Positions 1 to 59,316 of a DNA stretch of 59,316 bases are shown here, one piece after another. The notes beneath the pieces were generated by a model that saw nothing but the letters and a program-made list of their open reading frames with translations, was not told where the DNA came from and ran no database searches. Both the position numbers and the translations under genes were made by a program. Source of the stretch: Bacteroidota bacterium. Lineage in GTDB: Bacteria > Bacteroidota > Bacteroidia > UKL13-3. The number at the start of each line of letters is the position of its first letter. Position 1 is the first letter of the stretch. The DNA is taken from the NCBI GenBank assembly GCA_027488905.1, contig JAIYAT010000022.1:1-59316 (forward strand), given 5' to 3'.

Positions 1-812
1 CCAAATTCACTTGGAATGACAAATACATTTTCTGCCTTTTCCATGATACCATAATCGATAGAGATACTGCGGGTTTGCTCATATATCTTACGAATGGTTT
101 CTGCTTCATTATCTGTGAAATAATCTGGAATTGCTTCATCAAACAAGGTAAATTGTTCTGGCAAATGTTCCTTAAATGCAGTTTTAATAGCAGCAACACT
201 CCAAACAAAAATTCCGGCATTCCATAAAAACTCTCCACTTTCTACAAAGGTTTTGGCAAGTTCTAAGCCTGGTTTTTCTGTAAAGGTTTTCACTTTGTGC
301 ACCTCTGGTTTAATTTCCTCCTCTACAAATTGAATATAGCCATAGCCAGTATCTGGGCGGCTTGGTTTAATCCCTAGCGTGATTAAGGCTTGATTCTCTT
401 GGGCAAATTCCATGGCTAATTCAACTTTATTTAAAAAAGCAGTTTCATCTAAAATCAAGTGGTCGCTAGGAGCAATGATGCAAAGGGCATCTTCATTAAT
501 CTTACTGATTTTACCACAAGCATAAGCCACACAGGCAGCGGTGTTTTTGCCAACTGGCTCTGCCAGTATTTGTTGGTCTCCAATATTCGGAATTTGTTCT
601 TTAACCAACTCAACATAAGCGATATTGGTAACAATATATATGTTTTCTGCCTGAAATTTCTTTAAGAATCTATCATACGTTTGTTGAATGAGGGATTTTC
701 CTGTACCTAAGATATCAATAAATTGTTTGGGGTGATTGCTTCTGCTACTTGGCCAAAATCTACTTCCAACGCCACCTGCCATGATGATAGCGTAATTATT
801 TTTATTATCCAT
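1..812 (-). CDS. manC: Mannose-1-phosphate guanylyltransferase, C-terminal end missing
   Basis: This is the N-terminal 270 residues or so of a nucleotidyltransferase that makes GDP-mannose from mannose-1-phosphate and GTP for polysaccharide synthesis. Near the start (MDNKNNYAII) it carries the family nucleotide-binding signature MAGGVGSRFWPSSR, followed by NHPKQF, and later APSDH, PDTGYGYI, FTEKP and WNAGIFVW. The reading frame runs off the left edge of the window, so the end is not seen. It is divergent from recQ, with 124 nt between the two starts. The family assignment is firm; the sugar specificity is inferred from the motifs only. Confidence 0.93.
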   Translation of the reverse strand, partial: MDNKNNYAIIMAGGVGSRFWPSSRSNHPKQFIDILGTGKSLIQQTYDRFLKKFQAENIYIVTNIAYVELVKEQIPNIGDQQILAEPVGKNTAACVAYACGKISKINEDALCIIAPSDHLILDETAFLNKVELAMEFAQENQALITLGIKPSRPDTGYGYIQFVEEEIKPEVHKVKTFTEKPGLELAKTFVESGEFLWNAGIFVWSVAAIKTAFKEHLPEQFTLFDEAIPDYFTDNEAETIRKIYEQTRSISIDYGIMEKAENVFVIPSEF

Positions 813-936
813 ATTCTAAGTTTAGGTTTTAAGACCCTTTTAACAAGACTGCAAATAAATAAAGATTTTCGCACTTTCTGTTTTAAATAACCATTATTTT
901 ACCTTAACTTAGTGCACTAGTTTGAATATTACAGAA

Positions 937-3156
937 ATGGCGGAAGAGAAACGCACAAAGTCTAAAGCCAAGGAGTCGGCTACAGACCTCAAAGAAGCAC
1001 TAAGAAATTATTTTGGATTTGATAGTTTTAAGGGTGAACAAGAGGATATTATAAAGAATTTACTCGATGGGAATGATACTTTTGTGATCATGCCTACAGG
1101 TGGCGGAAAATCGGTTTGCTACCAATTGCCAGCCCTCATTATGCCAGGTACGGCCATTATTATTTCTCCGTTAATTGCTTTAATGAAGAATCAAGTAGAT
1201 GCCATTCGCTCTCTTTCACATGAGAGTGTTGCCCATTTTTTGAACTCTTCTCTTAATAAAGGCGAAATAACTGCGGTAAAAAAGGATATAAATTTGGGTC
1301 GAACCAAAATGCTTTACATTGCCCCAGAAACCTTAAAAAAGGACGAAACCATAGAGTTCCTGAAACAAATAGACATTTCTTTTGTGGCAGTAGACGAAGC
1401 GCATTGTATATCTGAGTGGGGTCATGATTTTAGACCAGAATACCGTCGCATCAAACAAATGGTGAAGGAAATCAAGGATGTTCCAATGATTGCCTTAACA
1501 GCTACTGCTACGCCAAAGGTTCAAAGTGATATCATTAAGAACCTTCAAATGACAGATGCCGTTCTTTTTAAATCTTCTTTTAACCGGTCTAACCTATATT
1601 ATGAAGTAAAATCTAAAGGTAAAAAAGGCGAGGCCATCAAAGAAATAGTATCCTTTATAAAGTTAAGACCAAACAAAACAGGTATCATCTATTGCCTTAG
1701 TCGCAAACGTGTAGACGAAATAGCTGGCATTTTGCAAGCCAATGGCATCAAAGCCTTGCCTTACCATGCTGGTTTAGACGCCAAAGTGCGTGCCGACCAT
1801 CAAGATAAATTCTTAATGGAAGATGCGGATGTTATAGTTGCTACCATTGCTTTTGGAATGGGAATAGACAAACCAGATGTTCGATTTGTAATTCATTATG
1901 ATATCCCTAAAAGTATCGAAGGCTACTACCAAGAAACTGGTAGAGGTGGTCGCGATGGCCTAGAAGGTGAATGCATATTGTTCTACAACCCAGCCGATAT
2001 CGAAAAATTAGAGAAATTCTTAAAAGATAAGCCTGTTGCGGAAAGAGAAATTGGCGAATTGCTTATTTTTGAAACAGAAGCTTTCGCAGAATCTTCTTCT
2101 TGCCGCAGAAAATTCTTACTTCATTACTTTGGGGAAGAATTTGATGATAAGCATTGTAATAAAATGTGCGACAATTGCCGTCATCCTAAAGAAAAAGTGG
2201 ATGCCAAAGATGCCGCCGTCTCAGCACTTCAATTGGTTAATGAGATGAAAGGCAAATACAACCTCAAACATTGTGTAGATGTTTTGGTTGGAAATAAAAC
2301 ACATGAAGTAACGCTCAGTCGCCATCAAGAACTTGAATTATTTGGAGTTGGTAAAGGTCAAGAAGAAAACTACTGGAAATCAGTTATCAGACAATTGCTC
2401 TTACGCAGCATGCTTACCAAAAACATCGAAAACTACGGACTTCTTTCGATCAACGAAAACGGTGAAAATTTCCTCAAAAAACCAACAAAATTCGAAATGG
2501 CTGTTGACCGGAAGTTTGAGAAGTTTACCGATACAGACGAAGATGACAGCCAGGTAGAAGCAGTATATGATGAAGTGCTTTTTGGTATTTTAAAAGACGT
2601 TTGCAGGAAAGTAGCCAAATCAAAGAATTTACCTCCTTATATTATTTTTCAAGAACCTTCTCTCCAAGAAATGGCGTTTAAATACCCCATTACCATGGAG
2701 GAATTGTCTAAAATTACAGGGGTTAGCGCAGGCAAGGCTATCAAATTTGGAAAAGAGTTTTTAGATGTCATCAAGAAGTATGTAGATGAAAATGGTATTG
2801 AGCGCACAGAAGATGTAACCATTAAATCGGTTGTTAATAAATCTGCTCGTAAAATTGCCATTATTACCAATATTGATAAGCGTGTTTCATTGGAAGACAT
2901 TGCACGTGGGCAGGGTATTAAAAAGGATGAACTACTTACCGAAATTGAAAACATCGTCAACAGCGGTACCAAGTTAAACCTGAACAAATACGTTCATGAG
3001 CTTACAGATGAAGAAATTCTTGAGGAAGTAATGGACTTTTTCCGCAAAACCAACGAAAATGTTATGGAGGCGTCTATGAAAGAATATGGCGAAGAGTTCA
3101 GCAAAGACGACCTGCATCTCATGCATATTCACTTCATTAGCGAAATGGCAAATTAA
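937..3156 (+). CDS. recQ: ATP-dependent DNA helicase RecQ
   Basis: RecQ is a 3'-5' DNA helicase acting in recombination and repair of stalled forks. The ATPase core shows Walker A (MPTGGGKS), the Q-motif region before it, DEAH (VAVDEAHCISEWGHDFRP) and motif VI (QETGRGGRDG). A zinc-binding subdomain follows (CRRKFLLHYFGE ... CNKMCDNC), then a winged-helix RQC region and a C-terminal HRDC-like segment (PPYIIFQEPSLQEMA). The 739-residue length fits Bacteroidota RecQ. An in-frame TTG lies 15 nt upstream at 922, but ATG at 937 (MAEEKRTK) is the likelier start. Confidence 0.96.
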   Translation: MAEEKRTKSKAKESATDLKEALRNYFGFDSFKGEQEDIIKNLLDGNDTFVIMPTGGGKSVCYQLPALIMPGTAIIISPLIALMKNQVDAIRSLSHESVAHFLNSSLNKGEITAVKKDINLGRTKMLYIAPETLKKDETIEFLKQIDISFVAVDEAHCISEWGHDFRPEYRRIKQMVKEIKDVPMIALTATATPKVQSDIIKNLQMTDAVLFKSSFNRSNLYYEVKSKGKKGEAIKEIVSFIKLRPNKTGIIYCLSRKRVDEIAGILQANGIKALPYHAGLDAKVRADHQDKFLMEDADVIVATIAFGMGIDKPDVRFVIHYDIPKSIEGYYQETGRGGRDGLEGECILFYNPADIEKLEKFLKDKPVAEREIGELLIFETEAFAESSSCRRKFLLHYFGEEFDDKHCNKMCDNCRHPKEKVDAKDAAVSALQLVNEMKGKYNLKHCVDVLVGNKTHEVTLSRHQELELFGVGKGQEENYWKSVIRQLLLRSMLTKNIENYGLLSINENGENFLKKPTKFEMAVDRKFEKFTDTDEDDSQVEAVYDEVLFGILKDVCRKVAKSKNLPPYIIFQEPSLQEMAFKYPITMEELSKITGVSAGKAIKFGKEFLDVIKKYVDENGIERTEDVTIKSVVNKSARKIAIITNIDKRVSLEDIARGQGIKKDELLTEIENIVNSGTKLNLNKYVHELTDEEILEEVMDFFRKTNENVMEASMKEYGEEFSKDDLHLMHIHFISEMAN

Positions 3157-3160
3157 TTTT

Positions 3161-3190
3161 CTTGCAATTCAACTCACTTTGATACATTTG
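3161..3190 (+). promoter_or_regulatory. Bacteroidota-type promoter for kup
   Basis: TTG at 3162-3164 and TACATTTG at 3183-3190 are 18 nt apart. This matches the Bacteroidota primary sigma pattern (TTTG at -33, TAnnTTTG at -7). It would give a very short leader before the GTG start of kup at 3207. It is a sequence match only. Confidence 0.55.
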
Positions 3191-3206
3191 TACAAATATT
3201 TTTAAA

Positions 3207-5201
3207 GTGAGCAGTCATCATTCAAAAGGGCAAGCCGTTTCTATGGCCGGCCTGTTAGTAGCCTTAGGAATTATTTATGGAGACATTGGTACCTCTCCTT
3301 TGTATGTTTTTAAAGCAATTGTGGCTGGGAGAGAAATCTCCGAACTACTAATTTTAGGCGGATTATCGTGTATTTTTTGGACAATCACCCTTCAAACTAC
3401 AGTTAAATATATCAGCATTGCTTTAAATGCAGACAACAATGGTGAAGGGGGGATTTTTGCCTTGTTTGCTTTGGTTCGAAAAAGAAAACCCTACCTAATT
3501 ATTCCAGCTATTATTGGCGGCTGCGCCTTACTAGCCGATGGTATGATTACGCCACCTATTTCGGTATCCTCCGCCATAGAAGGTTTAAACATTCGTTATC
3601 CTGGCATTCCTACTTTGCCTATTGTTTTGGCTATCATCACGCTTATTTTCTTGGTTCAACGCATGGGCACCAGCATTGTAGGTAGAATGTTTGGCCCAGT
3701 AATGTTGGTGTGGTTTGCCATGTTAGCCATCGTAGGTTTTGCAGGTTTGATCCAAAATCCTTGGATTCTTAAAGCTTTAAACCCAGTTTGGGCTATAGAA
3801 TTGCTTACCATGTATCCGGATGGATTTTGGTTATTGGGTGCTGTATTTCTTTGCACAACTGGTGCAGAAGCCTTGTACTCAGACATGGGGCATTGCGGTA
3901 AAAGCAATATCCGTGTGACTTGGATATTTGTTAAAGCATCTTTGTTGTTAAACTATTTTGGTCAAGGTGCTTGGTTATTAAACCATACTGGCAAAAGCCT
4001 AGAAGAGGTCAATCCTTTTTATGCAATTTTACCTGAGTGGTTTGTATTGCCAGGCGTAATCATTGCAACCTTAGCTACTATTATTGCCAGTCAGGCCATG
4101 ATAAGTGGTTCATTTACCCTTATAGCAGAGGCATTGCGCTTAAATGTTTGGCCAAAGGTTACCATTAAGTATCCTTCAAACCTTAAAGGGCAAATTTATG
4201 TGCCTAGTTTAAATTGGATTTTGTGGTTGGGCTGTATGGTTATCGTGATATACTTTAAAGAGTCCTCTGCAATGGAGGCTGCTTACGGTCTATCCATAGT
4301 TATTGCCATGTGTATGACTACAGTATTATTAGTGAATTTGCTCAACCGTAGAAGAACACCTAAATACCTTATTGGCCTATTATTATTGGTTTATATTCCT
4401 GTGGAAGGCTCCTTCTTAATTGCAAACGTCGAAAAGATTCCAGCAGGCGGTTGGGTTACTTTATTAGTTAGCTCTGTTTTTATTTTTATCATGTGGGTTT
4501 GGTACCGTGGGCGTAAAATTAAAAATCGTCTAACAGAATTTACCAACCTTAAAGAGTACTTGCCATTGTTGCACCAATTGAGCAGTGATGAATCTATTTC
4601 CAAATATTCTACCCATTTGGTATACCTAACCAGTGCCGACCATTTATATGAAATAGAGTCAAAAATAATGTACTCTATACTTCAAAAACGTCCCAAAAGA
4701 GCGGATGTGTATTGGTTTGTACATATTCATGTAGATGACCAACCTTTTACCATGGAATACAAGGTAGACCACATTACCCCAAATGACGTTATTAGAATAG
4801 AGTTTAGGCTTGGGTTCAGGATAGAACAAAAAATTAATTTCTACTTCCGCAAAGTGGTAGAGGAATTGGTAAAGAACAAAGAGATAGATGTTACTTCAAG
4901 ATATGCCTCTTTGCGCGACCAAAAGATAACAGGCGATTTCCGCTTTGTAGTGTTAAAGCGCCATTTGTCTAACGACAATGATTTTGAAGGTATGGAACGT
5001 TTTATCATGCAATCTTACTTTACCTTAGACCATTTAAGTTTAAGCGAAGAGAAGGCCTTTGGCTTAGATACCTCTTCTGTAACGGTAGAGAAAGTACCTT
5101 TGGTGGTTTCACCTATGCGCGATTTTAAGCTAAAGCGTGTGTTTGGGGATTCACATGCCTATATCAATAGAAAAGAAGCAGAAGAAGCTGAACTTAACTA
5201 G
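3207..5201 (+). CDS. kup: KUP-family potassium uptake transporter
   Basis: This is an inner-membrane K+ importer of the KUP/HAK/KT family. The diagnostic first membrane helix is present (LGIIYGDIGTSPLYVFKA), as are LNADNNGEGGIFALFAL and GAVFLCTTGAEALYSDMGH. About 12 hydrophobic segments lie in the first 435 residues, followed by a soluble C-terminal domain of about 230 residues. The 664-residue length is normal for the family. The start is GTG at 3207, supported by the promoter just upstream; ATG at 3243 (MAGLLVALG) is an alternative 12 residues in. It stands alone after recQ (50 nt gap). The AT-rich island starts right after it. Confidence 0.95.
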   Translation: MSSHHSKGQAVSMAGLLVALGIIYGDIGTSPLYVFKAIVAGREISELLILGGLSCIFWTITLQTTVKYISIALNADNNGEGGIFALFALVRKRKPYLIIPAIIGGCALLADGMITPPISVSSAIEGLNIRYPGIPTLPIVLAIITLIFLVQRMGTSIVGRMFGPVMLVWFAMLAIVGFAGLIQNPWILKALNPVWAIELLTMYPDGFWLLGAVFLCTTGAEALYSDMGHCGKSNIRVTWIFVKASLLLNYFGQGAWLLNHTGKSLEEVNPFYAILPEWFVLPGVIIATLATIIASQAMISGSFTLIAEALRLNVWPKVTIKYPSNLKGQIYVPSLNWILWLGCMVIVIYFKESSAMEAAYGLSIVIAMCMTTVLLVNLLNRRRTPKYLIGLLLLVYIPVEGSFLIANVEKIPAGGWVTLLVSSVFIFIMWVWYRGRKIKNRLTEFTNLKEYLPLLHQLSSDESISKYSTHLVYLTSADHLYEIESKIMYSILQKRPKRADVYWFVHIHVDDQPFTMEYKVDHITPNDVIRIEFRLGFRIEQKINFYFRKVVEELVKNKEIDVTSRYASLRDQKITGDFRFVVLKRHLSNDNDFEGMERFIMQSYFTLDHLSLSEEKAFGLDTSSVTVEKVPLVVSPMRDFKLKRVFGDSHAYINRKEAEEAELN

Positions 5202-5383
5202 TAGGAATTTTTCCTAATTTCAAGTTACATATTTTTAGGTTATTTTAATTTGGGTTGAACCCAAGTTTGAAGTGTGCGCGCTAAAGCGCAGGCGTAAAAA
5301 TCATAAACAGCTATAAAGCTGTGCATTGCAATTTATAAAGCACTTATTTATCACTCAAAATTATTTAATTATTAATTATATCA

Positions 5384-5405
5384 ATATACCCATAAGTGGG
5401 TATAT
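5384..5405. promoter_or_regulatory. Palindrome ATACCCA-TAAG-TGGGTAT, candidate operator
   Basis: The arms are perfect (9 bp each, 4-nt TAAG spacer). The same 18-nt core recurs at 45084-45101. The half site TACCCAT fits the NarL-type heptamer TACYYMT, so a LuxR/NarL-class response regulator is one possible binder. That is inference. Confidence 0.4.
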
Positions 5406-5541
5406 CCTTTACCTTTTTTTTACATTCATTTGACCTACCCATTTAACAACAAAATTTATTTAAAGAAAGTAAAATTTTGTTGGACGTTAAAAAGCTAACT
5501 TAGGTAATAAGTTTTTTAATGCAAATGGCAGTAAGATAAAA

Positions 5542-5577
5542 AAAGGAGTAAAGCCGAAAATCCTGTAAAGAGTAGGT
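5542..5577 (+). repeat. 36-nt leader element, copy 1
   Basis: The sequence AAAGGAGTAAAGCCGAAAAT continues as CCTGTAAAGAGTAGGT. It ends 20 nt before the ATG of the gene at 5598. It differs by one base from 29938-29973, and 23 nt of it are matched with one change at 11914-11936. GTAAAG occurs twice within it, 17 nt apart, as does GAGTA. AGGA and TCCT could form a small hairpin. Confidence 0.75.
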
Positions 5578-5597
5578 GAGAAATTTATTTTAAATTT

Positions 5598-7178
5598 ATG
5601 AAAACCAAATTGTTAATCATTGTTTTTTTGTTGTATTGTTTACCTGCATTTACACAACAATCTACGCTAGAGCAGAGGCTAAAGGCTAGCAAAGTTGAAA
5701 ATTATATTTTAATTAAGTATATGTATACCACAAACAAATTACAATACGAGATTGACCCTAAATGCCCAAATTTAAGCAAACAACATGTTTTAGATGATGA
5801 ACCTGAAGAGTTGATAGCAAAAAATAAAAAGTTGAAAATTACATTGGCATTTATTAATCCTATTGCCTATAACATTAGCTATAAAATAAAAAATACGGAA
5901 GATGATATTTATAAAAATATCAAATCATATACAAATAATATCTCCCAGTTTTTGAAGATTACCTTAAATAACAAGGAGCAAACAGCTGATGAAATTTCAC
6001 AGTATCTATTAAAAAAATTAGATATAGACCCAAACTCTGAAAATAGTTTAGTAGTAAATAATAATGCTAAAATAAAAAATATTAAGCTGGCTAAAAGCTA
6101 TTTAGAATTAGATAATTGGTTGGTAATTTCATCAATGTATGATGAAAAAGACAAAATGGTCAATGTCCTAGGGAATGATTTTAATAAACTTATTTTAGAA
6201 ATCAATGATTTGTTGTACTCCGATACTACTGGCAGAAAGGATAATAACCTATATTCTGAGGTTATCAATAAAGATTACAACAATTTAAAATCTATTATTG
6301 ACTATAAAAAGTTTGTTATTTCATTTAATCAATTTAACGACCACCTAAAATTAGCTATAGATGCTAATAATTTGATTGTAGGAAAATTAAATAATTTTAA
6401 AAAGACATATTTTAATAAAGGAGATGATATTGCCAAAAAATCATTGCCTTCGCAGGCATATTATTATTATACTTTAAACGTAATTGAGCAATTTAACAAA
6501 AGCATACTTGAGGATTTAGATAATCAGGTAGTTTTATACAATGGGTATTTAAATTTATTAAAAGAACTTAACAAGCTAGATAACTATTATGATAAGGAAA
6601 GAGATGCTTTTTGTTTGGAAGATATTGCTATAAAGCAAGGTGTTACAACCAAATTTACTTTAATTGTTGAACCCAACAAGGATGAAAAAGTGAGTCCAGC
6701 AACATGTACTTTTTCTATTAACAATTACTCATTTTGGCTACCTGAATTGTCGCTTGGTGCCAATTTTACAAGGTTTAGCACCAATTCATATGGTGTTTCT
6801 CCAGATAGCACAGGAAGTTTTGTTGTGACCAGTAATGCAAACCTAATTTCAAATGTGGGTTATATGGGTATGTTTAATTTCTTGCCTTCCACTGCTGTTA
6901 GTAATTTATATCCAATGATCCAGGTAGGTGGGGGCTTTAGTGCGCCCAACAATAAAATTATTCCTGTAGTAGGTATAGGTGGAGGTTTACGATTATTTTA
7001 TCCATTGGACATGTCTTTATCTGTTGGATATGTTTGGCATTGGGACCAAACCTTAAATTCATATAATTTAGGTGAGAAAGTTAAAAGTAGTGATTTACTA
7101 ACCAATGATTTAACCTATACTTTCAATCCAAATGGTTCTTTATATTTGGGTATTCATTTTAATTTAGGTAAAAAATAA
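5598..7178 (+). CDS. Secreted protein with C-terminal outer-membrane beta-strand region, unknown
   Basis: I do not recognise a named family. Residues 1-19 form a signal peptide (MKTKLLIIVFLLYCLPAFTQ). Residues 20 to about 370 are Lys/Asn/Asp-rich and mostly helical. The last 150 residues alternate polar and aromatic residues with glycines (LSLGANFTRF, VGYMGMFNF, VGIGGGLRLFYP, LYLGIHFNLGKK), as in Bacteroidota outer-membrane beta-barrels. It is likely an envelope protein. It is the first island gene, 20 nt behind the 36-nt element, and is followed within a few bases by a broken lipoprotein gene. Confidence 0.8.
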   Translation: MKTKLLIIVFLLYCLPAFTQQSTLEQRLKASKVENYILIKYMYTTNKLQYEIDPKCPNLSKQHVLDDEPEELIAKNKKLKITLAFINPIAYNISYKIKNTEDDIYKNIKSYTNNISQFLKITLNNKEQTADEISQYLLKKLDIDPNSENSLVVNNNAKIKNIKLAKSYLELDNWLVISSMYDEKDKMVNVLGNDFNKLILEINDLLYSDTTGRKDNNLYSEVINKDYNNLKSIIDYKKFVISFNQFNDHLKLAIDANNLIVGKLNNFKKTYFNKGDDIAKKSLPSQAYYYYTLNVIEQFNKSILEDLDNQVVLYNGYLNLLKELNKLDNYYDKERDAFCLEDIAIKQGVTTKFTLIVEPNKDEKVSPATCTFSINNYSFWLPELSLGANFTRFSTNSYGVSPDSTGSFVVTSNANLISNVGYMGMFNFLPSTAVSNLYPMIQVGGGFSAPNNKIIPVVGIGGGLRLFYPLDMSLSVGYVWHWDQTLNSYNLGEKVKSSDLLTNDLTYTFNPNGSLYLGIHFNLGKK

Positions 7179-7182
7179 CATT

Positions 7183-7537
7183 ATTAGAATAGTAATAATT
7201 TTTTCTTTAATGCTTACTTGTTTATTTGGAGCATGTAATGGTTCAAAAGCAATTTTGGTTGATTTAAAAGTCTCTAAGAATATTGTTGTTTCTGCAAAGA
7301 AGGTAAAAATCAAAAATGGCATAGAATTTCGTGATAAGGATGCAACACTTACCCTCTATTGAAAAAAAGATTAAAAATTCTGCTTCTTGTAAGCCTATTC
7401 TTTTTAAAGGTCATAAAGGTGAAAACAAAAATCAATTAAGCATAAGGTATTCCAAAAAATTCAATTTGAATTTCACCACTGATACGAATAGCAGTATTTT
7501 AATTGATATAGTTAACTTTGATAAATTTTGTAAATAA
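7183..7537 (+). pseudogene. Small lipoprotein gene, apparently frameshifted
   Basis: Just after the preceding stop, a frame reads IRIVIIFSLMLTCLFGAC, a lipoprotein signal with lipobox LFGAC. It continues about 40 residues and stops at TGA 7360-7362. The first ATG in that frame is at 7210, and a start at 7183 would be ATT. A second frame then continues with similar Lys/Asn-rich composition (IEKKIKNSASCKP ... NFDKFCK) to 7537. An indel near 7355 would join them into one lipoprotein of about 115 residues. Sequencing error, real decay or two small ORFs remain possible. Confidence 0.4.
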
Positions 7538-7549
7538 ATCTTTGAAATC

Positions 7550-7702
7550 ATGATAAACTCACCAATTTTAGATATCATCATCTCCTTAATAGGTGACTTC
7601 GGCAAGGTTTCATATGGTGCATTTAGCATTATTAGAAAATTTCAAATAGTTGAAAGTAAAAATTTGAAAAATTATATAAAATGGATGCAAAAGACTTTAT
7701 AA
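7550..7702 (+). CDS. Possible 50-residue ORF overlapping the hydrolase gene
   Basis: ATG at 7550 opens a 50-codon frame (MINSPILDIIISLIGDFGKV...) with an amphipathic or hydrophobic N-terminus. It overlaps the start of the alpha/beta hydrolase gene by 22 nt, an arrangement seen in coupled small effector or adaptor genes. There is no homology evidence, and it could be chance. Confidence 0.3.
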   Translation: MINSPILDIIISLIGDFGKVSYGAFSIIRKFQIVESKNLKNYIKWMQKTL

Positions 7703-9126
7703 TAAATGCCGGTCCGAATGGAACATTCCGACCTTCTGGTTCTTACCAAACCATGCCTGAACATATTGATGCAATATTTCAGCGTTATGAAACTGATAAG
7801 GTAAAAAAAATATCAATCTACTTTCATGGTGGTTTGGTTAATGAAAAAAATGGAATGGAAACTGCTTTTAAAATGGGCAAACACATTTTGGATGCAGGAC
7901 AAACACCACTCTGTTTTGTTTGGGAAACGGGTCTAACGGAAACAGTTTCATCTAACCTTACAAAGATTTCAGACACAAAACTATTTAATAAATTGATTAA
8001 AGTTTTGGTTAAGAAATTGTCTGAAAAGCTGGGGTTTGATTTAACGGAAGGTAAAGGAGCAGGTCAACTTTTAACTGATGAACAAATTGACAAAGAGTTA
8101 TTTAAACCTATTCCTTTTGAATCATACAATCTAGAAAAATTAATAGTTACAGGCAAAGGTGCGGAAGCAATTGCAATGTTGCCAAAAAATGAAGCTGATT
8201 TAATTCTTTCTTTAGAAGCAGACTTTACATATTTAATTCAAGCAGACCTTGATTTTACAAATACAATTGCAAAAACTAAGTTGACTGTTGACACAGGTCA
8301 ACAAGGACAAGCAAAAGGCATTATTAGTACTGCAATGTTCATCAAACATGTTGCTATAATTGCATTTAGAGTTATTAAAAGATTTATCAATAAGAGAGAC
8401 CATGATTTTTACCCCACTACGATAGAAGAAATTTTACGTGAACTTTATGTTGCAGAACTTGGGGCTTGGGTTTGGAACAATATGAAGGTTAAATCAAATG
8501 ATATGTGGAAAGACAATCAAAAGCTTTCAGGTTTGAATCGTTTTGTAGGCAGATACTTGCTTGATAAGTTAATTGATTACATTAAGAAAAATAATGATGC
8601 TGAAGTTAACCTTATTGGACATAGTGCTGGCTCAATTGCAATTTGTAATTTACTAAATACAACATCAAATATTTATCCTCAATTAGTTTACAACAAAATT
8701 GCTTTTTTGGCTCCTGCTTGCAGAATCGATTTATTCAATAAGGAAGTGGTTATGAATAAAAACAGGTTTAAACATTTTAGAATGTTTACTATGAACGACC
8801 AGTTTGAAATACAAGATAGACTTGTCCCTTATTTCTACACTCATTCATTATTGTATTTGATTTCAGGAATTCTTGAAGATGAAGGAAAAGATTTTGATGC
8901 TTATATTTTAGGATTACAAAGACATATCATTGGCAATTATCCTTATGATTCTGCGCAGGAATTGATTAATACAAATCAATTTCTTTTTGAAGCAGAAACA
9001 AATAGAATTGCATTTTCGCAAACCGATGTAAGTGCAACAGATGGAATGAAAACCAAATCAGTTACTCACGGTGGGTTTGATGATGACAATGAAACAATTG
9101 AAAGCATAAAATATTTTTTAAAATAA
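7681..9126 (+). CDS. Alpha/beta hydrolase (lipase/esterase-like)
   Basis: This is a soluble 481-residue hydrolase. An early HGG oxyanion-type motif (YFHGGLVNE, about residues 47-55) is followed by the nucleophile elbow GHSAG with Ser315. His463 in VTHGGFDDD near the C-terminus is the likely catalytic histidine. Residues 90-240 are a helical insertion that could be a lid. There is no signal peptide, so it is probably cytoplasmic. It is the first gene of an operon, only 9 nt from the caspase gene, so it may be an effector activated with or by the peptidase. The substrate is unknown. Confidence 0.8.
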   Translation: MDAKDFIINAGPNGTFRPSGSYQTMPEHIDAIFQRYETDKVKKISIYFHGGLVNEKNGMETAFKMGKHILDAGQTPLCFVWETGLTETVSSNLTKISDTKLFNKLIKVLVKKLSEKLGFDLTEGKGAGQLLTDEQIDKELFKPIPFESYNLEKLIVTGKGAEAIAMLPKNEADLILSLEADFTYLIQADLDFTNTIAKTKLTVDTGQQGQAKGIISTAMFIKHVAIIAFRVIKRFINKRDHDFYPTTIEEILRELYVAELGAWVWNNMKVKSNDMWKDNQKLSGLNRFVGRYLLDKLIDYIKKNNDAEVNLIGHSAGSIAICNLLNTTSNIYPQLVYNKIAFLAPACRIDLFNKEVVMNKNRFKHFRMFTMNDQFEIQDRLVPYFYTHSLLYLISGILEDEGKDFDAYILGLQRHIIGNYPYDSAQELINTNQFLFEAETNRIAFSQTDVSATDGMKTKSVTHGGFDDDNETIESIKYFLK

Positions 9127-9135
9127 GCAAATAAA

Positions 9136-10161
9136 ATGGAAAAAGACTTTGCGCTAATAATTGGTATTAATGACTATACTCCACCTGACTCTAATGGTCT
9201 TAGAACATTAGGTGGTGCAATAAGGGACGCTAATAATTTTGAGGAATGGGTTCTTAATCCCAACGGAGGCAATGTTCCAAAAGCAAATTGCAGAAAAATT
9301 ATTTCAAATTCCAATCCTCTGCAACCAATTCAGAAAGAGATTGATGATGCTTATTTGGAATTAGATGAATTAATTGGTAACGGTGTGGGACAAGCAAGGA
9401 GATTCTACTTCTACTTTTCAGGACATGGAGTTGGCTTAATGAATGCCACAAAAGAAATAGCACTCTGTTTAGCCAATTGGTCTGAGAAGAGAAGACATGA
9501 AGCACTTGGAGCAGAACTCTATAAAGAAACTTTCAATCAGTATGGATATTTTGATGAAATAATTTTTATACTGGATTGTTGTAGAAATACTAAGGTAAAT
9601 ATTAACCCTGCACACCCTTCTTTTTCTCCAATAATGCAGGGTCAAAATGCAGGACAAACGAAATTATTTACTGCTTATGCAACCCAATACCAAGACCAAT
9701 CATTTGAAGCAGAAGAAGAAAATTCAGAAATGAGAGGTGTATTTACAAAAGTCCTTTTAGATGGCTTAAAAGGTGATGCACCAAATGAAAACGGGATTAT
9801 TTCAGCAGACGGATTAAAGGATTATCTTATGAAGCAAACACCAATTGAGGCACAAAAAAAAGGTTACAAGCAAATCCCTCAAATTATAGTTGATTCATTT
9901 ACAAAGGAAACTCCATTTATTTCACTTGTTAACTTTCAAAGTGAAAACATAATTTGTTATATAGTATTTAGTGATGCAAGAAATGGAGATATAGAATTGA
10001 TTGACAATTCAGGAGTAATCAAATTTTACAATGCAAGCCAGCAAAAAAATGTTCAAGTAACATTATCGAAAGGCCTTTATTTATTAAGAGATACTGTAAC
10101 AGGCGATAAATATCCTATTCAAGTTTTACCTTCAAATAAAGAAATACATGTTGACTTCTGA
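9136..10161 (+). CDS. Caspase-family (C14) cysteine peptidase with C-terminal beta domain
   Basis: Residues 4 to about 250 form a caspase-hemoglobinase fold: DFALIIGINDY at the start, catalytic His97 in FSGHGVG, and Cys149 in LDCCRNT after beta-strand EIIFI. Such prokaryotic caspases usually act inside the cell as activated effectors in conflict or cell-death systems. Residues 262-341 are a separate beta-rich domain ending NVQVTLSKGLYLLRDTVTGD, similar to the N-terminus of the next protein. The stop lies 14 nt inside the next gene, so the two are probably co-translated. Confidence 0.9.
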   Translation: MEKDFALIIGINDYTPPDSNGLRTLGGAIRDANNFEEWVLNPNGGNVPKANCRKIISNSNPLQPIQKEIDDAYLELDELIGNGVGQARRFYFYFSGHGVGLMNATKEIALCLANWSEKRRHEALGAELYKETFNQYGYFDEIIFILDCCRNTKVNINPAHPSFSPIMQGQNAGQTKLFTAYATQYQDQSFEAEEENSEMRGVFTKVLLDGLKGDAPNENGIISADGLKDYLMKQTPIEAQKKGYKQIPQIIVDSFTKETPFISLVNFQSENIICYIVFSDARNGDIELIDNSGVIKFYNASQQKNVQVTLSKGLYLLRDTVTGDKYPIQVLPSNKEIHVDF

Positions 10162-11779
10162 GAAAAAACTAAATCATGCTCTTAGAATAAGAATTTCAGA
10201 AGAGTATAAATACCTTATAAATATTACGGTTTTTGATTCTAATAGTCGAATTATTGAAAGTCAATCTTCAAATAGATATGAGGTTTCATTTACACTTCCA
10301 ATGGGCTTATACACTATAAGAATAGAAATGAATGGCGATATTAAGGATGAGGTAATTTTATTAGATAAAGAAAAGGAGTATCTAATTGGGGACAAAAAAT
10401 CTTACACTACGGGCAACATAAAAATCATTTCCCCTCCGAAACAATTTTCATCTGCACTGCTTGGAGAAACCTACGGTTCATCTCATGAGTATTATACATA
10501 TCCTGCAATTGATTGGAGCAAAAAAGAAACTTTTCAATTTAGTCAAGATAGTAACGGTTCAAACTCCTCACTGTTTATTTTTCTTCGTTTTCCATCGGTT
10601 GAAAAGTTTAATAGGTTTAGAAGTACCTTTTCTAAACCATTTTATTGCGACTTTGAAATCGTTGACGAATACGGAAGTATATTAACTCAATTCGAAACAA
10701 AAAGTGGTATTGAAATTAACGAGCAACAAGGTTGGATAGCTTTTAATGCTAAGGTGCCAAATGGAATTTATTACTTATTGTTTAAAGGAAAAGAACCAAG
10801 ACAAATTCCCATTTATATTTATAAGAATTGGCATACTCAATTCTTTATGACTTTAGGTAATCAACCACTTTTTGGAACGACAAGAGTTTTTCTATCAAAA
10901 CAAAGAGAATTTAACCCTAATGAGAGAACATATAAATACGTTGATATTTTATTAGACAAACTTCAAAATCAAGATTTCAGTTTAGATAATGAATTAATCA
11001 ATGAGGTAGCAAATTCAAAATTTGAATCTCCCATGTTAGGTTTAATCTGCTCTTATATTTACCTACAAAGTAAAGAAACCAAAAGTGACAACCTTTTTAA
11101 TATCATTACTCAGAATATGCAGAATATCATTTTAAAAGACAACGAAGATTCACCAGACCTTCGTGCCTTGAATATTATAGCAGCAAATCATTTTCCTAAT
11201 TACAAATATAAAAAAGGAAGCATTAAAGGAACACCGATGTTGAGAATTGGTTTTGAAGCTATATTAAAAGCTTCAGTTCAAAACAAAGGTTTAATACCTC
11301 AAAATAGTATTAATGACTTTGTTTCCGAGAATATTTACTTCGATTCTCCTTTCAATATATTTAAACCAATACCATTCAAGAAAAAACAAACTCGAAAGCA
11401 AGCCAAAACAAAGAGATCATTTTCTAAGATTGAAGTTGAATTGCTTGAATCTTTGGATAATGATGGAATTGAATTGACAGAAATTTCATCCAAGGAAAAA
11501 ATGCTTCTACCAAAAAGTTTTAGCCATAATCCTAAAATTGATAAGTTTACTACAAGCATCAAAAATTTGTTTGATGACAGTCTATTCAGCTATATTCGAA
11601 GCACAAACGAACCTGACATTGAAAATAGCTGGATAAAAAGTTCCATTGCAGACATTATTAGATCGAAAAATGACATGAGCATCAACGATATTTCTAACGA
11701 CTTAAATGTTTCTGGAAATACGGTAACCAGAATATTTAACGACTGGAAAAAAGAAGCAAAGAAGAAATTTGGAAAATAA
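10148..11779 (+). CDS. Caspase partner protein with beta domains and C-terminal HTH
   Basis: No named family is recognised. Residues 10-80 are a beta-rich domain (EVSFTLPMGLYTIRIEMNGD) resembling the C-terminal domain of the upstream caspase. A second related segment lies near residues 165-230 (WIAFNAKVPNGIYYLLFKGK). Residues 250-400 look helical. The last 45 residues form a probable helix-turn-helix (SINDISNDLNVSGNTVTRI) followed by a Lys-rich tail. It could be a sensor or adaptor that binds the caspase through matching beta domains and perhaps regulates transcription. ATG at 10148 overlaps the caspase gene by 14 nt. Confidence 0.75.
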   Translation: MLTSEKKLNHALRIRISEEYKYLINITVFDSNSRIIESQSSNRYEVSFTLPMGLYTIRIEMNGDIKDEVILLDKEKEYLIGDKKSYTTGNIKIISPPKQFSSALLGETYGSSHEYYTYPAIDWSKKETFQFSQDSNGSNSSLFIFLRFPSVEKFNRFRSTFSKPFYCDFEIVDEYGSILTQFETKSGIEINEQQGWIAFNAKVPNGIYYLLFKGKEPRQIPIYIYKNWHTQFFMTLGNQPLFGTTRVFLSKQREFNPNERTYKYVDILLDKLQNQDFSLDNELINEVANSKFESPMLGLICSYIYLQSKETKSDNLFNIITQNMQNIILKDNEDSPDLRALNIIAANHFPNYKYKKGSIKGTPMLRIGFEAILKASVQNKGLIPQNSINDFVSENIYFDSPFNIFKPIPFKKKQTRKQAKTKRSFSKIEVELLESLDNDGIELTEISSKEKMLLPKSFSHNPKIDKFTTSIKNLFDDSLFSYIRSTNEPDIENSWIKSSIADIIRSKNDMSINDISNDLNVSGNTVTRIFNDWKKEAKKKFGK

Positions 11780-12149
11780 ATCTGCCTCACAAAAAATACA
11801 TTCACTCTCGTCCTGAAATATGTTGACCATTAAAACATTTAAAAGCAAAAAAGTAATTATTATTACTGAGTAATTAACCTTAGAGATTTCATTGATAACC
11901 TTGGTCGAAAAGTCGAAAATCCTTTAAAGAGTAGGTGTAGAAAAGTTCCTATTTACTCAAATTTGAATCTATATGTAAAATATTGTTTAAACTATCCACT
12001 TGGTAACGGAAACCATTTGAAACTTTCATTGAGTTAATTTTGCAAACTGTTAATTTGTAAACTTCCAAAAAACAGTTTAGATTAGAACCCATAATTAGAA
12101 CCTCAAATCTTTTAACAAACAATAGTGCTAAATTTGAAAAACCAAAACA
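11780..12149. other. Intergenic region with partial leader element
   Basis: No ORF of note. It contains the 23-nt element copy at 11914-11936. The remaining 210 nt up to the next ATG are AT-rich, with no clear terminator or promoter. Confidence 0.5.
11914..11936 (+). repeat. Leader element, copy 2 (partial)
   Basis: CGAAAATCCTTTAAAGAGTA plus GGT matches positions 14-36 of the full element with one change. The upstream GGAGTAAA half is replaced by GTCGAAAA. It lies 214 nt before the gene at 12150, further than in the other two copies. Confidence 0.65.
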
Positions 12150-13703
12150 ATGATTGAGCCAAAGGAAATAGCGGACAAATACTTTGAGAGATACTCAAAG
12201 ACTGTTTCGTGGTTTAATTATTTCTCGGTAATATCCATTTTGGTGTTGTTCACTAATTGGATTCTAATCGTTGAGCCTGCACATTTGATATTTTTAGAAA
12301 CAAAAAATGAAATAGATCGTCAGTATTTGATGGTGGAATCTCAACTTCAAATTTTGAAAACTGAAAAGGAATATCAACTAAAAAAAGTGAATAATGAAGT
12401 AGAAAAAATAATTGAAATTGAAAATTCATATTCAGAGTCAAGAAAACCATTAGAAAAACAGGTTGAAAAACCAAAGACTGAAAAATTAGGAGAGGCATTG
12501 AAAGTTGAAGATTGGCTGCCAAAAGATTGGTTTGAGGGTATTAAACTTGTTTTTAAGATTTGCAAATTTCCATTTTATGGAGCAACAATTCTAAGCGGCT
12601 TATTTTTCTTTTTTATTTTCACGCTATTCTTTATTAGAAGTAAATGTTTACATTATTTGTCTAAAGCTTTAAGAATTTATAAAGAAGAAAAAAGTCTTCA
12701 AATAAATCAGTATAAGGATTTCAATCTTAAACCTTCGATTTGGTTAATGCCTTTGCCGAAAATTAAAAATAAAAGTATTGAGCATTTGGAGATTAAGACA
12801 ATTCTTGGTTTAAATTTCAGCTACCAAAAACTTTATATTTTTTTTATTTCTTCTTTATTTATAATTCTTTTAATTCAATTCAGGTTAGCATATATTACAT
12901 ATCAAGTCACTAATTCAAAAATTACCACATTACTTCTAACGAATTTCTCTATTACTCTCGGCACATTAATTTTAATTGTATTTTGGCTAAAGCGAAAAAA
13001 GATAGAAGATAACTTTAATACTGAACCTAATCCTAATGAAATAACTAGGAAGGAATTTCTATCATTATCATTTTTAGCTTCAGTATCATTAGCATCATAC
13101 AGATTTACACCATTTATCTTAAAATACTCTTATAAACGAGTTCCTCGTTTTAAGCCAAACAAAATAAGGTTGCCATTTACCATTCCGGAATATAGGTCTT
13201 CATTGGTATTGAATTCTAAATCTAACATTGTCCATTACATTAATGAAATTGGGTTTTCTCTTTCATTTAAGACAATTTCGAATGCGAGTAACTTTAAAGA
13301 ATTCAAGAGCCATATCAATAAATTTGAAGACAGTTTTAGCTTTAATAGTTTAAATGAAACGCCAAGAATCTCAAAGAGACAATCGAGTTGGCATGCAGAA
13401 AATTACTCTTTGCAACTAATTAAAGAGGGGGACTTTAAAACTGCTGTAAAAATTTTACTATATTCTATTAATCAAAACATTGAAAATAGCAAACCAAGTA
13501 TCCGTTTACATGATTTGTTAGCAACTCTTTGTATAAGGCATAAAGAAAAAGTACCAAAGGGAACCTTACAAACATTATTTGACTTATCAATTAATTCAAG
13601 GAATGAAAGACTTATTGCGGCAGTTAATAAGTGGAAAAGTCAATCATGGCAAATAAAAAAATTAAAGAAGAAAAAAATAACTTTCAATAATATAGAAATC
13701 TAA
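12150..13703 (+). CDS. Multi-pass membrane protein with coiled coil, unknown
   Basis: I do not recognise the family. Hydrophobic segments lie near residues 23-41, 142-165, 227-250, 262-285 and about 305-320, the last in RKEFLSLSFLASVSLASYRF. Residues 50-105 are a charged coiled-coil-like region (QLQILKTEKEYQLKKVNNEV). The C-terminal 150 residues are soluble and helical, with possible TPR-like packing (ENYSLQLIKEGDFKTAVKIL). The twin-basic RK is internal and is not a Tat signal. It lies between the caspase operon and the tRNA-like sequence and has the same AT-rich composition. It may be a membrane sensor or anchor for the neighbouring effectors, but nothing proves this. Confidence 0.75.
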   Translation: MIEPKEIADKYFERYSKTVSWFNYFSVISILVLFTNWILIVEPAHLIFLETKNEIDRQYLMVESQLQILKTEKEYQLKKVNNEVEKIIEIENSYSESRKPLEKQVEKPKTEKLGEALKVEDWLPKDWFEGIKLVFKICKFPFYGATILSGLFFFFIFTLFFIRSKCLHYLSKALRIYKEEKSLQINQYKDFNLKPSIWLMPLPKIKNKSIEHLEIKTILGLNFSYQKLYIFFISSLFIILLIQFRLAYITYQVTNSKITTLLLTNFSITLGTLILIVFWLKRKKIEDNFNTEPNPNEITRKEFLSLSFLASVSLASYRFTPFILKYSYKRVPRFKPNKIRLPFTIPEYRSSLVLNSKSNIVHYINEIGFSLSFKTISNASNFKEFKSHINKFEDSFSFNSLNETPRISKRQSSWHAENYSLQLIKEGDFKTAVKILLYSINQNIENSKPSIRLHDLLATLCIRHKEKVPKGTLQTLFDLSINSRNERLIAAVNKWKSQSWQIKKLKKKKITFNNIEI

Positions 13704-13706
13704 AAC

Positions 13707-13774
13707 GGGGTAAGTATTTTAATGTAGAATACCGTGAAAGCGGAGGTAAGGGTTCGAATCCCTTCTTCGCCCCA
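13707..13774 (+). other. tRNA-like relic without D-arm, possible attachment site
   Basis: A canonical T-arm is present: stem AAGGG/CCCTT (13748-13752 and 13760-13764) with loop TTCGAAT, followed by CTTCGCCCCA. The 5' end GGGGTAAG (13707-13714) pairs imperfectly with TTCGCCCC. Between them are a 5-bp stem with a 7-nt loop (13715-13731) and a small CCG/CGG hairpin (13732-13743). There is no D-arm and position 33 of the loop is not T, so this is not a functional standard tRNA. It is probably the 3' part of a tRNA left by integration. It starts 4 nt after the preceding stop codon. Confidence 0.5.
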
Positions 13775-14484
13775 ATTTTAAACTAATTTCAAGACGACTA
13801 TCCTTCTAATAAACAGTAAGTTATCCGATAAGAAGGTGTTTGTGATAGCTTGGTTTCCTCGTGTTTTGAGTTAACATTTGGTTTATTTCTCCAAATAAAC
13901 TTTAATGTTAATAAAACCCACCTACTAAACTGAAACTTGTTAAATAGTAATTGATAAAATTAGCTTACCCAACCAAGAAAAGCTATTCTCCAACAGGTGA
14001 ATTTGATTTTAGAGATATCCTTGTTAATTTTATGGTTGTACCCTCTAAAGATGCTTCGAAGTTTTCAAATATCCCCATTTATCAAAACAGATTAATTTAA
14101 TCAAGTTTAATAAGGCCGTAAACCTTTGAACGAGGAGTTAAGTAAGTTAATCGATGACTATTTAGAATTAGTATTAGTTCATGTCACTAGAAAGCCTTTT
14201 AAATTTCCACCAACCTACTTTCACCTTCCAACCTACCTCTCACCTCCAAAAATCCCCCAAAAAGTTTTCCCCAATTTTTAAGGCTGTTTTAAGATGGCTG
14301 AGCCAATTCAGCAATTTTCTTAGGAACAATGGGCTTTTTCGGGCGTTGAAAAAAAAATCCTACTTCTAGGATTGTGTTTTTCACCTAAGATAATCTTTCA
14401 TTTTGTTTTTCTCAGTTTTGGGTTAGCTAAGAAACACGCAACGAAGCGGGTTTCGTAAAACACAATTTTTTTAACCCATATTTT
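13775..14484. other. Largely non-coding stretch
   Basis: About 700 nt with no convincing gene. A TTG-start frame at 13951-14100 (49 codons, containing SYSPTGEFDFRDILVNF) could be a gene fragment. A 62-codon frame at 14181-14369 has low-complexity Pro/Phe/Lys content and is not convincing. ACGAA/TTCGT forms a small hairpin just before the next gene. It is probably decayed sequence between island modules. Confidence 0.45.
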
Positions 14485-14964
14485 ATGGAAAACAAAGTAA
14501 ACGCAGCCATTGATGCTGCCACCCAAACCAAGGTTGAAGCTGCCATTAAGAGCATTGCTAGCGACCTTCCCTTTTTAATTGAATTGAGCGCTACCGAATC
14601 GAAGCGCTTATCACACATGGAAGCGGGCAGGGCCGATTTTGTGAGAAGGGCATTGTACTTGGCGCAAAACAACCCCAAGATTCAACCTCAGTTTTTTGAA
14701 ATGGTCAATTATGAGAATGACATCAACCTTACCCAAAGCCTAGATGTGATTATTGGTCAAACCGAGAGCCTGCTAAAGCGCCTGTGCGATACCAGAGACC
14801 AAGCTGGCAGTGAAGCCTATTTGGCTGCATTGGAGGTGTACAGCACCACCAAAAGAGGTTCAGCAAAAGGAGTAGATGGCGCCAAAACTGCCTATGACGA
14901 GCTAAAAGGGATGTTTAATGGTCAAGGTAAAGCAATTAAACCAAACGACACAAACAAAGCCTAA
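14485..14964 (+). CDS. Small conserved Bacteroidota protein of unknown function
   Basis: This is a 159-residue, helical, soluble protein. It resembles a recurrent Bacteroidota hypothetical family that I know from the pattern of a helical N-terminus, LPFLIELSATE, and the conserved GSEAYLAALEVYSTTK near residues 112-127. No catalytic motif or signal peptide is seen. Its richer codon use differs from the AT-rich island genes around it. A hairpin follows, then a 22-bp tandem repeat array. Family recall is from memory; the function is unknown. Confidence 0.8.
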   Translation: MENKVNAAIDAATQTKVEAAIKSIASDLPFLIELSATESKRLSHMEAGRADFVRRALYLAQNNPKIQPQFFEMVNYENDINLTQSLDVIIGQTESLLKRLCDTRDQAGSEAYLAALEVYSTTKRGSAKGVDGAKTAYDELKGMFNGQGKAIKPNDTNKA

Positions 14965-14985
14965 TAGCGTTAGGTAATTGGGGTA

Positions 14986-15032
14986 AGAGGGGTGAACTGC
15001 TTCGGTAAACAGCCAAGTAGGTTCACCTCTCT
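14986..15032 (+). terminator. Hairpin after the 159-residue gene
   Basis: AGAGGGGTGAAC (14986-14997) pairs with GTTCACCTCTCT (15021-15032) with one imperfect position, around a 23-nt loop. It lies 21 nt after the stop. There is no clear T-run, so it may stabilise the RNA end rather than terminate by itself. Confidence 0.45.
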
Positions 15033-15059
15033 TCATATATTAGGTTCATCAACACACTA

Positions 15060-15388
15060 AACTGGGTTTATCTTAAAACAAAACTAGTTTAGGTTAAAAC
15101 ATAACTGGGTTCATCCCAAAACATAACTAGGTTTAGTTTGAAACATAACTGAGTTTATCTCAAAATATAACTGGGTTTAGGTTCAAGCTTAACTAGGTTT
15201 ATCTCAAAACATAACTAGGTTTAGTTTGAAACATAACTGAGTTTATCTCAAAATATAACTGGGTTTAGGTTCAAACATAACTAAGTTTAGTTCGAAACAT
15301 AACTGAGTTTATCTCAAAACATAACTGAGTTTAGTTTGAAAAATAACTGAGTTTAATTACAAACCGAACTAAGTTCACCTGAAAAACA
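15060..15388. repeat. Tandem array of fifteen 22-bp units
   Basis: The consensus is AACTRRGTTTAKYTYRAAAC plus AT. Fourteen units are 22 bp and one is 21 bp. Several adjacent unit pairs repeat as higher-order doublets (for example units 4-5 and 8-9). Each unit holds a GTTT...AAAC inverted repeat, and the period is close to two helical turns. Because 22 is not a multiple of 3 and stops are frequent, it is not coding. There are no spacers, so it is not CRISPR. Confidence 0.9.
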
Positions 15389-15835
15389 ATATGCTTAATG
15401 GAAGTTATGTGAGTGCTTAATGTGCACCACATACTATTTTTTTCAGCCAAATAATTTAATTTAAATTTTAACAGACTTTTCATGGAAAAAGCCTATAAAA
15501 GTCAAAAAAAATTATCAAAACTTTGAAAATAGATTAATGAATTTTTGAAAACAATTGTTATCAAAATATTATCATAAATCATTTAGAACTAGCCAGCAAG
15601 CTTGGTTCCAGTTGCTTTACTTTTAATCTATTTCCAATTCATGTTTGATACTTGCTTTTCTCAAATCTAATTATCATATTCGTGTTGCCTATTAAAAAAA
15701 CTTTAAATAATTCTCTAAATGCTACCCTACTTTTTAGACAAAATTGCTATTTATATTTTGCAATTTAATAGCGGCATCAAACTGGCTTCAATTAATTAGA
15801 AAATAAATTAATTTTCCTGAGAAACAAATTGTAGC
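15389..15835. other. Upstream region of the giant peptidase gene
   Basis: About 450 nt, very AT-rich and without a gene. It presumably contains the promoter for the 1905-residue protein. I see TATATTTTG near 15752 but no clean -33/-7 pair. Confidence 0.4.
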
Positions 15836-18800
15836 ATGTTTAGAACCATCAAACTCAATGGAATTTCTGAAGGTTCGCATCTGTTGGATGAGTCGGAAAA
15901 TTTATTGGTAATTAGATTAAATGTTGGCTTAAACGTTTACAAAGTACTTAGCGAAATTCCTAAGGCACTTCCATTCCTAAATAAGGTAAGTCTCTTTGAA
16001 TCCTTTCCAGAAAGTAATGTATTTGTTTTAAGTATTAAAAAAGATAAGAATGAACCAACTCTTAAAGAAACATTTAAGAGCATCGTTAAAGAAAGCCAAC
16101 ACTCTGACATTAAATATATAGGTAGCGTATTGAAGTATAAAGATTCTGGTGTTTACCAACTTTATACGGGTAACTTATTTCTTAAGTTTAACAATACAAT
16201 AAACGAGTTGGATGCTTATTCGTTTTTTGAAACGTACGACTTAAAGCTTAAATTGAAGTTAGGCTTTGCTGTTAATTCCTTTTTTTTGGAAGCACCCACA
16301 TCCTTAGGTAGAGATATATTTGAATTTGCGTTACTGCTTGAAAAGAACCCAATTGTAGAAATTTGTTATCCAGAATTGGTTACGAAACGAATAGGAAATC
16401 AGCGATTTTTACAAAACAATAGTAATAGCAATTACCCATTAAACACTGCATGGACACATGAGCTAGTTAACCTAAAGCATGTCTGGAAACATACCAAAGG
16501 CAAAGGCGCATCTATTTGTTTTATTGATGATGGAATTGACTTCTCACATCCAGCATTTTTGCCAAATTCCAGAATAACGGCCTGCAAAGATATGATGGAT
16601 AAATCAGGCAAAAGAAAGCCACAGCACTTATTTAATGAGGGGCATGGAACTGCATGTGCTTCTATTGCTTGTTCCGCTGATCCAAGAGCAATAGGCATAG
16701 CCCCTGAAGCATCGCTAATGGTAGTGAGAACAATGGGCTTAGGCTCTGTATTAGAGGCCGAAGCTATTTATTGGGCAACACAGCAAGGTGCAGACATTAT
16801 TTCATGCAGTTGGGGTCCACCAGATGGCAACTTTAGAACACTAAAAAAGAACCATTCAAAATACCCTATTCCAGACCACACAGATATTGCCCTAAGATAT
16901 GCCGCAAGAGAAGGTAGGAATGGTAAAGGTTGCCTTGTATTCTTTGCAGCAGGAAATGGCGATGAGTTAATTTCCAATGATGGTTATGCTTCTCATCCCG
17001 ATGTGTTGGCCATTGGAGCAGTTAATAAATCATTGCAAAAAACAGTTTACTCAGATTATGGCTATCCATTATTTTGCTGCTTTCCAAGTGGAGATTTTTC
17101 TAAAGTAGCCCCTGATAAATGGGAACAAAACAGCGGTATAGCAGCAGCAGATGCAATGGGAGAATTTGGATTAGTGCCTGGCGACTTTAATCCTATGTTT
17201 ACTGGATCGTCTGCCTCCTGCCCTGCGGTTGCAGGCATTGCAGCCTTGCTCATTTCATTAGAACCCAATGTATCAAAAGATGAGGCCACTCAAATCATAA
17301 GAGATTCATGCACTCCTTTAGGAACGTCGACTGAAAGAGATTCAAATGGTTACCACCAACAATTTGGTTACGGCCTTCCCAATTTAGAAACTATGATTCA
17401 TACCCTTCAAAACAATCAACATATTAACCTAAAAAAAAATAAAATGGAAAACAGCACCCTTAAAACCAAACAACAATTATTGGCACTCCACATAGGAATC
17501 AATGTGGTAGACAACAAGTATTACCATGGACTTATACCCGAATTAAAGGGTTGTGTAAACGACAAACAAAATTTGGAAAATTGGTCAAAAAGTAAAGGAT
17601 TTTTAACGGTAGGCTTAACAAATGAAAGTGCAACCAAAGAGAATATTATAAAAGAAATACTTAACCTAGCGCAAGTTACGCATGCAGAAGATTGGGTGCT
17701 AGTAACCTATGCTGGTCATGGAGCTCCAATTAAAGATGAGAATGCTGATGAACATGATGGTTTTGATGAGTCTTGGGTTACCTACAATGGGTTTTTAATA
17801 GACGATGAAATTAACGCAGCCCTTAAGCAATTTAAAACTGGAGTAAATGTTATTTTTCTATCCGACTCGTGTCATAGTGGTACGGTAGCGAGAAGTTTAA
17901 ATGTAATGAATGAACCGTTAAATGGTGATGTTCTCATGCGATATATTCCATTACATATTGTTAATCAAGTTTTAAGTCTGAACCAAACATTTGCGGGAGA
18001 ATTAAAAGGCAGGGCATTAGGAAAAAGAATGTTAATAGAAGATGAACAAGTAATGTCTAACTTACTAAGTTTTGCAGCATGCCAAGATGATGAATTTGCG
18101 CAAGAATTGAATGGTAAAGGACTTTTTACTACCGCTTTTTTAGATTGTATGAAAAAGGCAGAAAGTATAAAAAACTATAATCATTTATATGTAATGGTAA
18201 GGGAAGCACTACCTAGGAATCAAAATCCTAAGTTGTTTTTTTATGGCCCTAAAGTGATTGATTTCCCCAATCACCCTCTTTTCGAAAATATTTCTATGCA
18301 TAATGCAAGTCACCAAGAAAAAAATACCGTACAAAGCAACCCATCAAAACCTTCTAAACCAATTTCACCAAATAAAAATGGCAGGTTGGTAATTAATACA
18401 AGCGAGCAAGAAATAATAATAAATAAAGGTTCAAATCGCACTTTAAGTGAAGAAATACTTCCAGTAATAGAAGGAAGTATCGATGCGAAATCGTTTGAAG
18501 GAAGAACATTATGGGACAAGGCTTATGATTGCTTTTTAAAAAGTGAAGGAAAAGTAAGTTGGGTTGAACCAGATATTGCATCAGATGTTAATGGAGACCC
18601 AACCTTAAAAGAAAGTGCTTCACGAAATTCTGATGGCGATACTTTTAACTGGTTACACACTTATCCTCCCCAAAAAGAAGATGAAGCTAAGGTGCCTTTC
18701 GATTGGCATTTGGATAACGAACATAGTCAGTTAAAGGCAGCAAGAGAGGAAGTTTTTCCTGAAATAGTTGCTGGTGTAGAACCTAATCCAAACAAGAAGC

Positions 18801-21553
18801 TAGTAAAAATTGCACATATAGATACTGGGTATTTAAGAAACCACCCTGTATTACCAAAAAAACATAAAGGTGAACGATCTATATTAATTGGTGGTAACGA
18901 TAATAATGATGGTGCAATTGATTATAATAAACCAATGTCGCTGGCCGAGCAACAAGGTCATGGTAATGCAACCCTAGCTATTTTAGCGGGTAGAAAAATA
19001 TCATCTAAATCAGGCGATACCCCTTACAATGATTATTTTGGAGGAAATCCTTTTGCTGAAGTTATCTCAATAAAAATAAGTGAAACGGTTGTTCTATTAA
19101 GTGGAAAAAACTTTGCTCAAGCCATTGATTATGCAATAACAGAAAATGTAGATATCATTACCATGAGTATGGCAGGATGGTGCACTAAAACCATGGCTGA
19201 TGCAGTTAACAGAGCCTATGAAGCTGGTGTTATTATTTGCTGTGCTACAGGGAATAATTGGGTTAATGGTATAAAAAAACTTATTCCTAAAACTGTTTTA
19301 TACCCTGCTAGATTTGAAAGAACAATTGGTGTAGCAGGAGCAACATACAACCATAAACCTTATGTTTTTGATTTACACAATCCAAAAACACGGGCAGAAG
19401 GAGGCCTTTATATGCAAATGAGTTATGGGCCTGAAAGTGCTATGGGTTCCATAATTGCAGGATACTCACCAAACATTATTTGGTTTGGCCATGAGCCAGA
19501 TGCAGAAAAAGATCCTTTATATGTAAAAAATGGCGGTGGAACCTCTTCAGCCACTCCTCAAGTTGCTGCTGCTGCATCTCTTTATCTTCAAAAATATAGA
19601 GAAGAAATTGAAATAATTGCTGGAAACGAAAAATGGAAGAAGGTAGAAATTGTAAAAGAAGCATTATTTAGAACAGCCTATAAAGAACCCATGTATGCCT
19701 CTTATTTGGGCAATGGTATTGTTAAAGCTGCCAATGCCTTAAAGTTACATCCATCTAAAATTGATAATATTAAAGAAGCCCCAAAAGCGCAATCTGAAGG
19801 AAGTTTTTTTAAAAAGCTTTTTAAATTATTTAGTAGAAACTTATTAGCCAATGAATCAAATGAAACGCTTAAAGAAATGCTTGGTAATGAATTAATTCAG
19901 CTAATGCATAAGGAAGAAGCTTTGTATCCATTGTTAGAACTTAACTTTTCGAGTCCAAATTTTGATTTTAATGTTGAACAGAAAACGCTTTTACTTGAAA
20001 CACTTGAAAGAAGCAGCCTAGCTTCAGATTTTTTAAAGAAAAGTATCCTTACTGATAGAAATATTAACAATTATACCATTAAAAGAAATCATTTATCACC
20101 TAATGATTCTATACACAATATTGAGCTAGATTTAAATGGAATACAATTGTTAATCAATAGCAAAGGAGTAGATTATGAAGTAGGTAATGTTGAATGTGAT
20201 GAACTAAGTAATCAGAAAAATAACTTTAGAACAGACACTATTGAAATTACACTTTCTGAAGAATCTAATAGGTCTGCCAATAGTTACCTTCAAGTACAAA
20301 ATAATTTAGAAGAAGAAGGAAGAGAAGGTATTGTACTTGTTCTAAAAGAAATAAATGGCGAATGGATTGCAGATTGGAAATTTCCTGAGGAAACAAGTAA
20401 TGGCCAAACTGCTAATAGGGCTATCAATAATAACTTTAATGCAAACGGCAATGCCATTGACCTTTTAGAAGTAAAAGCTGAAAATAGAGGTATTGCAAGC
20501 CTTGCAGGCAAAATTATTCTTAAAGTATTTAGTTGGATAAAGCCTAAAGCAAAAAATAAGGAAAAATCTAATTGGGAAAACTTTCTTTCCAATAGTGTAG
20601 ATTATAAGTATGAATGCTATGCCATTGATTTGTTAGAGAATGAAGTTTCGTCAGATAAATGGATTAAAATTAGCGATAACTTAAACCAGCCTATTTGGAA
20701 TTATATTATAGAAGAAAAAAAGCCCCTTCTTATGTTATTCCCTGGGCTTTTCAGAGAAGTTCAAACAAACTTTACAGATATGTTGAACAATTCCGAATTC
20801 AAAGAGCTGGTTAACAAAAAATATGGTCGATATGCAATTGGGTTCAATGTGCCGGATGTGATTGATGGGATTTCACTAAATGCTCAAAAAATTGATAAAT
20901 TAATTCCAACTGGAATCGCAAATAAACCTTGTTCAGTAATTGCGAGAAGCCGAGGAGGATTAGTGGCTAGATATTTATTTGAAAAAACTTGGCAACATAA
21001 CAATCCAAGTAAAAGGAAATTTGAGTTAGAAAAATTGGTTTTTATTGCTACACCAAATATGGGAACTCCTATTGCCAATAACGAATTATGGAAAAACCTA
21101 GCCACCAACTTGGTAAACTTAACGGGAAAAGCCTTCTCACTTGGCAATCCAATGTTTAAAGGTTTTGAGATACTTCTAGGCGCTATTGTAAACAAGGTGA
21201 CAGATCTTCCAGGGATTGATAACTTAGAAGAAAACAGCGAATTGATAACTTTATTAAATAGCGGATTAGAAAAGAAAGAAAACTATTATGCAGTAGCTGC
21301 AGATTTTGAATTTAAACCAGCTATCCTAAATGCATTAGAAGAATGGATGTTGGATAAAAAAGTTTTTAGTAGAAGACCAAATGACGGGGTAGTTCCTGTT
21401 CAAAGTGTAACCTTTGCCCATGGAAATGGCAATGACGTTTTGAGATTTGAAAATATAAAATATGTAGGAAATTCTCAAGGGGTTAACCATTTAAATATTC
21501 TTAACAAAAAGAATAGTGAAATATTAACATGGATAGCATCAGTTATCAAGTAA
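15836..21553 (+). CDS. Giant fusion: subtilisin - caspase - subtilisin - alpha/beta hydrolase
   Basis: This 1905-residue protein has four enzyme domains. Residues 1-200 resemble a subtilisin propeptide (SLGRDIFEFALLLEKNPIVE). Subtilisin 1 has Asp231, His270 and Ser459 (TGSSASCP). The caspase (about 543-800) has His628 (YAGHG) and Cys679 (SDSCHSG). A second propeptide-like stretch (about 855-905) leads to subtilisin 2 with Asp996, His1042 and Ser1237 (GTSSATPQ). Residues 1600-1905 form a lipase-like hydrolase with Ser1705 (ARSRGG), Asp1850 and His1885. All catalytic residues appear present. There is no signal peptide, so it is probably intracellular. An A9 run at 17431-17439 sits exactly at the subtilisin-caspase junction, just before an in-frame ATG at 17444. 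A likely role is a multi-effector or self-processing conflict protein; this is inference. Confidence 0.9.
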   Translation: MFRTIKLNGISEGSHLLDESENLLVIRLNVGLNVYKVLSEIPKALPFLNKVSLFESFPESNVFVLSIKKDKNEPTLKETFKSIVKESQHSDIKYIGSVLKYKDSGVYQLYTGNLFLKFNNTINELDAYSFFETYDLKLKLKLGFAVNSFFLEAPTSLGRDIFEFALLLEKNPIVEICYPELVTKRIGNQRFLQNNSNSNYPLNTAWTHELVNLKHVWKHTKGKGASICFIDDGIDFSHPAFLPNSRITACKDMMDKSGKRKPQHLFNEGHGTACASIACSADPRAIGIAPEASLMVVRTMGLGSVLEAEAIYWATQQGADIISCSWGPPDGNFRTLKKNHSKYPIPDHTDIALRYAAREGRNGKGCLVFFAAGNGDELISNDGYASHPDVLAIGAVNKSLQKTVYSDYGYPLFCCFPSGDFSKVAPDKWEQNSGIAAADAMGEFGLVPGDFNPMFTGSSASCPAVAGIAALLISLEPNVSKDEATQIIRDSCTPLGTSTERDSNGYHQQFGYGLPNLETMIHTLQNNQHINLKKNKMENSTLKTKQQLLALHIGINVVDNKYYHGLIPELKGCVNDKQNLENWSKSKGFLTVGLTNESATKENIIKEILNLAQVTHAEDWVLVTYAGHGAPIKDENADEHDGFDESWVTYNGFLIDDEINAALKQFKTGVNVIFLSDSCHSGTVARSLNVMNEPLNGDVLMRYIPLHIVNQVLSLNQTFAGELKGRALGKRMLIEDEQVMSNLLSFAACQDDEFAQELNGKGLFTTAFLDCMKKAESIKNYNHLYVMVREALPRNQNPKLFFYGPKVIDFPNHPLFENISMHNASHQEKNTVQSNPSKPSKPISPNKNGRLVINTSEQEIIINKGSNRTLSEEILPVIEGSIDAKSFEGRTLWDKAYDCFLKSEGKVSWVEPDIASDVNGDPTLKESASRNSDGDTFNWLHTYPPQKEDEAKVPFDWHLDNEHSQLKAAREEVFPEIVAGVEPNPNKKLVKIAHIDTGYLRNHPVLPKKHKGERSILIGGNDNNDGAIDYNKPMSLAEQQGHGNATLAILAGRKISSKSGDTPYNDYFGGNPFAEVISIKISETVVLLSGKNFAQAIDYAITENVDIITMSMAGWCTKTMADAVNRAYEAGVIICCATGNNWVNGIKKLIPKTVLYPARFERTIGVAGATYNHKPYVFDLHNPKTRAEGGLYMQMSYGPESAMGSIIAGYSPNIIWFGHEPDAEKDPLYVKNGGGTSSATPQVAAAASLYLQKYREEIEIIAGNEKWKKVEIVKEALFRTAYKEPMYASYLGNGIVKAANALKLHPSKIDNIKEAPKAQSEGSFFKKLFKLFSRNLLANESNETLKEMLGNELIQLMHKEEALYPLLELNFSSPNFDFNVEQKTLLLETLERSSLASDFLKKSILTDRNINNYTIKRNHLSPNDSIHNIELDLNGIQLLINSKGVDYEVGNVECDELSNQKNNFRTDTIEITLSEESNRSANSYLQVQNNLEEEGREGIVLVLKEINGEWIADWKFPEETSNGQTANRAINNNFNANGNAIDLLEVKAENRGIASLAGKIILKVFSWIKPKAKNKEKSNWENFLSNSVDYKYECYAIDLLENEVSSDKWIKISDNLNQPIWNYIIEEKKPLLMLFPGLFREVQTNFTDMLNNSEFKELVNKKYGRYAIGFNVPDVIDGISLNAQKIDKLIPTGIANKPCSVIARSRGGLVARYLFEKTWQHNNPSKRKFELEKLVFIATPNMGTPIANNELWKNLATNLVNLTGKAFSLGNPMFKGFEILLGAIVNKVTDLPGIDNLEENSELITLLNSGLEKKENYYAVAADFEFKPAILNALEEWMLDKKVFSRRPNDGVVPVQSVTFAHGNGNDVLRFENIKYVGNSQGVNHLNILNKKNSEILTWIASVIK

Positions 21554-21589
21554 ATCATTTGTAAATTAAAACCTATTAAAATCAATATT

Positions 21590-21955
21590 ATGGACGTAAA
21601 AGTATATGCAAGGAAAAAATTAAATAGAACTGGTCTATTTGTTAACTCTGGTGAGAAGTATTTGATTAAAGATTTAAACACATCCAAATGGATTGATATT
21701 CTAATTAAGTGTGATGCTAATGGTTTTAAACTTAATTTAAGTAATCATAAATTAAGAATGCCAGCTCAAAATTATTTCTACTTGGGTGCACAAATTGGAG
21801 AAAATCAACATAACCTAATTCCTATTGGCAAATTGTACGAAACTGAACCAATTACAATACCCGAAAGCGGGGAGTTAATGCTATTTGCCAACGACAATCC
21901 ACATTTTTATTGGAACAATTTTGGTTTCATCGAAGTAAGAATAATTAAGATTTAA
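21590..21955 (+). CDS. LecA (PA-IL)-like lectin-fold protein
   Basis: This 121-residue all-beta protein looks like the LecA/PA-IL galactose-binding fold: a VYARKKLNRTGLFVNSGEKY strand pair, LGAQIGENQHNLIPIGK (compare LVMKIG...IPVNTG in LecA), then PESGELMLFANDNPHFYWNN and a final FIEVRIIKI strand. The LecA calcium and sugar residues are only partly recognisable. It has no signal peptide. It starts 36 nt after the giant fusion gene and is probably co-transcribed, perhaps as a recognition subunit. The fold assignment is from pattern memory only. Confidence 0.6.
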   Translation: MDVKVYARKKLNRTGLFVNSGEKYLIKDLNTSKWIDILIKCDANGFKLNLSNHKLRMPAQNYFYLGAQIGENQHNLIPIGKLYETEPITIPESGELMLFANDNPHFYWNNFGFIEVRIIKI

Positions 21956-22149
21956 GAGAATTAATACTTAATGTAACTGGTTTGAATTGTTTAATTCATT
22001 GATTTATGAGAAGCAGTAAATCTAGGCCTTTTCCCTACTAGATTTACTGCTAATAATGTTCTTCATATAATTGATTATAAGACAGTAAAGAACAAAGTAA
22101 CTTAAATTAATATATTCGACTTAATAATTAATCAATCAAAAATTGAGAC

Positions 22150-22899
22150 ATGGAGAATATAACTAAAAAGCACTTAATTAAAAAAGGTCAAGAAAAAGAG
22201 GCATTAGATTTTATTCTAACCAATTGCTTTCGTGCAGGGTTTGGAACAGTTCCTAAATCCGAAATAGATCTTATCCTTTTTACCGCTTTACTTAAATATT
22301 CTGACGAGAATGTTGATAATGATTATGAATTAAGTAAATACTTGCAAATTACTCAGAGGCAAATTTCCAATCTTAAAGAAAAAGCAAGTGTAAAATATCT
22401 TCAAATCACTAGTGAAGAGGCTATTTCTATTTTTTTAGACAAGGCTAATAGCGCAAAATTAGATGACAAATATATTGAGATACCAATAAATAATATAGCT
22501 GTTAAAAATGAAATTGAAGCCATTCTTGACAAAAATGATATCCTCTTGCAATCTCAACTGAATCCAAAAATATTCCGGTTAAGAGTAGATGACTTCTTTG
22601 AATTAATTATTCTCTTTGAAAGCATTTTAAATAGAACTGATAATAAAGAAACAGCTGAAAATCGTGTTATTGAGGTATTAAAAGGCGCTGCTTCCAAAAA
22701 CAAGGAAGCAATGGGAAAAATTAGTAAACAAGAAAATGATTTGCTAACTATCTCAAAAAAAACCCTTAAGGAAGGGTTAGTTAAAGGCGGGTTCTCACTG
22801 CTCATAGACCTATTAACGTCTTTGATACCTGGAGGGGCTTTCATTTCTGAACCAATCAAAAAACTCTTTGATACTTTTAAAAGGAATACTGTAAAATGA
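22150..22899 (+). CDS. Helicase-operon protein with HTH-like N-terminus and hydrophobic C-terminus
   Basis: This protein has 249 residues. Residues 30-80 contain GTVPKSEIDLILFTALLKYS and DYELSKYLQITQRQISNLKEKA, which reads as a helix-turn-helix DNA-binding or adaptor domain seen, as I recall, in accessory defence proteins. Residues 210-235 (GGFSLLIDLLTSLIPGGAFI) are hydrophobic and Gly-rich, and could insert in the membrane or form a pore. It is the first gene of a three-gene operon, and its TGA overlaps the helicase ATG by 4 nt. It could be a regulator or an abortive-infection effector. No family name is given with certainty. Confidence 0.75.
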   Translation: MENITKKHLIKKGQEKEALDFILTNCFRAGFGTVPKSEIDLILFTALLKYSDENVDNDYELSKYLQITQRQISNLKEKASVKYLQITSEEAISIFLDKANSAKLDDKYIEIPINNIAVKNEIEAILDKNDILLQSQLNPKIFRLRVDDFFELIILFESILNRTDNKETAENRVIEVLKGAASKNKEAMGKISKQENDLLTISKKTLKEGLVKGGFSLLIDLLTSLIPGGAFISEPIKKLFDTFKRNTVK

Positions 22900-25460
22900 A
22901 AAAGCAGAATTCCAACAACTTTGAAGCCTACAATGAATTTATTCACAAATCGGTGTTGGCTTGGATAAAAGATAAAAATTGGACAACAGTAAGGCCTATT
23001 CAACAATTTGCATTAGAGCAGCTTAGTAACAATACTGAAGATGACTTAATTCTTTTTGCTCCAACAGCTGGTGGTAAAACAATGGCAGCTTTTATCCCGC
23101 TTTTAAGTGAGTATCTGAAAAAGAGAAATGACACAAATGACGATCAACAGAAAGGTTATTATATTCTCTATATCTGCCCAACTAAGGCGTTAATCAATCA
23201 ACAAGCTGAGGAAGAAAATGATATCAGTCAGTTAGCAAAAATCTGCAACATTCCAGTCACACCATGGATGGGTGATGTAGCCGTAGGAAAAAAAGAAAGG
23301 AGTTGGGAGAGTCCTGATGGAATATTAGTAATTACTCCTGAGTCTCTAGAAGCTCGGTTTGTAAAGAAATATTATGATATTGAAAGATGTTTTGGAAATT
23401 TAAGAGCAATTGTTATTGACGAATTACACATTTATTTTGAATCAGAAAGAGGTGCACAAGTAATTTCGTTATTATCAAGACTAGAAGCGATAGTAAGTAA
23501 AAGAATTCAAAGAATAGCGTTATCAGCAACACTTGGCGATGGAAGCGATAAAGACCTTAAAGCAGTATACGATTTTCTTAGACCGAATAATTCTTTAAAA
23601 AATCTTCCTAAAGCGAACATTGATTATAAATCAGAAATTACAATTCACTTAGAAATATTTGAAGATGAAGATTTTACCGAAATCGGAAACCAAAGTGAAA
23701 AAACGAGAAGAGAAATTGCGAATTCAATTAACTTGATCTTTGATGAGCAGCAAAAAGGAATAATTTTTACAAATTCAAGAAGAGAAGCCGAAAGGTTTAC
23801 TAATTTATTGAATAATATGGAAAATGCCTTGACAAAATTACCAGATTGGTCTAAAGACAAAGAGGAAGATGAAAAAGCTGAATATGATGAATTAGAAGGT
23901 AGTCCAAAGGAGCATAAGAGAAGTAAGGCTAAGAAAGAGAATATTAATCCTGAAGTTTTCCCCATGCAAAATTATCAGGATAAATTTAATTCAGATAATT
24001 TGTTAACTGATCCCCGTAAGTATTGGCCTCATCATGGTTCTTTAAATAAGACAATTCGATCTCATGCAGAAAAGCGAATGAGATTAAAAGATGTACCCTG
24101 TATTTTAGTTGCAACAACAACACTTGAATTAGGCATTGATATAGGAGAGATAAAAAAAGTAGCACAAATAGGACCTGGTATTTCCGTTTCCTCCCTAAGA
24201 CAAAGATTAGGAAGGTCGGGTAGACCAAGAAACAATCAAAACTCCAAACCAGAGTTGTATATTTATGTAAGAGAAGCTTTTATTGACGAAAATAGTGAAA
24301 TTATAAATCGTTTAAGATTACCGAGCTTTCAAACCTTAGCTCAAATAGCATTATTGAATGAAGGGAAATTTGAATCTCCAAATCTTGACAAATTACATCT
24401 TTCAACAGTAGTTCAACAGTTGCTCTCGCTTTTATATCAATCGAGAGAAAACTCAATTAGCAGGAAAGACATTGAGCAAATTCTAGTTGAAAACGGGCCA
24501 TTCAAGAATTTGAAAGCCCCTCTTAATGGATTTGATGAAACCAATATTTTGCGAGGGATACTAAGAAGATTGTTGACAAGGACACCAGCATTGATAGATA
24601 TAGATATTCAAGAATCGGAAGATAAAATAGAATATTTTTTAACCTCACATGGAGAAAAGATAATAAATGCCCCTAATTTCTTTACTGCTTTCAAAACTCC
24701 GATTGAATACACGGTTAAATTACACTCAACTGTTCTGGGGACTTTGGGTTTGGGCCATAATTATGGAGTTATGGATAAGATAATCTATAACGGTAAAACC
24801 TATGAGATTACTGGGATAAATCACAATAATAGGGTAATTGAAGTGAGGAATACTGAGTCTGGAAGCCCTGTTTACTTTAGTGGTGATGCTCTTTTTCCAT
24901 CCGAAGAAGTTATAAATAAAATGAAAGATTTGTATGTCCTAGATAATAAATCATTCGAGGATTTCTTGAGTAAAAATATTAATTCTTTAAATGAAAAAAG
25001 TAAAGTACTACTATTAAAAGCCAAAGATGAATTTGTTAAATATTTAAATGAGAACTCTTTGATAATTGACTTAATTGATGAAAAAGGAGATAGAATTAGT
25101 AGAAAAGTTTTTATTTGGTTTCCATGGGTTGGTGAGAAAGAATTATTAGGAATAGTCGATGCACTAAAACACGCCAAGATCAATGCGGTTGCTTTCAGGG
25201 TTTGTATAATTTTAAAGAATTCTAACAATGATTCCGATTTCCTAAAAACATTATTAAAAAAGATAGAAAGTATTTTGAAAAGCTTTCCTTCATCTTCAGA
25301 GATTATCCGAAATAAAGGAGTATTTTATTCTGAAAAGTTTGACCACTTTTTAACGCCTACACTTTGGCGTAAAGAAAGAGAACTTAGTCAATCGTCTCAC
25401 CAAAAAGTTATGGCTAAACTAGATGAATTAAAAGTTGAGATAAGTAAACATTTAAAATAA
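22896..25460 (+). CDS. Lhr-like superfamily 2 DEAD/DEAH helicase
   Basis: This 854-residue helicase has Walker A FAPTAGGKT (about 54-62), DELH with Asp175 (VIDELHIYFES), SAT (LSATLGDG, about 208), TTTLELGIDIG (about 408) and motif VI RQRLGRSGRPRN (about 436-447). A highly charged insert lies at about 315-350. The C-terminal 380 residues have no catalytic motif, and they may include winged-helix and beta modules as in Lhr-type proteins. The gene overlaps the upstream gene by 4 nt and the downstream gene by 1 nt (TAATG), which indicates strict translational coupling. It is probably the motor of a nucleic-acid-targeting defence module. Confidence 0.92.
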   Translation: MKKQNSNNFEAYNEFIHKSVLAWIKDKNWTTVRPIQQFALEQLSNNTEDDLILFAPTAGGKTMAAFIPLLSEYLKKRNDTNDDQQKGYYILYICPTKALINQQAEEENDISQLAKICNIPVTPWMGDVAVGKKERSWESPDGILVITPESLEARFVKKYYDIERCFGNLRAIVIDELHIYFESERGAQVISLLSRLEAIVSKRIQRIALSATLGDGSDKDLKAVYDFLRPNNSLKNLPKANIDYKSEITIHLEIFEDEDFTEIGNQSEKTRREIANSINLIFDEQQKGIIFTNSRREAERFTNLLNNMENALTKLPDWSKDKEEDEKAEYDELEGSPKEHKRSKAKKENINPEVFPMQNYQDKFNSDNLLTDPRKYWPHHGSLNKTIRSHAEKRMRLKDVPCILVATTTLELGIDIGEIKKVAQIGPGISVSSLRQRLGRSGRPRNNQNSKPELYIYVREAFIDENSEIINRLRLPSFQTLAQIALLNEGKFESPNLDKLHLSTVVQQLLSLLYQSRENSISRKDIEQILVENGPFKNLKAPLNGFDETNILRGILRRLLTRTPALIDIDIQESEDKIEYFLTSHGEKIINAPNFFTAFKTPIEYTVKLHSTVLGTLGLGHNYGVMDKIIYNGKTYEITGINHNNRVIEVRNTESGSPVYFSGDALFPSEEVINKMKDLYVLDNKSFEDFLSKNINSLNEKSKVLLLKAKDEFVKYLNENSLIIDLIDEKGDRISRKVFIWFPWVGEKELLGIVDALKHAKINAVAFRVCIILKNSNNDSDFLKTLLKKIESILKSFPSSSEIIRNKGVFYSEKFDHFLTPTLWRKERELSQSSHQKVMAKLDELKVEISKHLK

Positions 25461-27472
25461 TGAGAAAAGAAAATAACCTACAGATAAAATGGGGCGATAT
25501 AGTGCCCTTTCTTTCTCTTACTATTTTTAAGGAAGTTGATAAAATTAAATCAAATGATTTATTTGGATGGATAAAAAGCAATATCGAGAAAATTCTTTTT
25601 AGCAAGCCTATCAGTTCAGCCGAGAAAGATATCAAGATTTATAATTTCCTTGATAAAACAGAATTAGAAGAAAATCTTAAAGAAGATATTTTGGGGATTA
25701 TTTTTCAAGTTAGTAATTATCCTTCTTGGTTGAAGATAATAAAAGGGGAAAGCAGATTTGATGAATTCGTTGAATACAAACATCACCTATTACTATTGAT
25801 AAAAAAAGGTAGTTACATCTCATTTTCATCAACATACCAATCTACTACAAATAATTTAATGCAAATATTTGAGTTCGGTCAGTTTGATACATTAATTTTT
25901 CCATTTCAGTTTAAGAAAGTAAAGGAGAAATTATATGAAGATGCTTTTATTACCGATGAAGTCTTTAATTTATGGTTGAATGGATTACACAGGTCTGTAA
26001 AATTGAAACCGGATAAAAAGAATATTACAGGCCCTGATTTGCGCATGGCTATCGATCCCTTTGCAGACCAATCTTATAATTATGGGGCATTTATTTCTAA
26101 GTTGACTATAAATAATGAAAACAAAATCAATTTCTTGAGTGAAGAAGAGAAAAAAACTTTAAGGATTGGCTATTCTAAAAATAGGAATATGCTTTGGATG
26201 AGTAGAACAAAAGGAATCATTCAATACGCCTCAATATTTGACTACCTTACCACTGAAATAGAAAGAAAGACAAAAACACCTCTTACTAAACAAAAGGAAG
26301 CCGAGCATATGTTGGGGTTGATTAATTTAAGTAAACCAACAAATTCAGATGAGATTAAGAATGCAAAAGATCCGTTTGAAATAAAGCTAAATATTGAGAT
26401 AGAGAAACTGGATGAAGACTTAAATGATAAAGAATTAACGGAAAAAGAATGGCTTAACTATGGTAAACTTGAAATTGATAAAAATGTCGCTTTAAAATTT
26501 GAAGACAATACACTAAGTTTTGGTGTAAATGTCTTCTACATAACAAAAATAGTTCAAACATTTGTTTTAGAGATTCAAAGTTTTGATGATAAAGAAATAA
26601 ATATTTCAGTAGGCGATATAAGAAGTATAGCAAAGGAAGACGAAGTATTTGAAAATGTTCTTAATTACATTGGTTGGAATAATGCTTTTCAAGTACTATT
26701 TGAATCAGGTCATGTTTTAACTGGAAACCGATTATATTACCAATCATACGGTGACATATTCTATAAAGACATTAAATTTAAGGATTTTAATGGTTTTGAT
26801 GTCTCAAAAGAGAAGCCAGATGGGTGGGATAAAAACAGTAAACCAAAAATTCAATTAATTAAAAATGTAAATGATGATAGTCTTTTCTCTTTTGTTGCAA
26901 AAAATATAAATGATCTCTTCGATTCTAAAAACGAAGAATGGTATTTATTGTGTCATGATCAAGCAAATGAAATAGCCGATTTCCTTTATATTGAACCAGG
27001 AAACAGAAAGGTTATACTCGTTCATGTTAAAGCTGCTGATTCAAATAATTCAAATAGAAATATTGCAATTGACCCATTTCAAGTAGTTTGCTCACAAGCC
27101 GTAAAGAATTTAAGACATGTAAATGCAGATGAGTTGTTAGAAAGGTTCAAGAATAGTGAAAAGCGTTGTGGTACTTTTGCAATTAATTCTGATGACCCTT
27201 CAAATATTATTCTTGATACATCTAAATTTCATAATGCTTTAGAAGTAATAAAGAATAAAGGACAAGTTGTTAACAAAAAGGTAATAATAGTGCAACCCCA
27301 TATTCAATCAACAAAATGGAAGAAATCTGAAAATGACTTTTATAACAGTACTAATCACCAAAATTCTACTACCCTCAGACGAGCATTAATGCTTTCGACT
27401 ATTTTGCTCGAAACCGAGATGGCTTGTAGAAAGCAAGGAGTTGAATTTGAGGTTTGGGGCGAAGCAGTATAG
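25460..27472 (+). CDS. Helicase-coupled protein with predicted PD-(D/E)XK-like nuclease domain
   Basis: This protein has 670 residues. The region around 495-526 reads LCHDQANEIADFLYIEPGNR then KVILVHVKAAD with Lys524. This matches the pattern D-x-x-x-x-E-x-ADF...(H/E)xK that I know from restriction-like endonuclease cores in defence helicase operons. The first 480 residues are not recognised and may be recognition or scaffold domains. Its ATG overlaps the helicase TAA by one base. I infer a helicase-nuclease complex. The metal-binding residues need a structure check, and the family could be described under another name. Confidence 0.75.
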   Translation: MRKENNLQIKWGDIVPFLSLTIFKEVDKIKSNDLFGWIKSNIEKILFSKPISSAEKDIKIYNFLDKTELEENLKEDILGIIFQVSNYPSWLKIIKGESRFDEFVEYKHHLLLLIKKGSYISFSSTYQSTTNNLMQIFEFGQFDTLIFPFQFKKVKEKLYEDAFITDEVFNLWLNGLHRSVKLKPDKKNITGPDLRMAIDPFADQSYNYGAFISKLTINNENKINFLSEEEKKTLRIGYSKNRNMLWMSRTKGIIQYASIFDYLTTEIERKTKTPLTKQKEAEHMLGLINLSKPTNSDEIKNAKDPFEIKLNIEIEKLDEDLNDKELTEKEWLNYGKLEIDKNVALKFEDNTLSFGVNVFYITKIVQTFVLEIQSFDDKEINISVGDIRSIAKEDEVFENVLNYIGWNNAFQVLFESGHVLTGNRLYYQSYGDIFYKDIKFKDFNGFDVSKEKPDGWDKNSKPKIQLIKNVNDDSLFSFVAKNINDLFDSKNEEWYLLCHDQANEIADFLYIEPGNRKVILVHVKAADSNNSNRNIAIDPFQVVCSQAVKNLRHVNADELLERFKNSEKRCGTFAINSDDPSNIILDTSKFHNALEVIKNKGQVVNKKVIIVQPHIQSTKWKKSENDFYNSTNHQNSTTLRRALMLSTILLETEMACRKQGVEFEVWGEAV

Positions 27473-27990
27473 TATAAGAAAAAAAATAGTGTGGTTCCTT
27501 TCTTTAATTGTTCTTAGACTTAGCTTTTTGGTTCTATTTTTAAAAGTCTAATTGATTTCTATTTAAGAGTTTTATCTTATGGAATTAAAGGCCGAATACG
27601 CAACAAGTTATTGGCGAGAGTAGGGTAACGAATTTCTATATCATTTTTGTGTATATCCGGAAGTTAGTTTTTTAAATCAAAATTGGTGCTGAAAGGCCAC
27701 GATTTAAGTAACATCCTGCAAGCCATAATAGGTTACACCATAAACTAAAATTTTCCCTCTTTTTGCATATGACAAATATGATTCAATGGTCTATTTTTTT
27801 TACTATTGTTTTCATGCTTTAGTTATGCCCCAAAATATCAACTTTATGCAGCATTTACATACCTTTTACGCTTACGCAATGTAATTAGTTTGATGCCTTG
27901 CAACTAGCAACTTAATATCTCAAAAGAAACCCTGAATTCTTCACCTTATGGCAATCCAAAAGTTCCTTTCTCTAAATGTTTATATTACAA
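27473..27990. other. Non-coding stretch after the helicase operon
   Basis: About 520 nt with no ORF worth calling and stops in every frame. It is probably decayed sequence flanking the IS66 remnant. No clear terminator is seen. Confidence 0.5.
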
Positions 27991-27992
27991 CA

Positions 27993-28166
27993 TTAAGCTA
28001 TCGCCCAACACTTCAGTTTTACCTGATTGCTCCTTTGATTAATGAAAACAAAAACATCACAGCTTAGTGGGTCTTTATGCAAGTGTTCTAGCAAAATACC
28101 ACACAGACTATCAAATTCCTTGCGCATAATGGCATGGCCTCTAAATAAATAATACCATTGATGAAT
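27993..28166 (-). pseudogene. IS66 family tnpB (Orf2) fragment
   Basis: The minus-strand frame gives IHQWYYLFRGHAIMRKEFD then SLCGILLEHLHKDPLSCDVF and VFINQRSNQVKLKCW. These match the IS66 TnpB core (RGxxDMRKSFDGLCG, DPLSGDVFxFxNRRRNxxKLL). The frame stops right after KLKCWAIA, before the usual C-terminal half, so the gene is truncated. The frame is open up to 28241, but the extra N-terminus does not look like TnpB. Confidence 0.75.
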
Positions 28167-28460
28167 GCTTAGACTTAAAACAATTTCATCAATTTTTGCA
28201 ATATGTTCATTAAGCAATTTTCTGGAATGGAAAAATAGCAAACATTGGGTAGATGAAGCCCTACAGTTCTATTCAGTTTACCTTTTGATGGCTTTAACAA
28301 GGTAAATCCATTTTCTTCTTTATGCCTACTAACTACTAAGCTTACAATAGGTTTGATTGGAAAAGTATAAATGTTTGCAATAGACCAGCTTTCTTATCCC
28401 GCTTTGCTGCCATTCATTAAAATGCACTAGCATTATTTCATTGAAATTCTTCATTCGCCA
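28167..28460 (-). pseudogene. IS66 family tnpA (Orf1) remnant, frame-disrupted
   Basis: Minus-strand frames upstream of the tnpB fragment give pieces typical of IS66 Orf1: EWQQSG and KLVYCKHLYFSNQT near 28380-28430 (N-terminal HTH), and TVGLHLPN near 28240-28260 (C-terminal part). Stops and frame changes separate them. It is a dead element; the tnpC transposase gene is not seen. Confidence 0.5.
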
Positions 28461-28569
28461 AAGATGAAACTAGCTATTTATATTTTTTGAATGTACTTTA
28501 GTGGGTGGTTACTTTAAAATGAAATACGATGGCGGAAAACAAAATTCCAAAATCTAATAGTAAAAAAAT

Positions 28570-29781
28570 ATGAAAATAGGAATATACATATCAGGCTTAG
28601 GGCAGTCTTTTGTTAATGAAACTGTAGAAAAATATTCAGAAAGATTGATGAATGAAATGAGCTTCCATACAAATGGAGTAAAATATGAAATCAAAACAGA
28701 GCAAATAAACTATTCAGTTGATAAATCAAGCACGGTCGTTAGCATTTGTAATATAAACGAACAAGGTAAAGTAGTTTATAAGATTTATGACTATAAATAT
28801 CACGAAATACTTACTGAGAAATTTAATACCTATTCTCTTATCCTAAAGAACCTATGGTTATTTCTTTTGGTTTTCAAAAAATTTCCGTTAATTATTAAAA
28901 GGCTTTTTAGTCCTGAAAGCTATAATCGCCCATTTCAGACCCTTTACGTTTTTCTCATTTTTTTCATTATCGCCTTTTCTATTCTAATAACACTTCCTGC
29001 TACATTTGATTTAATCTTAAACTCCAAAATTAGCGAAGCTCTCTGGACAATAAAAAATTCAATTTACCATAAGGATATTTCTTACATATCACAAGAGTAT
29101 TTTGAAACTGTATCTAAAGGAGTTTCACCGATAATAGTTTCAATAATAGCATTGCTTTTATTGCTTGTCCCTAATGCAAATATTTTAATTGCGAATTTGG
29201 CAACTGAATTTGTTTGTGCAAATGACTACATGGAGCATGGTGTTCAAAGACAGTTATTACAAGGGAATCTTGAGCTTTTAGTTGATTACATTACTGAAAC
29301 GGAAGTGGACTGTAAAATTCATTTTCATACATACAGTTTCGGAAGTATTTTGGCTATAGACTATATTTATCCCTATGGAAATAAGGTGTCAAAAAATGCT
29401 GAAGTATTTTGTGAAGCAATTATTACAATTGGCACTCCCTTTGAATTTGTTAAATCATATTACCCTCAATTTTATAAAAGTCGTAAACCAGAACTTGGAG
29501 ACAAGCTACATTGGTTAAATGTATATTCAATTGCAGACGCTCTTGCAACAAATTTTCGGAATGATTCAAAAATTGGTGAAGCCGAATTTGGTATTGAAAC
29601 GACTTCCATTAAGCCATTTAATATTAATTATGAAGTAGCTATAATAAATAAATTTGGTTTATGGGACTTCTTTATGTTACATAGTATGAGGGTTCATAGT
29701 ATGTATTGGGATTCTAAATCTGAGGGACAAAGTTGTTTAAGGCTAGTTTATGACGAAATGAACAGAAGAAATTTAATTTAA
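28570..29781 (+). CDS. Membrane-anchored alpha/beta hydrolase
   Basis: This protein has 403 residues. The N-terminus MKIGIYISGLGQSFVNETV is a Rossmann-like first strand with an oxyanion loop. Two transmembrane helices follow (about 120-145 and 186-210), then the nucleophile strand IHFHTYSFGS with Ser256 in TYSFG, IGTPFEF, and a late His in RVHSMYWD. The first Gly of GxSxG is replaced by Thr. The catalytic domain is split by the membrane insert, which is unusual. The gene has its own upstream region after the IS66 relic. It is the third alpha/beta hydrolase in this island, after 7681 and the end of the giant fusion. Attack on membrane lipids is a reasonable guess. Confidence 0.75.
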   Translation: MKIGIYISGLGQSFVNETVEKYSERLMNEMSFHTNGVKYEIKTEQINYSVDKSSTVVSICNINEQGKVVYKIYDYKYHEILTEKFNTYSLILKNLWLFLLVFKKFPLIIKRLFSPESYNRPFQTLYVFLIFFIIAFSILITLPATFDLILNSKISEALWTIKNSIYHKDISYISQEYFETVSKGVSPIIVSIIALLLLLVPNANILIANLATEFVCANDYMEHGVQRQLLQGNLELLVDYITETEVDCKIHFHTYSFGSILAIDYIYPYGNKVSKNAEVFCEAIITIGTPFEFVKSYYPQFYKSRKPELGDKLHWLNVYSIADALATNFRNDSKIGEAEFGIETTSIKPFNINYEVAIINKFGLWDFFMLHSMRVHSMYWDSKSEGQSCLRLVYDEMNRRNLI

Positions 29782-29937
29782 TAATTGTTTCAAAAGTAAA
29801 ATTGATGAAAAAAAAGTAAGCAGCTAGAAACAACTAAATGAAATTGGAGCTCAGTACATAAATTAATCTTAATGCTTTTAAATTTTTTTTCTAAGTTTGG
29901 TAGAAATAACAATTCTTAACCAAAACCAAATTTACCC

Positions 29938-29973
29938 AAAGGAGTAAAACCGAAAATCCTGTAAAGAGTAGGT
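29938..29973 (+). repeat. 36-nt leader element, copy 3
   Basis: It is identical to copy 1 at 5542-5577 except G to A at position 12. It ends 9 nt before the ATG at 29983, so it would lie in the 5' leader or over the ribosome entry region of that gene. Flanking sequence is not shared with copy 1, so selection or mobility acts on the element itself. Confidence 0.75.
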
Positions 29974-29982
29974 AAAAGAAAT

Positions 29983-30312
29983 ATGGCAGTAAAAAATGGA
30001 ATATTCAAATTGATTTTCATGGATGGTGTCTTAATAGGAAACTATTCAAATGAACATAATAACGGGGTTTTTTATCCTGAATGTGCCAGAAGAATAGGTA
30101 GTAAAATGATGGATGATGACTTTGTAGGTGAGTATGATGATGTATGGTTTGAGGAGGATCATACTCCTCATACAGCAAAATTAATAATCACCTTAAAGGA
30201 TAATATTTATACCTTAAACTGGGAAAATCCTAATAAACCTGCTTTTAAAGGGATAGCTCAAAGAGTAGACAATACGCTATATGGCACTTATGTAAGTATT
30301 GAAAACAAATAA
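29983..30312 (+). CDS. Small beta-rich protein, unknown
   Basis: This 109-residue soluble protein has repeated short strands (GIFKLIFMDGVLIGNYS, FVGEYDDVWF, AKLIITLKDNIYTLNWENP, GTYVSIENK), suggesting a small beta-barrel or lipocalin-like fold. I recall similar Bacteroidota hypotheticals with a GEYD...AKL...LxW pattern but no function. It begins 9 nt after the 36-nt element and probably depends on it. Confidence 0.65.
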   Translation: MAVKNGIFKLIFMDGVLIGNYSNEHNNGVFYPECARRIGSKMMDDDFVGEYDDVWFEEDHTPHTAKLIITLKDNIYTLNWENPNKPAFKGIAQRVDNTLYGTYVSIENK

Positions 30313-30473
30313 TAAATGTATATAAAGAAAGGCAAATTATTAATAATTTAGAACAAACATTATTTCATACTAATTTCATTTCATACATGTAACAAAAAAG
30401 TTGAATACACACAATTTTTTGTTTGTAATTATGTTCAATAAAATATTATAATTGTCTAAGATTTAATCATTAA

Positions 30474-30665
30474 ATGAAAGTTAAGAAAAGTTTAAAGGCT
30501 GCTCAATTTTTTAAAAATGAGTCTTTAAGTCGGCAATTCTTGCATGAACTTAGGAAAAAGGAAAGTGAGAGCGTATCTTCTAAGGATGGGGCATCAAAAG
30601 CTAAGGGGGATATTTCCTATGAAATCACGGTAGATAATGTTGTTTATAGAGTTAAAGAACTTTAG
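30474..30665 (+). CDS. 63-residue charged protein, pair with the next gene
   Basis: It is short and Lys/Ser-rich with no membrane segment (SLKAAQFFKNESLSRQFLHE ... ITVDNVVYRVKEL). It ends 9 nt before the next gene, in the same direction. It is accepted as a gene because of the spacing and the island-like composition, but it could be spurious. The function is unknown. Confidence 0.5.
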   Translation: MKVKKSLKAAQFFKNESLSRQFLHELRKKESESVSSKDGASKAKGDISYEITVDNVVYRVKEL

Positions 30666-30674
30666 GCTTAGGTT

Positions 30675-31445
30675 TTGAATTTTGCTTTTACTACCCTTCT
30701 TTTAGTTTTAATTAGTTTGCCAGGCTTCTCTTTTAGGCGTGGTTATTATTCGGGTAGGTTCATTTTAGATTTTAAACCTGAAAAGATATTTTATGAACTT
30801 CTGTTATCTTTCCTAATTTCATTGTTGTTTCATACCTTTTGGATTTATATAGTTCAACTTTTTCTTCCAGTTAATTTTGAAAATCTCGGCTTTTTACTAA
30901 TTGGTGGAGATGATTTTAATCGTTTAGACGGCATTTTTAATAATATTCACTTTTATGTCTACCATATCTTTTCTTATTTTCTTTCAATTTCAATAATACC
31001 CTATGCACTTGGTAGATTTGTAAAAAATAAAATTAGAGAGCACCAAATAGATATAAAATTTCCAATGTTAAGATATCCAAATGATTGGCATTATATACTT
31101 TCAAATGATTATGTAACTAATTCTACTGGTTATATTGATTCTGATGGAAATGCTGATTTTATTGTTTTGGATATATTGGTCAACAATGGAAAGGAATCAG
31201 TTATCTACTCTGGTATTTTAGAAGAGTATTATCTCTCAAGAACAGATAAAGAATTAGACAAATTAATTTTAGTTTACCCATCAAAGAAAACCTATTCTTC
31301 TGAAGGTGAATCAGAATTTAGAGATATCCCTGGTAATTTTTTGGTTGTGCCTTATAAGCATGTTTTGAATTTGAATATTAAATACTTGCAGTATGAGCAA
31401 GAATCCATGGATGATTCTAATTTATTGTATACTCCTAAAAATTAA
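30675..31445 (+). CDS. Membrane protein with N-terminal TM helices and soluble C-domain, unknown
   Basis: This protein has 256 residues. Hydrophobic helices lie at about 3-20, 40-66 and 93-115. LPGFSFRRGYYSGRF after the first helix and a soluble domain from about 120 onward (MLRYPNDWHYILSNDYVTNS, YSGILEEYYLSR) recall a widespread family of accessory membrane proteins found next to defence genes. I cannot name it safely. The start is TTG at 30675. The gene is the last in the island, ahead of the convergent backbone methyltransferase. Confidence 0.65.
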   Translation: MNFAFTTLLLVLISLPGFSFRRGYYSGRFILDFKPEKIFYELLLSFLISLLFHTFWIYIVQLFLPVNFENLGFLLIGGDDFNRLDGIFNNIHFYVYHIFSYFLSISIIPYALGRFVKNKIREHQIDIKFPMLRYPNDWHYILSNDYVTNSTGYIDSDGNADFIVLDILVNNGKESVIYSGILEEYYLSRTDKELDKLILVYPSKKTYSSEGESEFRDIPGNFLVVPYKHVLNLNIKYLQYEQESMDDSNLLYTPKN

Positions 31446-31500
31446 CAGCACTATTTTTTTAAACTAGTTAGGTGTTAAGCAAATGTTTTAGGTTCAACCC

Positions 31501-32295
31501 TTACCCCTTTTTTAACACGTAATAACAGGTGGTGGTAAAGAAATCTCTAAACCAAGGGATGGCAGATACCAAGGCAAATTGCACTCTTGGCTTCGCACCA
31601 AACTTGTATTTATAACTTGGGTTAACCAAATAAAACTCGCGTTTGGCTATTTTAAAACCAGCCTTTTTGGTAATGCGCTCAAACCTATTAATGCTAATCT
31701 GGGTTTCTTTTACCTCCAATACATCTACAATTCTTCCTTCTATTTCTCCAAACAGCTTCATGATGCCTCGGTACATAAAGGTAGGAAGTATATGAAAATA
31801 AGGAAGCTTGTCTAAAAACTTGCTGTCCAGGCTTTGTTGATGTCCTCCATAAGGCATAAACCAAGGTGGAAATGCAAAAAAGATAACCCCATCTGGCTTC
31901 AAAAAATGTATGATATGGGCCACAAATTTCTCTTGGTTGTGAATATGCTCTATGGTGTCTTTCAATAAAATCACATCGTACTTTTCTACCAAATCCTTGT
32001 CCGGATTGATATCATATACATTGCTGTTTAGAATGCTAACTTGCCCAGCGGCTATCTCCTCCTTCAAAAAGTCTTTGGCAATGGTGCTGGCCGATTCCAA
32101 AAGCTCAATGCCTGTTACCCTGCATCTTTTCTCTGAAAATGCTTTGCAAATACCACCGTAGCCACTGCCCACTTCTAAAAAGTTGATGTGCGCCCCAAGG
32201 GGTTTTACTTCCTCAATAAAAGGAATGATAAATTCATGGGTGGTATCATATTGTTGCTGGTAATACCTATTTACATTGCCTTGTAATTCTATCAT
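31501..32295 (-). CDS. Class I SAM-dependent methyltransferase
   Basis: This 264-residue enzyme has the SAM-binding motif I LEVGSGYGGICKAF, motif II acid in VTGIELLES, and KDTIEHIHNQEKFVAHII (motif IV region). LKPDGVIFFAFPPWF follows. The C-terminal half resembles enzymes acting on lipids or sugars, but the substrate is unknown. It is the first minus-strand backbone gene next to the island; the gap to the island gene is 55 nt with convergent stops. Confidence 0.88.
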   Translation of the reverse strand: MIELQGNVNRYYQQQYDTTHEFIIPFIEEVKPLGAHINFLEVGSGYGGICKAFSEKRCRVTGIELLESASTIAKDFLKEEIAAGQVSILNSNVYDINPDKDLVEKYDVILLKDTIEHIHNQEKFVAHIIHFLKPDGVIFFAFPPWFMPYGGHQQSLDSKFLDKLPYFHILPTFMYRGIMKLFGEIEGRIVDVLEVKETQISINRFERITKKAGFKIAKREFYLVNPSYKYKFGAKPRVQFALVSAIPWFRDFFTTTCYYVLKKG

Positions 32296-32326
32296 GGGTT
32301 AACTCGTATGGGACGAAAATAAGCTT

Positions 32327-33445
32327 TTAAAACCAAACACAAAGACTACTCATCAATAGAAATCCATTCTTGCTATTATTGCCCTCTTGGTTCAAATAAA
32401 CCTCCTTTGAAGAAAAAAAATGGCGACCTTCTACCCTAAAAATGGCATGATTGCCAATAAATCTGTCTATACCCAATGATTCACTAAAAGTGCTAAAGCC
32501 ATTATTGTTGGTGATGGGGATGACCACAATAGCATTGGGATCATCAAAATACTCAAACCTATAAGAAAAACTAAATTTTGGGTTCGGTTTGATCCTAGCG
32601 CAAACGTTAAATTGCCACCAAGCAAAATTATCACGCTTGCCAGTAATTGTATCAAGCTTATTTTGTAAACCACCGTAAACATCTGCGGTTGCCGAAAACC
32701 ATTTTACAGGTTGATAGATAAAGTAAAGATCTGTGAAAAAGCGGTTACCAAACAAAGGATTCTGCTTAGATTCTTCAGAGCCAATATAATTGTTCCAATT
32801 AATTAGTAATTTATCGGTAGGCTTATATTCAAGTTGCAACGCTCCAGACAAGGGATTGTTTACGTCTGTAATAATTTGCCAACCATTTAAAATATAGCCA
32901 TAAGCAGTTAGCTTTTTATTTATAGGTAGGGTTAATCTTGCGCCTGTAACATAGTAAGGTGCATTTTCTGCCGCAAAACTTCTGGTATACAATAAATGGT
33001 CCTTAGAAATAGCAGTTTCATTGGTAAAGGGAGAACCCAAAACACCTGCATCTATCCAAATACCTTTTTTCTCAGATAGCCTAACCCCCACATTTGCTTC
33101 AACAATATTTTTAAGTGTTCCTGCTTCTGTAGCATAATTAGAATTAATATAAGTGCCAACACCAGGCACAAAACGAGCTCTTACCATTTCCTCTTGGTAT
33201 CGAATATCAATATAGGCCAAATTGATGTTAATTTCATTGTGCCTTGGAGAAGAAACCGCATAAGCGCGCCACGAATCTTTAGGTTGGTTCAAATCAAAAC
33301 CATAGTAAGTATCTACGTAGCCGTTTATTTGAACCTTGCCTTCAACCACACTATCTTGTCTATCTGTCATGCCATAGTTTTGAACTTGGGCAATTACCCA
33401 GCAAGGAAGTAAGGCCACAAACAAGAATAGTACCCTGCTAAGCAT
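32327..33445 (-). CDS. OmpL-like beta-barrel porin
   Basis: It has a signal peptide MLSRVLFLFVALLPCWVIAQ, then INGYVDTYYGFDLNQPKDSW, which is typical of the putative beta-barrel porin-2 (OmpL-like) family. After this, alternating amphipathic strands run to the C-terminus, which ends in an aromatic residue (LCVWF). It is 372 residues, outer membrane. Its stop side faces the methyltransferase, and its start is 2 nt from the end of guaB in the same direction. Confidence 0.85.
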   Translation of the reverse strand: MLSRVLFLFVALLPCWVIAQVQNYGMTDRQDSVVEGKVQINGYVDTYYGFDLNQPKDSWRAYAVSSPRHNEININLAYIDIRYQEEMVRARFVPGVGTYINSNYATEAGTLKNIVEANVGVRLSEKKGIWIDAGVLGSPFTNETAISKDHLLYTRSFAAENAPYYVTGARLTLPINKKLTAYGYILNGWQIITDVNNPLSGALQLEYKPTDKLLINWNNYIGSEESKQNPLFGNRFFTDLYFIYQPVKWFSATADVYGGLQNKLDTITGKRDNFAWWQFNVCARIKPNPKFSFSYRFEYFDDPNAIVVIPITNNNGFSTFSESLGIDRFIGNHAIFRVEGRHFFSSKEVYLNQEGNNSKNGFLLMSSLCVWF

Positions 33446-33447
33446 CT

Positions 33448-34923
33448 CTAATTTCTACTATAATTTGGAGCTTCTTTGGTTATTTTTATATCGTGTGCAT
33501 GACTCTCTTTTGCACCTGCCGCAGTAATCTTGATAAACTTACCATTTTCCTGCAATTCTTCAACGGTTTTAGCACCGCAATAGCCCATTCCGGCTCTTAA
33601 CCCACCCACAAATTGGTAAACTACTTCCTTTAACAAGCCTTTAAACGGAACAATACCTACAATACCTTCAGGAACCAATTTAGCAATTTCATCTTCTGCA
33701 TCTTGGAAGTACCTGTCTTTGCTACCTTCTTTCATGGCTTCTATTGAACCCATGCCACGGTAGCTTTTAAACTTACGGCCTTCATATATCACGGTTTCAC
33801 CTGGACTTTCCTCTACGCCAGCAAAGATAGAACCGCTCATTACTGTGCTTGCTCCCGCAGCTAAGGCTTTAACCAAATCTCCACTATATCTAATTCCACC
33901 ATCCGCAATTACAGGAACGCCAGAGCCTTTAATGGCTTTTGCACTTTCATATACTGCGGTTAATTGCGGTACACCAATACCTGCAATGATACGCGTGGTG
34001 CAAATAGAACCTGGTCCAACACCCACTTTTACCGCATCTACACCTGCATTCACCAAGGCTATTGCTGCATCGCCAGTGGCAATGTTGCCAGCAATAATAT
34101 CAATATTGGTAAAGGCTTTTCTCAAACGACTTACCTCTCTTAAAACTCCCGCAGAATGTCCGTGGGCCGTATCAATAATAACTACATCTACACCTGCTTT
34201 CACCAAGGCTGCAATTCTATCTTCGGTTTCTGGCGTAACGCCCACTGCGGCACCTACAATTAATCTGCCATGCTTGTCTTTGCAAGCCATTGGATGGTCT
34301 TTTACCTTTAAAATATCTTTATAGGTAATTAAACCCATTAGCTTTCCGTCTTTGTTAATTACAGGTAGCTTTTCAATTTTATATTCTTGTAAAATACTTT
34401 CTGCTTGTGTTAAGTCTGTGCCTTCTGGGGCAGTAATCAGATTTTCTTTTGTCATTACATCAATAACAGACTTAGACATTTCCTTTTCAAATCGGAGGTC
34501 TCTGTTGGTTAAAATTCCAACCAGTTTGCCATTGTCATTCACAATGGGGATGCCACCAATTTTATTTTCTGTCATCATTTTATGGGCATCCTTTAAGGTA
34601 GCAGAGTCATTTAAGGTAAGCGGGTCTATGATCATCCCACTCTCGCTTCTTTTTACCTTGCGCACTTCTTCGGATTGGCGCTCGATGCTCATGTTTTTAT
34701 GCAAAATACCCACGCCTCCTTGTTGTGCTAAGGCAATGGCAAGTTTGTATTCTGTAACGGTATCCATAGCTGCAGAAAGCATAGGAATATTGATACGAAT
34801 ATTTCTAGAAAGTTGTGTGGCGGTTATTACTTCGCGTGGAAGTACTTCTGAGTAGGCAGGCAATAAAAGCACATCATCATAGGTGAGGCCTTCTCCGAAG
34901 AATTTTTGACTATCATTGAACAT
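33448..34923 (-). CDS. guaB: Inosine-5'-monophosphate dehydrogenase
   Basis: IMPDH oxidises IMP to XMP, the committed step to GMP. The 491 residues show [17 protein letters not shown], two CBS domains (about 95-205), the catalytic loop [11 protein letters not shown] with Cys308, the phosphate site [12 protein letters not shown], and YRGMGS in the flap region. The length is normal. It is expressed from a strong-looking promoter just upstream on the minus strand. Confidence 0.97.
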
Positions 34924-34950
34924 GGCAAAAACGTATAGTTATTTGCGTGC

Positions 34951-34982
34951 CAAAAATAGGGTTATAAAACCATATTGCCAAA
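34951..34982 (-). promoter_or_regulatory. Bacteroidota-type promoter for guaB
   Basis: On the minus strand TTTG (34979-34982) and TATTTTTG (34951-34958) are 20 nt apart, matching TTTG/TAnnTTTG. Transcription would start about 20 nt before the guaB ATG. Confidence 0.65.
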
Positions 34983-34986
34983 TAGA

Positions 34987-35631
34987 TTACTTTTCCTTAA
35001 CCGCAAAAACGTATTCTGCAAAGCCAGCTAAATCCCAAAAAACGCCTCCTGGTACAAACCCATATTTAAGGGTTTCAGTAACTAAGGTAAGCGGTAATAG
35101 CAGAATATAGGGCCAATATCTTCTTGTTTTTCCGCGTAGTACTGTACAATTATTTTTTTCTAAAACCCCAGTAATTTCTGGAACCGAATAAATTCTTACA
35201 TGGGTTGGGTCATCATAAAAATTTAAAGTGCGCTTCATACTTGGCAATTTGGTGCTGCCTTGTCCAGGGTATTCAATATAAATGTTTCCGCCTACTTTTA
35301 ATTTTTTCAATAAGCCTTCAATTACTTTATCGCCATTGTGCAAATGCTCTATGATATGGCTCATGATAATCACATCAAAATAATTATCTGGAATGGTGCT
35401 AAAAATTAAGGCCGTTAAGTCCATTTCATAAAAACCACTCATGGCTTTAAAATCCGCCTCATCATTTTCGTAGTTTTTTGATATATCAATGCCATGGTAT
35501 TCACACAAAGGGTAAACCGACTTGGTTTTAGTAGCACTATGGCTACCCGCACCAACATCTAGCAGAGAAAATTTTTGCGTTTTTAAGGAATGGGGTAAGA
35601 ACCTAAATTTATGAGGAATGATTAATGCCAT
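34987..35631 (-). CDS. SAM-dependent methyltransferase
   Basis: This 214-residue protein has motif I as SLLDVGAGSHSATK, YHGIDISKNY for motif II, and DVIIMSHIIEHLHNGDKV followed by LKVGGNIYIEYPG. A hydrophobic stretch near the C-terminus (PYILLLPLTLV) suggests a membrane-associated substrate. It is not similar enough to the enzyme at 31501 to call a duplicate by eye. The substrate is unknown. Confidence 0.85.
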   Translation of the reverse strand: MALIIPHKFRFLPHSLKTQKFSLLDVGAGSHSATKTKSVYPLCEYHGIDISKNYENDEADFKAMSGFYEMDLTALIFSTIPDNYFDVIIMSHIIEHLHNGDKVIEGLLKKLKVGGNIYIEYPGQGSTKLPSMKRTLNFYDDPTHVRIYSVPEITGVLEKNNCTVLRGKTRRYWPYILLLPLTLVTETLKYGFVPGGVFWDLAGFAEYVFAVKEK

Positions 35632-35666
35632 GTTACGAAGGTAAGTATTGCCAAAAGTTTTAAAAA

Positions 35667-36686
35667 TTATTGCTCTATATCGTTGCTAGGCTTTGGGTCT
35701 AATCTTTCAGGTAGGTTGGTTTGAACCAAAAGTAGGGTATCAGCAACCACAGATTTTCCAAGTGGTGATTGCATAATTCTATCCTTAGGCAAATCAATAT
35801 AGTAAACTTTTCCAGGAGCTACATTTAGTGCTGGCTTTCTAAGCCATGGGTTCAACAATTTTAATAGCTTATAATTTACATAATTGCTTTTGGCCCAAAG
35901 TGCCAAGTTATTAATACCCAAATCTACTTTTACTTTTATAGTTTGTAAAGGTGCGTATTTATCTTCCTGAAGCAAGTAGAACCCATATTTATCTGGCTTT
36001 TCACAGATTTCTTTGATGGCCATTATTCTAAAAAGATACCTAGCAGTTTCGGTGTTAAGGTAAAGTTCATAATAACTTTTCATGCCTTGGTTTAGCAATT
36101 GTCTTTTTACCCCGTCAATTCCCATGTTGTAACTGGCAGCCACCAAGCTCCAATCACCTAATTGATTGTAAGCGTCTTTAAAGTATAAGCAGGCAGCAAC
36201 AGTAGCTTTTTCAATGTGGTAGCGTTCATCAATTTCTTCATTTACTTCAAGACCATAACGCCTTCCTGTTTTGTCTAAAAACTGCCAGAAACCTGCCGCG
36301 CCAGCCGGACTAACCACATGCTGCAAGCCACTTTCTGCTAAAGAAATGTATTTAAAATCATCCGGAATACCATTGGCTTTTAAGATTGGCTCAATTACTG
36401 GAAAGTATCTATTGGCGCGCTTTAGCATCAATATGGTTTGCGATTGCCAATACACATTGGTAAGTATTTCACGGTCGTAACGCTCAATTACATCATAATC
36501 TGTTAAAGGAACTTTCTGACCCGCAAAACTTAAAGACTTTGGCATGCTCAAGGCATAGATTCTATAATATTGTTTAAATTCGTCATTTGCCTTTATTTGG
36601 GCAGTATCACCACTACTCATTAATAAACTAATGGCAAGCGCAAATATTGAAATGCTAAGAAGGTATAATGCTGAGTTGTTTTTCAT
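35667..36686 (-). CDS. Membrane-bound lytic transglycosylase (MltD-like, no LysM)
   Basis: It cleaves the glycan strands of peptidoglycan. An N-terminal membrane or signal segment (LYLLSISIFALAISLLM) is followed by a soluble-lytic-transglycosylase-like domain with catalytic Glu118 in SLAESGL, then SPAGAAGFWQF and AASYNMG. LysM repeats found in MltD are absent; a C-terminal extension of about 100 residues (LNPWLRKPALNVAPGKVYYI) replaces them. It is transcribed with the adjacent GH3 gene, whose stop is 4 nt upstream of this start. Confidence 0.88.
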   Translation of the reverse strand: MKNNSALYLLSISIFALAISLLMSSGDTAQIKANDEFKQYYRIYALSMPKSLSFAGQKVPLTDYDVIERYDREILTNVYWQSQTILMLKRANRYFPVIEPILKANGIPDDFKYISLAESGLQHVVSPAGAAGFWQFLDKTGRRYGLEVNEEIDERYHIEKATVAACLYFKDAYNQLGDWSLVAASYNMGIDGVKRQLLNQGMKSYYELYLNTETARYLFRIMAIKEICEKPDKYGFYLLQEDKYAPLQTIKVKVDLGINNLALWAKSNYVNYKLLKLLNPWLRKPALNVAPGKVYYIDLPKDRIMQSPLGKSVVADTLLLVQTNLPERLDPKPSNDIEQ

Positions 36687-36690
36687 TGGT

Positions 36691-38223
36691 TCAAACCAAA
36701 CTATTTTGTGAAGCAGATTGCGAATTTAATATCTCTTCTACATAATCCCTATGATTACTTAATCTTGGCACCTTATGCTGCCCACCTAATTTGCCGCGTA
36801 CTTTAAGCCATGCATGAAAGGTTCCTTTTGGCAATACCTTAATTTTTGGTGCTAACATTGCCATGTCTTTGAATCTTTTGGCTTCATAATCAGAATTGCA
36901 TTTTTTTAAGGTTTGATCCAAAACCGATGCAAAAAGATTAAAATCATTTGGGGCTTGTTCAAATTCTATTAACCATTCATGTCCGCCTTTGGTATCCTCT
37001 GAAAAATAAATGGGAGCAGCGGTGTAATCTGCAATAAGTGCCTGGGTTTGATGGCAGGCCTCCTTTATGGCTAGGTCTGCATTTTCTATCATCAATTCCT
37101 CTCCAAAGGCATTGATAAAATGTTTGGTTCGACCCGTAATTTTAAACCTAAAAGGAGAAATTGAAGTAAACTTTATGGTATCGCCAATGATGTATCGCCA
37201 TAAGCCTGCATTGGTGCTAATTACCAATGCATAATTTTCATTTAAATTCACTTCACCTAATGAGTAGGTTTTGGGGAAATCCTTCCCATACTCGCTCATG
37301 GGCATAAACTCATAATACACACCGTAGTCTAACATGAGCAATAAATCATCTGAATCTTTTTGGTCTTGAAAACCTAAAAAGCCCTCGCTGGCATTGTATA
37401 TTTCTAGGTAATTTATCTTGCTTCCTTTAATAAGTTTTTTGAACCTTTCTTTGTATGGCGTAAAGCTTACACCGCCATGCATGTATAATTCCAAGTTTGG
37501 CCAAATGTCTGATAAATCGTTTTTGCCAGTTAATTCAAAAAGTCTTTCAATAAGCACAATGGTCCATGTGGGCACCCCTGAAATATTACTTACATTTTCA
37601 TGAAGAGTTGCTTGCGCCATACGTTCAATTTTCTCATCCCAATTGTCCATAGTGGCGATGCTAAGTTCAGGCGTTCTCAGGTACTGCGCCCAAAAGGGCA
37701 TGTTTTGCATCATTACTGCGCTCACATCGCCATAGAAACTATCATTGTAATTCTGATTTGCTTGGTAGCTTCCCCCCATCACTAAACCCTTGCCACTAAA
37801 AATATCTGTTTCTGGGTGCTGCATCATATAAGTTAAAAGTACATCTTTACCACCTTGAATATGACATTCTTCTAAGCTTTCATAGGTTACAGGAATAAAT
37901 TTACTTCTTGCACTAGTGGTTCCAGACGATTTTGCAAACCAATTCACTTCACTTGGCCAAAGTATGTTTTGTTCGCCAAGCATCATGCGGTCTATATAAT
38001 GTTTAAAGTCATCGTAATTGGTAACCGGCACACGTTCTTTAAAAATTTTGGTATTATGAATGCTTTTAAATTCATACTTTCTGCCAAACTCAGTGATTTG
38101 CGCTGTTCTAATTAGCTTAAAAAACTGTTCCTGTTGAACATCCAAAGGATGATTCATCATTTGCTCAATCGCAGGAATTCTGCGTTTGAGGTACCAGTTC
38201 ATGAGGGAATTTACGATGGGCAT
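36691..38223 (-). CDS. GH3-family acyl-adenylating enzyme
   Basis: This 510-residue protein is of the GH3 auxin-responsive promoter type, common in Bacteroidota. The adenylate-forming motifs are FAKSSGTTSARSKF (99-104 core), YNASEGFLGFQ and WRYIIGDTIKF. In plants GH3 joins amino acids to acyl acids; the bacterial substrate is unknown. It has no signal peptide. It is likely in an operon with the transglycosylase. Confidence 0.88.
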   Translation of the reverse strand: MPIVNSLMNWYLKRRIPAIEQMMNHPLDVQQEQFFKLIRTAQITEFGRKYEFKSIHNTKIFKERVPVTNYDDFKHYIDRMMLGEQNILWPSEVNWFAKSSGTTSARSKFIPVTYESLEECHIQGGKDVLLTYMMQHPETDIFSGKGLVMGGSYQANQNYNDSFYGDVSAVMMQNMPFWAQYLRTPELSIATMDNWDEKIERMAQATLHENVSNISGVPTWTIVLIERLFELTGKNDLSDIWPNLELYMHGGVSFTPYKERFKKLIKGSKINYLEIYNASEGFLGFQDQKDSDDLLLMLDYGVYYEFMPMSEYGKDFPKTYSLGEVNLNENYALVISTNAGLWRYIIGDTIKFTSISPFRFKITGRTKHFINAFGEELMIENADLAIKEACHQTQALIADYTAAPIYFSEDTKGGHEWLIEFEQAPNDFNLFASVLDQTLKKCNSDYEAKRFKDMAMLAPKIKVLPKGTFHAWLKVRGKLGGQHKVPRLSNHRDYVEEILNSQSASQNSLV

Positions 38224-38249
38224 TGCCCTGCTAATATTAGAAAAAATAC

Positions 38250-39524
38250 TTAATTATACAATTTCATCCTTGCATTAACAAAATCTCGGATCAAGCCAAA
38301 CGCCTCATTGTACTTACTTAAGGTAATAGCTCTATGTGTGTCGCCAACATCATGGTATTGGTGATATTCGCCTCTCAGGTAAAAGAATAGGGCTGGAATA
38401 CCCTTCTCCGAAAAATGGTAATGGTCGCTATTCATGGCCTTGCCTCTGGCAGAAACTTCGGGCAAATAATTACCAATGGCATTGCAATTTTGTAGCAAGT
38501 TAAACAGTTCTGGGTAAACGGTGCCATTCACGGCGGTGAGGCCTTTATCGCCAGTTGCCATTAAATCTAGGTTTACCACTAAGCTAATTTTCTTGAGTGG
38601 GATGAGCGGGTTTTCTGTAAAAAACAAAGAGCCAATTAAGCCAACTTCTTCCGCTGCAAAGCCAATAAAAACCACAGACATACGTGGTGGATTTTCTTTG
38701 TAATGTTTAGCCAAATCCAACATCATGGCAATGCCACTTGCATTGTCATTTGCACCTGGAAAAATGGTCTCCAAGCCCATCATACCTAAGTGGTCGTAAT
38801 GTGCGCTAATAACTATAAATGAGTCGGGTTGAACGCTACCTTTGATAAAGCCTAATACATTCTGGGTGCCATGCACCGTTCTTGTAGCATCAATGTTAAG
38901 TTTAATTTTAAGGATTAATCTGCCAAGTAATTCCTTTTTTACATAAATGATGGGAAAGGGTTCAAAATCCATGGACACGCTCCAGACCAGACTTTCTTGA
39001 TTGTCAAAAATTAGGCCTTTGGCGTTAACTTGATTTTTTAAGATGGCGTCGGCTCGTTCTTGGTTTACAAACTTTTTTCCTTTGAGTGCATCCACAATTA
39101 AGAAATAGCTTTTTAAGTTTTTCTTGAACCATTTATTATACTCATTGTTGTTGTCAACCATTGCAGAGTCTAACCTTATCACCTTAAAAGTTCCTGAAAC
39201 TGTTGGGCAACCCGGGTTAATAATGAAGTCTTCACCTGGAATTAAGTCGTTGCCATCTGCATTAAAAAAAACGCGTTGCGGGTAACTTACCACTGGAAAC
39301 CCAAAATATTGAAAATAGCGCTCGCCTAAGGGTGCAAGTTTAAGTTGGGTAAATTCTTCTCGTATGAAATTCGCAGCTTTTTTATCTCCCTCGTTCACGT
39401 AGCCACGCCCTGCAAATTCTTGGCTGCAAAGTTTAGCAATAACTTGTTTTGCGTAGCTTATGTTTTGTGCTTGCGCAACAAATATTCCAAAGCCCAGAAG
39501 GATACTGACAATAGAGGCCTTCAT
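38250..39524 (-). CDS. Secreted M28 family zinc aminopeptidase
   Basis: Signal peptide MKASIVSILLGFGIFVAQAQ is followed by a PA-like insert and the M28 metallopeptidase core. Zinc ligands and catalytic residues appear in SAHYDHLG, PGANDNASGIAMMLDL, FAAEEVGLIGS, NLDLMATGD and SDHYHFSEKGIP. The frame is open 26 codons further upstream, but that would overlap purS by 64 nt and place residues before the signal peptide, so ATG at 39524 is chosen. It is periplasmic or extracellular and hydrolyses peptides. Confidence 0.88.
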   Translation of the reverse strand: MKASIVSILLGFGIFVAQAQNISYAKQVIAKLCSQEFAGRGYVNEGDKKAANFIREEFTQLKLAPLGERYFQYFGFPVVSYPQRVFFNADGNDLIPGEDFIINPGCPTVSGTFKVIRLDSAMVDNNNEYNKWFKKNLKSYFLIVDALKGKKFVNQERADAILKNQVNAKGLIFDNQESLVWSVSMDFEPFPIIYVKKELLGRLILKIKLNIDATRTVHGTQNVLGFIKGSVQPDSFIVISAHYDHLGMMGLETIFPGANDNASGIAMMLDLAKHYKENPPRMSVVFIGFAAEEVGLIGSLFFTENPLIPLKKISLVVNLDLMATGDKGLTAVNGTVYPELFNLLQNCNAIGNYLPEVSARGKAMNSDHYHFSEKGIPALFFYLRGEYHQYHDVGDTHRAITLSKYNEAFGLIRDFVNARMKLYN

Positions 39525-39538
39525 GAATTGAGGTAAAA

Positions 39539-39790
39539 TTAGATTGCTTTTACCGTAAAGGTGTAGCTTTCCATAATAAGGTTGGCCAGCAATTTTTTGC
39601 AAGCGGTTTCTACCATTTCGTGAGCGGAAGCTTCACTATCTGCTTCAAGTTCCATGCTAATGTGCTTGCCAATGCGCACATCATGAATGGTAGGCAGGCC
39701 AATATTTGGCATAGAATTACTAACTGCTTTTCCTTGTGGGTCTAATAGCGCAGCGTGAGGCATCACATCAATTTCAGCTTTAAATTTCAT
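39539..39790 (-). CDS. purS: Phosphoribosylformylglycinamidine synthase subunit PurS
   Basis: An 83-residue subunit of the FGAM synthase complex (PurS-PurQ-PurL) in purine synthesis. Recognised by FKAEIDVMPHAALLDPQGKAV, IHDVRIGKHISMELEADSE and the C-terminal ACKKLLANLIMESYTFTV. Its ATG overlaps the pssA stop by 4 nt. purQ and purL are not in the window. Confidence 0.92.
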   Translation of the reverse strand: MKFKAEIDVMPHAALLDPQGKAVSNSMPNIGLPTIHDVRIGKHISMELEADSEASAHEMVETACKKLLANLIMESYTFTVKAI

Positions 39791-40512
39791 AATTTTATGA
39801 GTTTCAAATGTACAAGAAGCGACAAAAGTACGTAAAGCACTATGCTTAGTCCAAGCCCAAAATATTGAAATGTTAAAATTAAGAGCAGCGCTCCTAACAA
39901 AAACAAGTACCTCAGCTTATTAGGTTCAAAACTAAAAGTCTTAAATTTAAGAGCAAACAAAGGAAGTTCGGCAACCAACAAATAAGCGCTGATAAAAGGA
40001 AACAGTAATAAGAAGTAGGAAGAGGAAAACAAATTAGTTGCGAAATCTGGTCCGCTTTCTAGCACAAATGGAATTGAACAAATAAACAAAGCATTTGCAG
40101 GGGTAGGCACCCCAATAAATGAATCGGATTGGCGAGTGTCTATATTGAACTTAGCCAAACGTATGGCTGAGAAAATTGGAACGAGGAAGGGTGTGTAAGA
40201 AAGGAACACAACCAAGGGAACAAACTGAGGAAAGTTACTTCCAAAGGCAAGGTAATCGTGGCTTATGCTGTAAAATATCATGCCAGGCGCCACGCCAAAA
40301 CTAACTACATCTGCTAAGGAATCTAGCTGCTTGCCAATTTCGCTATAGGCGTTAAGTAACCTTGCAATAAATCCGTCAAAAAAGTCGAGGATAGCAGCAG
40401 TAGCAATAAACCAAGCCGCTTGTTTTAGGTCACCTTCTAAACTACTAATAATAGCCAAACAGCCAAAGAACAAGTTCAAAGATGTAAGTGCGTTAGGAAT
40501 ATGTTTTTTCAC
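39787..40512 (-). CDS. pssA: CDP-diacylglycerol-serine O-phosphatidyltransferase
   Basis: This enzyme makes phosphatidylserine, the precursor of phosphatidylethanolamine, in the inner membrane. The CDP-alcohol phosphotransferase signature is clear (LDFFDGFIARLLNAYSEIG then KQLDSLADVVSFGVAP), with several hydrophobic helices. GTG at 40512 (MKKHIPNALT) is the usual family start; a GTG at 40554 would add 14 residues. Confidence 0.92.
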   Translation of the reverse strand: MKKHIPNALTSLNLFFGCLAIISSLEGDLKQAAWFIATAAILDFFDGFIARLLNAYSEIGKQLDSLADVVSFGVAPGMIFYSISHDYLAFGSNFPQFVPLVVFLSYTPFLVPIFSAIRLAKFNIDTRQSDSFIGVPTPANALFICSIPFVLESGPDFATNLFSSSYFLLLFPFISAYLLVAELPLFALKFKTFSFEPNKLRYLFLLGALLLILTFQYFGLGLSIVLYVLLSLLVHLKLIKL

Positions 40513-40630
40513 CTTGTTAGTTTTGCGCAAAATAGGAGAAAAAAGAGAAAGCACCTCTTAATCTTAGGTTCTCAAAATACCAATCCAAGTAGGATTTGCC
40601 TCTTTATTGCAAAATTTGCAGAAAATTGGC

Positions 40631-40665
40631 GACCCCGCAAGGGGTCGAACCTTCGAATAATTGTA
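40631..40665 (-). other. GNRA-loop hairpin with tRNA-3'-end-like sequence
   Basis: GACCCC-GCAA-GGGGTC forms a perfect hairpin with a GNRA tetraloop. Read on the minus strand it continues AAGGTTCGACCCCTTGCGGG, like a T-loop and acceptor end (GGTTCGACC, then GCC and A). No tRNA 5' part is present. It may be a relic or a small structured repeat upstream of pssA. Two frames reading across it are spurious. Confidence 0.35.
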
Positions 40666-40767
40666 GGAATTGGTTTGAAGTAGAAATACGCCTTTACCAA
40701 ATATGCGATTTTACCTATTTTCCCCTTATTTTTGAAAATAAAATCGATTTCGAGTTCGGTTCAAACC

Positions 40768-41229
40768 ATGAAAAAATTAGTATATTTTATTTTGCTTTTT
40801 TTAGGAAGTTTAACTTCCTGTCTAGCCCAACAAGAAAACGTAGACCTTCGCACGGCAAGTGGCAAACTTTTACGCAAATTTGAATACCACCAAAAAAGTA
40901 ATTTTGATGTTGTAAATGGCCGTTTAAATGTAGCCTTGGTTGCTAGTAATGGATACGTTTTTGAGGTAAATGGCATTCCTGTTAAAAACATTCAATGTGG
41001 CAAAACAGTTAATATTGCCAACTATTCTGTGGTTTTAATTGACAATAGATTAGATAAAACGTTTGTCTTGAACCAAAAAAGCAAACCAAACCTTAAAATT
41101 AAATGTTTGCCTAATGGCGCTTATGAGCTTGTTTTTACAGGAGACCTATTCGTTGGCAAAGAAAAATTAAAAGTCTTTGCCCGACTAAAAGGCAGCATCA
41201 ATCATTCTAGAAACTTGAAAACCAATTAA
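40768..41229 (+). CDS. Small exported protein, unknown
   Basis: This protein has 153 residues with signal peptide MKKLVYFILLFLGSLTSCLA. The mature part is a compact beta-rich domain (LRKFEYHQKSNFDVVNGRLN, YSVVLIDNRLDKTFVL, GAYELVFTGDLFVGKEKLK). It ends 4 nt before the T9SS subtilisin gene, so the two are likely co-transcribed. No family is recognised. Confidence 0.75.
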   Translation: MKKLVYFILLFLGSLTSCLAQQENVDLRTASGKLLRKFEYHQKSNFDVVNGRLNVALVASNGYVFEVNGIPVKNIQCGKTVNIANYSVVLIDNRLDKTFVLNQKSKPNLKIKCLPNGAYELVFTGDLFVGKEKLKVFARLKGSINHSRNLKTN

Positions 41230-41233
41230 CATA

Positions 41234-44200
41234 ATGAAGCATATTTTTACTTTTTTTCTGGCCATGATTCTTTCTTTAGGCCTTTTTGCGCAAGAATCAA
41301 TCAATCCAGCGTCAGCAAAGGATAATAATGATTTAACACGCATACTTAAACATAATGCAGACCTGCGTTTGGCTGCTGCGATTGAAAAAACCAAAAACAA
41401 CAATTATCCCAAACGAATGGTTTCTGCCAACGGTAGAATCAAAGAATTGGTAAGCATTAGTAGCACAGGAATGCCAATCTACTTAGAAACTACAAACAAT
41501 TTAGATGCAGCCAGAACCATTGGAACCAGCAAGGTTTGGCCTGGGGGAGCATCTGGACTTAGCCTTAGCGGACAAGGAATGACCAACCGACTTGGCGTTT
41601 GGGATGGTGGTGCTGTTAGAATTGCACATCAAGAGTTTCAATCAAGGGCTGTGCAAGTAGATGGCAGCACTACGTTGAGCGACCATGCTACCCACGTTGC
41701 AGGAACCATGGCAGCAGGTGGAGTAGTTGCCAATGCAAAAGGAATGGCTTATCAAGCACCTATTCGTTGTTATGATTGGAGCAATGACAATTCAGAAATG
41801 AGCTCAGCTGCCTCAGCAGGACTGTTAGTTTCTAACCATTCCTACAGCCAAATTAGTGGCTGGAATTATAACGATAATTTAAGTCGCTGGGAGTTTTGGT
41901 CCGACCCAAGTGTGAGCACAACCGAAGATCATAAGTATGGTTTTTACGATTGGAATTCGCAAGAGTGGGATCAAATAGCGTTAAGTAATCCTAATTACCT
42001 CATTTTTGCTGCTGCTGGAAACGATAGAGGTGAGGCCGGTTCCTCAACCTTTTGGATTCGCGACAACAATGGTAGTTGGGTTCAAGGCAATAGCGCCAAT
42101 AGACCACCTGCTATAGGTCCTTATGATTGTATCAGCGGCGGGCCAGCCAATGCTAAAAATGTTATGACCATTGGAGCAGTAAACAAAATTGTAAATGGTT
42201 GGTCAAAATCTTCTGATGTGGTAATGAGTTCTTTTAGCGGCTGGGGCCCAACAGATGATGGTAGAATTAAACCAGATGTAGTGGCCAATGGAGTTGCTGT
42301 TTACTCAAGTACCAGCACCGGCAATACAGCATATGCCAACTTAAACGGAACCTCAATGGCAACGCCTAATGCAAGTGGCTCAGCACTTTTATTACAACAA
42401 CATTATAACAACAGAAAAGGCAGCTTTATGCGTTCTTCCACTTTAAAAGGCCTCATCATTCACACTGCCGACGAAGCAGGTTCGAATCCTGGTCCGGATT
42501 ACAGCTTTGGTTGGGGATTGATGAATACTGATAAAGCAGCTACAGTAATTTCTGATACCCTTAAAAATAGCATTCAACAATTGTCTCTTTCTAATAGCGG
42601 TACTTATACCTATTCTTTTTATGCAGATGGAACTTCTCCAATAAGAGCTACCATTTGCTGGACTGATAGGCCTGCAACTCCTTTGGATGCTGCCTTGGAT
42701 GCCCCTAACAAAAGATTGGTAAATGACTTAGACATTCGCTTGCGCAGAAATTCTGATAATACAAATTTCTTTCCATACGTGTTAAATCCTGCTTCTCCAG
42801 CTAGTGCTGCCACAACTGGCGATAACAATACAGACAATACAGAATTAATCCATTTAGGTACGCCAACGGCTGGAATTTATACAATCACTATTTCACACAA
42901 AGGCACTTTAACAGGTGGCGCGCAACCTTATGCTTTAATTGTTTCTGGTATTACACCAAAACCAACTGCAGGTTTTACAAGTAATTCTAGAACAGTTTGT
43001 ATGAACCAAAGTGTAGCCTTTACCAATCTTTCTGTAGGAGGTACTGCTAGAATGTGGTATTTCCCAGGCGGAAATCCTGCCACTTCCAGTGCTTTAAACC
43101 CAAATGTTTCTTATGCGGCTCCTGGTAGTTATCCTGTTGCCTTGCGCATTAGTTCAAGCAACGGATATGATTCAATTTATATTACAGATTATTTAACCGT
43201 AGGTGGCATTAGTTTGCCAATAGACGAAACCTTTGAAAGCAATTCACCAACAAGAAATTTATGGTCTATTGATAATTTACAAGGTGATAGCACTTGGCGT
43301 CTTTGGAATATTGCTGGCACAACACCTGGCAATACCGCCATGGGAATTAATAATTACGACGTAACCACACAGTTTTATACAGACAGAATTGTTTCTCCTG
43401 TGTTAGATTTAAGAGGTTTAAGCAGTGCTAGCTTGCAGTTTCAACATGCCTACACACGTTATGATAATTCTGCTACAGATTCTTTGATAGTGTTAATTAG
43501 CACCAATTGTGGCACCAACTATACTCGCTTGGGCGCTTATGGAGAAAATGGAACTGGTACATTTGCAACTGGGCCAGATAATTCTTTTGCCTCAGTAAAT
43601 GCATTTATTCCATCTAAGGCCGCTGATTGGTGTGGTGGCGGTTTGGGCGCTGCTTGCAATACGTTTAACTTAACTCCATTTGTAGGAAATGCCAATGTAA
43701 GGATTCGCTTTGAACAAAAAACAAACAATGGTGGCAATAACCTATTTATTGATAACATCAAAATAGTAGGTACCCCTTTAGCGCCTGTGGCAAAATTTTA
43801 TACCTTGACACCTTCAGTTTGCGTAGGTGATGAGATTCAGTTGTTGGACTCTTCTTATAATCAACCTAAATCTTGGACTTGGTATGTGAGCGATGCCGAT
43901 ACTGCAATTTACACCGTTCGCAGTCCACAAATTAAGTTTTTAAGTGCAGGAACAAAAACCATTTCGTTGGTCGTGAAAAATGCGACAGGTCAAGATAGTT
44001 TTACCAGAGTTGCTTATATCAATGTACTGCCATCTCCAGCCATTCCTGCTATTACTTCGAGCAAAGGCAATGCAGTTTGTGATGGAGATAGTACCCTTAT
44101 CTCAACCGATGTATCCTCAAACTTTATTTGGTATAAAAACAATTTGGTATTTGCAACAAGCGGACCATCATTTACCACCAAAGAAGAAGGTTTATATTTT

Positions 44201-45028
44201 GTGCGCGTGAGAGGGGCAAATGGCTGTTGGGCTAAGAGTCAATCTCTAGATTTAATGGCGGCAACAACGCCACCAAAACCTGCCATAACAAAGGATTTAA
44301 CCGGAACACAGTTCTGCGAAGGCGGGGTATTTAATTTAACTTCAAGCGCCACAACGGGTAACCAATGGTTTGTAAATGATACCCTTTTTAATGGAGCTAC
44401 CAATAGAATTCTAAACTTTAATGCTGCTGGTACATTTAAGGTTCAAATAAGTAACAAAGGTTGTTTAAACACCTCAGACCCATTAAGCATAGAAATGCTA
44501 CCACGCCCACAAACAGGCGAGTTAACAGGAAATACTTGGGCTGTAAAAGGAGATACTGCAAGGTTTAAAGTTGTACCTGGGGTTTCGGGCTCTTTGTTTA
44601 ATTGGACATTATCTGGAGGAACCATCGAATCGGGTGCTACTACACCAGAGGTTTTGATACGTTTTGGTTCAATCACAAACGCAAGCGTAAATGTGCAAGA
44701 AAACGGAAGCAATGGCTGCAAAGGCATTACAAAAACCATCAATGTAAACTTGGTTAATACAAGCGTGGCGGCGCATCAAAAAGGTGAGTTAAAATTATTT
44801 CCAAACCCAGCAAGTAATTACTTAAATCTTCAATTGACACAGCTTGCTGCCAATGCAGAAATTAAAGTAAGTTTATACAATGTATTGGGTCAAGAAATAA
44901 AACATGAGCAAGTTAAATACAATGGTCAAGGTTTCGGTTTGAACCTAACCGATTTGACTGCGGGTGTGTATGTGATTAAAGTTGAGGCACAAGGCAAAGT
45001 GTTTACTAGAAACTTTGTAAAGCAATAA
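41234..45028 (+). CDS. Secreted subtilisin-like peptidase with type IX secretion domain
   Basis: This protein has 1264 residues: signal peptide MKHIFTFFLAMILSLGLFAQ, S8 peptidase domain with Asp124 (GVWDGG), His154 (THVAGTM) and Ser374 (NGTSMATP), then a jelly-roll P-domain-like region (about 440-575). A PKD-like domain starts near 580 (MNQSVAFTNLS ... YFPGGNPATSS), followed by a MAM/lectin-like segment and further Ig-like repeats. The last 80 residues are a T9SS type A sorting domain (KLFPNPASNYLNLQL ... GVYVIKVEAQGKVFTRNFV). It is exported and acts outside the cell on proteins. It is unrelated to the intracellular subtilisin domains of the island. Confidence 0.93.
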   Translation: MKHIFTFFLAMILSLGLFAQESINPASAKDNNDLTRILKHNADLRLAAAIEKTKNNNYPKRMVSANGRIKELVSISSTGMPIYLETTNNLDAARTIGTSKVWPGGASGLSLSGQGMTNRLGVWDGGAVRIAHQEFQSRAVQVDGSTTLSDHATHVAGTMAAGGVVANAKGMAYQAPIRCYDWSNDNSEMSSAASAGLLVSNHSYSQISGWNYNDNLSRWEFWSDPSVSTTEDHKYGFYDWNSQEWDQIALSNPNYLIFAAAGNDRGEAGSSTFWIRDNNGSWVQGNSANRPPAIGPYDCISGGPANAKNVMTIGAVNKIVNGWSKSSDVVMSSFSGWGPTDDGRIKPDVVANGVAVYSSTSTGNTAYANLNGTSMATPNASGSALLLQQHYNNRKGSFMRSSTLKGLIIHTADEAGSNPGPDYSFGWGLMNTDKAATVISDTLKNSIQQLSLSNSGTYTYSFYADGTSPIRATICWTDRPATPLDAALDAPNKRLVNDLDIRLRRNSDNTNFFPYVLNPASPASAATTGDNNTDNTELIHLGTPTAGIYTITISHKGTLTGGAQPYALIVSGITPKPTAGFTSNSRTVCMNQSVAFTNLSVGGTARMWYFPGGNPATSSALNPNVSYAAPGSYPVALRISSSNGYDSIYITDYLTVGGISLPIDETFESNSPTRNLWSIDNLQGDSTWRLWNIAGTTPGNTAMGINNYDVTTQFYTDRIVSPVLDLRGLSSASLQFQHAYTRYDNSATDSLIVLISTNCGTNYTRLGAYGENGTGTFATGPDNSFASVNAFIPSKAADWCGGGLGAACNTFNLTPFVGNANVRIRFEQKTNNGGNNLFIDNIKIVGTPLAPVAKFYTLTPSVCVGDEIQLLDSSYNQPKSWTWYVSDADTAIYTVRSPQIKFLSAGTKTISLVVKNATGQDSFTRVAYINVLPSPAIPAITSSKGNAVCDGDSTLISTDVSSNFIWYKNNLVFATSGPSFTTKEEGLYFVRVRGANGCWAKSQSLDLMAATTPPKPAITKDLTGTQFCEGGVFNLTSSATTGNQWFVNDTLFNGATNRILNFNAAGTFKVQISNKGCLNTSDPLSIEMLPRPQTGELTGNTWAVKGDTARFKVVPGVSGSLFNWTLSGGTIESGATTPEVLIRFGSITNASVNVQENGSNGCKGITKTINVNLVNTSVAAHQKGELKLFPNPASNYLNLQLTQLAANAEIKVSLYNVLGQEIKHEQVKYNGQGFGLNLTDLTAGVYVIKVEAQGKVFTRNFVKQ

Positions 45029-45083
45029 TATAAGTTTAAGGAAAAAAAATTCCCGAATTAATGGAAAAAAATCCATAAAAAAA

Positions 45084-45101
45084 ATACCCATAAGTGGGTA
45101 T
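45084..45101. promoter_or_regulatory. Palindrome ATACCCA-TAAG-TGGGTAT, second copy
   Basis: This is a perfect 7-bp inverted repeat around TAAG, identical to 5386-5403. Both copies lie after a gene and more than 190 nt before the next start, so a stand-alone regulator site or a small RNA-linked site is possible. Confidence 0.4.
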
Positions 45102-45205
45102 ATACTAAAGAATTCTTTTGCTTTTGTTTGTCTTAACCAAAGACTCATGATTAAATGAGCCTTTGAAAATCTACATCAAAACCGCTTTTGCCTTAAAACA
45201 ACTTT

Positions 45206-45248
45206 AAAGGGCTACCCAAAATTATTAGGATAAAGGGTAGCCCTTTTT
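45206..45248 (+). terminator. Strong hairpin terminator
   Basis: AAAGGGCTACCC (45206-45217) pairs perfectly with GGGTAGCCCTTT (45234-45245), followed by T-residues. It probably ends the peptidase transcript. Confidence 0.85.
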
Positions 45249-45430
45249 GTTTACCTAGCGCGATTAATAAAACTCAAACCCTTTAAACACTAATGGGACA
45301 ATGTGTGAATTTTACAATTTAAAGAATTGAATGTGTAACAACTAAGCTTGGCAATTAGACCATTTTTGCGTCTTGATTATTCCTCAAGGATTAAATTAAA
45401 AAAGTTGCATCAAACCTTATTCTATGCATT

Positions 45431-45919
45431 ATGAACCAAACACACATTCACTTATTAATCACCCATCTTCCGATTTTCGGTTCAATATTAGGTGGGCTTG
45501 TACTTTTCTATGGGCTTTGGACAAAGAGTAGCGAAACAAAAATTGCTGCCTTCCTGCTTTTCATCATTTCAGCAATGGGGGCAGGTATTGCTTACCTAAC
45601 AGGTGAAGCTGCAGAAGAAACCGTTGAAAATATTCAGGGCGTTGTAGAAGCAACCATTAAGGCACATGAAGAATTTGCATTATTTGCTTTAATATCCTTA
45701 ATTATTCTGGGAGTGGCTTCCATATTAGGGTTGATCCTAACTTTGAAAAAATCTCCATTGACAAGAACAACAGCGTTTGTAATTTTATTTATTGCGCTAA
45801 TTAGCTTTGGGCTAGTTGCAAGAACAGGTTATTTGGGTGGTCAAATTAGACATACAGAACTTAGTGCTGCTCAAAGTCAAAATCCAGTACAAATTGAAAA
45901 TGAAGGTGACAAGGATTAA
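45431..45919 (+). CDS. Four-helix membrane protein (DUF2231-like)
   Basis: This protein has 162 residues with four hydrophobic helices. HIHLLITHLPIFGSILGGLV near the start and RTGYLGGQIRHTE near the end have conserved histidines on membrane edges, as in DUF2231-type redox membrane proteins. It is first of a probable three-gene redox operon, with a cytochrome b-like protein 9 nt later. Confidence 0.75.
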   Translation: MNQTHIHLLITHLPIFGSILGGLVLFYGLWTKSSETKIAAFLLFIISAMGAGIAYLTGEAAEETVENIQGVVEATIKAHEEFALFALISLIILGVASILGLILTLKKSPLTRTTAFVILFIALISFGLVARTGYLGGQIRHTELSAAQSQNPVQIENEGDKD

Positions 45920-45928
45920 ATTAGGCAA

Positions 45929-46498
45929 ATGAGGCTACCTATTTTAATACAAGTTTTGCCTTTTCTGTTTCTGTATTCTCTGATGATTTTGGCTGCTATT
46001 CTTATTGATTTTATCCTTCATACTTACAACTTGGCTTATATTGGTCGGTATCTAGGATTAATTGGCACTTGCATTATTCTAATGTCGTTTGTTTACTCAT
46101 TACGAAAACGAAAAATTATAAAAATAGGGGCTCCTAAAGATCTTTTAAAAATGCATGAATACCTTGCTTGGATTGGTTCGGTACTAATCCTTGTGCACGC
46201 AGGAATTCATTTCAATGCCTTGTTACCATGGCTTGCAATTTTGATGCTGTTGATTAATGTAGCAAGTGGGTTAGTTGGCAAATTCCTTCTTAAAAATGCT
46301 AGTTTATCATTGGGTTCAAACCGACAAGAATTAATTGCATCTGGTATGACTGCAGTTGAAGCAGATAGGCATCTGTTTTTAGACATCACAATGGTTGATG
46401 TAATGAAAAAATGGAGAGTAGTTCACTTGCCAATTGCTTTTACGTTTGGTATCCTATCCTTGATGCATATCATAACTATGCTAATATTTAGCAATTGA
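45929..46498 (+). CDS. Cytochrome b-like membrane protein
   Basis: This protein has 189 residues with about five hydrophobic helices. Histidines placed inside helices (KMHEYLAWIGSVLILVHAGI and RVVHLPIAFTFGILSLMHII) suggest bis-His haem ligation, as in ferric-reductase or cytochrome b561-like proteins. It overlaps the cytochrome c gene by 4 nt (TTGA), so they are likely partners in an electron-transfer complex. The haem assignment is inferred. Confidence 0.7.
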   Translation: MRLPILIQVLPFLFLYSLMILAAILIDFILHTYNLAYIGRYLGLIGTCIILMSFVYSLRKRKIIKIGAPKDLLKMHEYLAWIGSVLILVHAGIHFNALLPWLAILMLLINVASGLVGKFLLKNASLSLGSNRQELIASGMTAVEADRHLFLDITMVDVMKKWRVVHLPIAFTFGILSLMHIITMLIFSN

Positions 46499-47247
46499 AA
46501 AAGCTATTTATACTTTTAGTAATTGGACTTGCAATTTTGCTTATTGTACAATTCCCTCATGCTACAATCAGTCCTGGTGAATTGACAGAAGGACATAAGA
46601 AATTAAATAATGAATGCCTTTTTTGCCATAAACCATTTGATGGAATTGCCAGTGAAAAATGCATTTCTTGTCACAAAGTGGAAGACATTGGAAAGGGTAA
46701 AGATGGGAAGCAAAACAAACCATTATTTCATCAAGAACTCTATCACCAAGAATGTAGCTCTTGCCATACCGAACACCAAGGCTTGAATCCAACGCATGCA
46801 AAAGGTGGTTTTAAACATGAATTACTTTCACCTGCCACCCTTAATAATTGTAGTAATTGCCACGATAAACCTAAAGATGCTTTCCATGGCTTATTCAAAG
46901 ATAACTGCAACAAATGCCATGGCCTTAGTAAATGGGTGCCCTCAACCTTTGACCATTCTACTTATTTTAAATTAGATCAAAATCATACTACAACATGTAA
47001 CACTTGCCACCCAAATAATAATTATAATTCTTATACTTGCTATGGTTGCCATGAACATGCTGAAAGTAAAATTATTGAAGCGCATAACGAAGAAGGAATT
47101 TACAACATCAGTAACTGTGTATCATGCCACAAAAGCGGTAACGAACATGACATAAAAACAGGTAACAATCGTTTGAATGTGCATGAACAGAAGAAAATTA
47201 AAGATTTTATCAGGTCCAAGGATGGAAAAGAGAAAGATGATGATTAA
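46495..47247 (+). CDS. Eight-haem cytochrome c
   Basis: This protein has 250 residues with a signal or membrane anchor (KKLFILLVIGLAILLIVQFP) and eight CXXCH motifs: CLFCH, CISCH, CSSCH, CSNCH, CNKCH, CNTCH, CYGCH and CVSCH. It is periplasmic. The start is TTG at 46495, overlapping the stop of the cytochrome b-like gene. It may exchange electrons with that membrane partner; the donor and acceptor are unknown. Confidence 0.9.
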   Translation: MKKLFILLVIGLAILLIVQFPHATISPGELTEGHKKLNNECLFCHKPFDGIASEKCISCHKVEDIGKGKDGKQNKPLFHQELYHQECSSCHTEHQGLNPTHAKGGFKHELLSPATLNNCSNCHDKPKDAFHGLFKDNCNKCHGLSKWVPSTFDHSTYFKLDQNHTTTCNTCHPNNNYNSYTCYGCHEHAESKIIEAHNEEGIYNISNCVSCHKSGNEHDIKTGNNRLNVHEQKKIKDFIRSKDGKEKDDD

Positions 47248-47288
47248 CCTTTTATAGCTGTTTACAAATAATTAATAATATTATATCA

Positions 47289-49796
47289 ATGTCCATAAAT
47301 CATTTTAATGTAAAAGGTTTAGATGAGGCAGAAGTACTTCTAGCAAGGGAGAAGTTTGGTCAAAACAAATTAGACTACAAAAAAGAAAATAGTTTCATAG
47401 ATACTGTAAAACGCATTGCCAAAGACCCAATGGTAATTTTATTATTGGTGGCTTCTTCTATTTATTTTATTAGTGGCGAAACAGGAAACGGAATATTTTT
47501 AATTGTTGCCATTGTCTTTATAACTTCCATTTCTTTATATCAATATTCAAGAAGCAAAAATGCTTTAGAGAAGCTTAAAGATCTTTCACAGCCAAGTTGC
47601 AAGGTCATTCGTAATGGTGAAATTGTAGAAATTAAAAGCGAATACCTTGTTATAGGTGACTGCCTGATGGTTGAAGAAGGTACAGCTATAACGGCAGACG
47701 GCACCATTATTCACGCTAATGATTTTTCTGTAAACGAATCTGTTCTCACAGGTGAATCACTTGCTGTTAGTAAGGATAAAGACAAAGAGGATAAATTTAT
47801 TTATAGCGGTACAACAGTAGTCAGTGGTTTAGCCATAGCAAAAATTACGGCCATTGGCAACGAAACCAAATTAGGTAAAATTGGATCAAGCCTAGAGGGC
47901 ATTGAAGAAGAGAAAACGCCCTTAGAAATACAAATTAACAATTTTGTAAAATGGATGGCAATAATTGGTGCAATAGTTTTTGTAATCGTTTGGGCATTTA
48001 ATTATTGGCATTTACAAAATATATTGGATAGCTTGTTACAGTCGCTCACTTTAGCCATGAGCATTTTGCCAGAAGAAATTCCAGTTGCCTTCTCTGCATT
48101 TATGGCCTTAGGTGCTTGGCGTTTAATGAAGATTGGAATTGTAGTAAAGCAAATGAAAACAGTTGAGACCTTAGGCAGTGCAACCGTTATTTGCATTGAT
48201 AAAACAGGAACTATTACTGAGAATAAAATGAAATTGGCAAAACTATTTTTGCTCAAGAATAATTCAATTTTTAGCCCTGAAGATAAATTAAACGAAGATG
48301 AAAAGGAATTAATAACGTTAGCAATGTGGGCAAGTGAGCCAATTCCTTTTGACCCAATGGAGCTGGCATTGCACCAAGCCTATAAAGAAATAGTTGAAAA
48401 GGACGAAAGACCAAATTTTAAACTTATTCATGAGTATCCATTAGGTGGCAAACCGCCAATGATGACACATGTTTTTTCGGATAATAAAGGAAACAATATT
48501 ATTGCAGCTAAAGGAGCACCCGAAGCCTTAATAAATGTATCAAATCTTTCTGAATCTGAAATCAAACAAATTCACACAACGATTCAACTTTTAGCAGTGG
48601 AAGGTTATAGGGTTTTAGGGGTAGGTGTTTCTAATTTTGCAGGCAACTGCTACCCTGCAAATCAAGAAGATTTATCTTTTCAATTTAAGGGCCTCGTAGC
48701 TTTTTACGACCCCCCTAAAGGAAACATCCAGAAAGTTTTGGAAGATTTTTATGCCGCAGGTATTCAGGTGAAGATAATTACGGGCGATAATGCCGCTACA
48801 ACCACTTCTATTGCAAAGCAAATTGGGTTTAAGGGTTATAACAAAACTATTTCTGGAGAGGCCTTGATGGCATTATCTGAAAAGGATATGAAAACCTGTG
48901 TAATGGATACTGCCATTTTTACTAGAATGTTTCCCGAAGCAAAATTGAAAATAATCAATGCTTTAAAATCTAATAATCAAATTGTGGCAATGACAGGAGA
49001 TGGTGTAAATGATGGCCCAGCTTTAAAGTCTGCACATATTGGAATTGCAATGGGTAAAAAAGGAACGGAAATAGCCAAACAAGCCGCATCATTGATTTTA
49101 TTGGAAGACGATTTATCTAAAATGGTTGATGCCATTGCTATGGGAAGAAAAATTTATACAAACCTTAAAAATGCCATTCAATACATCATTTCCATTCATA
49201 TACCTATCATTCTAACTGTATTTATTCCATTGGTCTTAGGTTGGATTTACCCTAATATTTTTTCACCTATTCACATCATATTTCTAGAAATAATTATGGG
49301 TCCAACTTGTTCTATTATCTATGAAAATGAACCAATGGATCAAAAAATCATGTTGCAAAAGCCAAAACCTTTAACCACAACATTCTTTAACTGGAAAGAA
49401 TTATCTATTAGCTTTATACAAGGACTATTCATCACAGCAGGTACTTTGTTTATTTACCAATATTCAGTTTTGAATGGTTATGATGAAGCACTTACAAGAA
49501 CAATGACATTCATCGTTTTAATTACAGCAAACATCTTTCTTACCTTAATAAACCGCTCTTTTTATTATTCTATCTTAACGACTTTAAAGTATAAAAACAA
49601 TATGGTTTTAGGCATCATTTTTTTAACCATTTCTGTTGTTGGGTTGATCCTATACGTTAATCCATTGACAGTATTTTTTGAGTTTGAAACTTTGAATGGT
49701 TTGCAACTGCTGACATGCTTTACAGTTGGTTTTCTTTCAGTAATTTGGTATGAAATGGTTAAGTTTATCAAGCGAATCAAACCTAATGTAACTTAA
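47289..49796 (+). CDS. Cation-transporting P-type ATPase (P2-like)
   Basis: This 835-residue pump has an N-terminal cation-ATPase domain, the TGES loop (SVLTGESLAVSK), the PEEIP helix (SILPEEIPVAFSAF), the phosphorylation site with Asp304 in CIDKTGTIT, and the hinge MTGDGVNDGPALKSA. Calcium or a related cation is the likely substrate, but the family varies. It has its own leader, 41 nt after the cytochrome gene, so it may be read through from that operon. Confidence 0.92.
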   Translation: MSINHFNVKGLDEAEVLLAREKFGQNKLDYKKENSFIDTVKRIAKDPMVILLLVASSIYFISGETGNGIFLIVAIVFITSISLYQYSRSKNALEKLKDLSQPSCKVIRNGEIVEIKSEYLVIGDCLMVEEGTAITADGTIIHANDFSVNESVLTGESLAVSKDKDKEDKFIYSGTTVVSGLAIAKITAIGNETKLGKIGSSLEGIEEEKTPLEIQINNFVKWMAIIGAIVFVIVWAFNYWHLQNILDSLLQSLTLAMSILPEEIPVAFSAFMALGAWRLMKIGIVVKQMKTVETLGSATVICIDKTGTITENKMKLAKLFLLKNNSIFSPEDKLNEDEKELITLAMWASEPIPFDPMELALHQAYKEIVEKDERPNFKLIHEYPLGGKPPMMTHVFSDNKGNNIIAAKGAPEALINVSNLSESEIKQIHTTIQLLAVEGYRVLGVGVSNFAGNCYPANQEDLSFQFKGLVAFYDPPKGNIQKVLEDFYAAGIQVKIITGDNAATTTSIAKQIGFKGYNKTISGEALMALSEKDMKTCVMDTAIFTRMFPEAKLKIINALKSNNQIVAMTGDGVNDGPALKSAHIGIAMGKKGTEIAKQAASLILLEDDLSKMVDAIAMGRKIYTNLKNAIQYIISIHIPIILTVFIPLVLGWIYPNIFSPIHIIFLEIIMGPTCSIIYENEPMDQKIMLQKPKPLTTTFFNWKELSISFIQGLFITAGTLFIYQYSVLNGYDEALTRTMTFIVLITANIFLTLINRSFYYSILTTLKYKNNMVLGIIFLTISVVGLILYVNPLTVFFEFETLNGLQLLTCFTVGFLSVIWYEMVKFIKRIKPNVT

Positions 49797-49900
49797 AATC
49801 ATTTACCTAAGGAAACCTATATCGCCAAAATAACAAGTTTAGATTTTGGAGAGGTAATTATTAAGAAAGTCGTGGTTGTTAAATAGCGAAAAACTTTTAT

Positions 49901-50872
49901 CTAATGATTTCTATCAATAATAAAATCAACTAATGCCTGCATTGACGGTTTGATAGTACTTTCTGGCATTTGGTTCAAAATATCCAATGCTTCTTGCTTT
50001 ATAGCATTCATTTTGTCGCGCGTATAAGCAATTCCATTGTGGCTGTTTACATAATTTACCACCTCAGTCACTTTAGCCTTTTTGTGGTGTTCATTTTTGA
50101 TGATGTTAATGATGCGGTTTCGTGTTGCCTTATCAGCATTATTTAAAGTATAAATGATAGGCAAGGTGAGCTTTTTCTCTTTAAGGTCGATGCCCGTTGG
50201 TTTGCCTATGTCCTCATCCCCATAATCCAGCAAATCATCCTTCATTTGAAAGGCAATGCCTGCTTTTTCTCCAAACAAACGCATTTGTTCAACTTGCTCT
50301 GGGCTTGCGCCAGCAGAGGCTGCACCAATGGCACAACAACTTGCAATCAGAGATGCCGTTTTTTTGCGAATAATGTCAAAATATACTTCTTCGGATAAGT
50401 TGAGATTGCGTGTTTTTTCTATCTGTAGCAATTCTCCTTCACTCATTTCTTTAACTGCTGTGCTCACAATTTCTAATAAGTGGTAATCTTTATTTTCTAC
50501 TGAAAGCAATAAACCACGTGAAAGCAAATAATCTCCAACCAGTACTGCGATTTTATTTTTCCAAAGCGCATTGATAGAAAAGAAACCACGGCGTTCATCA
50601 CTATCATCTACCACATCGTCGTGCACCAGAGTAGCTGTATGCAAAAGCTCAACTAAACTTGCTGCACGATAGGTAGATTCATTTACCCCATTAAATAAAC
50701 TAGCAGAGAAAAACACAAAAATTGGACGTATTTGCTTACCCTTACGCTTCACGATATAAGTCATGATGGTGTCCAACAAAGGAACCGAGCTGCGCATGGC
50801 TTCTCTGAATTTACTTTCAAAGACTTTCAGGTGCTCATCTATCGGAGCTTTAATTTGATCCAGGTTATTCAC
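49901..50872 (-). CDS. Polyprenyl synthetase (long-chain isoprenyl diphosphate synthase)
   Basis: This protein has 323 residues with the first Asp-rich motif LVHDDVVDDSDERRG, the second motif QMKDDLLDY, and KKTASLIASC. It makes a long prenyl chain for menaquinone or a similar quinone. It starts with GTG at 50872 and is divergent from radA by 66 nt. The chain length cannot be told here. Confidence 0.9.
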   Translation of the reverse strand: MNNLDQIKAPIDEHLKVFESKFREAMRSSVPLLDTIMTYIVKRKGKQIRPIFVFFSASLFNGVNESTYRAASLVELLHTATLVHDDVVDDSDERRGFFSINALWKNKIAVLVGDYLLSRGLLLSVENKDYHLLEIVSTAVKEMSEGELLQIEKTRNLNLSEEVYFDIIRKKTASLIASCCAIGAASAGASPEQVEQMRLFGEKAGIAFQMKDDLLDYGDEDIGKPTGIDLKEKKLTLPIIYTLNNADKATRNRIINIIKNEHHKKAKVTEVVNYVNSHNGIAYTRDKMNAIKQEALDILNQMPESTIKPSMQALVDFIIDRNH

Positions 50873-50938
50873 TCACCCGCAAAGAAAGCAATTTTATAAT
50901 GGATTTGCAGCAATAAACAAAAGCTGTTTATTTGCAGT

Positions 50939-52306
50939 ATGGCTAAGGTTCAAACAACATTCTTCTGCCGCAATTGCGGAGCATCTTCGGCAAAATGGGT
51001 GGGAAAGTGCCCTGCCTGTAACGAGTGGAATACTTATGTAGAAGAGGTAATTCATAAAGAAAAGACTGATTATAAAAGCACTTGGAAGAAAGAAACCAAT
51101 GGGATTTCAAAAAAACCTGTTCTTATAAATGAAATCGAAAAAGGCAATGAAATGCGAATTGTCCTAAAAGACCATGAGCTAAATAGGGTTTTGGGAGGAG
51201 GCTTAGTGCCAGGTTCTGTCATTTTAATTGGTGGCGAACCTGGAATTGGGAAGTCGACACTCCTCTTACAAGTTGCCTTACAGTTTCAAAAGTGTAAGGT
51301 ATTATACATCAGTGGCGAAGAAAGTGAGTCGCAAATTAAAATGCGGGCGGAACGAATTCCATTTTCAAACGAAAATTGTTTTCTCTTCACAGAAACCAGC
51401 ACACAGAAAATTGGCAAAGCTTTTAAAGAGTTGGAGCCAGATTTGGTGGTGGTAGATTCTATTCAAACCCTACAAAGCGATTTGATAGACAGCACACCTG
51501 GCAGTATTTCTCAGATTAAGGAAACTGCAGGAGAAATGATACGCTTTGCCAAAGAAACGGGAACACCTGTTTTTTTAATTGGTCATATCACCAAGGATGG
51601 AACCTTAGCTGGCCCAAAACTGCTAGAGCATATGGTTGATACAGTTTTGCAATTTGAAGGCGATAGGCATCATGTATATCGCATTTTAAGAAGCACTAAG
51701 AATAGGTTTGGTTCAACCAACGAAATAGGCATTTACGAAATGCAAGGAGGCGGATTAAGAGAAGTAAGTAATCCTTCAGAAATTTTAATTACCCAAAGAG
51801 ATGAAAGTTTAAGTGGTGTTTCTATTTCGGCAACGTTAGAAGGGATGCGACCATTGCTTATAGAAACCCAAGCCCTTGTGAGTGCCGCAGTTTATGGCAC
51901 ACCCCAACGAAACTCCAATGGTTATGATGCCAAAAGATTAAACATGCTGTTGGCTATTTTAGAGAAAAAATGTGGTTTAAGAATGGGTATGCAAGACGTG
52001 TTTGTGAACATAGCAGGCGGACTGAGAATTGAGGACCCAGGCATTGACTTGGGAATTGTGGCAGCCATTGTGAGTAGTTATGAAAGTGTTGCCATCAGCA
52101 ATAAAATTGCGTTTATAGGAGAGATTGGCTTAAGCGGAGAAATACGCGCCGTGAGTAGGATAGAGCAGCGAATTGGTGAGGCAGAAAAACTTGGTTTTGA
52201 AACAGTTTATCTTAGCAAATTCAATAAGTTGCCAGCCCATAATTTTAAAATAAAATTGATTGAAATTACCAAGCTAGACGAATTATTGAATTTACTTTTT
52301 GGGTAG
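50939..52306 (+). CDS. radA: DNA repair protein RadA
   Basis: RadA is a RecA-like ATPase that drives branch migration in recombination. The zinc finger has Cys10, Cys13, Cys24 and Cys27; Walker A is GEPGIGKST (99-107); the RadA-specific KNRFGS is present, and a Lon-like C-terminal domain follows. The 455-residue length is usual. Its stop abuts the stop of the convergent HAD gene with no bases between. Confidence 0.96.
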   Translation: MAKVQTTFFCRNCGASSAKWVGKCPACNEWNTYVEEVIHKEKTDYKSTWKKETNGISKKPVLINEIEKGNEMRIVLKDHELNRVLGGGLVPGSVILIGGEPGIGKSTLLLQVALQFQKCKVLYISGEESESQIKMRAERIPFSNENCFLFTETSTQKIGKAFKELEPDLVVVDSIQTLQSDLIDSTPGSISQIKETAGEMIRFAKETGTPVFLIGHITKDGTLAGPKLLEHMVDTVLQFEGDRHHVYRILRSTKNRFGSTNEIGIYEMQGGGLREVSNPSEILITQRDESLSGVSISATLEGMRPLLIETQALVSAAVYGTPQRNSNGYDAKRLNMLLAILEKKCGLRMGMQDVFVNIAGGLRIEDPGIDLGIVAAIVSSYESVAISNKIAFIGEIGLSGEIRAVSRIEQRIGEAEKLGFETVYLSKFNKLPAHNFKIKLIEITKLDELLNLLFG

Positions 52307-52924
52307 TTAATTCTGGGGAGCAACTTCCAGTTTTTTTAGTTCTGCTCCCAACCATTTTCCAATGGGTTCATGAGCAAGAATAGTATGTAAACCAGCTTGC
52401 GCAGCCCCTTTGATATTAATTTTACTATCATCAATAAATACAGTTTCATTAGCTTTTATTTCGGCTTGAACCAATACTTGTTCGTAACAAGCAAGCATAG
52501 GTTTGCGGCTGCCCATTTCAAAGCTTAAAAATTGTATTTCGAAAAGCTCATTAAAAATGTCTTTACCATGGGCACGGTAAACTTCTTCGATATGGGTATG
52601 ATTGGTATTGCTAAGTAAAAATAATCTGTAATGTTTCTTTAATTGCTTCAACAATTCAATCCTTTCTTGTGGGAGGTCTAGCAGCATGGCATTCCAAGCA
52701 TCTTTAATTTGCTCTCTTGAAGCATTTCCTTTTAAGTAGGTAAAAAGACTTTGCAAGAAAAACTCTTCTGTTATTTTTCCCAGTTCATAATCGATAAAGA
52801 CAGAATCTTCATGGTTAATTTCGTCTAGGTCTGAACCAAGGCGTTTAAAGGCTCTTAAGGTCTTTCCTTGGTCTAGGTCGAGCACCACTCCACCTAAATC
52901 AAAAACTATATTTTTAATTCTCAT
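52307..52924 (-). CDS. HAD-family phosphatase
   Basis: A 205-residue haloacid-dehalogenase-like hydrolase. The motifs are VFDLGGVVLDLD (motif I), LLSNTN (motif II), a Lys in GSRKPM (motif III) and FIDDSKINI (motif IV). The helical cap sits between motifs I and II. The substrate is unknown; such enzymes hydrolyse small phosphate esters. Confidence 0.88.
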   Translation of the reverse strand: MRIKNIVFDLGGVVLDLDQGKTLRAFKRLGSDLDEINHEDSVFIDYELGKITEEFFLQSLFTYLKGNASREQIKDAWNAMLLDLPQERIELLKQLKKHYRLFLLSNTNHTHIEEVYRAHGKDIFNELFEIQFLSFEMGSRKPMLACYEQVLVQAEIKANETVFIDDSKINIKGAAQAGLHTILAHEPIGKWLGAELKKLEVAPQN

Positions 52925-52971
52925 ACTTCACTTAACTACTGCTATTCAACATTAAAAAATTCGAAAATGTT

Positions 52972-53736
52972 TTAAGGATTCAAAGAATGAACGGCTTGCG
53001 TGAGGGAGAAAATAAGTTCTGGGTTTTTTTCAAAGGCGTTTCCAACAACTACTACATCTGCACCTGCTTGGCAAGCAGCAATTGCTTGTTCTTGGGTACG
53101 AATACCTCCACCAATAAATAGTGGTCCATTTATTTGGCTCTTAACTTCGGTAATCATACTTGCGCTAATTGGATTTAAAGCACCACTGCCTGCATCCATA
53201 TAGGTGAGTTTGAGGCCAAGCATATCACCAGCCATGGCAGTGCAAGCGGCAATATTGTTTTTATCATGAGGTAGCGGGGTAGTATTGCTCATGTACATCA
53301 CACTGGTTAGGTTGCCCCCATCCACAATCATATAAGCAGTAGGAATGATTTCTATGCCAGATTTTTTGAGTAGAGGGGCTGCTAAAACATGCTTTCCAAT
53401 AAGTAAATCAGGATTTCGACCACTTATCATGCTAAGAAACAATATTGCATCAGCTTTTGGATGCGTTTGCATGATGTTTCCTGGGAATAAAAGTAAAGGA
53501 ATCTCAGTTTGCAGTTTAATAATTTCTATGCATTTGTCCCAGAAACCATTGGTGATTAAGCTACCTCCAACCAAAATAAAATCTACCTTAGCTATACTGC
53601 ATAAAGATAGAATTTTCACCAACTCTTCCTCAGATTCAATACTATCAGGGTCTAATAGCACGGCAAGTTGTTTTAAACTTTGAAGCTGATTCTTGTGGAG
53701 TTGCTGGTAAATATTTGTTTTCTTAGGATTAGACAT
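52972..53736 (-). CDS. Geranylgeranylglyceryl/heptaprenylglyceryl phosphate synthase family
   Basis: A 254-residue TIM-barrel prenyltransferase that joins a prenyl diphosphate to glycerol-1-phosphate. Recognised by LAVLLDPDS, DFILVGGSLITNG, LFPGNIMQ, YMDAGSGALNPI, PLFIGGGIRTQEQA and GADVVVVGNAFE. Bacteroidota carry this archaeal-type GGGPS group; the in vivo product is uncertain. ATG at 53736 (MSNPKKTN) is preferred over TTG at 53742. Confidence 0.9.
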   Translation of the reverse strand: MSNPKKTNIYQQLHKNQLQSLKQLAVLLDPDSIESEEELVKILSLCSIAKVDFILVGGSLITNGFWDKCIEIIKLQTEIPLLLFPGNIMQTHPKADAILFLSMISGRNPDLLIGKHVLAAPLLKKSGIEIIPTAYMIVDGGNLTSVMYMSNTTPLPHDKNNIAACTAMAGDMLGLKLTYMDAGSGALNPISASMITEVKSQINGPLFIGGGIRTQEQAIAACQAGADVVVVGNAFEKNPELIFSLTQAVHSLNP

Positions 53737-53742
53737 AAACAA

Positions 53743-54137
53743 TAGTCAACAAATAAAAGCTTTTTAATCCTAATTATAGAATGCTATTCCTCTTAAATTT
53801 TACAATAAATGATTTTTTCTGAAAAATAAAAGTAAAGTTTTTGGGGTTTAGGGCTTAAACCATTAAAACGTATCCATTTTAGGACAAGCCATTGATTATT
53901 AAATAATTGTTACGTGGCTTGAACCCAACAGTGACAAGGCTGGCGCTGTGCATAACTTATGTTATGAACACCCTACAAGCAACGTTTATATAAGAAAACA
54001 GAAATTCACATAGCCATGTGTTGAAATTGTCTTTTGTTAAAAAATCATGAAAGTAGGAGTTTTGAATCAAAAACCCCCTAACATTTTAGGAGGCTGAATA
54101 GAAACTGATAATATAATTAAATACCTGATTTACGAAA
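53743..54137. other. nrdJ upstream region with inverted repeats
   Basis: No gene. CATAAC-TTAT-GTTATG (53951-53966) is a perfect 6-bp inverted repeat, a possible operator. CCCCCTAA-CATT-TTAGGAGG (54074-54093) is an 8-bp hairpin with one mismatch, 44 nt before the start. No cobalamin riboswitch core could be found, although the downstream enzyme needs B12. Confidence 0.5.
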
Positions 54138-57100
54138 ATGAGCCGCAATAAGAAAAACAACGAACAGAAGGGCCTCAGGGTTGAGCGCCACTTCACCAAA
54201 GATGGGGTGAATGTGTATGACATGTTCACTTATGATTACCGCACCTCTGTGATTAAAAATCCGAATGGGAGTGTTGTGTTTGAAATGAACAATGTAGAAG
54301 TACCGAATTTTTGGAGTCAGGTGGCTACGGATGTTTTAGCTCAAAAGTATTTTCGTAAAGCGGGTGTTCCACAAGCAGATGGTGGCAGCGGCAGAGAAAC
54401 TAGCATTAAGCAGGTTGCGCATCGCATGGCGCATTGTTGGATGCAATGGGGAAATGACTATAACTATTTTGATAGTTCAGATGATGCCCAAGTTTTTTAT
54501 GATGAATTGGCCTACATGATTGTTGGACAATACGCAGCGCCCAATTCGCCACAGTGGTTCAATACAGGTTTACATTCTTCTTATGGTATTACAGGTAAAC
54601 CCCAAGGCCATTACTTCGTAAACCCAAGAACTGGAAATTTAGAGAAATCAACCTCTGCCTATGAGCGCCCTCAACCACATGCATGTTTTATTTTATCAGT
54701 AGATGATGATTTGGTAAACGAAGGTGGCATCATGGATTTATGGGTGCGTGAAGCGCGTATCTTTAAATATGGCTCTGGTGTAGGAACCAACTTCTCAAAA
54801 ATACGTGGTTCTCAAGAAAAACTTTCAGGAGGCGGCTCTTCTTCAGGTTTGATGAGTTTCTTGAAAATTGGAGACCGCGCAGCTGGTGCAATCAAATCTG
54901 GTGGAACTACCAGACGCGCAGCAAAAATGGTTTGTCTAGATTTGGATCACCCAGAAATAGTTGAATTCATTAATTGGAAAAAAGACGAAGAAAAGAAAGT
55001 TGCTGCATTAATCGCTGCTGGTTATCCTAGTGATTATGAAGGCGAAGCTTATGCGACAGTATCTGGTCAAAACAGCAATAACTCAGTTCGTATTCCAAAT
55101 GAGTTTTTTGAAGCATTAAAAGAAGGTAAAAATTGGGACTTAAAATCTCGCACTGATGGCAGAGTAATAAAAAGTATGCCTGCAAGCGAATTATGGGAAA
55201 TGATTGGTCAAGCTGCTTGGGCATGTGCAGATCCTGGTGTACAATATGATTCTACTATTAACGAATGGCATACTTGCCCAGAGGGCGGACGCATCAACGC
55301 CTCTAACCCATGCAGTGAGTATATGTTTTTGGATAATACTGCCTGTAATTTAGCAAGCTTAAACTTAATGCGTTTCTTCAATACAGAAACCCTTGAGTTT
55401 GATGTTAAAGCTTATGAGCATGCAGCCCGTTTATGGACAATGGTGTTGGAAATATCTGTGCTTATGGCACAGTTCCCTTCTCCTGAAGTAGCTCAATTGA
55501 GTTATGAATACAGAACCCTAGGATTAGGATATGCAAATTTAGGAAGCGTGCTAATGGTAGCTGGCATTCCTTATGATAGTCCAAAAGCTTTTGCTTGGTG
55601 TGGTGCTTTAACTGCCATCTTAAATGGCGTGGCTTACCAAACTTCAGCCGAAATGGCCAAATACCTTGGTGCTTTTCCAAAGTTTGAAGAAAACAAAGCA
55701 CATATGATGCGTGTAATGCGCAACCACCGTTATGCTGCATACAATGCCACGGATGCTTATGAAGAACTTACCATAAAGCCTGTAGGTATTGATCCTAAAT
55801 ATTGCCCAGACTATCTTTTGGCTTCGGCTTGCAACAACTGGGATTTAGCAGTTCAAATGGGTGAAGCCCATGGTTATAGAAACGCTCAGGCAACTGTTAT
55901 TGCACCAACTGGTACCATTGGGTTGGTTATGGATTGTGATACAACAGGTATCGAACCAGATTTTGCCTTGGTTAAGTTTAAGAAATTATCTGGAGGTGGA
56001 TATTTTAAAATCATCAACTCTAGTGTACCTGCAGCACTTAAAAATTTAGGATATTCAGCTACAGAAATTGATGCTATCATCAAATATGCTACGGGTTCTG
56101 CCACGCTAAATGGCGCGCCATTTATTAATCCTGAATCTCTTAAATTCAGAGGGTTTACCAATGAGGAAATTGAAAAATTAGATAAAGCTTCTGCCGGAGC
56201 TTTTGAAATTGGTTTTGCTTTTAATGTTTGGACATTAGGCGAGGCTTGCCTACAACGTCTTGGGTTCAAACCAGAAGAATATAATAACCATAACTTTAAT
56301 TTACTCAGAAAACTTGGCTTTACCCGTCAAGAGATAGAGGCAGCAAACGATTTTATTTGCGGAACCATGACAGTTGAAGGTGCTCCGTTATTAAAAGAAG
56401 AGCATCTGCCAGTATTTGATTGCGCTAATAAATGTGGCAACAAAGGTGAGCGTTACATCGCTGCAACAGGTCATATTCGTATGATGGCAGCAGCGCAACC
56501 GTTTTTAAGTGGTGCAATTTCTAAAACCATCAACCTTCCTAATGAAGCTACTTTGGATAATATCAAAGAATGTTACCAAATGAGCTGGGAACTTGGATTA
56601 AAAGCAAATGCACTTTACAGAGATGGTTGCAAATTGAGCCAACCGCTTAGCAATAAATCAGATGTAAAAGACGAGGAAGAAATTCAAGAAGCAGTTGAAC
56701 AAGTTTTAGGTGAAGATGCTCACAAACCAGTTGGAGAGTTAAGTCCAGAACAAGTACTTGAAGCAGCCACTGCAATCTTAAACAGAACCCATGACACTGC
56801 TTTCAAACATAAACTTGCTGGCGTTGTGGCACGTAAAACCCTTCCAGGTAAACGTGCTGGATTTACTCAAAAAGCAACTGTTGGGGGTCAAACTATTTTC
56901 GTAAGAACAGGTGAATATGAAGATGGTACATTAGGAGAAATCTTCGTTGACTTACACAAAGAAGGTGCAACCCTTCGCTCTTTGATGAACTGTTTTTCTA
57001 TTGCTGTTTCTTTGGGCTTACAATATGGTGTGCCTTTGGAAGAATATGTAGACAAGTTTACTTTTACACGTTTTGAACCAGCAGGAATGGTAACTGGTCA

Positions 57101-57515
57101 TGATAACATTAAACAGTCTACCTCTATCATTGACTATATGTTTAGAATGTTAGGGTTTGAATATTTGGGTAGAGAAGATTTTGTTCAGGTTGAACCAAAT
57201 GACTTACAAAGAGCCCATTTAGCAGTAAACGTGCACAAATCGCAAAATTTAAACCTAAATCCAAAGGCTAATGTTGAACCAAGCGCAACTGCAACAGCAC
57301 CTGCCATTGGTTTTTACAAGCCAGTTGAGGTAAAATCTACTGCTATGGCCCCTGTTGCAGCAACCTCAAGTTTAGAGAATCCTATTGATCAAGTTAGTGA
57401 AATGAACAAGCGCATGGGAGATAGCCCAGCTTGCCCAACTTGTGGTCATATTACTATCCGTAGCGGTGCCTGCTACAAATGCTTAAACTGCGGCACACAA
57501 ACTGGTTGTAGTTAA
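54138..57515 (+). CDS. nrdJ: Adenosylcobalamin-dependent (class II) ribonucleotide reductase
   Basis: It makes deoxynucleotides using a B12-generated radical, independent of oxygen. It has 1125 residues. It shows the substrate-site region (QPHACFILSVDDD), SGVGTNFSKIRG, NPCSEYMFLDNTACNLASLN in the catalytic barrel, APTGTIG, and a C-terminal zinc-ribbon tail CPTCGHITIRSG followed by CYKCLNCGTQTGC. The length and the tail are typical of the large NrdJ form in Bacteroidota. Transcription ends in a strong hairpin. Confidence 0.95.
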   Translation: MSRNKKNNEQKGLRVERHFTKDGVNVYDMFTYDYRTSVIKNPNGSVVFEMNNVEVPNFWSQVATDVLAQKYFRKAGVPQADGGSGRETSIKQVAHRMAHCWMQWGNDYNYFDSSDDAQVFYDELAYMIVGQYAAPNSPQWFNTGLHSSYGITGKPQGHYFVNPRTGNLEKSTSAYERPQPHACFILSVDDDLVNEGGIMDLWVREARIFKYGSGVGTNFSKIRGSQEKLSGGGSSSGLMSFLKIGDRAAGAIKSGGTTRRAAKMVCLDLDHPEIVEFINWKKDEEKKVAALIAAGYPSDYEGEAYATVSGQNSNNSVRIPNEFFEALKEGKNWDLKSRTDGRVIKSMPASELWEMIGQAAWACADPGVQYDSTINEWHTCPEGGRINASNPCSEYMFLDNTACNLASLNLMRFFNTETLEFDVKAYEHAARLWTMVLEISVLMAQFPSPEVAQLSYEYRTLGLGYANLGSVLMVAGIPYDSPKAFAWCGALTAILNGVAYQTSAEMAKYLGAFPKFEENKAHMMRVMRNHRYAAYNATDAYEELTIKPVGIDPKYCPDYLLASACNNWDLAVQMGEAHGYRNAQATVIAPTGTIGLVMDCDTTGIEPDFALVKFKKLSGGGYFKIINSSVPAALKNLGYSATEIDAIIKYATGSATLNGAPFINPESLKFRGFTNEEIEKLDKASAGAFEIGFAFNVWTLGEACLQRLGFKPEEYNNHNFNLLRKLGFTRQEIEAANDFICGTMTVEGAPLLKEEHLPVFDCANKCGNKGERYIAATGHIRMMAAAQPFLSGAISKTINLPNEATLDNIKECYQMSWELGLKANALYRDGCKLSQPLSNKSDVKDEEEIQEAVEQVLGEDAHKPVGELSPEQVLEAATAILNRTHDTAFKHKLAGVVARKTLPGKRAGFTQKATVGGQTIFVRTGEYEDGTLGEIFVDLHKEGATLRSLMNCFSIAVSLGLQYGVPLEEYVDKFTFTRFEPAGMVTGHDNIKQSTSIIDYMFRMLGFEYLGREDFVQVEPNDLQRAHLAVNVHKSQNLNLNPKANVEPSATATAPAIGFYKPVEVKSTAMAPVAATSSLENPIDQVSEMNKRMGDSPACPTCGHITIRSGACYKCLNCGTQTGCS

Positions 57516-57540
57516 TTTTCAGTTCATTGATAAAAAAATG

Positions 57541-57575
57541 GAGCTGCCAACAATTGTTGAGCAGCTCTTTTTTTA
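57541..57575 (+). terminator. Terminator after nrdJ
   Basis: GAGCTGC and GCAGCTC pair around a 13-nt loop and are followed by a T-run. Confidence 0.85.
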
Positions 57576-57676
57576 TCATTTTACTAGACACAAGTTACTT
57601 GGTTTTGCACTAGTCATTTCTTTTTGTTTAAATAGGTTTTGCGGCTATATTTGAAGCCTATATTTATATTCTAAGC

Positions 57677-59316
57677 ATGAATTCGCCTTTATTTAAAAAA
57701 GCACTTCCGCACCTACTGGCATTAGGTATTATCCTATTGGTAATTTTTGCCTACTTCTCACCCATGTTTGGTGGAAAGCAACTTAAGCAGTATGATGTAA
57801 TGCAATGGAAAGCAACCTACCAAGAGATTGCTAAGTTTGAAAAGGAAAGTGGTGAAAGAACCTTTTGGACCAATAGTATTTTTAGTGGAATGCCAAGTTA
57901 TTTAATTGGTGCTTCCTACAAAGGAAATTTTACCAATACCATCCTTTTTAATTTGCAATTGGTGTTTAAGCATCCTGCTGACACCCTGTTTTTATTGTTT
58001 ATATGTTTTTATGCATTGCTTTTGGCTTTTGAGGTTTCACCCTGGCTTGCAATAGTTGGTTCCTTGGCATTTGCTTTTTCATCCTTTAATTTTATCAATA
58101 TAGATGCAGGCCACGTTACAAAAGGAAACGCAATTGCCTTTATACCTTTGGTTTTGGCGGGAATCAGAATTGCGCTTTATAAGAATAAGTGGTTAGGAGC
58201 AATTCTTACAGGTGTTGCACTCTCTTTTGAACTTGCTGCAGGCCATTTGCAAATTACCTATTACCTCATTTTCGTGATTTTAGCTTGGATGATTTATGAA
58301 TTGGTTCAAGCCGTAAAAAACAAAACGCTACCTGCTTTTTTGTTAACAGGTGTTTTACTTTTAGTGGCTGCAGGTATTGGCGTTGGAACCAATATTACTG
58401 GATTATTGGCCACAGAAGAATATGGTAAATATAGTATTCGTTCGGCATCCGAATTAACCAAAACCTCACAAGGCGCTGAAAATGCAGCAAATGCTACAAG
58501 TGGCTTAGACAAGGAATATGCTTTGGCGTGGAGCAATGGGGTTGCAGAACCTTTCACGCTGCTTATTCCTAATTTCTTAGGTGGAGCTAGCAATGGCGAA
58601 TTAAGTACTTCGAGCAATTCCTATAAAGAATTACAATTGAAAGGCGTTCCAAATCCTAAAGAGGTGGTTAAACAAATGCCAATTTATTGGGGGGATCAAC
58701 CTTTTACCGCAGGCCCAATTTACTATGGTGCTATCATTATCTTTCTTTTTGTATTTGGCATGTTCTTACTTAAAGGAGGAGAGAAATGGTGGATTTTTGC
58801 TGCTTCTTTACTTTCTATATTTTTATCTATGGGAAAGAATTTCCCCTTGTTAACAGATATCTTTTTCGAATATTTTCCACTCTATAACAAGTTTCGTTCA
58901 GTTACCTTTATTCTTTGTGTTGCCCAAGCTATGTTTCCATTTTTAGCCATGTTGGCGCTTAAAGAATTTTTGCAAGGAAAAGTTTCTAAAGTAGATTTTA
59001 TCAAAGCGCTTAAATATAGCTTAGGGATTGTAGGTGGGCTCTGCTTGTTCTTTGTTTTGATGCCAGGAGCAATATTTGATTTTAGCAGTGAAGCCGATGC
59101 ACGCATGGGATTTCCGGATTGGTTGAAAGACGCTTTGATAGCAGATAGAGAAAATCTAATGAGAATGGATGCTTTGCGCTCATTAGCCTTTATTTTGGGA
59201 GCGGCCGCATTGTTATGGTTTTCGTTTCAAGGAAAAATCAAGCAACAAGTTTTTATTATTGCAATGGGAGCTTTGATTTTAGTAGATTTATGGGGTGTTG
59301 ATAAACGTTATTTGAA
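57677..59316 (+). CDS. YfhO-like multi-pass membrane protein, C-terminal end missing
   Basis: The frame MNSPLFKKALPHLLALGIIL ... runs off the right edge. The first 546 residues contain many hydrophobic helices plus a large loop after the first one (FSPMFGGKQLKQYDVMQWKA). It also has SSFNFINIDAGHVTK and AAGHLQITYYLIF. These fit YfhO-family membrane proteins of Bacteroidota, which are thought to act in sugar transfer to the cell surface. The function is inferred by family resemblance only. Confidence 0.75.
   Translation, partial: MNSPLFKKALPHLLALGIILLVIFAYFSPMFGGKQLKQYDVMQWKATYQEIAKFEKESGERTFWTNSIFSGMPSYLIGASYKGNFTNTILFNLQLVFKHPADTLFLLFICFYALLLAFEVSPWLAIVGSLAFAFSSFNFINIDAGHVTKGNAIAFIPLVLAGIRIALYKNKWLGAILTGVALSFELAAGHLQITYYLIFVILAWMIYELVQAVKNKTLPAFLLTGVLLLVAAGIGVGTNITGLLATEEYGKYSIRSASELTKTSQGAENAANATSGLDKEYALAWSNGVAEPFTLLIPNFLGGASNGELSTSSNSYKELQLKGVPNPKEVVKQMPIYWGDQPFTAGPIYYGAIIIFLFVFGMFLLKGGEKWWIFAASLLSIFLSMGKNFPLLTDIFFEYFPLYNKFRSVTFILCVAQAMFPFLAMLALKEFLQGKVSKVDFIKALKYSLGIVGGLCLFFVLMPGAIFDFSSEADARMGFPDWLKDALIADRENLMRMDALRSLAFILGAAALLWFSFQGKIKQQVFIIAMGALILVDLWGVDKRYL

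Follow-up and report, generated by a model that had tools for sequence, protein, structure and literature searches.

A 68-nt tRNA-like element lies on the forward strand at 13707-13774 of the window (the whole 59,316-nt stretch of DNA analysed), 3 nt behind the stop codon of a membrane-protein gene that we call P0001. An element of the same anatomy, with acceptor, D- and T-arms and a stub in place of the anticodon arm, is found 2 nt behind the stop codon of a distantly related copy of this gene in a Chitinophagaceae MAG (L122). We conclude that the element is probably no debris but a functioning tRNA mimic linked to this gene. That it is a conserved, functional RNA linked to its gene is very likely; the reading that we prefer, in which it is a dedicated tRNA-mimic RNA forming the last part of a two-piece unit of gene and RNA, has in our estimate a probability of roughly 0.45, and we give slightly less than even odds to the RNA acting in trans as the partner of the protein. 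The window corresponds to one whole contig (C33) of a draft genome of 3.55 Mb in 40 contigs that is 99.9% complete.

The element reads, from 5' to 3', GGGGTAAG-TATTTTAATGTAGAATA-CCGTGAAAGCGG-AGGT-AAGGGTTCGAATCCCTT-CTTCGCCCC-A, and its parts are listed in Table 1 together with the upstream gene and the island that holds both. The T-arm, the CCCCA-type 3' end and the small hairpin that had been claimed in the preliminary description of this DNA were all found, and the arm with a 5-bp stem and a 7-nt loop that it reported can be drawn over the positions of the first hairpin (13715-13731). The first hairpin retains U8, A14, A15, A21 and one G of the loop GG, as counted in tRNA numbering. By this numbering, a tertiary A15-U48 pair would be expected in the element.

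Table 1. Parts of the tRNA-like element and the features that surround it in the window.
Feature	Positions	Strand	Basis or remark
Acceptor stem, 5' strand, GGGGUAAG (8 nt)	13707-13714	+	Pairs with 13765-13773, the C at 13768 being bulged
D-arm, UAUUUUAAUGUAGAAUA	13715-13731	+	Rfam tRNA alignment; alignment to D-arms against shuffles; near-identical in both copies
Short hairpin CCGU-GAAA-GCGG, standing for the anticodon arm	13732-13743	+	Rfam alignment; fold
Variable region AGGU, 4 nt (AGAU in the second copy)	13744-13747	+	Sequence
T-arm AAGGG-TTCGAAT-CCCTT, 5 bp, loop UUCGAAU	13748-13764	+	Sequence
Acceptor stem, 3' strand, CUUCGCCCC, followed by the terminal A; no encoded CCA	13765-13774	+	Sequence
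P0001, gene of a 517-aa membrane protein	12150-13703	+	Hydropathy; homologue in L122
Accessory island between the KUP and methyltransferase genes, holding the element	5242-31492		Comparison with relatives

The second copy (L122:6506-6573, GGGTTGAGTATTTCAATGTAGAATAACGCTTCCAGCGCAGATAGGGGTTCGAATCCCCTCTTGACCCA) scores 39.9 bits with the Rfam tRNA model, whose gathering score is 29, and 61.9 bits with a covariance model built from the window copy alone. The two RNAs are identical at 55 of 67 aligned positions (82%), and none of 2000 shuffles of the second copy aligned equally well. Gapped global alignments of the surrounding DNA gave 894/1485 identities for the ORF (60%), 94/147 for its last 150 nt, 105/186 for the 200 nt downstream (56%) and 110/178 for the 200 nt upstream of the gene (62%); since the background of such alignments reaches about 56-62%, the RNA stands out whereas the ORF, at the DNA level, does not. 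Conservation covers a near-identical D-arm and reaches its loop and the variable region. Two pairs differ between the copies in a compensatory manner, namely acceptor pair 4 (G-C/U-A) and T-stem pair 2 (A-U/G-C), and 43 of 44 pair cells are standard, as opposed to 47-60% when the partners are slid. With two sequences and an alignment fitted to the structure, this covariation is non-significant by column shuffle, the observed values being reached in 71/500 and 126/500 shuffles. The hairpin of the second copy is ACGCUUCCAGCGC, with its outermost pair broken. The case for what appears to be a conserved RNA rests jointly on position, identity and anatomy, as these are read from the two sequences.

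The covariance-model scan that the preliminary description had proposed as a check placed the element above the gathering score of the tRNA family: RF00005 matched 13708-13772 with 33.8 bits, compared to a threshold of 29 (E 3.7e-5 for the genome). No Rfam family except tRNA was above its own cut-off at the element, and no tRNA was called by ARAGORN in the window or in L122. The preliminary description had considered the element as lacking a D-arm; the Rfam model reads the first hairpin as precisely this arm, with one of the two loop Gs absent, and sets CCGUGAAAGCGG at the position of the anticodon arm. Thus, it is the anticodon arm that is absent by the covariance model, and the fit of the sequence gives the same answer. 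For this comparison, 30 of the other 31 tRNAs that Rfam finds in the genome supplied D-arm and anticodon-arm regions, and the 19-nt arm was aligned to both. The best score against D-arms was reached by 1/300 shuffles for the window copy and by 0/300 for the second copy, whereas the fit to anticodon arms was ordinary, since 72/300 and 227/300 shuffles, respectively, were equally good. The first arm fits D-arms and not anticodon arms, indicating that the D-arm has been kept and the anticodon arm lost. The normal 17-nt anticodon arm is replaced by 12 nt in the window copy and by 13 in the second, and the 5-bp stem with 7-nt loop that a canonical tRNA carries between D-arm and variable region is absent. 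Both copies possess the T-arm of a canonical tRNA (5 bp, loop TTCGAAT). In both copies, the first arm can pair in the 3-bp D register as well as in the 5-bp one; the latter is better by 1.3 kcal/mol in the window copy and the former slightly better in the second copy (-20.3 vs -19.7 kcal/mol, a gap of 0.6). As these gaps are opposite in direction, base pairing alone does not decide between the two.

The structure of the element exceeds chance. The folding energy of the window copy lies 2.84 sd below that of its shuffles, 2/200 of which are equally good, and the second copy folds only 1.64 sd better than its own shuffles, with 16/200 equally good, both tests being made with only 0-4 nt of flank. 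The lowest-energy fold of the window copy (-24.7 kcal/mol) has three hairpins, one of them the T-arm; the first 5 acceptor pairs close it, and beneath the T-arm GAGG is paired with CTTC. The imperfect acceptor stem of about 8 bp that had been claimed is thus only partly borne out: it can be drawn by hand with 8 pairs and a bulged C, at -16.7 to -18.0 kcal/mol for the complete tRNA-like structure, but the lowest-energy fold keeps 5 pairs. We retain the 8-pair drawing of the window copy because of the comparison with the second copy and not because of its energy. In the second copy, the lowest-energy fold is the tRNA-like one with all 8 acceptor pairs. Compared with the 7-bp acceptor of a canonical tRNA, eight standard pairs are present in both copies when the alignment is fitted to the structure, and the own folds of the two copies contain 8 (second copy) and 5 (window copy) of them.

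Searches for further copies were carried out at the RNA and DNA levels. The RNA model of the window copy found no second copy in 62 genomes from the same order or in 395 from the phylum; the best other match listed, the window itself being excluded, reached 35.3 bits, and all 33 of the other matches that were fetched are ordinary tRNAs (31 Ser and 2 Ala). A model built from the two copies returned nothing further from 92 genomes of another family (f24) and 395 genomes of the class. These genome sets overlap partly, and the filters of such searches lose weak matches. DNA similarity in 64 genomes of the order yielded four matches at E<=0.01, corresponding to the window, G036, G031 and G048; those of G031 and G048 are tRNA-Ser, and that of G036 (L041) reads as the beginning of a coding sequence on the opposite strand. 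The window copy showed similarity to 96 phage and 8 plasmid records, none covering 80% of it, and the matches listed (20 of the 96 phage and all 8 plasmid records) are all confined to its 3' part. Of the phage matches listed, most are annotated as tRNA, and the four that were fetched are tRNA by Rfam. The second copy matched 5 phage records, all annotated as tRNA, and 1 plasmid record. Pattern scans gave 0 matches in the genome contigs and 0, 0, 0, 1 and 0 in five scans of the viral contigs; the single candidate (L124) does not match the RNA model and was taken as a chance hit. Among the results listed by searches of the open-access PMC literature, none named such an RNA. In the genomes sampled, the gene-RNA unit appears rare and patchy, as accessory units are.

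The homologue of P0001 in L122 is full-length and identical at 217 of 524 positions (41%). Four hydrophobic segments are seen in P0001 and five in its relative. The C-terminal helical domain of P0001 ends in a basic tail, with a KKKK tract that is conserved in the homologue; the last 110 residues contain 21 K/R vs 9 D/E in P0001 and 18 vs 8 in the relative, although the whole proteins are likewise basic (79 K/R vs 49 D/E and 77 vs 44), so that the tail stands out little. Pfam gave no match to P0001 at E<=0.001, and at E<=1 none that exceeds a cut-off; NCBIfam and PHROGs (E<=0.1) and PADLOC (E<=0.001) likewise matched nothing. Its relative gave one weak PHROGs match, to a family of unknown function (E 0.051). 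A protein scan of 84,980 genomes, which finds only close relatives because it is built on short exact peptides, confirmed two loci, L122 and L123; the sequence of the latter reads as an RpiR-type regulator and was set aside as a chance match. Besides P0001 itself, no relative was detected in 296 genomes of the phylum, nor in the plasmids, phages and viral contigs searched. The structure model of full-length P0001 is poor (pLDDT 48.5). Among five models of the C-terminal 190 aa, the best has a mean pLDDT of 68.1 and the others 44-57; it is helical, and residues 91-180 of the 190-aa piece are modelled at pLDDT 80-92. Its structural look-alikes are generic helical arrangements, resembling helical repeats, and the best of them (Z 9.7) is within the range that helical bundles give without kinship. 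Foldseek with this model returned no match at E<=0.001.

Gene and RNA belong to a stretch that differs between relatives. In five of these (G014, G003, G005, G012 and G004), about 40-650 nt, measured between aligned ends, separate the KUP potassium-transporter gene from the genes found from about 31493 on in the window. Because KUP adjoins the methyltransferase gene in these relatives, the intervening stretch of the window is an island, with the element 8.5 kb inside. The island is absent from these five genomes, and G007 has mostly other content at this place. The spot between the two genes is variable in length, with about 650 bp in G014 and about 11 kb in G007.

Other features of the island were noted. 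A three-gene caspase module at 7587-11803 encodes a 481-aa hydrolase-like protein, a 341-aa caspase (PF00656) and a 543-aa protein whose C-terminus weakly matches an HTH. It is 92.4% identical over 4218 nt to positions 6701-10918 of L085, from another genus of the family, and this match ends sharply with unmatched flanks, which points to a recent transfer. The helicase encoded at 22896-25460 matches SngC of the Shango anti-phage system (PADLOC E 4.1e-156), and no PADLOC model matched its neighbours at 22150 and 25460. Two Rfam DUF805b motifs lie in the island (5543-5578 and 29939-29974); a third copy at 11909-11937, upstream of P0001, is 93% identical over 29 nt to the first and was not reported by Rfam at E<=0.01. 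Between the genes of a 159-aa and a 1905-aa protein, an intergenic array of direct repeats of about 22 bp (family D1) extends over 15042-15419, and the 1905-aa protein (15836-21553) carries subtilase, caspase and DUF7379 domains.

The preliminary description had left a choice between a tRNA 3' piece used as an integration site and a degenerate tRNA-like RNA. The location in an accessory island favours the former; however, the last 24 nt of the element occur once in the genome even when 3 mismatches are allowed, so that the search for an intact tRNA with the same 3' end elsewhere found none, and a position 8.5 kb inside is not that of an island edge with an integrase gene. No integrase was found by a Pfam scan of 14 island proteins, and there is no tRNA at the empty site, as neither Rfam in the matching stretches of six relatives nor ARAGORN in two of them detected an RNA. 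Moreover, the 5' strand of the acceptor is present and pairs. With no second half-site and no intact tRNA, an att site in a tRNA gene was rejected, and we hold a leftover 3' piece to be scarcely credible. The preliminary description had named as refuting the absence of any tRNA with the last 25-30 nt in common, together with the absence of a transcript; the first half of this came true, but the tRNA-like RNA itself survives it because the second copy exists. The same copy bears on the other choice: the element is indeed tRNA-like, as judged by Rfam and by the second copy, but its conservation behind a homologous gene and its compensatory pairs do not suit the word degenerate. A decayed tRNA gene carried in with the island would account for the failure of ARAGORN to call it, for the bulge in the acceptor stem and for a 3' part in common with ordinary phage tRNAs, yet it would not lead one to expect an RNA that is better conserved than the coding DNA before it, and we consider such a pseudogene very improbable. 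An unusual translating tRNA of the D-armless type, with 13715-13731 as its anticodon arm, would agree with the 5-bp/7-nt register, which pairs in both copies and is the better one in the window copy. Nevertheless, the D register has the slight advantage in the second copy, A and not U precedes the would-be anticodon, and the sequence of the arm fits D-arms; since a D-armless tRNA has no D-arm and a normal anticodon arm, we rejected this candidate and give it almost no weight.

The main rival to the partner RNA is a purely cis-acting role at the end of the mRNA. The tRNA fold would then serve only to fix the 3' terminus of the message through cleavage by RNase P and RNase Z, or to couple the fate of the mRNA to translation, and the released RNA would have no job. 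The canonical T-arm of both copies agrees with this role, as does their short distance from the stop codon (3 nt and 2 nt). Terminator-like sites in 13500-14500 are no more frequent than expected by chance (one, at 14297, vs 0.9), which also favours it. On the other hand, RNase P accepts a minihelix of acceptor and T-stem, and the conservation of the D-arm loop and of the variable region is more than a plain processing signal should need, and we regard this role as possible though rather unlikely. A different proposal is that the RNA serves as an amino-acid donor. Some synthetases, of the alanine and histidine types, need no anticodon. One that reads only the acceptor end could charge the RNA, namely an alanine-type enzyme or, with the eighth pair taken as G-1:C73, a histidine-type one, and the charged RNA would feed the membrane protein, which would resemble MprF-like enzymes in this respect. 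The acceptor stem of 8 standard pairs that can be drawn in both copies and the membrane nature of the partner favour this proposal. It is improbable all the same, in view of a P0001 protein in which neither Pfam nor NCBIfam finds an aminoacyl-transferase domain, a C-terminal domain modelled as helices resembling helical repeats and an RNA devoid of a G3:U70 pair.

We therefore return to the dedicated tRNA-mimic RNA. The RNA would be transcribed together with the membrane-protein gene. With a tRNA-like fold at the end of the transcript, cleavage is predicted on either side of the element, by RNase P at its 5' end and by RNase Z at its 3' end, as in a tRNA. Cleavage would free the RNA, and the mRNA would then end directly after its stop codon. 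A ribosome positioned at this stop codon would cover the 5' strand of the acceptor, so that release of the RNA may compete with translation. Once freed, the RNA could not decode because it has no anticodon loop, and if the acceptor domain of 8+5 bp is right, poor binding to EF-Tu would make a use in translation unlikely. Instead, it may be the partner of the protein, probably through the basic C-terminal domain of the latter, as a ligand, a scaffold or an inhibitor. We think that RNA and protein could form such a partnership.

A mimic that keeps T-arm, D-arm and acceptor but has no anticodon arm would show that tRNA processing can be borrowed for a regulatory or partner RNA, and the unit offers a small, testable gene-RNA pair in distantly related bacteria. 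It is located in a defence-type island, next to the caspase module and the Shango-type helicase. A bolder and unlikely version is that of a two-part unit in which the membrane protein acts through, or is controlled by, a tRNA mimic excised from the message that encodes it, the state of the protein being set by the tRNA machinery (RNase P, RNase Z, the CCA enzyme and perhaps a synthetase) or by the attack of phage or anticodon nucleases on tRNA. In an immune unit of this kind, the RNA would act as a decoy, a tRNA without the anticodon at which such nucleases cut.

Few tRNA mimics are built into bacterial genomes, and those met here are tmRNA and Y RNA. Among small RNAs, SpF41 of Streptococcus (RF02435) shares with the element a long acceptor, a hairpin with a 4-nt loop and a T-arm; its score of 30.1 bits is below the gathering score of 52, the second copy gave no match at E<=0.1, and membership was rejected. 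tRNA(Sec) carries a long variable arm, and this arm is absent from the element. Bacterial tRNA(Sec) is described as having a 13-bp acceptor domain (8+5) and a 6-bp D-stem with a 4-nt loop, and as being a poor EF-Tu ligand owing to its longer 8-bp acceptor (PMC7609411). The element would resemble tRNA(Sec) and the other 8/5 tRNAs in its 13-bp acceptor domain, if its 8-bp acceptor is right, and differs from tRNA(Sec) in having neither that D-stem and loop nor an anticodon arm. tmRNA, whose 5' end is processed by RNase P (PMC3985003), has like the element the upper half of a tRNA; in contrast to tmRNA, the element has no tag reading frame and no mRNA-like domain, and the genome possesses its own intact tmRNA elsewhere. 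A tmRNA or a tmRNA 3' fragment was also rejected by model score, only the T-arm matching (11.1 bits over 17 positions, cut-off 47). The bacterial Y RNA YrlA is 90-150 nt long and tethers Rsr by a large basal stem (PMC8394870, PMC7790460). The element differs from it by its length of 68 nt, by having its acceptor as the closing stem and by the absence of a basal stem, the stop codon being located 3 or 2 nt before the acceptor. The neighbouring gene encodes a membrane protein and not Rsr; P0001 has no Pfam match, hence no Ro60 domain is seen in it, and with no Ro60 gene and no basal stem the element was not assigned to the bacterial Y RNAs. YrlA nevertheless contains a module similar to three arms of tRNA (D, T and acceptor) and is encoded in some bacteria in one operon with Rsr (PMC8394870), which sets a precedent for a tRNA-like RNA that shares its locus with its protein partner. 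It has also been suggested that this tRNA-like domain might inhibit an anticodon nuclease competitively (PMC7790460). A tRNA-like module with the same three arms, encoded together with a protein, is what YrlA and the element have in common, and although the element is no member of the class, bacterial Y RNA is the closest known thing in concept.
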